Assembly (NCBI GenBank): GCA_015060245.1
Contig: SUYU01000015.1
Coordinates: forward strand, 1-43,435
From: Bacteroidales bacterium
Lineage (GTDB): Bacteria > Bacteroidota > Bacteroidia > Bacteroidales > UBA932
Reading direction: 5' to 3'
Length of the DNA: 43,435 nt
This document shows positions 1 through 43,435 of the stretch, piece by piece; positions within the stretch are counted from its first letter, which is position 1, and every line of letters begins with the position of its first letter. The position numbers and the translations under genes are program-made. Below the pieces are notes generated by a model. The model did no database searches, was not told the DNA's origin, and was given only the letters and a program-made list of their open reading frames with translations.

Positions 1-79
1 AACACTTCTGTAAGTTTGTCAAATGGTATTTATACTTCAATCTTCATGAATCAAAACGGAGAGTTAAAAAATGAAAGCC

Positions 80-130
80 ACCAACCACTTTTGTCACTAT
101 TACCAACCATTTTTGTCCACATTACCAAAA
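80..130. repeat. 22-base direct repeat, possible IS end
   Basis: Two adjacent 22-base units starting ACCAACCA (80-101 and 102-123) are followed by the start of a third (124-130). They share the core ACCAACCAYTTTTGTC. Multiple short terminal repeats of about this size are known at the ends of IS21-family elements. No transposase is visible in the window, so an element would have to extend to the left. That reading is an inference. Confidence 0.4.
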
Positions 131-135
131 TTTAA

Positions 136-157
136 GAGCCGGCCACAGAGCCGGCTC
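136..157 (-). terminator. Rho-independent terminator of clpC
   Basis: A perfect 8-bp stem (GAGCCGGC at 136-143, GCCGGCTC at 150-157) encloses a 6-base loop. It starts 25 bases past the clpC stop. Read on the minus strand it is followed by TTAAATTTT, a moderate U-tract. Confidence 0.7.
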
Positions 158-182
158 AAAGTTGCTCTACCATTGGGTAACA

Positions 183-2708
183 CTACTCTTTCACTTGAGT
201 GGTACTCTTGTCCTTGCTCAATGTGAGTGTGATTGTTCCTCCTGTTTTGATTCTTTTTGAAATTATGGCCTCTGCCACAGGATCTTCAACAAATCTTTGA
301 ATGGCTCTCTTTAGGGGTCTTGCGCCATATTGCGGGTCGTAGCCTGCTTCAGCAACGAATTTTTTTGCCCCTTGTGTAAGTTTCAGAGCATATCCTGCCT
401 GTTTGACCCTCTCATAAAGCCCCTTGAGTTCAATGTCAATTATTTTTTCAAGATCCTCTTTTGTAAGCGAGTTGAAGAGTATCTGTTCATCAATCCTGTT
501 TATAAACTCCGGTGTAAAGGTTTTTTGAATGGCTTTTTGTATTATTTCACCATTGTTGTTGGCAAAATCCCTTTTGCTTGAGTTGGCAAAGCCCATTCCT
601 TTGCCAAAATCCTTGAGTTCCTTTGTACCTATGTTCGAGGTCAGGATAAGCAGTGTATTCCTGAAATCAATTCTGCGCCCGTTGCTGTCGGTAAGTTTTC
701 CTTCATCAAGCACTTGCAGAAGAAGATTGTAGATATCGGGATGTGCCTTTTCAATTTCATCAAGCAACACAACTGAGTAGGGTTTTCTCCTTACCCTCTC
801 CGACAGTTGACCGCCCTCATCATAACCCACATAGCCGGGAGGCGCTCCAATAAGCCTGCTCACCGCATGTTTCTCCATATACTCGCTCATGTCAATTCTT
901 ATAAGGGCATCCTGGGTATCAAACATATATTGGGCGAGCATCTTGGCAAGTTGCGTCTTTCCAACACCTGTAGGACCAAGGAAAAGGAATGTGCCGATAG
1001 GTTTGTTGGGATCTTTCAATCCGGCCCTGTTTCTCTGTATTGCACGTGTAACCTTATCTACAGCGTCGTCCTGTCCGATAATCTTCTCCCCAAGAATTTT
1101 GGCCATGCTCATCAGTTTGTTGCCCTCGCTCTCTGCAATTCTGTTGACCGGAATGTTTGTGGCCATTCCTACAACCTCTGCAATATCCTCCTTGTCAACG
1201 CGGTTTGGATTATGAGCCTGCTTTTCAGACCATTTTGCCTGAAGCGCCTCGAGTGCCTGCAATTTCTTCTTCTCCAGATCCCGATAGTGGGCGGCACTGT
1301 CAAAATCATGCTGTGCTACCGCACTGCGTTTACTCTCCCTTACTGCCTCAATTTCAGACTCCGCCTCAAGAATCTTTTTAGGAATTTTAAGATTTTTCAG
1401 GTGAACACGGCTTCCCGCCTCATCCATGATGTCAATGGCTTTGTCGGGAAGACAGCGGTCAGTAATATATCTCTCGCTCAGACTTATACACGCCTTTAGG
1501 GCCTCATCGGTGTAGAGTACGTTGTGGTGTTTCTGGTAGCGCTCCTTTATATTCTGGAGAATGGTAAGTGTCTCTTCAAAATTTGTAGCCTCAACCATAA
1601 CCTTCTGGAAGCGCCTTTCAAGCGCTCCGTCCTTCTCTATAAACTGACGGAACTCGTCAAGGGTTGTTGCTCCAATGCATTGGATCTCTCCCCGGGCCAA
1701 TGCCGGTTTGAGCATGTTTGCGGCATCAAGCGAGCCCGCAGCACCTCCGGCACCAACCAGAGTGTGCATCTCGTCAATGAAGAGTATTATATTGGGGTTC
1801 TTTGCCATTTCATTCAGAATGGCCTTCATGCGCTCTTCAAACTGGCCCCTGTACTTGGTTCCGGCAACTATCGATCCTATGTCAAGTGATATGATCCTCT
1901 TGTTCATCAGTATGCGGGAGACATTCTTGCGGGCAATCCTTATTGCAAGACCCTCCGCTATGGCAGATTTGCCGACACCGGGCTCTCCAATCAACACCGG
2001 ATTATTCTTTTTCCGTCTTCCCAGAATTTGAGCAAGACGCTCTATCTCCTTCTCCCTCCCGACAACCGGGTCAAGTTTCTCCTCAAGGGCCGCTTTGGTC
2101 AGATCAAAGCCAAAACTGTCAAGCACAGGGGTAGAGGAGGCCTTTTTGCCTGCCACCTCATCGCCTTTCTCTTTCTTGTTCTCCTTTGACTGCTCACGGC
2201 TGTTGGGCTTCCCTTCATCAGAAGGGGTCTCTTCAAGGCCAAAACCGTCATTGTTTCTCTCTGAATCCTTCATGCTGTTCTCCAACCGGCTCTTCAATGA
2301 ACCGTATGTTATGTTTTTGTTTTCAAGATACTCTATGGCTGTACTCCAGTCGTGTCCCCTGAGTATTGCAAGAAGCAGGTGTGCGGCTTCCGGCTGGGAG
2401 GTACGCATGGCGCGAGCCTCAAGATACATTACTTTGAGTGCATTTTCACTTGCCTTTGACAAAACTATCCTATGGGCATTGTCAAGAGGAATTATTTCGC
2501 TCTTTTTAATCTTCTCTTCAATGCTCTTCTTCATTTCAAACAAATTGATTCCCATTTTGTGCAAAGAGGCTGATGCTGAATTCTCACCATGCCGTAAAAT
2601 GCCCAGAATCAGGTGGTCTGTAGTAATGGTATAACTGCCAAGTCTTATGGCCTCCTCCTTGGCATACGTTATAATATCATTCAATTCTTCTGACAACTGT
2701 AACTGCAT
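183..2708 (-). CDS. clpC: ATP-dependent Clp protease ATPase subunit ClpC
   Basis: An AAA+ unfoldase of 841 residues that would feed substrates to ClpP in the cytoplasm. Two N-terminal Clp_N repeats come first. A first AAA+ module follows with Walker A GEPGVGKS and Walker B ILFIDE, then a short middle region with a UVR-like coiled segment (around residue 450), which separates ClpC from ClpB. The second AAA+ module has GPTGVGKT and VVLLDEIE. A GMGF tripeptide-type loop in the second module fits ClpP docking. The frame is open 59 codons further upstream, but the Met at 2708 begins the conserved Clp_N sequence MQLQLSEEL, so that start is chosen. Its length matches the family. It stands alone on the minus strand, divergent from gyrA. 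No clpP is in the window. Confidence 0.93.
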   Translation of the reverse strand: MQLQLSEELNDIITYAKEEAIRLGSYTITTDHLILGILRHGENSASASLHKMGINLFEMKKSIEEKIKKSEIIPLDNAHRIVLSKASENALKVMYLEARAMRTSQPEAAHLLLAILRGHDWSTAIEYLENKNITYGSLKSRLENSMKDSERNNDGFGLEETPSDEGKPNSREQSKENKKEKGDEVAGKKASSTPVLDSFGFDLTKAALEEKLDPVVGREKEIERLAQILGRRKKNNPVLIGEPGVGKSAIAEGLAIRIARKNVSRILMNKRIISLDIGSIVAGTKYRGQFEERMKAILNEMAKNPNIILFIDEMHTLVGAGGAAGSLDAANMLKPALARGEIQCIGATTLDEFRQFIEKDGALERRFQKVMVEATNFEETLTILQNIKERYQKHHNVLYTDEALKACISLSERYITDRCLPDKAIDIMDEAGSRVHLKNLKIPKKILEAESEIEAVRESKRSAVAQHDFDSAAHYRDLEKKKLQALEALQAKWSEKQAHNPNRVDKEDIAEVVGMATNIPVNRIAESEGNKLMSMAKILGEKIIGQDDAVDKVTRAIQRNRAGLKDPNKPIGTFLFLGPTGVGKTQLAKMLAQYMFDTQDALIRIDMSEYMEKHAVSRLIGAPPGYVGYDEGGQLSERVRRKPYSVVLLDEIEKAHPDIYNLLLQVLDEGKLTDSNGRRIDFRNTLLILTSNIGTKELKDFGKGMGFANSSKRDFANNNGEIIQKAIQKTFTPEFINRIDEQILFNSLTKEDLEKIIDIELKGLYERVKQAGYALKLTQGAKKFVAEAGYDPQYGARPLKRAIQRFVEDPVAEAIISKRIKTGGTITLTLSKDKSTTQVKE

Positions 2709-2723
2709 CTGATTATTTTTTTG

Positions 2724-2755
2724 CGAAAATACTAACGGTGCTTTACTATTCCAAA
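2724..2755 (-). promoter_or_regulatory. Candidate clpC promoter
   Basis: On the minus strand a TTTG (2752-2755) lies 20 bases before TATTTTCG (2724-2731). The latter matches the Bacteroidota -7 consensus TAnnTTTG at 7 of 8 positions. The predicted transcript would have a leader of about 10 bases. Confidence 0.45.
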
Positions 2756-2777
2756 AAAAATGCGTACTTTTGGCTGT

Positions 2778-2785
2778 TATTTTTG
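2778..2785 (+). promoter_or_regulatory. gyrA promoter -7 element
   Basis: TATTTTTG fits the Bacteroidota -7 consensus TAnnTTTG exactly and ends 18 bases before the gyrA ATG. The leader would be about 14 bases, with no Shine-Dalgarno sequence. No well-spaced TTTG is seen at -33. Confidence 0.55.
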
Positions 2786-2803
2786 TACATAAAATTTTAA
2801 TAG

Positions 2804-5311
2804 ATGGAAACAGAAGAAACAAAAGGAAGGATACAGCAAATAAACATTGAAGACCAGATGAAGAGTGCCTACATCGACTATTCAATGTCTGTTATTGTAG
2901 CCCGTGCGCTCCCTGATGTAAGAGACGGTATGAAACCTGTGCATAGAAGGGTTCTGTTTGGAATGAGCGAACTGGGTTTGACTTCTGGAGGTCAATTCAA
3001 AAAGTCTGCCCGTATTGTGGGTGAGGTATTGGGTAAGTATCACCCTCACGGTGATTCCAGTGTATATGAAGCAATGGTAAGAATGGCCCAGAACTGGAGT
3101 TTGCGCTACATGCTTGTGCAGGGTCAGGGTAACTTCGGTTCGATTGATGGAGATTCTGCTGCTGCCATGCGTTACACAGAGGCAAGGTTCAATCCGTTGG
3201 CTGAAGAGGTCCTCATGGATCTTGACAAGGATACAGTAGATTTCAAGAACAACTTTGACGATACTCTTAAAGAGCCTGTTGTGCTTCCGTCAAAGGCACC
3301 GTTGCTTTTGTTGAACGGTGCTTCGGGTATTGCCGTAGGTATGGCCACAAATATGGCACCCCACAACCTTTCCGAAATAAGTGATGCAATTATAGCATAC
3401 ATAAGGAACAATGACATTACAACAGAGGAGTTGATGGAGCATGTTCAGGGTCCGGATTTCCCTACAGGTGGAATTATCCTTGGAACCCAGGGTATTAAGG
3501 ATGCTTTTGAGACTGGTAGAGGAAGAATTGTTGTAAGGGCAAAGACAGAGATAGAGGTCAGTGACAGCGGAAGGGAGACCATTGTTGTTACCGAGATTCC
3601 TTACATGGTAAACAAGAGGGAACTTATTGAGAAGATTGCAGAACTTGTTGAGGAGAAGAAGATAGAGGGCATATCGTATGTGAACGATGAGAGTGACCGT
3701 AAAGGTATGCGCATTGTTATCAAATTGAAGATGGGTGCAGTTGCAAACGTTGTTCTCAATACATTGTTCAAGTATACACAATTGCAGTCAAGTTTTTCAG
3801 TAAACAACATTGCTCTTGTTGATGGCAGGCCGCGTCTGCTCAACCTCAAGCAACTTATCAAATACTTTGTGCGCCACAGACATGAAGTTGTTGTACGCAG
3901 GGCCCAGTTTGAGTTGAAGAAGGCTGAGGCAAGGGCGCATATACTTGAGGGATTGCTCAAGGCGCTTGATTTCATTGATGAGGTAATTGCAATCATACGT
4001 GCTTCCAAAACAGTCGATGACGCAAAAACTGCACTCATGGAGCGTTTTGGATTTACTGAGATCCAGGCTTCGGCGATTGTGGAGATGAGATTGCGCCAGT
4101 TGGCAGGTCTGGAGAGAATCAAACTTCAGGGTGAGTATGATGAAATCATGCAGTTGATCAACCACTTGAAGGAGGTTCTTGCAAACTATGCTCTTCAGAT
4201 GGATATCATTTGTGATGAACTTACAGCCCTCAAGGAGAAATATGGAGATCCGCGCAGGACTGCCATTGAGCGTACTGCAGACGAGTTCAATCCGGAGGAT
4301 TTCTATCCTAACGAGGATGTTGTAATTACAATATCACATCTTGGTTATATCAAGAGAACTCCTCTTTCTGAATATAAACTTCAGAACAGGGGTGGCGTGG
4401 GAGCCAAGGGTTCAACTACACGGGAGGAGGATTTCATAGAGCATATATATGTGGCAAACATGCACAGTACCATGCTCTTCTTCACAAAGAACGGCAAATG
4501 TTTCTGGTTGAAGGTATATGAGATTCCGGAGGGAACAAAGACTTCAAAAGGCAGGGCTATCCAGAATGTGATAAATATTGAGCCTGAAGACAAGGTTTGC
4601 GCATATATAAATGTAAGGACTCTTGCAGATGATGACTACATCAACAACAACTACATTGTGTTGGGTACAAAACAGGGTGTTGTCAAGAAGACATCGTTGG
4701 AGGCCTACTCACGTCCTAGGGTAAATGGTGTAAATGCCATTACAATCAAGGATGGTGACGAACTGCTTGAGGCTATGCTTACAAATGGCTCGAGCCAGAT
4801 CCTTATTGCCGGAAGGGACGGCAAGTGCGTAAGGTTCAACGAGGATGATTGCAGGGCTATAGGACGAACTGCTGCCGGAGTAAGGGGAATCACATTGTCA
4901 GACCAGGATGAAGTGATTGGTATGATTTGTGTAGACCCTCAAAATGAGGAGCAGAAGAACAATACTATACTTGTTGTGAGTGAGAACGGTTTCGGTAAAA
5001 AATCCGATTTGGAGGATTACCGTATAACCAGCAGGGGAGGCAAAGGTGTAAAGACCCTCAACATAACAGAGAAGACCGGTAACCTTATAGCGCTCAAGTC
5101 GGTAAATGATGACAATGACTTGATGATCATAAACAAGTCAGGCATTACAATCAGACTCGCTGTATCATCAATCAGAGTGGCTGGAAGGGCAACACAAGGC
5201 GTAAAACTTATAAATATAAGGGAGGGCGACAGCATTGCAGCGGTATGTGTTGTGAACAAGAGCGAAGATAAAGTTCAGGATGAACCTGTTGCAGAACAAG
5301 AGAACAATTAA
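2804..5311 (+). CDS. gyrA: DNA gyrase subunit A
   Basis: The breaking-rejoining subunit of DNA gyrase, 835 residues, introducing negative supercoils together with GyrB (not in the window). The winged-helix region carries [11 protein letters not shown], with Ser85 and Glu89 at the places of E. coli Ser83 and Asp87. The catalytic tyrosine is Tyr124 in AMRYTEARF. The C-terminal half has the six-bladed beta-pinwheel repeats, with a GyrA-box-like stretch [10 protein letters not shown] near residue 527; this favours gyrase over topoisomerase IV. The quinolone-determining region carries the sensitive-type serine. It diverges from clpC and is followed after 19 bases by a TPR gene, probably co-transcribed. 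Confidence 0.95.
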
Positions 5312-5330
5312 CATTAATAATATTTGAATC

Positions 5331-6656
5331 ATGAAAAAATTATTCATTTCATTGGCATTGGTGCTTTTTGCAGTACAGATGAATGCCCAATCACAAAGTG
5401 TGGCTAATGCTCTTAAAGTATTGTCAAAAGCAAGAGTTGAGTCAGAGAATCCAAAAAAATCGGCAAATCCTGCAACTTGGGTTAAGTTGGGAACTGCTTA
5501 TGCCGAGTGTTACGATGCTCCTGTACAGGGTGTATGGGGCGGAATGACTCAAATGGAGGCTAAAATGCTATTGAAGGATCATCAGATCCTTGCTTCCGGA
5601 CAGGAGGAGATTAACGGTGTTGTCTACAACGTAGATGAGTATGCAGACAAAAAACTTTACTACGATGCAAACGGCCAGTTGGCTGCCTGGATTGTAACTA
5701 AACCTGCTGTAGAGGGTGTGAACTTCCTTGAGGAGGCTTATGCTGCATTCTCTAAAGCAAACGAGTTGGATACAAAAGGCGCTCAGAACAAAGTATTGGT
5801 TGAGAGCATGAATGGTGTTCACAGCCGTTATATGTCAGAGGGTATGTCTTACTATACCATCGGAGACAATGCACATGCATCAAAAATGTTTGAGCAGGCT
5901 GCAAATGTTGCAAAGCATCCGCTTATAGGTAAAATTGACAGCACAATGATTTATTACTCTGCAGTTACCGCATCTTTGGCAGGTGACACTGAAAGAGCAA
6001 AGAAATTCTTTGAGGAGTGTGTAAGCATTGACTACGTTCAGGAAGGTGATGTATTTGCATCTTTGGCAGATTGCTACAAGAAGGGTGGCGATACAGTAAA
6101 GGCAAAGGAGACATTGAACAACGGTTTCATCAAATATCCTCTAAGCCAGAGCATCTTGGTTGGTCTTATCAACATTTACATGGAGACAAACGAAGAGCCT
6201 TCAAAATTGGTTGAACTTTTGAAAACTGCACAGAGCAATGAGCCTGAGAATCCAAGTTTGTACTATGCAGAGGGTAATGTATATGTGAAATTGACTGAGT
6301 ATGAGAAGGCTATTGAGGCTTACAAGAAATCAGCAGAGGTTGATCCTAACTATTTCTGGGCTCCATTCAGCGAGGGTAAAACATACTATGACTGGGCTGT
6401 TGATATTCAGAACCAGGCTAACCTTGAGGCTGACGATGCAAAATACAACGAGTTGCTAAAACAGTTGGATGCGACTTTGAAGAGTTCACTTCAGCCACTT
6501 GAGAAGGCATTTACTCTAACTGATGATGTTGAACTTCAGACTTATGTTGCTGAACTTCTAAAGAACGTATACTTCAGATTCCGTGAAGAGGATCCTCAGT
6601 TCCAGGCAAATTACGAGAAGTATAACCAGTTTGTACAGGAGAACTCAAACAAATAG
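5331..6656 (+). CDS. Exported tetratricopeptide repeat protein
   Basis: A 441-residue protein with a clear signal peptide (MKKLFISLALVLFAVQMNA, likely cut before Gln20) and no lipobox, so probably periplasmic. Helical repeats of the TPR type fill the rest. The best is around residues 305-345, where Tyr-Ala-Glu-Gly-Asn and Lys-Ala-Ile-Glu-Ala-Tyr-Lys-Lys-Ser occupy typical TPR positions. TPRs bind partner proteins; the partner is unknown. It follows gyrA by 19 bases and ends at a strong terminator, so the two probably share a transcript. There is no evidence for a role in supercoiling. Confidence 0.85.
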   Translation: MKKLFISLALVLFAVQMNAQSQSVANALKVLSKARVESENPKKSANPATWVKLGTAYAECYDAPVQGVWGGMTQMEAKMLLKDHQILASGQEEINGVVYNVDEYADKKLYYDANGQLAAWIVTKPAVEGVNFLEEAYAAFSKANELDTKGAQNKVLVESMNGVHSRYMSEGMSYYTIGDNAHASKMFEQAANVAKHPLIGKIDSTMIYYSAVTASLAGDTERAKKFFEECVSIDYVQEGDVFASLADCYKKGGDTVKAKETLNNGFIKYPLSQSILVGLINIYMETNEEPSKLVELLKTAQSNEPENPSLYYAEGNVYVKLTEYEKAIEAYKKSAEVDPNYFWAPFSEGKTYYDWAVDIQNQANLEADDAKYNELLKQLDATLKSSLQPLEKAFTLTDDVELQTYVAELLKNVYFRFREEDPQFQANYEKYNQFVQENSNK

Positions 6657-6704
6657 TCAATCCGCTGCAAAGAACAGCAAAGAGGCAACTCTTTATAATA
6701 AACG

Positions 6705-6737
6705 AATCCTCGTCAGATTTTTCTGGCGAGGATTTTT
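6705..6737. terminator. Bidirectional terminator
   Basis: A 13-bp stem (AATCCTCGTCAGA with its complement, one G-T wobble) and a TTTT loop, followed by TTTTT. It lies between the convergent TPR and AI-2E permease genes, and A-runs on the other side allow use from both strands. Confidence 0.85.
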
Positions 6738-6768
6738 ATTGTATGCACCATTCACTGCTGCCGTTCTC

Positions 6769-7878
6769 TTATTCCATTCTGTCGGTAAGTTTCTGCACAA
6801 CTTTGAATTTTGAGAAAAACTCCTTTGCAAAGACTCTGAGGACTGTGTAAGCAGGTATGGCAACCAGCATTCCAACAATGCCTCCAATATGTCCGGCCAT
6901 CAGGATTACAATAAAAATTTCAAGTGGGTGTGCCTTAACGCTGTTTGAGTAGATGTATGGTTGGAAAATGAATACATCTATAAGATGTGTAACTACAAAT
7001 ATTGCTATAAATTTAAGGATAACAAATCCAAGTGCAACCTCGTTGAATGTTCCTATCAGTGATATCATACCCATAATTGTTCCAAACGCACCGGCCGCCA
7101 GAGGACCTATATAAGGTATCACATTCAATACTCCCGACAGAAAAGCAAGCACTACAGCCATCTGGAATGACAATCCTCCAATAAAGTGGAGTCCTATTGT
7201 GTTGAGAATTGTAATGAGCAGTGTCTCAATGCATATTCCTCCAAAGTACCTTACAAGCAATCTGTTTACACTCTCCATAGCGCGTTTTGTGTTCTCTTCA
7301 TATTTTGTTGGAACAATTGCAAGAATCATATTTGTAAAAGTATCCTTGTCCTTGAGAAAGAAAAATGTTACAAATACTATTGTAAATGCAGATATGAAGA
7401 AACTTACTATGAAAGATGTTATTGAACCGAAAGTATCTGCAAAGACACCAAAATTGATTATTTCACGCATCTTGTTCATAACCAGTGATTCAATGGTAAT
7501 ATCACTCTCCAATGTAGGGAACATCTGATGTAACTTTATATTGTAGTTCATTAGCGGAACTGCAAGTTTTGCCTTTATGCCATCCCAGTCAATATTGCTC
7601 AAATCGCTGAATATGCTGCCCACTAAAGGAACTATAAAGAGGATAAGGAATATGCACAAGGCAACAATAAGCACCAATGTAAAGGCTGCTGCAAGTGAGT
7701 TGCTGATGGGGCGCCTGCCTATTTTGAGCGATGTAAGAAACTCCACAAGGGGTTTGCCTATAAGGGCAAGTACCGCTGAAATGAGTATGCTTGTAAGCAC
7801 GGAACTGAAGTACCATGCAAGAAAGAGTACAATTGCAGAAACAGAAGCAATGATAATATATTTGGCAAGTTTGTTCAT
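6769..7878 (-). CDS. AI-2E family (PerM-like) permease
   Basis: An integral membrane protein of 369 residues. Hydrophobic segments cluster near the N-terminus (three) and in the C-terminal half (about five), separated by a hydrophilic region; this is the layout of the AI-2E/PerM/YdiK family. Typical features include the GGLSF and LNVIPYIGP-type stretch and the PYIYSNSVKAHPLEIF segment near the C-terminus. Members were named for AI-2 export but several move other solutes or Na+/H+, so the substrate is open. An upstream TTG could extend the frame by 11 codons; the ATG at 7878 is preferred because GGAG lies 9 bases before it, one of the few clear Shine-Dalgarno sites here. It diverges from the peptidase gene. 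Confidence 0.85.
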   Translation of the reverse strand: MNKLAKYIIIASVSAIVLFLAWYFSSVLTSILISAVLALIGKPLVEFLTSLKIGRRPISNSLAAAFTLVLIVALCIFLILFIVPLVGSIFSDLSNIDWDGIKAKLAVPLMNYNIKLHQMFPTLESDITIESLVMNKMREIINFGVFADTFGSITSFIVSFFISAFTIVFVTFFFLKDKDTFTNMILAIVPTKYEENTKRAMESVNRLLVRYFGGICIETLLITILNTIGLHFIGGLSFQMAVVLAFLSGVLNVIPYIGPLAAGAFGTIMGMISLIGTFNEVALGFVILKFIAIFVVTHLIDVFIFQPYIYSNSVKAHPLEIFIVILMAGHIGGIVGMLVAIPAYTVLRVFAKEFFSKFKVVQKLTDRME

Positions 7879-7908
7879 AAAAGGTATCTCCAATGTTGAA
7901 TTTGAATT

Positions 7909-7937
7909 CAAAAGTAGTAAAACTTTTTTTACATTTG
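7909..7937. promoter_or_regulatory. Divergent -7 elements for permease and peptidase
   Basis: TACATTTG (7930-7937, plus) lies 40 bases before the peptidase ATG. TACTTTTG (7909-7916, minus strand) lies 30 bases before the permease ATG. Both match TAnnTTTG exactly, but neither has a well-spaced TTTG at -33. They lie 13 bases apart, so polymerases on the two would compete. Confidence 0.5.
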
Positions 7938-7977
7938 TAAAAGTTCCATTTTATTGATAACTCTAAATATTACATAT

Positions 7978-9993
7978 ATGACCAAAAAACTATTTATTAC
8001 AATCTTTTTGTTGTTCGGTTCACTCTTCTCGTTTGCTGATGAGGGTATGTGGCTTCCTTCGCAAATTGCGCAGAGAATAGCCGACATGCAGTCAAAAGGA
8101 TTTAACCTTACTGCTGAGGATATCTATTCAATAAACAATTCATCACTCAAGGATGCAATTGTACATTTCAATGGAGGGTGTACCGGTGAGATTATTTCAA
8201 ATGAGGGCCTTCTGATTACAAACCACCACTGCGGTTACAGTCAGATCCAGTCGCACAGTTCGGTAGAACATGATTATCTTAGGGATGGTTTCTGGGCAAT
8301 GACACGTGCTGAAGAGTTGCCCAATAAAAATCTCAAAGTCTCATTCCTTGAGTATATGGAGGATGTTACCGACAAAGTTCTCGAGGGTTACAATCCTTCA
8401 ATGACAGAGCAGGAGCGTGAGGCGCTTGTAAAGAAAAACTCTGCACAGATCAAGGAGGATGCTGAGTCAAAGGGCAAGGGACTTCAGGCGCGTGTTGCAC
8501 CTTTATATTATGGCAACCAATATTTCATTTGGGTTTATAAAGTCTTTACAGATGTGCGCCTTGTTGGAGCACCACCTTCATCAATAGGCAAATTCGGCGG
8601 AGATACCGACAATTGGATGTGGCCACGTCATACAGGCGATTTCAGCCTGTTCAGAATCTATGCCGGCAAAGATAATGAGCCTGCAGAGTATTCTCCTGAA
8701 AATCTCCCTTATAAACCAAAAAGGGCTTTCAAAATAAATGCCTCGGGCATTAAGGAGGGTGATTTTACACTTGTATACGGTTTTCCTGGAAGAACAAACG
8801 AGTATCTGATGTCAGATGCGGTAAAGTTCACAGCAGAATTGTCGAATCCTCATAAAATAAAGTTGAGGACATTGCGCCTTGATATCCAGAAACGTGAGAT
8901 GGAAAAAGATCCCGCTGTAAGAATCCAGTATGCCTCAAAAAATGCCAATGTTTCAAATGCCTGGAAGAAATGGCAGGGTGAGATGAAGGGTATCTACAAG
9001 ATGAAGGCAATTGAAAACAAACGTGAGTTTGAGGCAAAATTTGCAGAGTGGTCAAAGGGAAAACCCGAGTATGAGGGTGTTGTAGAGAGATTTTCTGCAC
9101 TCTATGCTGCCCTTGAGCCGCTTGCGTTTGTGGCCGATTATCAGAAAGAGGCAATCAATGCTGTGGAGATACTCTCATATGCGGCAAATCCTAAAAAGGA
9201 TTCGGCGGCATTCTATAAGGATTATTTCCAGCCTATAGACAAGGATATATTCATTGCGCTCTTCAACGAGTATGACAAATCGGTTGCCGATGAGTATAAA
9301 GCGCCTTATTTCAAGGAGACACTGGCAAAGCATGGCTCTGTTGAGGCGTGGGCAGAAGCAATCTTCAACGATGCTACCCTTGCACAGGCAGCGCAGGTTT
9401 ATGTTGAAACAAACAGATATTTCAATGACAATATAAAACCGCAGATTGACAGTATCAACTATGAACTCGCACTTCTCTATAGGGCATATATGAGAGGCCA
9501 GATCGAGTACAATAAGGCAAACAGGGGAACAAGAGTATTCTATCCTGATGCAAATTCAACATTGCGTGTGGCTTATGGTTCAGTAAAAGGTTATTCACCT
9601 TCAGATGCTGTCTATTATACACCTGTATCATCACTTGAGGGTATTATGCAAAAGGATAATCCTCAAATATATGATTATAATATTCCTCAGAAGTTAAGGG
9701 ATATATATGCAGCCAAGGATTATGGTGTATGGGAGGTGGATGGTTCTGTTCCCGTTGCTTTCATTGCAACAAACCACACAAGTGGCGGAAACTCGGGAAG
9801 CCCTGTGCTCGATGCCAACGGAAACCTTATTGGAGTGAATTTTGACAGAGTGTGGGAGGGTACAATGAGTGATGTTGTCTTTGACCCTGATGTGTGCAGG
9901 AACATAGCCCTTGATATCAGGTATGCATTGTTCATTATAGACAGGTTGGCTGGAGCGCAGCACCTTCTTGATGAGATGCAGATTATAAAATAG
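7978..9993 (+). CDS. S46 family dipeptidyl peptidase, DPP11-like
   Basis: A secreted serine peptidase of 671 residues that removes dipeptides from the N-termini of oligopeptides in the periplasm, feeding amino-acid catabolism. A signal peptide (MTKKLFITIFLLFGSLFSFA) precedes the mature start DEGMWLP, typical of S46. Likely catalytic residues are His84 (TNHHCGY), Asp221 (WPRHTGDF) and Ser606 (GGNSGSP). The residue 18 places after the serine is Arg624 (NFDRVWEG). In P. gingivalis DPP11 the arginine at this spacing sets Asp/Glu specificity, while DPP7 has glycine, so an acidic-residue-specific DPP11 is inferred. The Asp-to-Ser interval is about 40 residues shorter than in that enzyme. The frame is open 8 codons upstream, but the ATG at 7978 starts the signal peptide. 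Confidence 0.88.
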   Translation: MTKKLFITIFLLFGSLFSFADEGMWLPSQIAQRIADMQSKGFNLTAEDIYSINNSSLKDAIVHFNGGCTGEIISNEGLLITNHHCGYSQIQSHSSVEHDYLRDGFWAMTRAEELPNKNLKVSFLEYMEDVTDKVLEGYNPSMTEQEREALVKKNSAQIKEDAESKGKGLQARVAPLYYGNQYFIWVYKVFTDVRLVGAPPSSIGKFGGDTDNWMWPRHTGDFSLFRIYAGKDNEPAEYSPENLPYKPKRAFKINASGIKEGDFTLVYGFPGRTNEYLMSDAVKFTAELSNPHKIKLRTLRLDIQKREMEKDPAVRIQYASKNANVSNAWKKWQGEMKGIYKMKAIENKREFEAKFAEWSKGKPEYEGVVERFSALYAALEPLAFVADYQKEAINAVEILSYAANPKKDSAAFYKDYFQPIDKDIFIALFNEYDKSVADEYKAPYFKETLAKHGSVEAWAEAIFNDATLAQAAQVYVETNRYFNDNIKPQIDSINYELALLYRAYMRGQIEYNKANRGTRVFYPDANSTLRVAYGSVKGYSPSDAVYYTPVSSLEGIMQKDNPQIYDYNIPQKLRDIYAAKDYGVWEVDGSVPVAFIATNHTSGGNSGSPVLDANGNLIGVNFDRVWEGTMSDVVFDPDVCRNIALDIRYALFIIDRLAGAQHLLDEMQIIK

Positions 9994-10026
9994 GATGATG
10001 CCGCCAAAACGGCTGATGAGATCAAT

Positions 10027-10060
10027 AAAAAGGAGTATCCGCTTGGATACTCCTTTTTTT
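10027..10060. terminator. Bidirectional terminator
   Basis: The perfect stem GGAGTATCC/GGATACTCC with a GCTT loop is flanked by an A-run on the left and seven T on the right. It therefore works for the peptidase gene (plus) and for the RRM gene arriving on the minus strand. Confidence 0.9.
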
Positions 10061-10101
10061 GATGAATTTTTGATGAATTAAAGTTAGGTATTTAAGAGTA
10101 T

Positions 10102-10356
10102 TTACTGTTTTTCGGGTCTCTCGTTTGCAACCTCAACATTAATTGTACGGCCCATGTGTTCAGTCCCGTTCAGGGCATTGATTGCAGCCAGTGCCTCCTC
10201 TTCATTTGCCATTTCGACAAATCCATAACCTTTCGATCTGTGAGTCTCTTTGCTCAAGATGATTCGGGCTGTTGTAATTTCACCGTACGGAGAAAATAGC
10301 GCAATAAGATCTTCCTTTCTTGCTTTGAAATTTAAACTTGATACAAAAATATTCAT
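10102..10356 (-). CDS. Small RRM RNA-binding protein
   Basis: An 84-residue protein made of one RNA recognition motif. RNP2 is IFVSSL (residues 3-8) and RNP1 is KGYGFVEM (42-49), both with the aromatic residues that stack on RNA bases. The short tail RPEKQ has no glycine-rich extension. Single-RRM proteins are common in Bacteroidota and cyanobacteria, and some respond to cold or act as post-transcriptional regulators; which applies here is unknown. It is transcribed alone from a consensus promoter with a leader of about 48 bases, long for this window, and ends at the shared terminator. Confidence 0.92.
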   Translation of the reverse strand: MNIFVSSLNFKARKEDLIALFSPYGEITTARIILSKETHRSKGYGFVEMANEEEALAAINALNGTEHMGRTINVEVANERPEKQ

Positions 10357-10410
10357 GTGTAATATTTTTTTGGTTGTTTTTTGTTGTGTTACGTTTTAAA
10401 AGTTCTTACT

Positions 10411-10441
10411 CAAAGGTAAGTAGAAAAATGTTAACTGCAAA
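10411..10441 (-). promoter_or_regulatory. Consensus Bacteroidota promoter of the RRM gene
   Basis: On the minus strand TTTG (10438-10441), 19 bases of spacer and TACCTTTG (10411-10418) match the TTTG-N19-TAnnTTTG consensus perfectly. Start of transcription is expected near 10405, giving a leader of about 48 bases. The AT-rich stretch 10442-10535 between this and comEC holds nothing else I can identify. Confidence 0.85.
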
Positions 10442-10535
10442 ATAAATTATAATTTAAATATGTTACATAATTTCATTTTATAACTAAATAATCACATTGC
10501 GTTAATAAAAAATAGTTTATAAAATTTGGCTACAC

Positions 10536-11657
10536 TTATTCAAACATGGTTATAAGTGCATTAAGAAGCATTATTGTCTTTTCTGAAGCAACTGCCGCAA
10601 ACTCTCCAATATAAGGAATGTCATAAATGATATATGCTGTAATGAATGTGTAAATTCCCAGTGTGGTCAGTGGAACTGCAAAGAGGTTTGCAATCAAAAA
10701 GAAGTGCGGGGCAGTGTTGAAATAGTACCAGACCAGAGGTAAAGTGGCAATCTGGCATGCCGCAGAGAGCGAAATCATCTTCCATATTGGGGTAATGATT
10801 TTTTTTGAAAATCCCTTCAGGAATGGCACAGCCTGCTTCAATTCGGGGTATATGAAGATAATTCCTGCCACTGCACAGTATGAGAGTTGGAATCCTACGT
10901 TCCGGAGAGATTCCGGCCAGGTCAGAAGCATTATTGCTGCCGAATATGTAAGAGTGCTCCATCGTCTGCCCTGTCTGCGGTAAATTTTCATAATCTGATA
11001 GAGTGTTATCATGATTGTTGCCCTCATTACCGATGCGCCGAATCCTGTCCATGCTGCATATACGAAGATTATGCAGATTGCAACAAAGGGTTTGAGCCGT
11101 CGGGAAGCATATTTGAAATTCATGAAAAGGAGCAGGGTTGTAACCATGCCATAAATGATGCCTACATGTAGCCCGGAGAGCGCAAGAACATGCATTGCTC
11201 CTGAATTCCTGTATGCATTTAGAGTAGGGTGGTCCAAATGGCTCCTGTCGCCCATGGTCATTGCAAGTATAACCCCGAGTGACTCCTTGTTCCCTATTAT
11301 CTTTTCGCTTCTTGAGATGAAACGCTCCCTGCTCCTGAGCCTGAGTCTTTCAATGACTCTGTTTTCTGCAGTTGCATTTTCCATTTTGTTGAGGGTCTCT
11401 ATTTTGTTGGGGGAGAGGTAATCAGAGGTACATTTTGTCCTTGTGCCGTTAAGGAGTCCAAGCAGAAAGAAAATTATCAATGTAGTGCCATAAAGGCGCA
11501 TTTTCCAATTTGACCTGAACCCTATCAGACCGGTTATTGTTATAAGTACAGTTATGGTGAAGAGAAGAAACAAGGCGATTGAATCACCACTTTGATTGAA
11601 TGGCAACATTGCAATATTGCCAATGCAGAATGCCAGTAAAAGAATATCACCCCTCAT
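10536..11657 (-). CDS. Minimal ComEC/Rec2-type membrane protein
   Basis: A polytopic membrane protein of 373 residues with the Competence domain signature AMHVLALSGLHVG (154-166), the helices that follow it, and GFGASVMRATIM. ComEC forms the inner-membrane channel for DNA uptake. Full-length forms have an OB-fold inside the N-terminal DUF4131 region and often a C-terminal metallo-beta-lactamase-like nuclease. Here the segment between the N-terminal helices and the Competence domain (about residues 72-120) is too short for the OB-fold, and the protein stops right after the last helices. There is no frameshift or leftover coding sequence downstream, so this looks like a compact form and not a broken gene. 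No other competence gene is nearby. It diverges from the lipid kinase gene. Confidence 0.82.
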   Translation of the reverse strand: MRGDILLLAFCIGNIAMLPFNQSGDSIALFLLFTITVLITITGLIGFRSNWKMRLYGTTLIIFFLLGLLNGTRTKCTSDYLSPNKIETLNKMENATAENRVIERLRLRSRERFISRSEKIIGNKESLGVILAMTMGDRSHLDHPTLNAYRNSGAMHVLALSGLHVGIIYGMVTTLLLFMNFKYASRRLKPFVAICIIFVYAAWTGFGASVMRATIMITLYQIMKIYRRQGRRWSTLTYSAAIMLLTWPESLRNVGFQLSYCAVAGIIFIYPELKQAVPFLKGFSKKIITPIWKMISLSAACQIATLPLVWYYFNTAPHFFLIANLFAVPLTTLGIYTFITAYIIYDIPYIGEFAAVASEKTIMLLNALITMFE

Positions 11658-11699
11658 GCCCTCTCACAAAATTTTGGGTAAAGTTAACAAAAGTTGGAT

Positions 11700-11707
11700 T
11701 ATCTTTG
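11700..11707 (+). promoter_or_regulatory. -7 element giving a nearly leaderless transcript
   Basis: TATCTTTG matches TAnnTTTG exactly and ends only 5 bases before the ATG at 11713. A TTTG at 11673-11676 is 23 bases upstream, slightly too far for the usual 19. Transcription should begin at or within a base or two of the ATG. Confidence 0.65.
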
Positions 11708-11712
11708 CATAT

Positions 11713-12666
11713 ATGAAAAAGATTGCTTTCATAATTAACCCCATTTCGGGCACCGGGAATAAGGAACACCTCATTGAGTATCTCCATGAGACGTTTCTCC
11801 CTGCAAAGGGGTATGAGGCAATATATCATATGACCAAAGGGAGCCAGGATGCCTATGAGGCCTCAAAGGGCTTTGTGGAGCAAGGTTTTGACATTGTAGT
11901 GGCTGTGGGGGGCGACGGAACCGTAAACCAGGTTGCAAAGGGGTTGCTGTACAGCAATACAAGGCTTGCCATTATCCCGTTCGGCTCCGGCAACGGGCTT
12001 GCACGTCATCTTAAGGTGCCGCTCTCATATTTTGGAGCGGTTGACACCATACTGCAGGGCAATACAGTTGAGATAGATGCTGCCCGCATCAATGATGAGA
12101 TATTCTTCTGCACTGCGGGACTTGGATTTGAGGCTGTGATTGGCGACAGGTTCAACACTGCCGGAACGAGGGGCCTGATAACCTATATGGAGTATTGTGC
12201 AAAGGAGTATGTCAAATATGTAAGGGAGAGTTATACTATTGAGATTGCCGGAAAGGTATATGATTCCAAGGCATTCCTCATAACATTTGCCAATAGTGCC
12301 CAGTGGGGAAACAATGTCTTCATTGCCCCGGAGGCGAGCATATCTGACGGTATGATTGATATGGTCATCTGGAAAAGGGCACCGCTTGTCTCTATGCCCA
12401 TTCTTGCAGCGGAACTTCTGCTAAAGACTATCCAGTATTCTGAATTTGTTGATACCTTCCGTGCCAAGTCTGTGAAAATCAGGCGGCGCAAGCCTGGTCT
12501 CATTCAATTTGACGGTGAAAGCCGCTATATGGGCGAGGATATTGAAGTGGCAGTTCTGGAGCATGCAATAAAAGTTATGGTTCCTGCCGACAATGACCCT
12601 TTGGCATTCACAAGGTATATAGTTCCGCAACTCAAGGAGATGTTGCCGAGAATCCCCGAACTGTAG
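11713..12666 (+). CDS. Diacylglycerol kinase family (YegS/BmrU) lipid kinase
   Basis: A soluble kinase of 317 residues of the DAGK catalytic fold that phosphorylates a lipid hydroxyl. The N-terminal strand has INPISGTG (8-15). The nucleotide-binding GGDGT is at 66-70 with VNQVAKGL after it, and FGSGNGLAR at 90-98 completes the family pattern. The length is usual for YegS/BmrU proteins. The lipid substrate (diacylglycerol, phosphatidylglycerol or a sphingoid base, the last plausible in Bacteroidota) cannot be told. The frame is open 39 codons upstream inside comEC, but the ATG at 11713 starts the conserved strand and sits at the predicted transcription start. Confidence 0.88.
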   Translation: MKKIAFIINPISGTGNKEHLIEYLHETFLPAKGYEAIYHMTKGSQDAYEASKGFVEQGFDIVVAVGGDGTVNQVAKGLLYSNTRLAIIPFGSGNGLARHLKVPLSYFGAVDTILQGNTVEIDAARINDEIFFCTAGLGFEAVIGDRFNTAGTRGLITYMEYCAKEYVKYVRESYTIEIAGKVYDSKAFLITFANSAQWGNNVFIAPEASISDGMIDMVIWKRAPLVSMPILAAELLLKTIQYSEFVDTFRAKSVKIRRRKPGLIQFDGESRYMGEDIEVAVLEHAIKVMVPADNDPLAFTRYIVPQLKEMLPRIPEL

Positions 12667-12733
12667 TCTCACATTTTGCAGTTCCCTACTATTTTTTTTA
12701 TACAAAATTATGTGTAAAAAGGGTATATTTTTT

Positions 12734-12741
12734 TATCTTTG
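12734..12741 (+). promoter_or_regulatory. ackA promoter -7 element
   Basis: TATCTTTG matches TAnnTTTG exactly; 19 bases upstream is TGTG (12711-12714), one mismatch to TTTG. The leader to the ackA ATG would be about 38 bases. This probably drives the whole ackA-ptb-buk run. Confidence 0.65.
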
Positions 12742-12784
12742 TATGATATTGGAAATAATTATATACTTAAGATAAATTTTTACT

Positions 12785-13990
12785 ATGATTGTATTGGTTT
12801 TGAACTGCGGAAGCTCGTCCTTGAAGTATCAGGTGCTTGATATGAAGAACGAGTCTGAATTTTCTTTGTTGGCTAAAGGTCTTGTAGAGAGAATTGGCTT
12901 GGAAATGGGTGACATTACCCATAGCGTTACCGGTAAAGACAAACACAAGGTGCATCAGCCTATCCCAACCCATACTGAGGGTATCAAGGGCGTCTTGGAT
13001 TTGCTTACAGATGCTGAGCATGGTGTGCTCAAGTCTCTATCAGACATAGAGGCTGTAGGCCACAGGGTTGCCCATGGCGGCGAATATTTCAATTCAAGCA
13101 GACTTATTGATGCTTCTGTTATTGAGGGTATTGAGAAGTGTTGCGAACTTGCTCCCCTTCATAACCCTGCAAACCTTTTGGGAATTAAGGCTGTTGAGAC
13201 CCTTATGCCGAATGTACCGCAGGTTGCAGTATTCGATACATCGTTCCACCAGACAATGCCTGACTACTCATATATGTATGCTATACCTTATGAGTATTAT
13301 GACAAATATAAAATCCGCCGCTACGGTTTCCATGGTACAAGCCACAAGTTTGTAGCACAAAAGGGTGCAGAGTTGGCAGGTTTGGATTTCAACAACTCAA
13401 AGATCATTACTTGCCACTTGGGCAACGGCGGTTCAATCACTGCAATCAAGAATGGCCAGTCGGTAGATACATCAATGGGCTTTACTCCGGTTGAGGGTGT
13501 TGTTATGGGTACCCGTTGCGGAAGCGTTGATGCCGGCGTTGTAACCTACATCCAGGATAAGGAGAACCTTGATTTCAAAGGTGTAAATGCTGTACTCAAC
13601 AAGAAAAGCGGTTTCTTGGGAGTTTCAGGCGTGTCGTCTGACGCCCGTGATATTGAGGGTGCTGCGGCAGAAGGCAACAAACGTGCAGCATTGGCAATGG
13701 AGATGTTCAAATATAGTGTATTGAAATATATCGGCTCTTATGCTGCCGTGATGAATGGTGTTGACCTTATAGTATTTACCGGCGGTATTGGTGAGAATGA
13801 TCCGTCGGTACGCCAATATATTGGAGAAAGAATTTCATATTTGGGCGCAGAGTTCAACCAGAGTGCAAATGACGGTTTGAGAGGCAAGGATGCTATACTT
13901 ACAAAAGAGGGCTCAAAGGTTGTGATCGCAGCAATCACTACAAACGAGGAACTTGTAATTGCACGCGATACAATGAAATTGGCTAAATAA
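12785..13990 (+). CDS. ackA: Acetate kinase
   Basis: Converts acetyl phosphate and ADP to acetate and ATP, the last step of fermentative acetate formation; it also runs in reverse for acetate uptake. The 401 residues are full length. Signatures are the N-terminal LNCGSSSLKYQV, FDTSFHQTMP, RRYGFHGTSHK, the phosphate-binding GNGGSI, MGTRCGSVDAG and FTGGIGEND. It is followed 48 bases later by ptb, not by the usual partner pta. Acetyl phosphate must then come from a pta elsewhere, or from Ptb acting on acetyl-CoA. It is separated from the lipid kinase by its own promoter. Confidence 0.93.
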   Translation: MIVLVLNCGSSSLKYQVLDMKNESEFSLLAKGLVERIGLEMGDITHSVTGKDKHKVHQPIPTHTEGIKGVLDLLTDAEHGVLKSLSDIEAVGHRVAHGGEYFNSSRLIDASVIEGIEKCCELAPLHNPANLLGIKAVETLMPNVPQVAVFDTSFHQTMPDYSYMYAIPYEYYDKYKIRRYGFHGTSHKFVAQKGAELAGLDFNNSKIITCHLGNGGSITAIKNGQSVDTSMGFTPVEGVVMGTRCGSVDAGVVTYIQDKENLDFKGVNAVLNKKSGFLGVSGVSSDARDIEGAAAEGNKRAALAMEMFKYSVLKYIGSYAAVMNGVDLIVFTGGIGENDPSVRQYIGERISYLGAEFNQSANDGLRGKDAILTKEGSKVVIAAITTNEELVIARDTMKLAK

Positions 13991-14038
13991 AGAGGATCCC
14001 CTAACGACATAACAAAAACAACATTAATTTTATTTGAT

Positions 14039-14944
14039 ATGATTACAAATTTTGACCAACTGTTTGATCATTTGAGATCAAAACCTAAAAAAAGATTGGC
14101 AGCCGCATGGGCTGTAGATGACCATACAATTTGCGCTGTGGCTTTGGCCATTAAGGCAGGTATCGTTGACGGTACTCTTGTAGGTGATGAGGACATGATT
14201 AAGGAGGTATGTGCAAAAGAGAACATTGATCCTTCAATCTTCAGAATCGTTCACAATCCGAATGAGTTGAAATCAATTGCGCAGGCTGTTGAGATGGTAA
14301 ACAATGGTGAGGCAGACATTCTTATGAAGGGCCTTTGCAGCACCGACAAATATATGCGTGGCATCTTGAACAAGGAGAAGGGTCTTCTTCCTCCTAAAGC
14401 AGTGTTGAGCCACGTTGTGGTTATCCAGAACCCTAACTACCACAAATTGTTGATGATTTCAGACATCGCTGTTATTCCTGCTCCTGATTTCAAACAGAAA
14501 CTTGCTATGGTTCAGTATGTGTCAAATACTGCTAAAGCATTTGGCATCGAGAAACCAAAAGTTGCCATGATTGCTGCAACCGAGCAGATGTTGCAAGGTA
14601 TGCCTGCATGCGTAGAGGCTGCCATGATTGCAAAAATGAGCGACAGAGGCCAGATCCCTGGCTGCGTTGTTGACGGTCCTTTGGCTATTGATGTTGCCCT
14701 ATCATCTGAGGCTGTGAAGATCAAGAAACTTGTAAGCGAGGTTGCAGGTGATGCAGATTGTCTTGTATTCCCTAGCATTGAGGCTGCAAACGTATTCTAC
14801 AAAACAAATACACAGTTGATCCCTGGTACCAAGATGGCTGCTATGGTGGCTGGTGCAAAGGCTCCATGCGTGCTTTCAAGCCGTGCCGACAGCGTTGATA
14901 CCAAGTTGAACTCAATCGCTTTGGCTGCTGTTACTGCAAAATAA
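14039..14944 (+). CDS. ptb: Phosphate butyryltransferase
   Basis: Exchanges the CoA of butyryl-CoA (or a branched acyl-CoA) for phosphate, making the acyl phosphate used by Buk. The 301 residues fit Ptb, which lacks the N-terminal DRTGG/BioD part of long Pta forms. Family features include the ADILMKGLCSTDKYMRG stretch (about 92-108), the central VIPAPDF segment, and a C-terminal LIPGTKMAAMVAGAKAPCVL-type stretch followed by SSRADS. Short Pta proteins share the fold, but adjacency to a clear butyrate kinase decides for Ptb. The gap to buk is 16 bases, so translation is probably coupled. Confidence 0.9.
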   Translation: MITNFDQLFDHLRSKPKKRLAAAWAVDDHTICAVALAIKAGIVDGTLVGDEDMIKEVCAKENIDPSIFRIVHNPNELKSIAQAVEMVNNGEADILMKGLCSTDKYMRGILNKEKGLLPPKAVLSHVVVIQNPNYHKLLMISDIAVIPAPDFKQKLAMVQYVSNTAKAFGIEKPKVAMIAATEQMLQGMPACVEAAMIAKMSDRGQIPGCVVDGPLAIDVALSSEAVKIKKLVSEVAGDADCLVFPSIEAANVFYKTNTQLIPGTKMAAMVAGAKAPCVLSSRADSVDTKLNSIALAAVTAK

Positions 14945-14960
14945 TTTAATATATCAGATT

Positions 14961-16031
14961 ATGGCAAAATTGATACTTGCAATAAATCCCGGATCTACTT
15001 CAACAAAGATCTCGGTATATGAAGATAAGAAAGAGGTGTTTACAAAGACATTGAGGCATACCAACGAGGAGTTGGCTCCCTATAAAAATGTCATAGAGCA
15101 ACTCGATTTCAGAAAAGGGACAATCAAGGCTGCTTTGGAGGAGAACAATATTCCTTTGAACTCTTTGGATGTCATTGTTGGACGTGGCGGTTTGGTAAAA
15201 CCTATTCCATCTGGTGTTTATCAGGTTAATGATGCCATGATAAATGATATTAAGAGCGGAAAGAACGGTGAGCATGCAAGCAACCTTGGCGCTATTATAG
15301 CAAAAGATCTTGCAGCAGAGGTAGGCAACATCCCTGCTTTGATTGCAGATCCTGTTGTTGTTGATGAGTTGGCGCCTGTTGCAAGAATTGCAGGTCATCC
15401 TGAATTCCAGAGAATTTCAATTTTCCACGCCCTTAACCAGAAAGCAATTGCAAAATTGTATGCAAAGGAGCATGGCAAGAGATACGAAGATCTCAACATT
15501 ATAGTAGCCCATTTGGGTGGTGGTGTATCTGTAGGTATCCACAACCATGGAAAAGTTGTTGATGTGAATGATGCTTTGAACGGTGAGGGACCTTTCTCTC
15601 CTGAGCGTTCTGGCGGACTTCCTGCAGCACAGATTGTAAACATGTGCTTTGGCGGCAAATATACCGAGGCTGAGATAAGAAAAATGATCTCTGGCAAAGG
15701 CGGTGTTGTTGCCTATCTTGGTACAAACTCTTTCCAGGATGTTGAGAACGGTGTTGCAGCAGGAGATCCTAAAGCAACTCTTATCTCAGATGCATTTGCA
15801 TACCAACTTTGCAAGGAGATTGGTGCTATGGCCACTGTAGTTGACGGTAAAGTTGATGCAATCATCATTACTGGTGGTATTGCTTACAACAAACCGTTGA
15901 TGGAGCAGATCAAGTCAAAAGTTTCATTCATCGCTCCTGTAGAGATTTATGCTGGAGAGGATGAGATGGGTGCTTTGGCCGGCAATGGTCTTGCAGTTCT
16001 CACTGGCGAAGAGCAGGTAAAGGAGTACTAA
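14961..16031 (+). CDS. buk: Butyrate kinase
   Basis: Transfers phosphate from butyryl phosphate (or isobutyryl/isovaleryl phosphate) to ADP, giving ATP and the free acid. A 356-residue member of the ASKHA superfamily, close to the family length. Motifs are the N-terminal INPGSTSTKISVYE, VGRGGLVKPIPSGVY, the HLGGGVSVG phosphate loop, GPFSPERSGGLP, which is diagnostic for Buk, and ITGGIAYNKPL near the C-terminus. With ptb it forms a butyrate-forming, or branched-chain amino acid catabolic, ATP-yielding pair. No butyryl-CoA synthesis genes (thl, hbd, crt, bcd) are in the window, so the acyl-CoA source is unknown. Ends at a strong terminator. Confidence 0.93.
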   Translation: MAKLILAINPGSTSTKISVYEDKKEVFTKTLRHTNEELAPYKNVIEQLDFRKGTIKAALEENNIPLNSLDVIVGRGGLVKPIPSGVYQVNDAMINDIKSGKNGEHASNLGAIIAKDLAAEVGNIPALIADPVVVDELAPVARIAGHPEFQRISIFHALNQKAIAKLYAKEHGKRYEDLNIIVAHLGGGVSVGIHNHGKVVDVNDALNGEGPFSPERSGGLPAAQIVNMCFGGKYTEAEIRKMISGKGGVVAYLGTNSFQDVENGVAAGDPKATLISDAFAYQLCKEIGAMATVVDGKVDAIIITGGIAYNKPLMEQIKSKVSFIAPVEIYAGEDEMGALAGNGLAVLTGEEQVKEY

Positions 16032-16095
16032 AATAATTCCGCAGAGGAACTTTTTCCGCAACCACTCGTAGCGGTAAAACATTCCAATATAACAG

Positions 16096-16130
16096 GAGGG
16101 TGTCACTTTAAAAGTGACGCCCTCTTTTTT
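16096..16130 (+). terminator. Terminator of ackA-ptb-buk
   Basis: A 13-bp stem GAGGGTGTCACTT with its complement (one G-T wobble) and a TTAA loop, followed by six T. Confidence 0.92.
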
Positions 16131-16387
16131 GTATAATTATATACTTATTCCAACCCAATTTCTTGGAACTTTCGTTTTTTTTTTTTTCTTTGTTTAGTTT
16201 TTTTGATTTGTAATTGATATTTGTATTATGCTTGTAATCAGCATATTATAAATATGCATATGCTTGTGTTTTACAAAGTGCCTGTTGGTTGGAGAAGTAG
16301 TTTTCAATTATACCTGCACAATTTGTCGGGACATTAAAATATAGACCCAGATATAAATATAAAGATATACAAATTAATCGAAGTAAT
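16131..16387 (+). other. Leader region of the lipoprotein cassette
   Basis: This AT-rich stretch has no convincing ORF. It contains a run of 13 T (16175-16187), a TTTG (16189-16192), and GATATTTG (16216-16223), which matches TAnnTTTG at 7 of 8 positions but with a spacing of 23. An imperfect palindrome AGCATAT/ATATGCT spans 16240-16264. If GATATTTG is the promoter, the leader before the first lipoprotein would be about 160 bases, long enough for regulation. I cannot assign a known riboswitch. Confidence 0.4.
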
Positions 16388-17407
16388 ATGAAAAATCTAT
16401 TCTGCAAACTCTCATTTTTTGTGCTTCCGCTTCTGGTTTTTTGTGGATGCCAAAAAGAGAAATCACCTGTAATGGAGGGTGAGCCAATGGAGGTCTCCTT
16501 GAGTCTTAAAGGAGATTTTAATCTTGACATTACTCAGGAGTCAATGACCAAGGCATCCTCTGCCGATGCCTATGCAATCAATGTCTATTATGATAAGGAG
16601 TCTGACGGGGTTACAGACAATATGTATGCCTACGGCCTTTTTGACAATGTGGCCGACATGACCATTACCATGCTCTCAAACCACAAATATAAAGTTGAGT
16701 GCACTCTTGTCAAGGATGCAAAGAACAAACTCTATTTTGGTCAGGCATTTGGCAATACCTATACCGGCTATGCATATCCGTTTCAAACCAATGTTTCAAA
16801 CTCAACACTGTTGAACAACAAGTTCATTATTGGTACAGAAACAAAATTTACCGGAATGGGAAGCGGTAATGCCCATATTATTACAACCACAAATCCATCT
16901 GTAAATAATTCTACTCCAAATGCAAGTGTAAACAGATTTTATGGAGTCACAGACCAGTATGAGCCCGTACCAAACGGTACAATTGAGGTATATCTCAAGA
17001 GGGTTGTATTTGGGGCAAAGTTTGTTGTTACCGGAGTAAAAGAGGGAACTCTCAATGTCGCTTGCGGAGCATTTTTCAATAAAACCTATTCGGCTGATGA
17101 TGCTGGTGTTGAGCAGTTGTATACTTTTTCTGATGTTTATACTTGTTGGGAAAAGGAGACGCCGTTTGTTACAACCATAAATTTGCAGTATACATCCGAC
17201 AGACCTGGCGACTTGTGGGACATTTCAAAGAGCCAGGATATCTCTTTCAAAAGGAATGTCATGACTACTGTTAATGTAAAACTCAATCCAGACCTCTCCG
17301 GAGCCCTGTTTGAAATTGTTGAAGAGCCTTTTGACGAGGAGAATACCATTGATTTGGGAATAAATACAGATGGCTATATAGATATTGTTGTCAAACCTGA
17401 AAATTAA
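16388..17407 (+). CDS. Surface lipoprotein, possibly fimbrillin-like
   Basis: A 339-residue lipoprotein of unrecognised family. The signal peptide ends in VFCGC, so Cys21 would carry the lipid. The next residues QKEK resemble the charged export signal that sends lipoproteins to the cell surface in Bacteroidota. A Lys-containing segment (SMTKASSADAYAINVYY, about 55-71) could be a maturation site like that of fimbrillins, but this is a guess from position. The rest is beta-rich, with YAYGLFDN near residue 80 and LKRVVFGAKF near 205. The next gene has matching YGYFDN and LKRVGFKLKY at equivalent places, so the two are diverged paralogues. Gap to the next gene is 6 bases. Confidence 0.75.
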   Translation: MKNLFCKLSFFVLPLLVFCGCQKEKSPVMEGEPMEVSLSLKGDFNLDITQESMTKASSADAYAINVYYDKESDGVTDNMYAYGLFDNVADMTITMLSNHKYKVECTLVKDAKNKLYFGQAFGNTYTGYAYPFQTNVSNSTLLNNKFIIGTETKFTGMGSGNAHIITTTNPSVNNSTPNASVNRFYGVTDQYEPVPNGTIEVYLKRVVFGAKFVVTGVKEGTLNVACGAFFNKTYSADDAGVEQLYTFSDVYTCWEKETPFVTTINLQYTSDRPGDLWDISKSQDISFKRNVMTTVNVKLNPDLSGALFEIVEEPFDEENTIDLGINTDGYIDIVVKPEN

Positions 17408-17413
17408 TTGAAA

Positions 17414-18502
17414 ATGAAAAGAATATTTATATTGTTTGCTGCAGTGTGCAGCGCCCTGCTCTTTACAGGTTGTAATGACAAAGATTTGGATAATACTGCC
17501 AATGAGATACAAGATGGCTTGTGTGAAGTCTCGTTAAACCCTATTGGAGAGATTATAACAACCGATGAGCCTTTGTCAAAAAGCAGCATTATAATGACTG
17601 ATGATATTTATATTGTGCAGGTTTACAATACCACATCATCAACTGAAGAGTCATTTGCATACGGTTATTTTGACAATCTGCAAAGCATGAAACTCTTCCT
17701 TAAGAAAGGAAACACATACAGGATTATATTATCTGTAATCAAGAATGGAAAAAACCTTTTGGGAGATGATTTCTGTTTGACGCAGAACTCAATATACTCA
17801 AACTATTTGGATAATGCCTATTCGTTGACTGATTTAAACAAGATCCAAAAGAGATATTGGTTTCCATTGAATACATTTTACTATAATTTGCATGGAACCA
17901 ATTTGACTTATTACTCTTATAATTCAAGTACGTCACTTTCAGAGTGGACTATTATTTCGGGAAATAAAAGTTCTAACTTCTATCTTCCCTACATTTCAAC
18001 GACTTGCTTCAAAGGTGTCCGTTACCCTGTCTGCGATGACTGGTTTTATGGTGAAGAGGTTTATTATGTCCCAACCGGCGATTACCAGACACTTGATATG
18101 GATTTGAAAAGGGTTGGTTTCAAACTTAAATATGAGTTGTCGGGAGTTACAGATGGTGAGGTTACTGTAAAGGTATATAACAGTTCAAGAACATTTATAG
18201 ATAACACAACCAATACATCTTCATACGAGAGCGGAGAGCAGTTCATTGCGTTTGATGATGCAAAGAGTGCATGGGAGTATGCCGATGACTATTCCGAGAA
18301 TATGACCGTTTCTGTAAGTTGGCTCAGGAGTATTGGTGTCAACCAGGATTTGGGTACAAAGACCATCCAGGTCAAGAGGAACTGTTTGAACAACATCAGA
18401 ATTACTTTGGGCAGTGATGACAAGGGTGCCGGCCTGTCGTTGAATATAGAGGAAGACAGCACTTATGGAGGCAGTTCAACAACTGATATACCTGTAGAGT
18501 AA
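17414..18502 (+). CDS. Surface lipoprotein, paralogue of the preceding gene
   Basis: A 362-residue lipoprotein of unrecognised family. Signal peptide MKRIFILFAAVCSALLFTG is followed by lipid Cys20 and the acidic stretch NDKDLDN, a plausible surface-export signal. It shares with the gene before it YIVQVYN after a Lys-Ser segment, FAYGYFDN, GNTYRI, LKRVGFKLKYELSGVTDGEV and a closing beta-rich module (KTIQVKRNCLNNIRITL). An upstream TTG two codons earlier is possible, but the ATG at 17414 is preferred. It is part of the same transcription unit: 6 bases follow the previous stop and 9 bases precede the next start. It could be a fimbrial subunit or anchor; nothing in it fixes the function. Confidence 0.75.
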   Translation: MKRIFILFAAVCSALLFTGCNDKDLDNTANEIQDGLCEVSLNPIGEIITTDEPLSKSSIIMTDDIYIVQVYNTTSSTEESFAYGYFDNLQSMKLFLKKGNTYRIILSVIKNGKNLLGDDFCLTQNSIYSNYLDNAYSLTDLNKIQKRYWFPLNTFYYNLHGTNLTYYSYNSSTSLSEWTIISGNKSSNFYLPYISTTCFKGVRYPVCDDWFYGEEVYYVPTGDYQTLDMDLKRVGFKLKYELSGVTDGEVTVKVYNSSRTFIDNTTNTSSYESGEQFIAFDDAKSAWEYADDYSENMTVSVSWLRSIGVNQDLGTKTIQVKRNCLNNIRITLGSDDKGAGLSLNIEEDSTYGGSSTTDIPVE

Positions 18503-18511
18503 ATTTGGTTT

Positions 18512-19882
18512 ATGAAGAGAATTTTGATTTTCATATCATTGTTGCCTCTTCTCCTTGCTTGTGAAAGTGAGGACCCGGGTACAATTGCAAGAGGCAATTT
18601 TGATTTGTCGCTGAGTGCGGAGTTGCCCGAAATGCAGGTCATTGATGACTCGTCAGGCTTTGATACCAGGGCTGCCACCCAATATACAGTAAAGATCAAG
18701 TGGGCCCTGGGTGACAAACTTTCTGTTATAAATGTTACTACCGGAAAGATTTTGGGAGGAAATCTTACTTCTGATGTGAGCGGTACTGTTACAACCTTTT
18801 CAGGCAAATTGAACGGTACAATTAATGCCGGTGACCAGATAATGTATTTCTATCCGGGGCAAAGCAATAGCGTAGAGGAGGATTTTACCGGGGCAGAGAT
18901 TGATTTTTCATCGCAGCCCGGTACTATGGGAGGTGTGCCTATATGTTGCTATTCTGTAGTTACAGCAGATGGTGCGACCTTCAGCAAAATGAGTGTGACT
19001 TTCCAGTTCCTTATGAGTTACATTATGATTGGATTGTCTGACATTCCTGCATCTGCCCTCATAAAAACGGTAAAACTTACGAATGTTACCAATTCATTCA
19101 AGTTTGCGCTAAATGCTGCCAGAACAGGTTATGTGCTCACTCCACAGACGGGAGATATACTCCTTTCTCCATCAACTGTGGCTTCAGCCTCCGGAAACAA
19201 AACGGTTTATGCTGCTGTGCCGGCTTCGTCGTCAATGCAGAGGTTTGTGGTTCTTGAGACCGGTACATCAACATTTTCGGCTCCATTTACAACTGCAAAC
19301 ATCAAGAACGGTTCATCGTACAACACAAATGTGTCGGGTTTTCTCAATGATGATTTGACCATTGAAGATGACTCCATGCGCGAGTATTGCCTCAAACATT
19401 TTGATTCCAATGGTGATGGCAAACTCTCAATGGTAGAGATTGCGGGTGTTACAAAATTCCCTGACCAGTCGATGTATCCTCTGCCAACTGACGTGACAGA
19501 GTTCAATGAGTTGCAATATTTTTATGGGCTGACAGAACTTCCATCATTCAAGAATTGCACTCAACTCCAGACCATAACTCTACCTCGGCAGATTGCTCTC
19601 ATACCATCTGAGTCGTTTAATGGTTGCACCAGTTTGGTAAAGGTAATTTTGAAACCCTCTGTGCCTCCGGTTTTGGGTCAGAATGTCTTTACCGGTCAGG
19701 CTGGAGAACTTATTTTTGTGGTTTCAGATGATTCTGTATCAGCCTACCAGGCTGCAGACGGCTGGAAAGATTATTTCAATAATTTCAGGACAGAGTCAAG
19801 CCAGGGCGATACAAACGTAGATATTGAGATTGAAGATGAGGACTCAATGGATGACGATAAGGTTGATATTACTATTGGGTAA
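18512..19882 (+). CDS. Lipoprotein with fimbrillin-like, EF-hand-like and leucine-rich parts
   Basis: A 456-residue lipoprotein; signal peptide ends at LLLAC, giving lipid Cys17, followed by ESEDPG, a surface-type export signal. Residues 30-280 are beta-rich, with GFDTRAATQYTVKIKW (49-64) resembling the Arg maturation site and first strand of fimbrillin-like proteins. DSNGDGKLSMVEI (298-310) has the D-x-N/D-x-D spacing of an EF-hand/dockerin calcium loop. Residues about 325-425 hold BspA-type leucine-rich repeats (LTELPSFKNCTQLQTITLP, then IPSESFNGCTSLVKVIL). The tail from about 430 is strongly acidic. Such modular proteins are usually cell-surface adhesins. The domain calls are by eye. Confidence 0.75.
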   Translation: MKRILIFISLLPLLLACESEDPGTIARGNFDLSLSAELPEMQVIDDSSGFDTRAATQYTVKIKWALGDKLSVINVTTGKILGGNLTSDVSGTVTTFSGKLNGTINAGDQIMYFYPGQSNSVEEDFTGAEIDFSSQPGTMGGVPICCYSVVTADGATFSKMSVTFQFLMSYIMIGLSDIPASALIKTVKLTNVTNSFKFALNAARTGYVLTPQTGDILLSPSTVASASGNKTVYAAVPASSSMQRFVVLETGTSTFSAPFTTANIKNGSSYNTNVSGFLNDDLTIEDDSMREYCLKHFDSNGDGKLSMVEIAGVTKFPDQSMYPLPTDVTEFNELQYFYGLTELPSFKNCTQLQTITLPRQIALIPSESFNGCTSLVKVILKPSVPPVLGQNVFTGQAGELIFVVSDDSVSAYQAADGWKDYFNNFRTESSQGDTNVDIEIEDEDSMDDDKVDITIG

Positions 19883-19929
19883 CCGATTTTGCTACAGATT
19901 AACTTGAATAAATAAAAAACTATACGATT

Positions 19930-20064
19930 ATGAAATTTAATGAGTATTTGGAGCCTTCAGTTGATGTGGTGGAGGTTGTTGTAGAAACAGGTTTTGCTAC
20001 TACCGGTGGTAATGGCTTTGATCAAGGCGGCGACGGCGATTTGGAGGGTGGCGGTGAGATTTAA
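19930..20064 (+). CDS. 44-residue Gly/Asp-rich small peptide
   Basis: A small ORF beginning MKFNEYLEPSVDVVEVVVE and ending in a Gly/Asp/Glu-rich half without Cys, Lys or Arg (FDQGGDGDLEGGGEI). It starts 47 bases after the third lipoprotein and ends just before the cassette terminator, so it should be its last gene. Small peptides beginning with Lys, a Tyr and a Pro-Ser/Thr-x-x-Val-x-x-Val/Ile pattern are familiar in Bacteroidales near surface-protein genes; that is from memory of the group, not a search. A Gly-Gly at 26-27 resembles a leader cleavage site, but no ABC transporter or modifying enzyme is nearby. Function unknown. Confidence 0.65.
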   Translation: MKFNEYLEPSVDVVEVVVETGFATTGGNGFDQGGDGDLEGGGEI

Positions 20065-20091
20065 TTTTCTTACTGCCTGATAATAAAACTC

Positions 20092-20124
20092 AGTGCCTGG
20101 GAGCGGCAACTCCCGGGCACTTTT
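20092..20124. terminator. Terminator of the lipoprotein cassette
   Basis: A 12-bp stem AGTGCCTGGGAG with its complement (one G-T wobble) and a CGGCAA loop, followed by TTTTATTT. The downstream edge overlaps the stop codon of the convergent binding-protein gene, which may share it. Confidence 0.88.
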
Positions 20125-21292
20125 ATTTCAATTTCACGTAATAGTTCAATTTGCCGGCATCCTTAAAGAGTTCGGGGTGCAGGAGGGTTGCAAGATCCTG
20201 CAGAATCTTATGAGGTTCAACAATGCCTGTCTCCCAGAAAGCGCTTCCGCCATTTGATGTTATGAGGGTGTTGTTGTATACCTTGCCTTGCTGGAATGAT
20301 GGTATGTTTTTGTATAGCGGATTCTCATTGGCAAGTTCATGCATTGTATTTATGGCGTTCGTATGCAACCAGATGTCGGCCTGAAGGGCAATCTGGTATA
20401 CCTGTTCAAAACTCATCTGGCTTGAGAGACTCTTTCCCTCTTTTGATCCAAGGATTACACCACCGGCATCCCATACAAGTCTGCTGATGTAGTTCTCCTG
20501 GCCAGGAATCATCCAGGTACCTTTGTATGGTGCATTGATCAGCACTTTAGTTCTTGCTGCGTTATTGCCGATTATGCCGGCAACCTGCTCTTTTGTCTGC
20601 AAATACTCTCTGCAAACAGAGTTGTATATAGAATCTGCCATCTGCTCTTTTTCTGTAAGCAGTCCGAAGAGTTTTATATATTCAAGTTTTCCTAAAGGAT
20701 CGTTCTCAAGATATTCCCCAATGGTAAGCACCTTAACTCCGTACCTCTTCAAATTCTCTATATAGGCATTGCTGTTTCCTGCTACCCCGTATGCAATAAC
20801 AACATCTGGTCTCAATGAGATTATTTTTTCATAATTTGGCAACTCCTCTGTTCCTATATCGGCAATTTTACCCTCTGCAATCAGTTCCTTTACCTTTTCA
20901 TTTGTAATAAACCCAGTTCCTGAAATTGCAGAAATGCTCTCATGTTCATTTAGAGAGGCCATCAGGGCAACATGTGAAGATGACATGCACACTACATTTT
21001 TTACGGGATAGGGTATTGCCCATTCATCCCCTTCAAGCAGAGAGAGAGAGTCCCGTGGTACAAGAGTGTATTTGTCAATTTTTTCTGCTCCATTCCAGAG
21101 ATTCTTGACGATTATTGTTTTTATATCTCCCAGAGTATCTTCAATGGCGTAGAGTTGTGCATAATCCATACGGGTATTTATAGTTTGCGCCGGTTTTACA
21201 CCATCTTTTCCATTGTTTGTACAACTTGAAACAACAACAGCCAATATTGGCAGCAATACGCGTAGTATATTATTTATGCCTCTTATCTTCAT
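20123..21292 (-). CDS. ABC-type iron/cobalamin substrate-binding lipoprotein
   Basis: A 389-residue lipoprotein (SSCTN, lipid Cys24) of the Peripla_BP_2 (BtuF/FecB/FhuD) type. It binds a metal chelate and passes it to a BtuCD-like permease. Family features are VVCMSSSHVALMASL, where these proteins usually contact the ligand, ISAISGT, the region KIADIGTEELPNYEKIISLRPDVVIAYG (about 141-168), and the closing helix GIVEPHKILQDLATLLHPE. It is full length. No permease, ATPase or TonB-dependent receptor lies next to it, so it acts with partners encoded elsewhere, or is an orphan binding protein. Substrate (cobalamin, haem or ferric siderophore) is not determined. Confidence 0.87.
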   Translation of the reverse strand: MKIRGINNILRVLLPILAVVVSSCTNNGKDGVKPAQTINTRMDYAQLYAIEDTLGDIKTIIVKNLWNGAEKIDKYTLVPRDSLSLLEGDEWAIPYPVKNVVCMSSSHVALMASLNEHESISAISGTGFITNEKVKELIAEGKIADIGTEELPNYEKIISLRPDVVIAYGVAGNSNAYIENLKRYGVKVLTIGEYLENDPLGKLEYIKLFGLLTEKEQMADSIYNSVCREYLQTKEQVAGIIGNNAARTKVLINAPYKGTWMIPGQENYISRLVWDAGGVILGSKEGKSLSSQMSFEQVYQIALQADIWLHTNAINTMHELANENPLYKNIPSFQQGKVYNNTLITSNGGSAFWETGIVEPHKILQDLATLLHPELFKDAGKLNYYVKLK

Positions 21293-21351
21293 ATTTTGAA
21301 ATTCTTTTTATTCTGTGTATTCCGGCCTTTAAACTATAGTTATAAATTTAA

Positions 21352-21511
21352 CGCTATGGTTTTCTGTTTTGCGCTATGGCTTTTCCGTTTTACGCTATGG
21401 CTTTCCCGTTTTGCGCTACAGCACTCCCTTTCGCAGAGGTACTCTTTTTCGCACTGTAAAACTAACTCTTTTTCGCACTGCAAAACTAACTCTTTTCGCA
21501 CTTTTTTCAAT
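21352..21511. repeat. Two adjoining tandem repeats (20-21 and 23-24 bases)
   Basis: CGCTATGG-type units begin at 21352, 21372, 21393 and 21414 (period 20, 21, 21). Then units built on CTCTTTTTCGCACTG place CGCACT at 21450, 21474 and 21497 (period 24, 23). Most of this region could be read through on both strands as 7- and 8-residue repeats, but the flavoprotein gene starts only at 21573, so I treat it as non-coding. Confidence 0.8.
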
Positions 21512-21572
21512 AAATTTTTCCTTTCTCCTATTTTTCTTCCCGACAATCAAAAAATTAATTTTACTTTGCAGC

Positions 21573-22838
21573 ATGATTCACTCACAACTTATAGTAATAG
21601 GAGGTGGAGCAGCCGGAATGTTTGCTGCTGCCATAGCCGCCGAGGCAGGCCTTAAGGTTATTTTGCTGGAAAAGAATGCAAGATGCGGACGCAAAATTGC
21701 CCTCACGGGCAAGGGTCGTTGCAATTTGACCAATACCAAGCCTTGGGAGGAGTTTGCAACACATATATATCCAAAGAACATTTTTCTAAAGAATGCCTTT
21801 TATGCAATGAGCAACATTAAGGTAATGGAGTTCTTTGAGAGAATTGGTCTCCCCTTGACTGTTGAGAGGGGTGAGCGGGTCTTTCCCCAGAGCATGAGAG
21901 CCCAGGATGTTACTGATGCGCTTTTGGCGCATCTCAAGAGATTAGGGGTAAAGGTCATAACTGAAGCGGAGGTTGATTCAATCACAAAGAGCATTGATGG
22001 GGCAGGAGAGAGCCCTGCATTCTGTGTTGCCGACAAAAAGGGCACATCATACACTTCCCAATCCGTAATAATTGCTACCGGAGGCCTTTCATACCCTGTT
22101 ACAGGCTCCACTGGCGACGGCTACAGGTTCGCCAGAGAGTTGGGACATAAGGTTACAAACTGCTTTCCGTCGCTGACTGCGGTTGTGCCCTCTAACTATT
22201 CTCAGCAATATCATGGCATATCATTGAAAAATGTTGAACTGACCCTCTTTGTAAATGGCGATGAGGTGATGAGTCACTTTGGAGACCTTGATTTTACCAA
22301 TGGAGGCATTGAAGGTCCGATTGGTTTTAAAATCAGCCGTAAAGCGGTGTATAACCTCATTAACGGGCAAAAGGTGTCGGTAAAACTTGACCTCAAGCCT
22401 GCTGTAACACTGGAGCAACTGGCAGGTAGAATTAAAAGGGAAATTGGTCAGATGACCCCGCCTCTTCAATCGAGACTGAAGACAGAAGGTACAAAGGCAA
22501 TCTCTTCAATTCTGTTGCCAAAACTCATGCCCAAAGCACTTATAGCACCATTTGTCGCTGCCAATAATGGAATAACACTGGAAAATCTACCGCAAAAACT
22601 TAAGGGATGGAACTTCCCAATCTCCTCATATGTGGGTTATGAGCGTTGTGTGGTAACTGCCGGAGGTGTCTCTTTGGCTGAAATATCGCAAAAGACAATG
22701 GAATCAAAACTCCATAAAGGGCTCTATTTTGCCGGTGAAGTGATTGATCTTGATGGAGATACAGGCGGGTACAACCTTCAGATAGCCTTCTCTACAGCCG
22801 CGCTGGCCGCAGTCTCTGCAGCAAAATCAATTTTATAG
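21573..22838 (+). CDS. HI0933/BaiN-type NAD(P)/FAD-dependent oxidoreductase
   Basis: A cytoplasmic flavoprotein of 421 residues. The N-terminal FAD-binding motif VIGGGAAGMFAAAIAAE is followed by LLEKNARCGRKIALTGKGRCNLTN, which is diagnostic of the HI0933 family. The central domain and the C-terminal GLYFAGEVIDLDGDTGGYNLQIAFSTA (FAD contact) complete it. The family includes BaiN, studied in bile-acid dehydroxylation, but most members have no proven substrate. The frame is open 68 codons upstream through the tandem repeats; the ATG at 21573 is chosen because the conserved FAD strand begins there. TTACTTTG 5 bases before it could be a degenerate -7 element, making the transcript leaderless. Confidence 0.9.
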   Translation: MIHSQLIVIGGGAAGMFAAAIAAEAGLKVILLEKNARCGRKIALTGKGRCNLTNTKPWEEFATHIYPKNIFLKNAFYAMSNIKVMEFFERIGLPLTVERGERVFPQSMRAQDVTDALLAHLKRLGVKVITEAEVDSITKSIDGAGESPAFCVADKKGTSYTSQSVIIATGGLSYPVTGSTGDGYRFARELGHKVTNCFPSLTAVVPSNYSQQYHGISLKNVELTLFVNGDEVMSHFGDLDFTNGGIEGPIGFKISRKAVYNLINGQKVSVKLDLKPAVTLEQLAGRIKREIGQMTPPLQSRLKTEGTKAISSILLPKLMPKALIAPFVAANNGITLENLPQKLKGWNFPISSYVGYERCVVTAGGVSLAEISQKTMESKLHKGLYFAGEVIDLDGDTGGYNLQIAFSTAALAAVSAAKSIL

Positions 22839-22861
22839 GGTGATTTGGTGTTCCGGCGTTC

Positions 22862-23437
22862 CTATCTTATGCGGAACTTCAACTCTCCAAACTCAATTGA
22901 ATCGCCAATTTGTACCGGTTGGTGCGGTGCTGTTTCAATTGCAATGTAATCTCCGGTCTTGAATGATGAGAGCCGTGAAACTGCCTCAATCTTTTGGTTG
23001 AACATTTCAAGTACTCTCTCTATGGGGTCTGGGGTTGCAACATCAAACTCTGCACCACCAACCTTTGTGGCAGTGCCGTTTATCTTGATTCTGCTCTCTT
23101 TGACCATTTCAAGCGGAAATGCGCAGGTTTTGTAGAGTTGTGATACAAATGTAGAGTTGTCAAGGGAATTGGCCATCAGAAAACTTTCGGGGTGTTCTGC
23201 ATCTATAAGTGACTTGGCTGTAAGGTTAATGCCATAACCGATATTGCTGTAGTACCTTGATGCAAACTTTGACTGAACAGCCTTTCCCGCCTTCTCCATC
23301 CTTACATATAAAAATGGAGCAACAGTAATCTCTGTTATATCATCCGGGCAGAAATAGTCGTTACTATCCCTGTTCAAGGATATGTCCGGACGGACATAGA
23401 AGAAATTACTGTTGTATGTAGTTGTTGTTATATTCAA
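22862..23437 (-). CDS. Degenerate FAH-like protein of unknown function
   Basis: A 191-residue protein. The segment YGINLTAKSL (about 68-77) resembles the 'D-x-T-A-R-D' strand of fumarylacetoacetate hydrolases. The end, FKTGDYIAIETAPHQPVQIGDSIEFGE (about 159-185), resembles the FAH closing pattern 'GD-x-I-x-T-G-T-P ... GD'. The paired glutamates that bind the metal in FAH enzymes are not recognisable, so activity is doubtful. The start must be the TTG at 23437, 4 bases after the exonuclease stop; no ATG lies in frame before residue 47. It is the third gene of a dnaN-exonuclease operon. Function unknown; the FAH link is an eye match only. Confidence 0.65.
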   Translation of the reverse strand: MNITTTTYNSNFFYVRPDISLNRDSNDYFCPDDITEITVAPFLYVRMEKAGKAVQSKFASRYYSNIGYGINLTAKSLIDAEHPESFLMANSLDNSTFVSQLYKTCAFPLEMVKESRIKINGTATKVGGAEFDVATPDPIERVLEMFNQKIEAVSRLSSFKTGDYIAIETAPHQPVQIGDSIEFGELKFRIR

Positions 23438-23441
23438 CGTT

Positions 23442-24206
23442 CTATTTCATTTTTAGTTTTATCTCTGTGAGCACTTTTTTAGTGTCAAGAGTAAAGTCTC
23501 CATTCATCATCCAAGAGTAGTAACTCGGTTCGCTCCTGAGCACATCCTCTACAAGTTTGCCCTTGTGCTTGCCAAAATTTATTACAGGCTGCTCCTTGTC
23601 ATTGAGTACAATTCTTCCTGCATAGTCAAGGAATCTTGTGCGGGTAGAGAACTCTGCAAGCATTGCCACATCATTCTTCAGGGTTTCTGGATACATGTCA
23701 AGTTGTGCCTTGAGTATCTCGTAGGTAGCCAGAGTATCGGCCTCGGCGCTGTGGGCATTCTCAAGATCCTTGTGGCAATAGAATTTATATGCTGCCGAGA
23801 GTGTTCTCTGCTCCATTTTGTGGAAGATGTTCTGCACATCAACAAGATGGCGTTTCCTGAAATCAAATTCAACACCGGCCCTGAGAAACTCTTCAGCCAA
23901 AAGGGGAATGTCAAACTTGAGTGAATTGTATCCGGCAATGTCACAACCCGATATCCACTGTGCAAGGCTCTTTGCAATCTCCTTGAATTTAGGGCAGTCC
24001 TTTACATCTTCATCTGAGATGCCGTGTACGGCCTGTGCCTCCGGAGAGATTGGAATTGTGGGGTTAAGCCTTCTTGTCTTTATCTCCTGGTCGCCGTTGG
24101 GCATGACCTTCACTGCACAAATCTCAACAATTCTGTCTGTGGCTACATTCAATCCTGTGCTCTCGATATCAAAGAATAGCAGAGGATTCTTAAGATTCAA
24201 CTGCAT
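23442..24206 (-). CDS. DnaQ-type 3'-5' exonuclease
   Basis: A 254-residue exonuclease of the DEDDh family. ExoI is FDIESTGL (13-20), with Asp and Glu for the two metals; ExoII lies in GYNSLKFDIPLL, and ExoIII includes HSAEADTLATYEI. The C-terminal extension VINFGKHKGKLVEDVLRSEP (around 205-225) with PSYYSWM is a DUF3820-like module. It is not needed for the nuclease fold but often attached in Bacteroidota. It lies 29 bases after dnaN, fitting proofreading or repair with the clamp. The replicative epsilon subunit role is not proven. Confidence 0.9.
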   Translation of the reverse strand: MQLNLKNPLLFFDIESTGLNVATDRIVEICAVKVMPNGDQEIKTRRLNPTIPISPEAQAVHGISDEDVKDCPKFKEIAKSLAQWISGCDIAGYNSLKFDIPLLAEEFLRAGVEFDFRKRHLVDVQNIFHKMEQRTLSAAYKFYCHKDLENAHSAEADTLATYEILKAQLDMYPETLKNDVAMLAEFSTRTRFLDYAGRIVLNDKEQPVINFGKHKGKLVEDVLRSEPSYYSWMMNGDFTLDTKKVLTEIKLKMK

Positions 24207-24235
24207 GACTGTAATTTTAATATTGAATCAAATAT

Positions 24236-25363
24236 CTATTGGCTTATGCGCATTGGCATCAGCAAAGCACAAATCTCCTCATCAGGCTCGCTCTGGACAG
24301 CAGGCTGGATGAGTGCCGCTCTGTTTGGATCTGCCAACTTGATGCAAATCTGGTCGTAAGGGAGGTTGCTCAATATCTCGTTGAGGAAAACAGCCTTGAA
24401 TCCGATCTCCATAGGAGTGCCGTCATACTCGCAATTGATTCTCTCCTGTGCGCTCATTGAAAAATCAACATCCTGGGCAGATATTACAATGGTGTTCTGG
24501 CTCAACTTGAAGATGAGTTGTCCGGTAGCCTGGTTTGAACATACTGCAACACGTTTGCTTGCATTGAGAAGTTCGCTTCTTCCTATAGTTACAATATTTG
24601 TGTTGTTCTTTGGTATCACACTTCTGTATGCAGGATATGTACCGTCAACAAGGCGGCATACCATCAGCGAGTTGTCAAATTTGAAATATGCATTCTTCTT
24701 GTCAAAAGATATCTCAACAATGGAATCAGAGAGTTTGGCAAGATTGTTCTTGAGTATGTTGGCCGGTTTTTTAGGAAGGATGAACCCCTGTGTACCGTTG
24801 CCCTTTACATCTGTACGGGTGTAGCAGACAAGTTTGTGCGCATTTGAAGCCACCATAGTTGTACTCTCTGGTGTAATATCAAAGAAAATACCGTTCATTA
24901 CAGGTCTCAACTCCTCATCTGCAGTTGCGTAAATTGTATTGTTGATTGCGTCAGAAAGCACCTCTGCCTTGAATGAGAGGTTTACAGGCTCGCTCAATTG
25001 CGGCATCTGCGGATAATCCTCGGTAGAGAGGTAAGGAATCTGGGCACTTCCGCTCATCCATACAATATTTATAATGCTTTTCTCAGGTTCTGTGGAGAAC
25101 TCTATAGGTTGTGTAGGCAACTCTTTAAGAGTGTCAGTAAGAAGTTTTGCAGGTACTGCTATCTCTCCACCCTCTGAAACTTCGTCAATGTTGATTATGG
25201 TCTTAAGAGTAGTCTCCGAATCCGAGGCTGTAACCGTTAATGAATTGCCTTCCAATACAAAAAGGAAGTTATCCAGAATAGGAAGTGCATTCTTTGATGC
25301 GATAACTCTTGAAACTGACAATAATCCTTGCAATAGGTCTGTACTTGAAACAATAAACTTCAT
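24236..25363 (-). CDS. dnaN: DNA polymerase III beta subunit (sliding clamp)
   Basis: The ring-shaped processivity clamp, 375 residues, the usual length. It begins with MKFIVSSTDLLQGLLSVSRVI and carries three clamp subdomains (DNFLF in the first, the central EELRPVMNGIFFDI, and the C-terminal block). The end LIQPAVQSEPDEEICALLMPMRI has the M-P-M/R residues that form the partner-binding cleft. The frame extends 22 codons upstream, but the Met at 25363 begins the conserved sequence. It leads an operon with the exonuclease and FAH-like gene and is not next to dnaA, gyrB or recF, which is normal in Bacteroidales. Confidence 0.95.
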   Translation of the reverse strand: MKFIVSSTDLLQGLLSVSRVIASKNALPILDNFLFVLEGNSLTVTASDSETTLKTIINIDEVSEGGEIAVPAKLLTDTLKELPTQPIEFSTEPEKSIINIVWMSGSAQIPYLSTEDYPQMPQLSEPVNLSFKAEVLSDAINNTIYATADEELRPVMNGIFFDITPESTTMVASNAHKLVCYTRTDVKGNGTQGFILPKKPANILKNNLAKLSDSIVEISFDKKNAYFKFDNSLMVCRLVDGTYPAYRSVIPKNNTNIVTIGRSELLNASKRVAVCSNQATGQLIFKLSQNTIVISAQDVDFSMSAQERINCEYDGTPMEIGFKAVFLNEILSNLPYDQICIKLADPNRAALIQPAVQSEPDEEICALLMPMRISQ

Positions 25364-25386
25364 AATAAATCCAAATTTTAGAATTA

Positions 25387-25394
25387 CAAATGTA
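25387..25394 (-). promoter_or_regulatory. dnaN promoter -7 element
   Basis: TACATTTG on the minus strand matches TAnnTTTG exactly and ends 23 bases before the dnaN ATG. No TTTG is found at the expected -33 position. Confidence 0.55.
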
Positions 25395-25456
25395 GCAATT
25401 TTTTGGCATATATTTTGAGTTTTGTCCAATTAAAATGGATTTAAAATTGTAATGTT

Positions 25457-26884
25457 ATGAAGCGTAATTTTGTATGTGTTGCCATTGCTGTCCTGCTCAG
25501 CACTTTAAGTGCCGTTCTGGTTTCAAGATATTATATGACAAAAAGTCCGTATGTATATCAGTCGGGGGAGACAGTCTACAAGAATGTTGATTTTAACGGG
25601 ACAATGTTCCCTGATTTTACCTATGCGGCAGAAAATTCTGTGAATGGCGTTGTGTATGTAAAGGTGCTCAGAAGAGAGGAGGCTCCGCGTGAGGCCACTA
25701 TTCTCCAGCATTTTTTTGGATATGGGGTGCCACAGGCCCTGCCGAGGGAGAGTGTCAATTCGGGTTCAGGTGTAATTATTGCTCCCGACGGCTATATTGT
25801 AACCAATAACCATGTAGTCGAAGGCGCTTCAGAGATACTTGTAACAATGAACAACAACAAGAGTTTCAATGCTGTGATTGTGGGAAGCGATCCTGTAACT
25901 GACATAGCGCTCCTCAAGGTTGATGCGGCCAATCTGCCTGTGATTCCCATTGGAAGTTCAGACAGCCTCAGACTTGGCGAGTGGGTTCTTGCAATAGGCA
26001 GCCCGTACAATCTCAAGAGTACAATCACTGCCGGAATCGTGAGTGCAAAGGGAAGGTCATTGCCCGACATGTCGGGTGATTTCAAAATAGAATCATTCAT
26101 TCAGACTGATGCTGCTGTAAATCCGGGCAACAGTGGCGGCGCTCTTGTAAACACAAGAGGAGAACTCATTGGAATTAATACGGCAATTGCTTCAAATACA
26201 GGCTCATATACTGGATACTCTTTTGCAGTTCCAACAGCAATCATGCAGAAAGTGGTGGCCGACATTAAGGAGTTCGGTTCTGTCCAGAGGGCAATGCTTG
26301 GCATATCAATGCTTGAGATGAGTGATAAGATAGCGGATAAGGTTGGAATGAAGGGCGATTTCTTTGGAGTCTATGTGCATGATACGGAGAGTGGCGGTGC
26401 CGCAGATTTGTCGGGAATAAAGGCTGGTGATGTAATAATGACCATAGACAGCAGTATAGTTTCAAGCCCGTCTGACATTCAGGAGAAGATAAATGCATTC
26501 AGGCCGGGAGATTCAATTGTTGTATCCGTTTTCAGGAGAGGAGAGCGTCTTGATATGAATGTTATTCTTCAAGGTCGCGACGGTGCTGTTGCTGCAGGTG
26601 CAAATGGTGACAAGTTGCAACTGATGGGCGCAGTACTGGAGAAGGCACCGCAGGATATGCTGAAGAGATTGAGAATCAGGCAGGGTGTATTGGTCTCATC
26701 TGTTGAAAAGGGTAAATTCAAGGATGCAGGCATAAGGGAGAGGCTCATAATAACCCATGTTAACCAGATACCAGTATCAACGCCTGATGAGATTGTGCAA
26801 CTTGTAGGCAGGGCAAGAAGATCTGTACTTGTTGAGGGTGTATATCCCAATGGTGCTGTCTATTATTATGGAGTGGGTGTTTAA
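25457..26884 (+). CDS. DegP/DegQ (HtrA) family periplasmic serine protease
   Basis: A periplasmic protease and chaperone of 475 residues that degrades misfolded envelope proteins. An N-terminal hydrophobic segment (residues 5-24) is a signal peptide or membrane anchor. The triad is His119 (TNNHVVEG), Asp149 (TDIALLKVD) and Ser226 (NPGNSGGAL). Two PDZ domains follow (about 275-370 and 385-470), the first with GDVIMTIDSSIVSSPSDI. The length is typical of DegP/DegQ. It diverges from dnaN. A clear promoter is not visible, although ATTTTG and a TTTTGG occur in the gap. Confidence 0.93.
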   Translation: MKRNFVCVAIAVLLSTLSAVLVSRYYMTKSPYVYQSGETVYKNVDFNGTMFPDFTYAAENSVNGVVYVKVLRREEAPREATILQHFFGYGVPQALPRESVNSGSGVIIAPDGYIVTNNHVVEGASEILVTMNNNKSFNAVIVGSDPVTDIALLKVDAANLPVIPIGSSDSLRLGEWVLAIGSPYNLKSTITAGIVSAKGRSLPDMSGDFKIESFIQTDAAVNPGNSGGALVNTRGELIGINTAIASNTGSYTGYSFAVPTAIMQKVVADIKEFGSVQRAMLGISMLEMSDKIADKVGMKGDFFGVYVHDTESGGAADLSGIKAGDVIMTIDSSIVSSPSDIQEKINAFRPGDSIVVSVFRRGERLDMNVILQGRDGAVAAGANGDKLQLMGAVLEKAPQDMLKRLRIRQGVLVSSVEKGKFKDAGIRERLIITHVNQIPVSTPDEIVQLVGRARRSVLVEGVYPNGAVYYYGVGV

Positions 26885-26898
26885 AATATTCCATGTAA

Positions 26899-26929
26899 TT
26901 GGTGGAATATAAAAAAAAGTGTATTTTTG
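26899..26929 (+). promoter_or_regulatory. rpoD promoter
   Basis: TTGG (26899-26902), a 19-base spacer and TATTTTTG (26922-26929) follow the Bacteroidota consensus, with TTGG as a close form of the -33 box. The leader is about 12 bases. Confidence 0.75.
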
Positions 26930-26946
26930 CGGGATAAATCGGCCGT

Positions 26947-27807
26947 ATGAGACAGTTAAAAATAACAAAATCAATTACAAACAGAGAGAGTGCCTCTCTG
27001 GATAAATATCTTCAAGAAATTGGTAGAGAGGAACTTATAACCGTTGAGGATGAGGTGGAGTTGGCCCAGCGTATCCGTAAAGGAGATCAGGAGGCGTTGG
27101 AAAAACTTACAAGAGCAAATCTCAGGTTTGTGGTTTCTGTTGCCAAACAGTATCAGAATCAGGGTCTGAGTCTACCGGACCTTATCAATGAGGGTAACCT
27201 TGGACTTATCAAGGCTGCAGAGAAATTTGATGAGACAAGAGGTTTCAAATTCATCTCCTACGCAGTATGGTGGATCCGCCAGTCAATTCTTCAGGCATTG
27301 GCTGAGCAGTCACGTATTGTGAGGCTTCCTTTGAACCAGGTAGGTTCGTTGAACAAGATCAACAAGGCGTTGAGCAAATTTGAGCAGGAGAACGAGAGAA
27401 TGCCTTCTCCGGATGAACTTGCTGAACTTTTGGATATTCCAAGAGAGAAGATTGCAGATACTTTGAGAGTGTCCGGCAGACATGTCTCAGTGGATGCTCC
27501 GTTTGTTGATGGCGAAGACAACAGCCTTCTTGATGTCCTTGTCAACTCCGATTCTCCGAATGCCGACAGAGGCCTTGTGAATGAGTCGTTGAACAAGGAG
27601 ATTGAGCGTGCTTTGTCTACCTTGACAGAGAGGGAGAGGGATATTGTAAAATATTTCTTCGGAATTGGAACACAGGAGATGACACTTGAGGAGATTGGCG
27701 AGTACTTTGGACTTACAAGAGAAAGGGTAAGACAGATCAAAGAGAAGGCCATCAGACGTTTGCGCCACAGTGCAAGGAGCAAACTGCTCAAGAGTTATTT
27801 GGGTTAA
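26947..27807 (+). CDS. rpoD: Primary RNA polymerase sigma factor
   Basis: The housekeeping sigma-70 factor, 286 residues, short because Bacteroidota forms lack most of region 1.1 and the long non-conserved insert. Region 1.2 is [16 protein letters not shown]. Region 2 contains [19 protein letters not shown], with the promoter-opening part [15 protein letters not shown]; region 3 follows. Region 4.2 ends in [22 protein letters not shown], the -33 recognition helix. This is the factor expected to read the TTTG/TAnnTTTG promoters seen here. It is preceded by its own consensus promoter, and 38 bases separate it from the M3 peptidase gene. Confidence 0.95.
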
Positions 27808-27845
27808 CCTCTCTTTCCGCAGTAATCACTTAAAAATCTACAAAT

Positions 27846-29948
27846 ATGAAAAAACAACTATTATCTCTACTTTTGGCAGGGGTATGTGCTGTGTCGTGCA
27901 ATAATGCCAAGACAGAGAATCCTCTTTTGGCAGAGTGGGACACCCCTTATGGAATACCTCCTTTTGAACAGATAAAACCTGAGCATTACATGCCTGCATT
28001 CCTTGAGGCAATGGCGCAGGAAAAGGCTGAGATTGATGCTATAGTAAACAATCCGGATGAGCCTACATTTGAAAATACTATTGTTGCATATGACAATTCA
28101 GGAGAATTGCTCAATATAATTTCTTCAATTTTCAGCAGCGACAACAGCGTCAACTCAAATGACCAGTTGAGAGCAATTGCAAAGGAACTCTCACCTCTTA
28201 CAAGTGCGCACAGCAGTGAAATAAGCCTTAATGACGGCTTGTTCCAGAGAGTCAAGGCAGTATACGAGAAGAGGGATTCATTGAACTTGAGACCAGACCA
28301 GATGCGTCTTCTTACAGAGATGTACAAGGGTTTTGAGAGAAATGGCGCAAATTTGCCTGCCGACAAGAAAGAGGAACTTAAGGCTGTAAATGCAGAGTTG
28401 GCTGCATTGCAACTTGCATTCGGGCAGAATCTTTTGCAGGAGACTGCTGCATTCCAACTTGTGATAGACAAGGAGGAGGATTTGTCGGGCCTTACTGCAA
28501 ACCAGATTGCAGAGGCCGCATCGAGGGCTGAGAAGGCCGGTATGGCAGGAAAATGGGTATTTGGTCTCGACAATCCGAGCGTAATGCCGTTTTTGGCAAA
28601 TGCCGACAACAGGGAGTTGCGCAAACAGATACTCGAGGCATACCTTAACAGAGGAAACAACGGAAATGACCAGGACAATAATGAGGTTATAAAGAAACTG
28701 GTTGAGTTGCGTTTGAAGAAGGCCCAGATTATGGGTTGTGAGAATTATGCAGAGTTTGCGCTCGGCAACAGGATGGCAAAGACCGAGGAGGCTGTCTACA
28801 ATCTTTTGGACCAGATCTGGGAGCCTGCTCTTAAAGTTGCAAAACAGGAGGCTGAACAGATGCAGCAATACATGAAGAGAGAGGGTTTGAATGAAGAACT
28901 TGAGGCTTGGGACTGGAGATATTATGCGCAGAAGGTAAAGGCTGAACTTTATAATCTTGACGAGGCTGCAATGGCTCCATATTTCCAACTTGAGAATGTG
29001 TTCCAGGGAATTTTCCACGTTGCAAACAGACTTTACGGGTACTCTTTCAACAAATTGGAGAGTGTTCCGCTTCCAAGCACAGAGGCAGTTGCCTATGAGG
29101 TTTTGAACAAGGATGGCGGCAAACAGGGTGTCATCTTCTTTGACATGTTTGCGCGTCCAGGAGCAAAAAGAGGCGGAGCATGGTGCAGCACTTTCAAAGG
29201 CCAGACCTACGAGGATGGCAAGAGGGTTGGCCCTATTGTAACAATTGTTGGAAACTTCACACGACCTGTTGGTGACGAGCCTGCACTTCTTTCAATTGAT
29301 GAGGTTGAGACAATGTTCCATGAGTTCGGCCATGGAATTGACAATTTGTCAAAAGATGTGAAATATAATGGATTGAGAGGTTATCCACGTGATTTTGTGG
29401 AGTTGCATTCACAGTTGAACGAGCATTGGGCATTTGAACCTGAGGTCCTTAAGGTTTATGCAAAACATTACAAGACAGGTGAGGTTATCCCTGCAGAGTT
29501 GGTTGAGAAGATGGACAAATCAGGCAAATACGGCCAGGGCTTTGCTACTACAGAGTATCTTGCTGCTTCATATCTTGATATGGATTTCCACGTTCTGAAA
29601 TCAATTCCAGAGAACTTGAACGTATCGGAGTTTGAGACTGCAACTCTTGCCAAAAGAGGTTTGATCAGACAAATTCCTTCAAGATACAAGAGCCAGTATT
29701 TCAACCACACATTCGGTGGCGGTTATACTGCCGGATATTACAGTTATATTTGGGCAGAAGTTCTTGATGCGGATGCATTTGAGGCTTTCAAGAACACAGG
29801 TGATATTTTCAATCAGGAGGTTGCTGCCAAGTATTTGAACGAGTTGCTCAAACGTGCCGGTGAGGATGATGCCATGACACTGTATGTAAATTTCAGAGGT
29901 CAGGAGCCTGGCATCGATCCACTTTTGAAAAACAGGGGATTGAAATAA
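27846..29948 (+). CDS. M3 family metallopeptidase (peptidyl-dipeptidase Dcp-like)
   Basis: A zinc peptidase of 700 residues that cuts short peptides. The zinc motif HEFGH is at 492-496 (TMFHEFGHGID), with the third ligand expected in the ELHSQLNEHW segment about 26 residues later. The N-terminus MKKQLLSLLLAGVCAVSC is a lipoprotein signal with lipid Cys18, so it is in the periplasm or on an outer leaflet, unlike cytoplasmic E. coli Dcp. The length matches Dcp. It would complement the S46 peptidase by trimming dipeptides from C-termini. It follows rpoD; the AgcS amino-acid symporter starts 23 bases after it, suggesting peptide-to-amino-acid use. Confidence 0.92.
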   Translation: MKKQLLSLLLAGVCAVSCNNAKTENPLLAEWDTPYGIPPFEQIKPEHYMPAFLEAMAQEKAEIDAIVNNPDEPTFENTIVAYDNSGELLNIISSIFSSDNSVNSNDQLRAIAKELSPLTSAHSSEISLNDGLFQRVKAVYEKRDSLNLRPDQMRLLTEMYKGFERNGANLPADKKEELKAVNAELAALQLAFGQNLLQETAAFQLVIDKEEDLSGLTANQIAEAASRAEKAGMAGKWVFGLDNPSVMPFLANADNRELRKQILEAYLNRGNNGNDQDNNEVIKKLVELRLKKAQIMGCENYAEFALGNRMAKTEEAVYNLLDQIWEPALKVAKQEAEQMQQYMKREGLNEELEAWDWRYYAQKVKAELYNLDEAAMAPYFQLENVFQGIFHVANRLYGYSFNKLESVPLPSTEAVAYEVLNKDGGKQGVIFFDMFARPGAKRGGAWCSTFKGQTYEDGKRVGPIVTIVGNFTRPVGDEPALLSIDEVETMFHEFGHGIDNLSKDVKYNGLRGYPRDFVELHSQLNEHWAFEPEVLKVYAKHYKTGEVIPAELVEKMDKSGKYGQGFATTEYLAASYLDMDFHVLKSIPENLNVSEFETATLAKRGLIRQIPSRYKSQYFNHTFGGGYTAGYYSYIWAEVLDADAFEAFKNTGDIFNQEVAAKYLNELLKRAGEDDAMTLYVNFRGQEPGIDPLLKNRGLK

Positions 29949-29971
29949 TTTTATAAGAAAACTCTACGATT

Positions 29972-31351
29972 ATGGGTGATATACTTCTTGCCATATCGAA
30001 TGGCATAACAGCAGTGAGTGATTTTGTATGCGGGTATCCGCTCTTTACACTTCTTGTAGGTGGAGGATTGTTCTTTCTTTTTTATTCTGGCTTTGTACCG
30101 TTGAGATATTACGGTAGAGCCATAAAATCCTTGAAGTCAAAGGATGACAAGGCAGAGGGACAAATAAGTTCATTTGAGGCTTTGGCGAGTGCCATTGCTG
30201 CTACTGTAGGTATGGGAAACATTGCAGGTGTTGCAATAGCACTATCTATAGGCGGTCCCGGAGCCATCTTCTGGATGTGGGTCAGTTCCATTTTGGGTAT
30301 GGCAACCAAGTTCTTTGAAGGAACATTGGCTGTCATGTACAAAGGCAAGGATGATGCAGGTGAGGTCCAGGGTGGTCCGATGTATATGATTCTGTCGGGA
30401 TTGGGACCAAAATGGAAACCTATGGCGGTATTCTTCTCAATTTTCGGTCTTATTGGTACACTCTGTATCATGCAGGCAAACCAGTTTACCGAGGCAATTA
30501 CCACAGTATTCTTTACTCCGGAGCAGAATACCATTACATTGAGGTTTATAATCGGTATGATAATTTGCGTAATAGTTGCATGTGTGATTTTGGGCGGTAT
30601 CAAGAGAATCTCAAAGGTTGCAACAAAGGTTGTACCTGCTATGGTCATAATGTATTTCCTTTTGGTGCTTTACGTTATCCTTACCAATCTTGATGAGGTT
30701 CCAGGTGTATTTTCTGCTATCTTTACCGATGCATTTACTGTCAAGGCTGGTGTAGGAGGCGGTATTGGAGCATTGGTTTCAATTGCCCTCATAGGTATCA
30801 GACGTGCAGCATTGGTGAATGAGGCAGGTGTAGGTACCGCTTCAATGATGCATGGTGCTTCAAAGAACAACGAGCCTGTAAAGGAGGGCCTTGTTGCAAT
30901 GATAGGTCCTTCAATAGATTCAGGACTTGTATGTACACTCACAGCAATAGCAATTCTTATCCAGAGGGATGTATTGCCTTTGGGTGACGGCATCAGCGGT
31001 TCAATTGCCGGTTTGAGTGTTGCGCTTCAGGCCTTTGATGCTTCAATTCCGGGCTTGGGCAAGTATTTCTTGCTTGTGATGCTCTTCTTCTTTGCATTCT
31101 CAACCATGTTCTCATACTCATACTATGGACAGAAATGTACAGGTTTTCTTTTTGGAGCAAAATATTCAAAATACTATAATCTTTTCTTCCTTGTCATGCT
31201 TGTGGTTGCAGCCATGATTCCGTTGAAGGCTGCTGTAGGTCTTATTGACCTTGCGTATGCACTTATGGCATTCCCTACAATGATTACATTGTTCATTCTT
31301 GCCCCTAAGGTAAAGGCTGCAATGAAGGTCTATTTTGCCAAGGAAAAATAG
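29972..31351 (+). CDS. Alanine/glycine:cation symporter (AgcS family)
   Basis: An inner-membrane sodium-coupled transporter of small neutral amino acids, 459 residues with about 10-11 hydrophobic segments. Family signatures are ALASAIAATVGMGNIAGVA (about 70-88), the conserved GPGAIFWMW, GGPMY after a charged loop, and NEAGVGTASMMHGASK around 285-300. Alanine, glycine or D-alanine are typical substrates; which one is not visible. It lies 23 bases after the M3 peptidase and 37 bases before argS, so probably within one transcript, which fits import of amino acids released from peptides. Confidence 0.93.
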   Translation: MGDILLAISNGITAVSDFVCGYPLFTLLVGGGLFFLFYSGFVPLRYYGRAIKSLKSKDDKAEGQISSFEALASAIAATVGMGNIAGVAIALSIGGPGAIFWMWVSSILGMATKFFEGTLAVMYKGKDDAGEVQGGPMYMILSGLGPKWKPMAVFFSIFGLIGTLCIMQANQFTEAITTVFFTPEQNTITLRFIIGMIICVIVACVILGGIKRISKVATKVVPAMVIMYFLLVLYVILTNLDEVPGVFSAIFTDAFTVKAGVGGGIGALVSIALIGIRRAALVNEAGVGTASMMHGASKNNEPVKEGLVAMIGPSIDSGLVCTLTAIAILIQRDVLPLGDGISGSIAGLSVALQAFDASIPGLGKYFLLVMLFFFAFSTMFSYSYYGQKCTGFLFGAKYSKYYNLFFLVMLVVAAMIPLKAAVGLIDLAYALMAFPTMITLFILAPKVKAAMKVYFAKEK

Positions 31352-31388
31352 TTGTTTAACAGATTTATTACAGATTTAGATTATTCAG

Positions 31389-33197
31389 ATGAATCCCGAA
31401 ACATTTATATTTGAAAAGGCCAAGGCTGCCATAAAGGAACTTTATGGTGCAGAAGTCAACGAAAAGATGATACAGACTCAGGCTACAAGGAAAGAGTTTA
31501 CAGGTGACATTACATTGGTAACATTCCCGTTGCTCAAGACAAGCAAAAAATCACCTGAGATTACTGCCCAGGAGATTGGCGGGTGGATGAAGGCAAACTC
31601 TCCTGAAATTGAGTCATTCAATGTGATCAAAGGTTTCCTCAATATCAAGTTTTCACAATGGTTCTGGCAGGGGATCTTCAATGGTATGTTTGCCACAGAG
31701 GATTTTGGACAACTTGCACCGTCGGGCAAGACAATAATGGTGGAGTACTCTTCTCCCAATACCAACAAGCCTCTTCACTTGGGTCATATCAGAAACAACC
31801 TTTTGGGCTGGTCGGTTTCAAAACTTCTTGAGGCTAATGGACACAAAGTACTTAAGGTTAACCTTGTAAATGACAGAGGTATTCATATCTGCAAATCTAT
31901 GTTGGCATGGTTGCTTATGGGCAACGGCGAGACTCCGGAGAGTTCGGGCCTGAAAGGTGACCATCTTGTAGGAAAATATTATGTTGCTTTCAGCAATGAA
32001 CTCAAGCGCCAGACAAAGGAGATTGCAGCACAGGAGAACATTTCTGAAGATGAAGCGGAGAAGAAGGCTCCAATCCTCAGAGAGGCTCAGGCGATGCTTC
32101 TAAAATGGGAGCATGGCGACAAGGAAGTTGTTGCATTGTGGGAGAAGATGAACGGATGGGTTTACGACGGATTTGCACAGACCTATAAAAGACTTGGAAT
32201 TGAGTTTGACAGAACATATTATGAGTCACAGACATATCTTCTTGGAAAGGCTCTTGTTCAGGAGGGATTGAAGAAAAATATATTTGAGACACACGATGAC
32301 AATTCTGTATGGTGTGACCTTGAGGGTGATGGCCTTGACAAGAAACTTCTCTTGAGGGGTGACGGCACTTCGGTTTATATGACACAGGATTTGGGTACTG
32401 CTCACCAGAGATTTTCGGAGTATAAACTTGATGAGCATATATATGTTGTAGGCAATGAGCAGAATTACCATTTCCAGGTTTTGAAACTTATTCTCAAGAA
32501 ACTTGGATTTGACTGGTCAGACTCCATATACCACCTCTCTTATGGAATGGTTGAGTTGCCTGAGGGCAAGATGAAGTCGCGTGAAGGAACAGTCGTTGAT
32601 GCCGATGATCTTGTTGAGAAGATGTACCAGACTGCAAAGGAGACCTCATTGGAACTTGGCAAGTTGGGGGATATGGGCGCAGATGAGCAGGAGGCTTTGT
32701 TTGAAATGTTGGGCTTGGGTGCATTGAAGTACTTCATCATTAAGGTTGACCCTAAAAAGACAATGCTATTTGATCCTAAGGAGTCAATTGACTTCAATGG
32801 CAATACCGGTCCTTTCATACAGTATACCCATGCGCGTATCAAGTCAATCTTGAGAAGGGCTGCAGCAGAGGGGTACCAGAAGGCTGTAGTTGATCCAGAG
32901 AGTGTTAAAGAGAGTGCTTCAGAGATACTTTTGCCTAAGGAGATAGAGATAATCAAGTTGCTCAATACATTCCCAACAGTAATAAAGGAGGCAGGTGATG
33001 CCCACTCTCCGGCAGTTGTGGCAAACTATGCATATGAACTTGCCAAGGAGTTCAACCAATATTATCACGATGTTACAATCCTCAAAGAGGAGGATGCTTC
33101 TTTAAGGGACCAGAGACTTGCATTGATTGACCTCATAGCAAGGGTTCTTGTGAAGGCTATGGGTATTTTAGGTATCACTTTGCCTGAAAGAATGTAG
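31389..33197 (+). CDS. argS: Arginine-tRNA ligase
   Basis: A class I aminoacyl-tRNA synthetase of 602 residues that charges tRNA-Arg. The N-terminal Arg-specific domain (1-110) leads to EYSSPNTNKPLHLGHIRNN, with the HIGH-type motif HLGH at 130-133. The substitute for KMSKS, common in ArgRS, lies in GKMKSREGTVV (around 395-405). The C-terminal DALR anticodon-binding domain ends in LLGITLPERM-like residues. It is followed 3 bases after its stop by the ygiQ gene. Confidence 0.96.
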   Translation: MNPETFIFEKAKAAIKELYGAEVNEKMIQTQATRKEFTGDITLVTFPLLKTSKKSPEITAQEIGGWMKANSPEIESFNVIKGFLNIKFSQWFWQGIFNGMFATEDFGQLAPSGKTIMVEYSSPNTNKPLHLGHIRNNLLGWSVSKLLEANGHKVLKVNLVNDRGIHICKSMLAWLLMGNGETPESSGLKGDHLVGKYYVAFSNELKRQTKEIAAQENISEDEAEKKAPILREAQAMLLKWEHGDKEVVALWEKMNGWVYDGFAQTYKRLGIEFDRTYYESQTYLLGKALVQEGLKKNIFETHDDNSVWCDLEGDGLDKKLLLRGDGTSVYMTQDLGTAHQRFSEYKLDEHIYVVGNEQNYHFQVLKLILKKLGFDWSDSIYHLSYGMVELPEGKMKSREGTVVDADDLVEKMYQTAKETSLELGKLGDMGADEQEALFEMLGLGALKYFIIKVDPKKTMLFDPKESIDFNGNTGPFIQYTHARIKSILRRAAAEGYQKAVVDPESVKESASEILLPKEIEIIKLLNTFPTVIKEAGDAHSPAVVANYAYELAKEFNQYYHDVTILKEEDASLRDQRLALIDLIARVLVKAMGILGITLPERM

Positions 33198-33200
33198 TTT

Positions 33201-34970
33201 ATGGCCAGGGAACAGAGCAGGTTTTTGCCGACCTCCCAAAAGGAGATGGCCGCTTTAGGATGGCAAAATGTTGATATTGTCCTATTCACTGGCGATGCCT
33301 ATATAGATCATCCCGCTTTTGGAACAGCCGTAATAGCGCGTGTACTGGAGCGGGAGGGTTATAGGGTGGCTGTTGTGCCCCAACCCAACTGGAGGGATGA
33401 TTTGCGTGATTTCAAGAAGATGGGCAGGCCCCGTCTCTTTTTTGGAGTCAATTCAGGAGCAATGGATTCCATGGTCAACCACTATACTGCAGCCAAGAGG
33501 CTCAGAAGCAATGATGCCTATACTCCCAATGGAACTCCTTCCCAAAGACCTGATTATGCTGTAAAGGTCTACACAAATATTTTGAAGGAACTCTATCCTG
33601 ATGTTCCTGTTGTTATTGGCGGCATCGAGGCCTCTTTGCGCCGTTTTGCCCATTATGACTATTGGCAGGACAAACTTCTGCCCTCCATTCTTGTAGATAG
33701 CAAGGCAGATTATCTGATATATGGTATGGGCGAGAAGAGCATTGTAGAGGTAGCATCCTACATAAAAAAATACCATTCTGCCCTCAAAAGCGATGATGTT
33801 GCGGCCAGGGAGTGTGCCGAAGCGGAGTTGGAGAAACTCCGTCAGGTAGCATGGCTCAGCAGCCGGAAACCACAGCAGAAACCCGGAAGAATCATACTAC
33901 GTCCCTTCAGGGAACTGCTGAAGGACAAGAGGGCTTTTGTTGAAAATTTCAATCAGATAGAGACAGAAGCAAACAGGGTGAATGCCTCGCAACTCGTTGA
34001 ACCTGTTGATAACGGCAAATATGTATATGTGAATCCACCACAGCCTCTGCTTACATCCGAGGAGTTGGATTCGTATTATGCTTTGCCTTATACCAAACTG
34101 CCGCATCCAAGGTACAAGGAGAAGCATATTCCTGCCTATGAGATGATAAAATACTCCATCACAACACATCGGGGATGTTTTGGCGGATGCAGTTTCTGTA
34201 CTATAGCAGCACATCAAGGCAAGCATATCCAGAGCAGAAGTGAGGAGTCAATTCTCAATGAGATAGAGAAACTTACAGCCATGCCGGGGTTTGCTGGCAA
34301 TCTATCGGATGTTGGAGCGCCTACGGCAAACATGTATGGTATGGGCGGTATGGATGAGACTGTGTGCGGAAAGTGTTTCAGAAAGTCATGCCTCTTCCCT
34401 AAAGTTTGTCCCAACTTGCGCCACAGCCATTGGCGTCTGCTCAAACTTTATGAAAGGATAAGGAAGATTCCGGGCATAAGGCATGCCTATATAGGAAGCG
34501 GCATCAGGTATGACCTTTTTCTTGACGAGAAGGGCTTCCTGGACAACTCTTCACAGAAGTATCTCAATGAATTGATTGTAAACCATACAAGCGGTCGTCT
34601 GAAGGTTGCTCCCGAGCATACGCAGGACTCTGTGCTCAAGCAGATGAACAAGCCTTCATTCAAACTTTTTGAGACCCTTAAACGGGAGTTTGACAAGGTC
34701 GTGAAGCAGAACAGGATCAAGTGTGAACTTGTTCCGTACTTCATTTCGTCGCATCCTGGATGCTCAATAAAGGAGATGGAACTTTTGTCGCAAAAAAGCG
34801 TTTTAAGGGGTGTCTACATGGACCAGGTGCAGGATTTTACACCCACTCCAATGACAAAATCCTCAGTATCATATTATTCAGGATTGGATCCCAAAACCCT
34901 TCAGCCTATATTTGTAGAGAAGAATCCACAAGGTAAAAAGTTGCAGAAATCATATTTTTTCAAGAAGTAA
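33201..34970 (+). CDS. YgiQ family radical SAM protein
   Basis: A 589-residue member of the UPF0313/YgiQ family. The radical SAM cluster motif CxxxCxxC is Cys326, Cys330, Cys333 in THRGCFGGCSFC. The N-terminal half (about 25-180) has the B12-binding-like fold found in this family, with VIGGIEASLRRFAHYDYW. The MGGMDETVCGKCFRKSCLFPKVC segment (about 383-405) gives more cysteines that could hold a second cluster. The reaction is unknown for the family. It starts 3 bases after argS, so they are translated together. It carries no N-terminal signal and is cytoplasmic. Confidence 0.92.
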   Translation: MAREQSRFLPTSQKEMAALGWQNVDIVLFTGDAYIDHPAFGTAVIARVLEREGYRVAVVPQPNWRDDLRDFKKMGRPRLFFGVNSGAMDSMVNHYTAAKRLRSNDAYTPNGTPSQRPDYAVKVYTNILKELYPDVPVVIGGIEASLRRFAHYDYWQDKLLPSILVDSKADYLIYGMGEKSIVEVASYIKKYHSALKSDDVAARECAEAELEKLRQVAWLSSRKPQQKPGRIILRPFRELLKDKRAFVENFNQIETEANRVNASQLVEPVDNGKYVYVNPPQPLLTSEELDSYYALPYTKLPHPRYKEKHIPAYEMIKYSITTHRGCFGGCSFCTIAAHQGKHIQSRSEESILNEIEKLTAMPGFAGNLSDVGAPTANMYGMGGMDETVCGKCFRKSCLFPKVCPNLRHSHWRLLKLYERIRKIPGIRHAYIGSGIRYDLFLDEKGFLDNSSQKYLNELIVNHTSGRLKVAPEHTQDSVLKQMNKPSFKLFETLKREFDKVVKQNRIKCELVPYFISSHPGCSIKEMELLSQKSVLRGVYMDQVQDFTPTPMTKSSVSYYSGLDPKTLQPIFVEKNPQGKKLQKSYFFKK

Positions 34971-35037
34971 AAAAAAAAGGTTGTAATTGAAAAAATTGTA
35001 TTATAATTGCATTTGAAATCATTGTATCTAATCACTT

Positions 35038-35427
35038 ATGGAGAAGAAAAACAATACACAGGAATCAACCAGAACAAGCAGAATGGCTGCAAGACAGCAA
35101 AAGAAGAGAGCGGTTGTCAGTTATGCCAACATGTCGCCGGAGTTGGCAAACGCGTTTAAAGAGAAATATCCTAAAGGTTATGCAGATTACATGGGGGATA
35201 TCTTTAAGGTTGATAAACCTGACGGTACTTTCTTTTATGCAATTTCACTTGAAATCCCTGAAGCAATATATCTCATCAAGATAGATGTCAAGATAGATGA
35301 TTATGAAGATGTGGAAAACGGATTGTTCGGTGATGCAGATGTGGATGCAGATGGTGGTACAGATGGAGATACATTCCCAGACAATGATGGCGGCAACTTT
35401 GCTGGAGAGGATGATTCGGATGAATAA
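35038..35427 (+). CDS. Small acidic-tailed protein of unknown function
   Basis: A 129-residue protein with three parts. A Lys/Arg/Gln/Thr-rich N-terminus (1-25) looks disordered. A compact middle (27-95) has MSPELANAFKEKYPKGY and ISLEIPEAIYLIKIDVKIDD. A long acidic tail (from about 90 to 129) is almost all Asp, Gly and Glu. The middle sequence resembles hypothetical Bacteroidales proteins I have met, but no function is known to me. No signal peptide is seen. It stands alone between ygiQ and a strong terminator. The opposite charges of the two ends could suit binding to nucleic acid or to a basic partner. Confidence 0.75.
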   Translation: MEKKNNTQESTRTSRMAARQQKKRAVVSYANMSPELANAFKEKYPKGYADYMGDIFKVDKPDGTFFYAISLEIPEAIYLIKIDVKIDDYEDVENGLFGDADVDADGGTDGDTFPDNDGGNFAGEDDSDE

Positions 35428-35449
35428 TCAAGACTGAACAAGATAATTG

Positions 35450-35482
35450 GAGCAGCCCAGGTGGCTGCTCTTTTTCTTTTTT
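35450..35482 (+). terminator. Rho-independent terminator
   Basis: The 8-bp stem GAGCAGCC (35450-35457) with GGCTGCTC (35463-35470) and a 5-base loop is followed by a T-rich tail. It ends the transcript of the acidic-tailed protein gene. Confidence 0.9.
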
Positions 35483-35517
35483 TTATTATATTCGCATAGA
35501 AAATTTTACATAATGTT

Positions 35518-37311
35518 ATGCAAACACCCCCTGTAGTAGCATTTCTTGAAAAATATATTTTACTGCTAAAGCAGTCTGCTGCCAGAATGAAGGAGGATAG
35601 ACTTCTCCTCATACTTGCATTTGTGGTAGGACTTGGCAGCGGCTTTGCTGCAGTTTTCCTCAAAAATCTCATCCATTTTTTCCAGTGGATACTTACCGGA
35701 TGGTTCAATACCCCTGCAGACAGCATCCTCTATATTGTTTATCCGGGTATAGGTATGCTTATGGCCATGCTCTTTGTAAGGTATTTGATCAAGGATAATA
35801 TTGGTCATGGAGTAACAAAAGTGCTTTTGGCCGTTTCAAAAAACGAGTCAAAGATAAAGAGCCATAACATGTGGTCATCTTTGGTGGCAAGTTCTGCAAC
35901 AATAGGTTTTGGCGGTTCGGTAGGAGCGGAGGCTCCAATTGTCTATACAGGTGCAGCCATCGGTTCAAATGTTGCACGTTTTATGGGGTTGTCATACAAG
36001 AACATGACCATTTTGCTCGGATGCGGCGCTGCAGGTGCGGTGGCAGGTATTTTCAAAGCCCCTATGGCGGGTGTGCTCTTCACATTGGAGATACTTCTCT
36101 TCAATATGTCAATGACATCCCTGTTGCCTTTTGTGCTCTCATCCATCACAGCAACAACTGTGTCATATCTCTTCCTTGGTGAGACGGTGGCATTTCCAAA
36201 TACTATTTCACCCTTTGCAATTGGCAATCTGCCATTTTATGTAATGTTCGGTATCATATGTGGATTTGGGTCGCTCTACTTTACACGCATGACGTTGAAG
36301 ATGGAGGACAAGATCAAGAGTATAGTCAGCCCCTATAGGCGCTGGTTCATTTGTGCTGCATCATTGGGTCTTCTCATTTTCATATTTCCGCCTTTGTACG
36401 GCGAGGGTTACGATGTGCTTACATCTCTTCTCAACCATCATGCTGTTGATGCAATCGGAACATCTTTCTTTACCAAGTATCTCATCAAGCCTTGGGTAAT
36501 GCCGCTATTTTTTCTTTTAGTCTTCCTTACAAAGGTCTTTTCCATGTCCTTTACAAATGCAGGAGGAGGTGTTGGTGGAACTTTTGGTCCCACTCTCTTC
36601 ATGGGTGGCCTTTTGGGATTTGTAGTAGCCAGGACTGTAAATTTGTCGGGATACATAATATTGCCTGAAACAAATTTCGTGCTTGTGGGCATGGCTGGCC
36701 TTATGGCAGGCGTAATGCAGGCACCTCTTACCGCAATATTCCTCATTGCTGAGATTACAGGAGGTTATTCGCTTCTTATGCCATTGATCATTACCTCTGC
36801 AATCTCTTTTGCCACCATAAGAATTTTTGAGCCTTATTCAATCTACACCAAACGTATTGCAAAGGAGGGAGCCCTTTTGACTCATGATTCTGACCAGGCG
36901 GTGTTGACCCTGCTCAAAACTAATGATCTGGTGGAGAATGATTTTTCACCGGTAAGGCTTGAGGATTCATTGAGGGAACTGACAAAAGTGGTTGCCCATT
37001 CACATAGAAATATCTTTCCTGTGGTTGACGGAGAGAATATCATTCAGGGAATTCTCTACCTTGACGATATCAGGGAGGTGATGTTTGACATTTCAAAATA
37101 TGACAATACTTACGTATACACCTATATGCATGAGGCTCCTGATTTTGTCTATAACAACGAGAGCATGGAGAGCGTAATGCAGAAATTTGAGTATACAGGA
37201 GCATGGAATCTTCCTGTAATATCAGAGCAGAGGAGATATTTGGGTTTTGTATCCAAATCAAAGATATTCTCTGCCTACAGGGAGCAACTCCAACAGGTAT
37301 CGCATGATTAG
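35518..37311 (+). CDS. CLC chloride channel/transporter with CBS domains
   Basis: An integral membrane anion transporter of 597 residues. The filter motif GGSVGAEAP places the gating glutamate at Glu138. The region of the central serine is IGHGVT, with histidine where ClC-ec1 has serine (GSGIP). At the internal proton glutamate (Glu203 in ClC-ec1, in LFIIEEM) this protein has isoleucine (LFTLEILL). Two CBS domains follow the membrane part (about 455-595) and probably sense nucleotides. Some CLCs without the internal glutamate still exchange protons, so channel or exchanger is open. An atypical -7 element TATATTCG (35487-35494) precedes the ATG. Confidence 0.9.
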   Translation: MQTPPVVAFLEKYILLLKQSAARMKEDRLLLILAFVVGLGSGFAAVFLKNLIHFFQWILTGWFNTPADSILYIVYPGIGMLMAMLFVRYLIKDNIGHGVTKVLLAVSKNESKIKSHNMWSSLVASSATIGFGGSVGAEAPIVYTGAAIGSNVARFMGLSYKNMTILLGCGAAGAVAGIFKAPMAGVLFTLEILLFNMSMTSLLPFVLSSITATTVSYLFLGETVAFPNTISPFAIGNLPFYVMFGIICGFGSLYFTRMTLKMEDKIKSIVSPYRRWFICAASLGLLIFIFPPLYGEGYDVLTSLLNHHAVDAIGTSFFTKYLIKPWVMPLFFLLVFLTKVFSMSFTNAGGGVGGTFGPTLFMGGLLGFVVARTVNLSGYIILPETNFVLVGMAGLMAGVMQAPLTAIFLIAEITGGYSLLMPLIITSAISFATIRIFEPYSIYTKRIAKEGALLTHDSDQAVLTLLKTNDLVENDFSPVRLEDSLRELTKVVAHSHRNIFPVVDGENIIQGILYLDDIREVMFDISKYDNTYVYTYMHEAPDFVYNNESMESVMQKFEYTGAWNLPVISEQRRYLGFVSKSKIFSAYREQLQQVSHD

Positions 37312-37338
37312 AACTCTCTTTTCAATCAAATTACTGAT

Positions 37339-39477
37339 ATGATGAATCCACTTTACATAAACTATATTGCATCTGCCATTGGCGTGAAGGAGTGGCAGGT
37401 TGAACATTGTATTGAACTCTTTGAAGAGGGGGCTACAGTTCCGTTTATAAGCAGGTACAGGAAAGAGAGGACCGGAGCGCTTGATGAGGTTCAGGTTGCA
37501 GAGGTCAAGTTCCACTACCAGAAGTTCATTGATCTTGACAAACGCAAGCAGTCTGTTTTGGCAAGCATTAGGGAGCAGGAAAAACTTACTGATGAACTTG
37601 AGGCGCAGATTTCCGGGTGTGTAGAACTGCAGACTCTTGAGGATCTTTATCTGCCTTACAAACCAAAGCGCAGGACAAGGGCTGCAATTGCAAAGGAGAA
37701 GGGACTTGAGCCTCTTGCACAGAATATGATGACTCTTAAAGTGGAGCACTTTGCAGATTATGTCAAGAGTTTTGTAAATGACAAGGTAAAGGATGTGGAT
37801 GAGGCTCTTCAGGGAGCCCGTGACATAATTGCAGAGGCAATTGCAGAGAGGCAGGATGTAAGACAGGAATTGAGGTCTTACTACACAAAGAGTGCAAAGG
37901 TTCAGGCAAAACTGGCAAAAGGCAAGAGTGAGGATGATGCTGAGAAGTTCAGCAACTATTTCAATTTCTGTGAGGATATCTCCCGTATGCCTTCCCATAG
38001 GGTGCTGGCTGTATTGAGGGGAGTTGAAGAGGGAATGTTGTCGGTAAAACTTGATGTTGATGAGGAGATTCCTGTAAAAATAATATCAAGGCTCTTCTAT
38101 CAGGGCAACAGGTGCAGTTCATTCCAACTTTATGAACAGTTGCAGGAGGCTGTGGCTGATTCATACAAAAGACTTCTGCATCCTTCAATTGAGAATGAGG
38201 CAATCAGAATGGCAAAGGAGAGGGCAGACCTCGATTCCATAAAGGTTTTTGGAGAGAATTTGCGACAACTGCTGTTGGCACCACCTGTCGGCCAAAAGAG
38301 GACATTGGCCCTTGACCCAGGGTTCAGAACAGGATGTAAAGTTGTTTGTCTTGATGAGCAGGGCGCTTTGCTGCATAATGATACAATATATCCTCATCCT
38401 CCGGTAAATGAGAAGATCATGGCCATGAAAAAACTCTCCAACATGGTTGAGTCATATAAGATTGAGGTAATTGCCATTGGTAACGGAACAGCAAGCAGGG
38501 AGACCGAGGCCTTCATCAAGCGTCTCTCATTCCCGCATCCGGTAAAGGTTTACTCTGTAAGTGAAGATGGCGCTTCGATATACTCGGCCTCTGCAGTTGC
38601 ACGCGAGGAGTTTCCTCAATATGATGTTACAGTAAGGGGGGCGGTATCCATAGGCCGCCGTCTGATGGATCCGCTTGCAGAGTTGGTAAAGATTGATCCT
38701 AAATCATTGGGTATTGGCCAGTACCAGCATGATGTTGACCAGTCTCTTCTCAAGGAGAAACTTGATGATGTTGTTGTAAGTTGTGTAAACAGCGTGGGAG
38801 TGAATCTGAACACAGCAAGCAAGCATCTTCTCTCATATATTTCAGGTATAGGCCCTGCTCTTGCACAGAACATTGTTGATTACAGAGATGCCAACGGAGC
38901 CTTTACATCAAGGGCACAGTTGCTTAAGGTCAAGAGGCTGGGAGAGAAGGTGTACGAGCAGGCGGCAGGTTTCTTGAGGATTCCCGGGGCAGACAACCCG
39001 CTTGACAACTCGGCTGTGCACCCCGAGCGATATGCACTTGTTTCAAAGATGGCAGCATCGGTAAAGGTGCCGTTGTCGGAACTTATAGGCAACAAGGAGA
39101 AGGTGGAAGCAATTGATATAAGGAATTTTGTTACAGATGAGGTTGGACTTCCAACTCTGAATGACATTGTGCAGGAACTCGCAAAACCCGGGCGCGACCC
39201 GCGTACAGGCATTAAAGTGCTTGAGTTCTCCAACGAAATCTTCTCTATAGAGGATGTGAAATCCGGAATGGAACTGCCCGGTATAATAACAAACATCACA
39301 AATTTTGGAGCCTTTGTTGATATAGGAATCAAGCAGAACGGACTGATACACATATCAAATATGTGCGACAGGTTCATATCAAACCCTTCAGAGGTTGTAA
39401 AACTTCATCAGCATGTGAAGGTAAAAGTTCTTGAGGTAGATTTGAAGAGACAAAGGATACAATTGAAACTTCTATAG
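37339..39477 (+). CDS. tex: Tex family S1 RNA-binding transcription accessory protein
   Basis: A cytoplasmic nucleic-acid-binding protein of 712 residues, conserved and linked to transcription and RNA metabolism. The N-terminal helical part has VPFISRYRKERTGALDEVQ. The YqgF-like domain begins LALDPGFRTGCKVVCLDEQG (around 320). Helix-hairpin-helix motifs contain NTASKHLLSYISGIGPALAQ and a second copy. The C-terminal S1 domain is GIITNITNFGAFVDIGIKQ onward (about 643-712). It follows the CLC gene by 27 bases and probably shares its transcript. Two ATG codons are adjacent (37339 and 37342); either could be used. Confidence 0.93.
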   Translation: MMNPLYINYIASAIGVKEWQVEHCIELFEEGATVPFISRYRKERTGALDEVQVAEVKFHYQKFIDLDKRKQSVLASIREQEKLTDELEAQISGCVELQTLEDLYLPYKPKRRTRAAIAKEKGLEPLAQNMMTLKVEHFADYVKSFVNDKVKDVDEALQGARDIIAEAIAERQDVRQELRSYYTKSAKVQAKLAKGKSEDDAEKFSNYFNFCEDISRMPSHRVLAVLRGVEEGMLSVKLDVDEEIPVKIISRLFYQGNRCSSFQLYEQLQEAVADSYKRLLHPSIENEAIRMAKERADLDSIKVFGENLRQLLLAPPVGQKRTLALDPGFRTGCKVVCLDEQGALLHNDTIYPHPPVNEKIMAMKKLSNMVESYKIEVIAIGNGTASRETEAFIKRLSFPHPVKVYSVSEDGASIYSASAVAREEFPQYDVTVRGAVSIGRRLMDPLAELVKIDPKSLGIGQYQHDVDQSLLKEKLDDVVVSCVNSVGVNLNTASKHLLSYISGIGPALAQNIVDYRDANGAFTSRAQLLKVKRLGEKVYEQAAGFLRIPGADNPLDNSAVHPERYALVSKMAASVKVPLSELIGNKEKVEAIDIRNFVTDEVGLPTLNDIVQELAKPGRDPRTGIKVLEFSNEIFSIEDVKSGMELPGIITNITNFGAFVDIGIKQNGLIHISNMCDRFISNPSEVVKLHQHVKVKVLEVDLKRQRIQLKLL

Positions 39478-39478
39478 C

Positions 39479-39502
39479 AAAAGGGGCTTCCAGGCCCCTT
39501 TT
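39479..39502. terminator. Terminator between tex and the EamA permease gene
   Basis: The 9-bp stem AAAAGGGGC/GCCCCTTTT with a TTCCAG loop fits exactly between the two stop codons. A flanking run of A on one side and T on the other lets it act in both directions. Confidence 0.88.
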
Positions 39503-40396
39503 CTATTTTATCTCCCTTTGTGCAAGGATGACTCCTGCTATTACTATTGCTATACCTGCAACTCTCAATCCCGACAACTCTTCCTGCCCCAAAGCGAATG
39601 CTCCCACTGCCGAAACTGCAGGAATCAGGGCTGAGAAGATGTTGGTCCTTGTTATTCCCAATTTGCCTATTGATGAGATCCATAATCCAAAGCAGAGGCA
39701 TGAACATAGGACTGCAAGGCTCAAAAGAGGAAGCAGTATTTCCCATGAGAGGAGTTTTGGTGTCACACCTTCAATGCCAAACAACATGAAGAACGGCAGA
39801 AAGAAGAGTGCCCCAAGTACAAACTGGTAGGTAGTGATTGTAATTGTATTGTATTTTGCCGTAAGTCTCTTTACTACCATTGAATAGCCTATACTTGCAC
39901 AGACTGCCATAAACAGCAGGGCAATTCCATACGCATGCTCTATGCTTATAGCACCATCCTGAAACACAACCATGACTATACCCGGAATGGTAAGGAGTAT
40001 TCCGCATACCTTATATATATTGAACGGAACTCTCCATACAATCTTTTCTACAATCAGGCAGAAGACGGGAATAGTGGCAATTATTACGGCTGCGATTGTG
40101 GCTGATCCGGTAGCGAGCATTCCGTATGTTTCGCCAAGAAAGTATATGAATGGTTCACAGAATGCCATCAGGGCCATCCACAGCATATCTTTGGCCGATA
40201 CGCGTTGTAGTTTGCCAATAGCCTTTGAGACCGTAAGCAGCAGCAAACCTGCTATTGCCAGACGTATGAACAGGTATGTAAATACAGGAACATCATTTAT
40301 GAGCAGACTGTTGGTCCACACAAACGAGAAGCCCCATAATATTATGGCAACAGTCGCGGCAATGTATGCCGCTGAATTATTTTTCTCTCCGTTCAT
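39503..40396 (-). CDS. EamA/DMT family transporter
   Basis: An inner-membrane permease of 297 residues with about 10 helices arranged as two EamA repeats. The first starts IAATVAIILWGFSFVWTNSLLI and the second around AYGIALLFMAVCASIGYSMVV. The family exports metabolites or amino acids, but a substrate cannot be read from the sequence. The pyrC stop TAA is followed directly by GTG and then ATG; I take the ATG at 40396, with the GTG at 40399 as an alternative. Being so close to pyrC, it is probably translated by coupling. Confidence 0.88.
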   Translation of the reverse strand: MNGEKNNSAAYIAATVAIILWGFSFVWTNSLLINDVPVFTYLFIRLAIAGLLLLTVSKAIGKLQRVSAKDMLWMALMAFCEPFIYFLGETYGMLATGSATIAAVIIATIPVFCLIVEKIVWRVPFNIYKVCGILLTIPGIVMVVFQDGAISIEHAYGIALLFMAVCASIGYSMVVKRLTAKYNTITITTYQFVLGALFFLPFFMLFGIEGVTPKLLSWEILLPLLSLAVLCSCLCFGLWISSIGKLGITRTNIFSALIPAVSAVGAFALGQEELSGLRVAGIAIVIAGVILAQREIK

Positions 40397-40399
40397 CAC

Positions 40400-41785
40400 T
40401 TATCTTTCAAATTGCAGGCGCATGCTGTTGCGGTTTCCGGTTAGAGCCCCGTTCTCTACAACCTGACATCCATTTACAAACGTATGTACAACCGATGACG
40501 AGAATGTGTAACCCTCAAATGGACTCCAGCCGCACTTGTAGGCTGGGGTGGTAGTTGTAGTGCTGTCGGGAAGAGCGGTATCTACAACTGCTATATCGGC
40601 ATAGTATCCCTCTCTTAAGAAGCCCCTCTTCTCTATATTGAAGCACTCGGCCGGCCCGTGGCTCATTCTGTCGACCACCTCTTCAATTGTAAAGATACCT
40701 TTGTTTGCAAGTTCCAGCATCAACTGAAGTGAGTGCTGCACCAAAGGTAGTCCGCTTGGAGCAGTAACGTATGGCTGATTTTTCTCCTCCTTAAGGTGTG
40801 GAGCATGGTCAGTGGCAACCACCCTTATTATTCCATCTTTAACTGCATTGCGTATGGCAAGCATATCAGACTCTTTTTTTATTGCAGGGTTGCATTTCAT
40901 CCTTGAACCATACTGTTCATAGTCATTCTCATTGAACCACATATAGTGTACGCAGACCTCTCCGGTGATTTTAGGGTTGATCTTTTTTGCCTCTTTTATC
41001 ATCTCAATCTCGTCTGCAGTGCTCAAATGGAGTATATGAAGGTGTGCATTGCTTTCTGTTGCAAGTTTGAGTGCCCTTTCAGAGCATTTTATGCAGGCTT
41101 CCCTGCTTCTTATTGCCGGATGGAGTTTAAAAGGAATCTCATCTCCAAAGTGCCACTTGTACTCCTCCAAATTTTTTCTGACAATCTCCTCCTCCTCACA
41201 ATGAGTGGCAATGGGAACAGGTGATTCCTTGAATATATGTTCAAGTGTCTGCGGATCATTTACCAGCATATTGCCCGTAGAAGAGCCCATAAATACCTTT
41301 ACTCCACAAATTTTCTGCTTGTCTATATTTTTTATTTCCTGCAGATTTGTGTTTGTCGCGCCAAGATAGAAGGAGTAATTGGCATAAGAGTTTTCTGCTG
41401 CATTGGAATATTTTCCTTCCAAGGCCTCAAGAGTTACTGTTGGGGGATTGTTGTTTGGCATATCCATAAAGGAGGTTACCCCTCCAAGTACAGCAGCCTT
41501 GCTCTCTGTGCAGATTGTTGCCTTTGCCGTATTGCCAGGCTCTCTGAAGTGTACCTGGTCATCAATTACACCTGGAATCACATGCAGTCCGCTGGCATCA
41601 ATAATCTTGTGGTTATGTGCCTTCAGACTCATTTCCATCACGCCTACAGCAGTGTTGTACTCTTGTTCAGTGGCAAACTCATTTGCAAGGATTACCTTAT
41701 CGATGGTGTATCCATTAATCAAAAGGCTACCTTTACAAGATAGCCCCTCATTTACAACTGTTCCGTTTTTTATAAATATTGCCAT
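40400..41785 (-). CDS. pyrC: Dihydroorotase
   Basis: Closes carbamoyl aspartate to dihydroorotate in pyrimidine synthesis. A 461-residue class I amidohydrolase. Metal-binding HxR motif is VIDDQVHFREPG (residue 75 region), where most dihydroorotases have HVH and Bacteroidota commonly have QVH. Further motifs are FMDMPNNNPPT, ATHCEEEEIV, LHILHLSTADE and the closing ATDHAPHLKEEK with the catalytic Asp. The frame extends 16 codons upstream; the Met at 41785 starts the conserved first strand (MAIFIKNGTVV). It lies between dpm1 and eamA in one minus-strand run. No other pyr gene is near. Confidence 0.93.
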   Translation of the reverse strand: MAIFIKNGTVVNEGLSCKGSLLINGYTIDKVILANEFATEQEYNTAVGVMEMSLKAHNHKIIDASGLHVIPGVIDDQVHFREPGNTAKATICTESKAAVLGGVTSFMDMPNNNPPTVTLEALEGKYSNAAENSYANYSFYLGATNTNLQEIKNIDKQKICGVKVFMGSSTGNMLVNDPQTLEHIFKESPVPIATHCEEEEIVRKNLEEYKWHFGDEIPFKLHPAIRSREACIKCSERALKLATESNAHLHILHLSTADEIEMIKEAKKINPKITGEVCVHYMWFNENDYEQYGSRMKCNPAIKKESDMLAIRNAVKDGIIRVVATDHAPHLKEEKNQPYVTAPSGLPLVQHSLQLMLELANKGIFTIEEVVDRMSHGPAECFNIEKRGFLREGYYADIAVVDTALPDSTTTTTPAYKCGWSPFEGYTFSSSVVHTFVNGCQVVENGALTGNRNSMRLQFER

Positions 41786-41846
41786 TATATCTCTTTTACA
41801 ATAAACTTTTCTTTTCGGATTATTTTTGACCACTCCCGGTGGGTGA

Positions 41847-42578
41847 CTAAATGCTCTTGCGCGGTCTTATTTTTCTGAATTTCATTTTGAGTACGCCCCA
41901 GAATGCCTCTCCAAATATTCCTGAACTCATTTTGGATGTACCCTCCCTACGGTCTATAAATATAATAGGTACCTCCTGAATCTTGAATCCCAACTTGTAT
42001 GCGTTATATTTCATCTCTATCTGGAATCCGTAACCTCTCATCTGTATCTTGTCAAGGTCTATGGTGTTCAAAAGTTCCTTTGTATAGCATTTGTATCCCG
42101 CTGTGCAGTCATAAATCTTCATGCCAAGCACTGTCCTTACATATGTGGATGCATAATATGACATTATAACCCTTCCAATAGGCCAGTTGACTACGCTTAT
42201 TCCTTTGCAGTATCTTGAGCCGATTGCAAGATGCGCTCCCTCATTTGCGCATGCATTGTATAATTTTGGCAGATCATCCGGATTGTGTGAAAAATCTGCA
42301 TCCATCTCAAATATGAAATCGTAGTTGTGTTCCAATGCCCACTTGAAACCGGTAAGGTAAGCCGTACCAAGACCCAACTTCCCTTTTCTCTCAATAAGGT
42401 GGAGATTTGAAGGGAACTCTTTCTGGAGGTCTTTTACAATCTGGCCGGTGCCGTCGGGAGAACCGTCATCTATAATAAGTATATGGAACCCTTCCGGCAA
42501 AGAGAATACCTTTCTTATCATCTTTTCAATATTCTCTTTCTCGTTGTATGTAGGTATAATGATAACTGATTTTGACAT
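41847..42578 (-). CDS. Polyprenol phosphate mannosyl/glycosyltransferase (DPM1-like)
   Basis: A GT2 family enzyme of 243 residues that moves a sugar (mannose in dolichol phosphate mannose synthases) from a nucleotide donor to polyprenyl phosphate at the membrane. Motifs are IIPTYNEKENI at the N-terminus, LIIDDGSPDGTG, and EMDADFSHNPDDLP, the metal-binding DxD-like site (about 92-105). It lacks the C-terminal membrane helices that some homologues carry. The acceptor and sugar are inferred from family membership only. First gene of the dpm1-pyrC-eamA run, with 61 bases to pyrC. Confidence 0.9.
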   Translation of the reverse strand: MSKSVIIIPTYNEKENIEKMIRKVFSLPEGFHILIIDDGSPDGTGQIVKDLQKEFPSNLHLIERKGKLGLGTAYLTGFKWALEHNYDFIFEMDADFSHNPDDLPKLYNACANEGAHLAIGSRYCKGISVVNWPIGRVIMSYYASTYVRTVLGMKIYDCTAGYKCYTKELLNTIDLDKIQMRGYGFQIEMKYNAYKLGFKIQEVPIIFIDRREGTSKMSSGIFGEAFWGVLKMKFRKIRPRKSI

Positions 42579-42629
42579 AATTTTATATCATTAAAATGAG
42601 CCGTAATATCCCCGGCAGTTAATAAATTT

Positions 42630-42637
42630 CAAATATA
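42630..42637 (-). promoter_or_regulatory. -7 element for the glycosyltransferase run
   Basis: TATATTTG on the minus strand matches TAnnTTTG exactly. It ends 51 bases before the glycosyltransferase ATG, so the leader would be about 46 bases. No good TTTG is seen at -33. Confidence 0.5.
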
Positions 42638-42786
42638 CTAAGTTTTTTCTTTATATCGCCATATTTGAAAAAATATACCTGTTTCCGCTCTCTTCCCGAC
42701 AGGCTTTTTTCACTCATCCTTTCCTTAATTCATCAATTCTTCCCTCTTTCCTCTTTCTTTCTTTTTCTTTATTTTCTTCCTTCCTT

Positions 42787-42858
42787 CATTCCTTCCTTCA
42801 TTCCTTCCTTCATTCATTCCTTCATTCATTTCTTCATTCATTTCTTCATTCATTTCTT
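42787..42858. repeat. 12-base tandem repeat in a pyrimidine-rich tract
   Basis: Six contiguous units of the form CATTCMTTYCTT start at 42787, 42799, 42811, 42823, 42835 and 42847. The surrounding 42700-42900 is almost only C and T on the plus strand. An apparent 77-codon frame through it is a product of the repeat (Phe-Ile-His-Ser-Phe), not a gene. Confidence 0.92.
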
Positions 42859-43191
42859 TATTCTCTCATTCATTCCTCCGTCAGTTCTTCCTTTATAATC
42901 TTCCCTTCTTTTACTCCTTCCATATTGCCTTCATTATTATATGTAGCGCTAAACTTTGATGGCAAAATGTAACAAGTCCAAAACTGCAGTAAAAATACCG
43001 AAATGGGCACGTCATACAACCGGGAAATTTAGGGTATACAAAATGCAAGGATAAAAAACTCAAAAAAGATGAAAAAAAGTTACAGATTGTAATATCCCTG
43101 TAATGGTTGGATTATCAGATATTTGAGATTGATTGTATTGCTGTAACTGAAAAATGAGGAAGAAAAAAGATAAAAAATTTTCAAAAAAAAA
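42859..43191 (+). other. AT-rich region upstream of the rRNA promoter
   Basis: The stretch holds no supported gene. It includes a T-rich end of the repeat tract and then A-tracts (43038-43080 and 43161-43191), which in rRNA operons often act as upstream activating or bending DNA. A minus-strand frame of about 108 codons (43060-43386) runs across the promoter and is composed mainly of Phe, Ser and Leu, so it is not believed. Confidence 0.4.
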
Positions 43192-43222
43192 TTTGGAAGG
43201 GAAGAAAAAGTTAGTACCTTTG
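43192..43222 (+). promoter_or_regulatory. Ribosomal RNA operon promoter
   Basis: TTTG (43192-43195), a spacer of exactly 19, and TACCTTTG (43215-43222) give a perfect Bacteroidota promoter, immediately preceded by A-tracts. Transcription should begin near 43228, giving a leader of about 187 bases to the 16S gene. Confidence 0.88.
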
Positions 43223-43350
43223 CGCTCCCGTTCGGTTAGGACGGCAAGTTGATTGAAGTATTGATAAAAGACAAGCAGCATATTTAGAGATAAATATGAT
43301 AGTGTACGAGGAACACGAAAGTGAAAACTTAGTATATTATAGAGCGTAAA

Positions 43351-43362
43351 TTTCTTTGAAAA
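43351..43362 (+). promoter_or_regulatory. boxA-like antitermination site in the rRNA leader
   Basis: TTTCTTTGAAAA resembles the boxA core (CTCTTTGAAAA/GCTCTTTAACA) that recruits NusB-NusE to rRNA transcripts. It lies about 50 bases before the start of 16S, a usual position. Identified by eye only. Confidence 0.5.
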
Positions 43363-43414
43363 GATAAAGGAAGAGTTGCAGGACAAGCTAGAGAAATAAG
43401 ATATATAGATATAT

Positions 43415-43435
43415 ACAATGAAGAGTTTGATCCTG
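43415..43435 (+). rRNA. 16S ribosomal RNA, 5' end (partial)
   Basis: AGAGTTTGATCCTG, the conserved start of bacterial 16S rRNA, lies at 43422-43435 at the very end of the window. By alignment with E. coli (TTGAAGAGTTTGATC) the mature 5' end is near 43415. Only about 21 bases are present; the gene continues past the window. Confidence 0.93.

Follow-up and report, generated by a model that had tools for sequence, protein, structure and literature searches.

A candidate LPP-like RiPP precursor encoded behind fimbrillin-like lipoprotein genes in a Bacteroidales genome

The last gene of a four-gene operon of a Bacteroidales bacterium codes for a small peptide. The operon lies in the window, i.e. 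the whole stretch of 43,435 nucleotides that was analysed. We consider it probable that this peptide is the precursor of a RiPP, a ribosomally synthesised peptide modified by enzymes, similar to the linear polyphosphorylated peptides (LPPs), that it is matured in trans, and that it is paired with surface lipoproteins. LPPs were described in 2026 for the lppAKBSDN genes of Paenibacillus alginolyticus (PMC13381572). The observations behind this assignment are the sequence family of the peptide, the architecture and genomic context of its members, and their co-occurrence and linkage with enzyme genes.

The four-gene operon and its peptide family

All four genes possess an ATG start and a TAA stop codon (Table 1). 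The original prediction of four genes, the last one coding for 44 residues, agrees with the ORF coordinates, and the predicted gaps of 6, 9, and 47 bases are exact; the terminator hairpin 3' of the last gene has a folding energy of -23.9 kcal/mol (z = -6.7). Note that the number of terminators found by a simple scan (3, compared to 2.9 in shuffles) does not exceed that of the shuffles.

Table 1. Features of the operon in the window and of the putative maturation operon on contig C7 of the same genome.
Feature	Position	Strand	Remarks
Terminator-like hairpin	16094..16126	+	3' of the preceding acetokinase-family gene, which it sets apart from the operon
Gene 1	16388..17407	+	lipoprotein of 339 aa; fold weakly predicted as all-beta with two domains, fimbrillin-like
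Gene 2	17414..18502	+	362-aa lipoprotein; paralogue of gene 1
Gene 3	18512..19882	+	lipoprotein of 456 aa with a fimbrillin-type part at the N-terminus, an EF-hand-like loop, and BspA repeats
EF-hand-like loop DSNGDGKLSMVE in gene 3	19403..19438	+	from sequence; Pfam EF-hand_6 only E = 0.1; kept in L018
BspA-type leucine-rich repeats (LRR_5) in gene 3	19547..19663	+	LRR_5 E = 1.2e-6
Gene 4	19930..20064	+	44-aa putative precursor peptide, Y-x-x-P ... G-F-A family
Predicted leader MKFNEYLEPSVDVVEVVVETGFA	19930..19998	+	candidate RRE-binding motif YxxPxV; putative cut after GFA; compared with LPP leaders in PMC13381572
Predicted core TTGGNGFDQGGDGDLEGGGEI	19999..20061	+	putative; 21 aa, acidic
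Intrinsic terminator of the operon	20092..20121	+	hairpin folding and scan
PqqD-type discrete RRE	C7:51261-51527		PF05402 E = 2.9e-11
NTP transferase	C7:51559-52803		NTP_transf_5 E = 2.3e-36
MsbA-like ABC transporter	C7:52835-54481		MsbA_lipidA E = 1.7e-66, best NCBIfam match, below cut-off
HprK-like kinase (weak by profile)	C7:54478-55380		HprK_rel_A E = 0.005 (own), 2.8e-5 (relative); PEPCK 7.5e-4
Archaeal-type signal peptidase	C7:55380-55856		TIGR02228 E = 1.3e-11; score 44.7, curated cut-off 51.85

In L018, a MAG from sheep omasum, genes 1-3 are followed by a small YxxP ORF in the same order as in the window, although this ORF deviates from the complete motif of the peptides. G027 has a YxxP peptide together with a lipoprotein gene 5' of its genes 1 and 2. 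G024 and G010 possess gene 1 as well, but a search of its surroundings revealed no such peptide. Gene 1 is present in four of the 39 genomes of the genus, its own included, and an order-wide search with a profile of genes 1 and 2 yielded weak matches (E 4e-5 to 1e-3) in 6 of 294 other genomes.

No Pfam or NCBIfam model exists for the family of gene 4; scans of 36 peptides gave matches to three families, each of which matched a single peptide with an E-value of 0.04-0.08. For the analysis of the family, 121 peptides were pooled from one search at E ≤ 1e-6 and two at E ≤ 0.01, after one identical peptide had been removed from 122 rows. Excluded were two strong rows (G010:C4, at a contig end, and G000:C36, with an internal stop), 24 weaker rows of the E ≤ 1e-6 search (12 of which were checked), G020:C1, and G361:C9:900. 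One pair of peptides was compared at the DNA level and is identical. The members share a leader Y-x-x-P-(11)-G-F-A, followed by x-S/T and a short, variable, acidic tail. After omission of one peptide of less than 28 residues, the motif Y..P(9-13)G[FIL][ACM] was fitted by 112 of 120 peptides. Among these 112, the spacing from YxxP to G is 11 in 110 cases, and Ser or Thr occupies position +2 in likewise 110 cases; beyond +2, conservation is below 1 bit per column. The core has a median length of 17 residues and a net charge of -4. The window's genome contains 12 family matches, nine of which lie immediately 5' of a lipoprotein gene. In the titles and beginnings of abstracts listed by literature searches, the family was not described for Bacteroidales; the supplement of PMC13381572, which possibly covers other phyla, is outside this scope.

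A probable maturation operon and its linkage to the peptides

In related genomes, the peptides are often located near an operon coding for a PqqD-type recognition protein, an HprK-like kinase, a nucleotidyltransferase, an archaeal-type signal peptidase, and an MsbA-like exporter. The window's genome has one copy of this operon on another contig (C7, 51261-55856; Table 1); the nearest precursor is 25 kb away and none is linked. The RRE profile matches TfuB1 in the PDB (1.9e-6). The assignment of the HprK-like kinase is weak by profile and is based additionally on the P-loop, which is invariant in 12 of 12 aligned sequences including our own. The Ser, His, and Asp residues of the signal peptidase are invariant in 10 of 10 aligned relatives and present in our protein. 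Neither an Asn-synthase-like macrolactam synthetase nor a B2 protease was matched by Pfam or NCBIfam among the scanned operon proteins of our genome, L250, L252, and L253.

At the level of the family, PqqD was found in 49 of 54 peptide-bearing genomes and in 20 of 95 genomes lacking a peptide match (p = 2e-17, relatedness ignored; 23 of 30 loci checked). Related genomes do not yield independent counts, and there are mismatches in both directions: 20 of 69 PqqD-bearing genomes lack a peptide match and 5 of 54 peptide-bearing genomes lack a PqqD match. The archaeal-type signal peptidase occurs in 37 of 40 genomes searched, namely 39 with a first-class peptide match and G378. Across the order, PqqD is frequent (183 of 295 genomes; 10 of the 11 with peptide matches), and its presence without linkage therefore says little there. 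Linkage was assessed in 34 genomes, which remained after five of 39 without a listed PqqD position had been omitted (G277 and G315 among them do have PqqD). In 15 of the 34, at most 6 kb separate PqqD from a peptide, compared to 0.7 expected; this cut-off was set after the first distances had been seen, and cut-offs of 2, 3, and 4 kb give 7, 9, and 12 genomes. Furthermore, RRE and leader subtypes correspond to each other within the genus (6 of 6 versus 1 of 22; 7 of 7 if the partial RRE of G009 is included). This typing of 65 sequences was done by eye and with a regular expression, without G005, G025, and G028, and peptide-bearing genomes are over-represented outside the genus. The classes of leader and RRE do not correspond in all genomes: RREs of the FNK type occur together with matches to GFA-type peptides in G340, G358, G375, and G449.

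The operon might instead act on an envelope polysaccharide or another substrate, the peptides merely residing in the same genomes. The MsbA-like transporter and the location of some operons in polysaccharide loci, as judged by eye (L244, L246, L248), would fit; however, the physical linkage, the tracking of leader subtype by RRE subtype within the genus, and the fact that RREs of this class are known to target YxxP make this explanation very unlikely.

The LPP-like reading also draws on a comparison with PMC13381572. Shared with the LPP system are a discrete RRE, an HprK-like kinase, an NTP transferase, an archaeal-type SpI with Ser/His/Asp, an MsbA-like transporter, a YxxPxV leader, a Ser just past the cut site, a variable precursor tail, and the lack of a macrocyclase in the scanned operons. 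There, LPPs are reported as restricted to Bacillota and without an assigned role, and the peptidase set as "predominantly" Bacillota, whereas the genes studied here are from Bacteroidales. The LPP leader YxxPxVLxHQxIxFETxxS agrees with ours only in YxxPxV and in the rough distance to the Ser (19 residues from the Tyr here, 18 in LPPs); in place of HQxIxFET, our leaders are E-rich through to G-F-A. This divergence after YxxPxV counts against the LPP-like reading. So does the core of the window's peptide, whose residue at +2 is a Thr, whereas 103 of 112 relatives carry a Ser there; in the only LPP tested, the S3T variant was not phosphorylated (PMC13381572). In contrast to LPPs, the precursors are dispersed, with up to 13-16 matches per genome, and lie beside lipoprotein genes; those of the window's genome are unlinked to the enzyme genes, which again counts against the reading. 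Compared to phosphorylated lasso peptides of the paeninodin type, a PqqD-type B1/RRE, an HprK-like kinase, a nucleotidyltransferase, and a Y/WxxP leader motif are common to both, whereas the scanned operon proteins comprise a signal-peptidase-like peptidase and neither an Asn-synthetase-like cyclase nor a B2 protease.

That the peptide is modified, cleaved, and exported and that it meets the lipoproteins is inferred, along the following route. The N-terminal 23 residues would serve as a leader, and the discrete PqqD-type RRE would bind the YxxPxV motif in it. Kinase and nucleotidyltransferase would act on the core in the vicinity of the Ser or Thr at +2 relative to GFA, the archaeal-type signal peptidase would cleave after GFA, and the MsbA-like ABC transporter would export the short acidic product. 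The unlinked C7 operon would supply the enzymes for about a dozen dispersed precursors.

Lipoproteins encoded beside the peptides

Of 115 peptides with a readable 3' side, 90 are encoded directly upstream of a lipoprotein gene, at a median distance of 18 nt. For comparison, the same position directly upstream of a lipoprotein gene is taken by 63 of 302 genes in a 400-kb portion of our own genome; lipoproteins were recognised in both sets by one rule, which combines our own lipobox and hydrophobicity tests. Six of the 121 peptides, which sit at the end of a contig or locus, were omitted; besides the 90, the remainder consists of 12 isolated peptides, 10 whose sole close neighbour is an upstream gene, and 3 located before a gene of another kind. 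The gene downstream of G340:C28, lipoprotein-like by eye, is not part of the count. Since most precursors directly precede a lipoprotein gene, the mature peptide probably acts with the lipoprotein of its operon; it would do so at the surface, here with the fimbrillin-like products of genes 1-3.

The same arrangement would be expected if the small ORF were a leader acting in cis to couple or attenuate the translation of the next lipoprotein gene. In the window and in L018, however, the ORF is the last of its run, with no close gene on the same strand behind it; moreover, conservation is seen at the level of amino acids with constant spacing, and the co-occurrence with PqqD would be left unexplained. 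We regard such a role as very improbable.

Genes 1 and 2 are paralogues, as had been proposed (26% identity over 357 columns, 63.5 bits; best of 200 shuffles, 25.8 bits). Also in accordance with the original prediction, the three lipoproteins carry charged residues after the lipid cysteine (CQKEK, CNDKD, CESED) and a basic residue at the maturation position of fimbrillins (TKAS, SKSS, TRAAT), and gene 3 is modular: its LRR_5 match is clear, its EF-hand match weak (Table 1), and its fimbrillin part is seen by hhalign profile only. The loop DxNxDGxxxxxE is retained in the single orthologue found (L018). Residues 1-274 of gene 3 match a profile of the 90 peptide-linked lipoproteins with an hhalign probability of 97.9, the aligned part including the shared signal peptide; 21 of these 90 match Mfa_like_1. 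For genes 1 and 2, the match to this profile is confined to the N-terminal 58 residues, and their own profile has no convincing sequence match in the PDB. The best matches of a weak structure model of gene 1 are fimbrillins of Bacteroidales; single-domain beta-sandwiches (PepT2, transthyretin) at the top of its VIA list were considered generic. The model of gene 3 was too poor for use. The proteins resemble type V (Fim/Mfa) fimbrillins of Bacteroidales in the lipoprotein signal, the basic residue after the N-terminal strand, the two-domain beta fold weakly predicted for gene 1, and the profile match of gene 3. They differ in the lack of a Pfam fimbrillin match up to E = 1 and in the EF-hand-like and BspA parts of gene 3.

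Of the proposed fimbria-like structure with the peptide as a minor part, the fimbria-like structure is partly supported; the role of the peptide is not supported, because no signal sequence is visible in it. That it is exported unmodified with the products of genes 1-3 as a minor subunit or donor-strand plug is hardly credible: it shares an operon with fimbrillin-like lipoproteins, and hydrophobic and acidic residues take turns in its conserved half as they do in a beta-strand, but its relatives adjoin very different proteins (LRR, M48 and M64 peptidases, DUF4465), the strand-like half is the one resembling RRE-binding leaders, and peptides in relatives are linked to a RiPP-type operon.

Returning to the LPP-like precursor, a more far-reaching model is possible, albeit doubtful. 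In many Bacteroidales, one LPP-like maturation operon might serve at least a dozen dispersed precursors, each with its own surface lipoprotein. The mature peptide, acidic and probably phosphate-modified, might then be displayed on or assembled with this lipoprotein of the fimbrillin or LRR type, which it would decorate or serve as a ligand or cofactor; a RiPP would in this case be a component of a surface structure. The occurrence of the five LPP maturation functions in Bacteroidales would extend the family to another phylum. The many dispersed precursors beside lipoprotein genes would offer a contextual clue to the role of such peptides, and small ORFs lacking a Pfam or NCBIfam model gain a testable biochemical partner.

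The cassette and its peptide family

The window corresponds to contig C20 of its own genome (2.2 Mb, 39 contigs). On its plus strand, four ORFs are flanked by two hairpins, which bears out the four-gene unit of the original prediction; the terminator scan overall performed no better than shuffled sequences (3 found versus 2.9). The accompanying interpretation, a possible fimbria-like structure with the peptide as a minor part, was supported in part: within the cassette, the peptide is the interesting component. Gene 3 matches LRR_5 (E=1.2e-6), and its residues 1-274, signal peptide included, align with a probability of 97.9 to the profile of the lipoproteins encoded beside the peptide's relatives.

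In a sheep-omasum MAG (L018, JAFWOY010000027.1), genes 1, 2 and 3 and a small YxxP ORF follow each other as in the window with gaps of 7, 7 and 12 bases, but the ORF does not fit the full peptide motif; the EF-hand-like loop of gene 3 is kept in this orthologue. Because the PqqD match coordinates are identical, this MAG is probably G378, from a different genus of the same family. The order differs in G027 (YxxP peptide, lipoprotein, gene 1, gene 2), and no YxxP peptide was found near the gene 1-gene 2 pair of G024 or near gene 1 of G010.

We observe a peptide family with a common architecture and genomic context that co-occurs with enzyme genes. Searching the own genome with the 44-residue peptide gave 10 matches, and a profile of ten members gave 12. 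The motif consists of Y-x-x-P, 11 residues, G-F-A, one variable residue, S or T, and a variable tail. It is fitted by 112 of the 120 peptides examined, 110 of them with the spacing of 11; the +2 residue is Ser in 103, Thr in 7 and Ala in 2. The core has a median length of 17 residues and a net charge of -4, and Trp occurs in 84 of the 112; beyond +2, the information is below 1 bit per column. No hydrophobic stretch is visible in the peptide. G-F-A agrees with the small-x-small rule of signal peptidases. The peptide profiles matched 19 of 39 genus genomes at E<=0.1; at E<=0.01, they matched 23 of the 149 genomes of the family and 11 of the 295 of the order.

In a second leader class (Y-x-x-P ... 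E-G-V-I-C/A-x-S), Y, P, E and S stand at the same positions as in the first. The profile of this class, which also catches first-class members, matched 50 of 149 family genomes, with up to 16 matches per genome (G008). Among its loci (L097-L107, L294-L321), most of those checked lie in front of a lipoprotein gene. Two peptide matches with an internal stop codon (G000:C36:1714-1800, G018:C13:109381-109464) are possibly decayed precursor genes. In two genomes, a lone GFA peptide (L024:6356-6502, L075:3986-4114), whose leader is conserved between the two and whose tail has diverged, precedes a 697-residue gene without lipoprotein signal by 228-230 nt.

Lipoprotein neighbours

For 121 distinct peptides from 39 genomes, neighbours were counted; omission of 6 at an end left 115. 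Directly downstream of 90 of these lies a gene with a lipoprotein signal (median gap 18 nt; 33 of 36 genomes), compared to a background of 63/302 genes over 400 kb of own-genome sequence, the signal being called in both cases by our own rule. In the own genome, this holds for 9 of 12 peptides. The remaining 25 are isolated (12), have a close upstream gene only (10) or precede another gene (3). A lipoprotein gene also lies directly downstream at 17 of 23 second-class loci checked and in all 12 checked of 24 weaker genus matches, two sets that overlap. Mfa_like_1 was found in 21 and LRR_5 in 7 of the 90 lipoproteins, many of which are cut at the locus end.

The peptide gene of the window comes last in its cassette, not first. 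This position rules out that the window peptide is a leader ORF acting on a downstream gene.

Candidate maturation genes

Of the 23 family genomes with first-class matches, 22 encode PqqD, the predicted leader-recognition protein (RRE). For both classes, it occurs in 49/54 peptide-bearing family genomes versus 20/95 without peptide match (p=2e-17, relatedness ignored). In 15 of 34 genomes, PqqD and a peptide are no more than 6 kb apart (expected: 0.7); limits of 2, 3 and 4 kb give 7, 9 and 12 genomes. In G442, the PqqD gene adjoins one peptide. The set recurring around PqqD, in variable order, comprises an HprK-like kinase, a signal-peptidase-like protein, PqqD, NTP_transf_5, an ABC transporter, the peptide and a lipoprotein. 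It is complete at L250, L252 and L253 (G412, G432, G442); at L245 and L257, no NTP_transf_5 was seen. In the complete LPP-like clusters, precursor and lipoprotein stand side by side, and the L253 lipoprotein matches Mfa_like_1. A search of 40 genomes (39 with a first-class peptide, plus G378) detected the signal-peptidase-like protein in 37. The own genome contains a complete five-gene operon with no precursor nearby.

Features of the cassette surroundings and of the own-genome operon
Feature	Position	Remark
PTA_PTB gene and acetokinase-family gene	window 14039-16031	immediately before cassette
Terminator-like hairpin	window 16094-16126	after acetokinase-family gene, before cassette
Hairpin after gene 4	window 20092-20121	folding -23.9 kcal/mol, z=-6.7
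Peripla_BP_2 gene	beyond 20092-20121 hairpin	opposite strand
Five-gene operon	C7:51261-55856	L243:8262-12857
PqqD	C7:51261-51527	
NTP_transf_5	C7:51559-52803	
MsbA-like ABC transporter	C7:52835-54481	MsbA ranked first by NCBIfam, below cut-off
HprK-like kinase	C7:54478-55380	
Archaeal-type signal peptidase I	C7:55380-55856	NCBIfam 1.3e-11, below cut-off

Ser, His and Asp are invariant across 10 aligned signal-peptidase relatives, as is the P-loop across 12 aligned kinases. In the PDB, the RRE profile found TfuB1 (1.9e-6), a lasso-peptide B1 protein. A lasso peptide is unsupported for the operons scanned, whose proteins include neither a cyclase nor a B2 protease.

RRE and leader change together, with exceptions outside the genus. 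GFA leaders accompany RREs with [DNE][LMF]T[RK], as typed by eye and by regular expression. Within the genus, strong GFA matches occur in 6/6 genomes with this RRE versus 1/22 others (p=2e-5), or in 7/7 if the partial RRE of G009 is counted. The family sample includes 8 genus members with a different RRE, and 7 of these have second-class matches (exception: G001); none were found in G033, G037 and G038, genus members lacking PqqD. The exceptions outside the genus (G340, G358, G375, G449) combine FNK-type RREs with GFA-type matches.

Relation to LPPs and a proposed pathway

According to the available sections of PMC13381572, linear polyphosphorylated peptides (LPPs) are encoded with an archaeal-type SpI, a discrete RRE, an HprK-like kinase, an NTP transferase and an MsbA-like transporter. 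Their precursors have 35-200 residues and the motif YxxPxVLxHQxIxFETxxS; LppK phosphorylates Ser3, and LppS, helped by the RRE, cuts the leader (PMC13381572). In the same sections, LPPs are restricted to Bacillota according to the discussion, the peptidase set is "predominantly" from Bacillota according to the results, and the role of LPPs is called unknown (PMC13381572, discussion). Judged by sequence, the system in Bacteroidales shares these five predicted functions and a leader with YxxPxV and a Ser at nearly equal distance, but the second half of its leader differs and its precursors are dispersed; we therefore call it LPP-like and not an LPP. The gene set is not mentioned for Bacteroidales in the available passages of RiPP mining papers that deal with Bacteroidales and with rumen bacteria.

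The clusters at L250, L252 and L253 are suited to biochemistry. In the pathway that we propose, the RRE would bind the precursor leader, the Ser or Thr after the cut site would be modified, and cleavage would fall after GFA. The Thr at +2 of the window peptide calls for caution, because the S3T variant of the LPP tested was not phosphorylated, as stated in the available part of PMC13381572. The resulting short acidic peptide would be exported and, alongside the lipoprotein encoded with it, would act at the surface.
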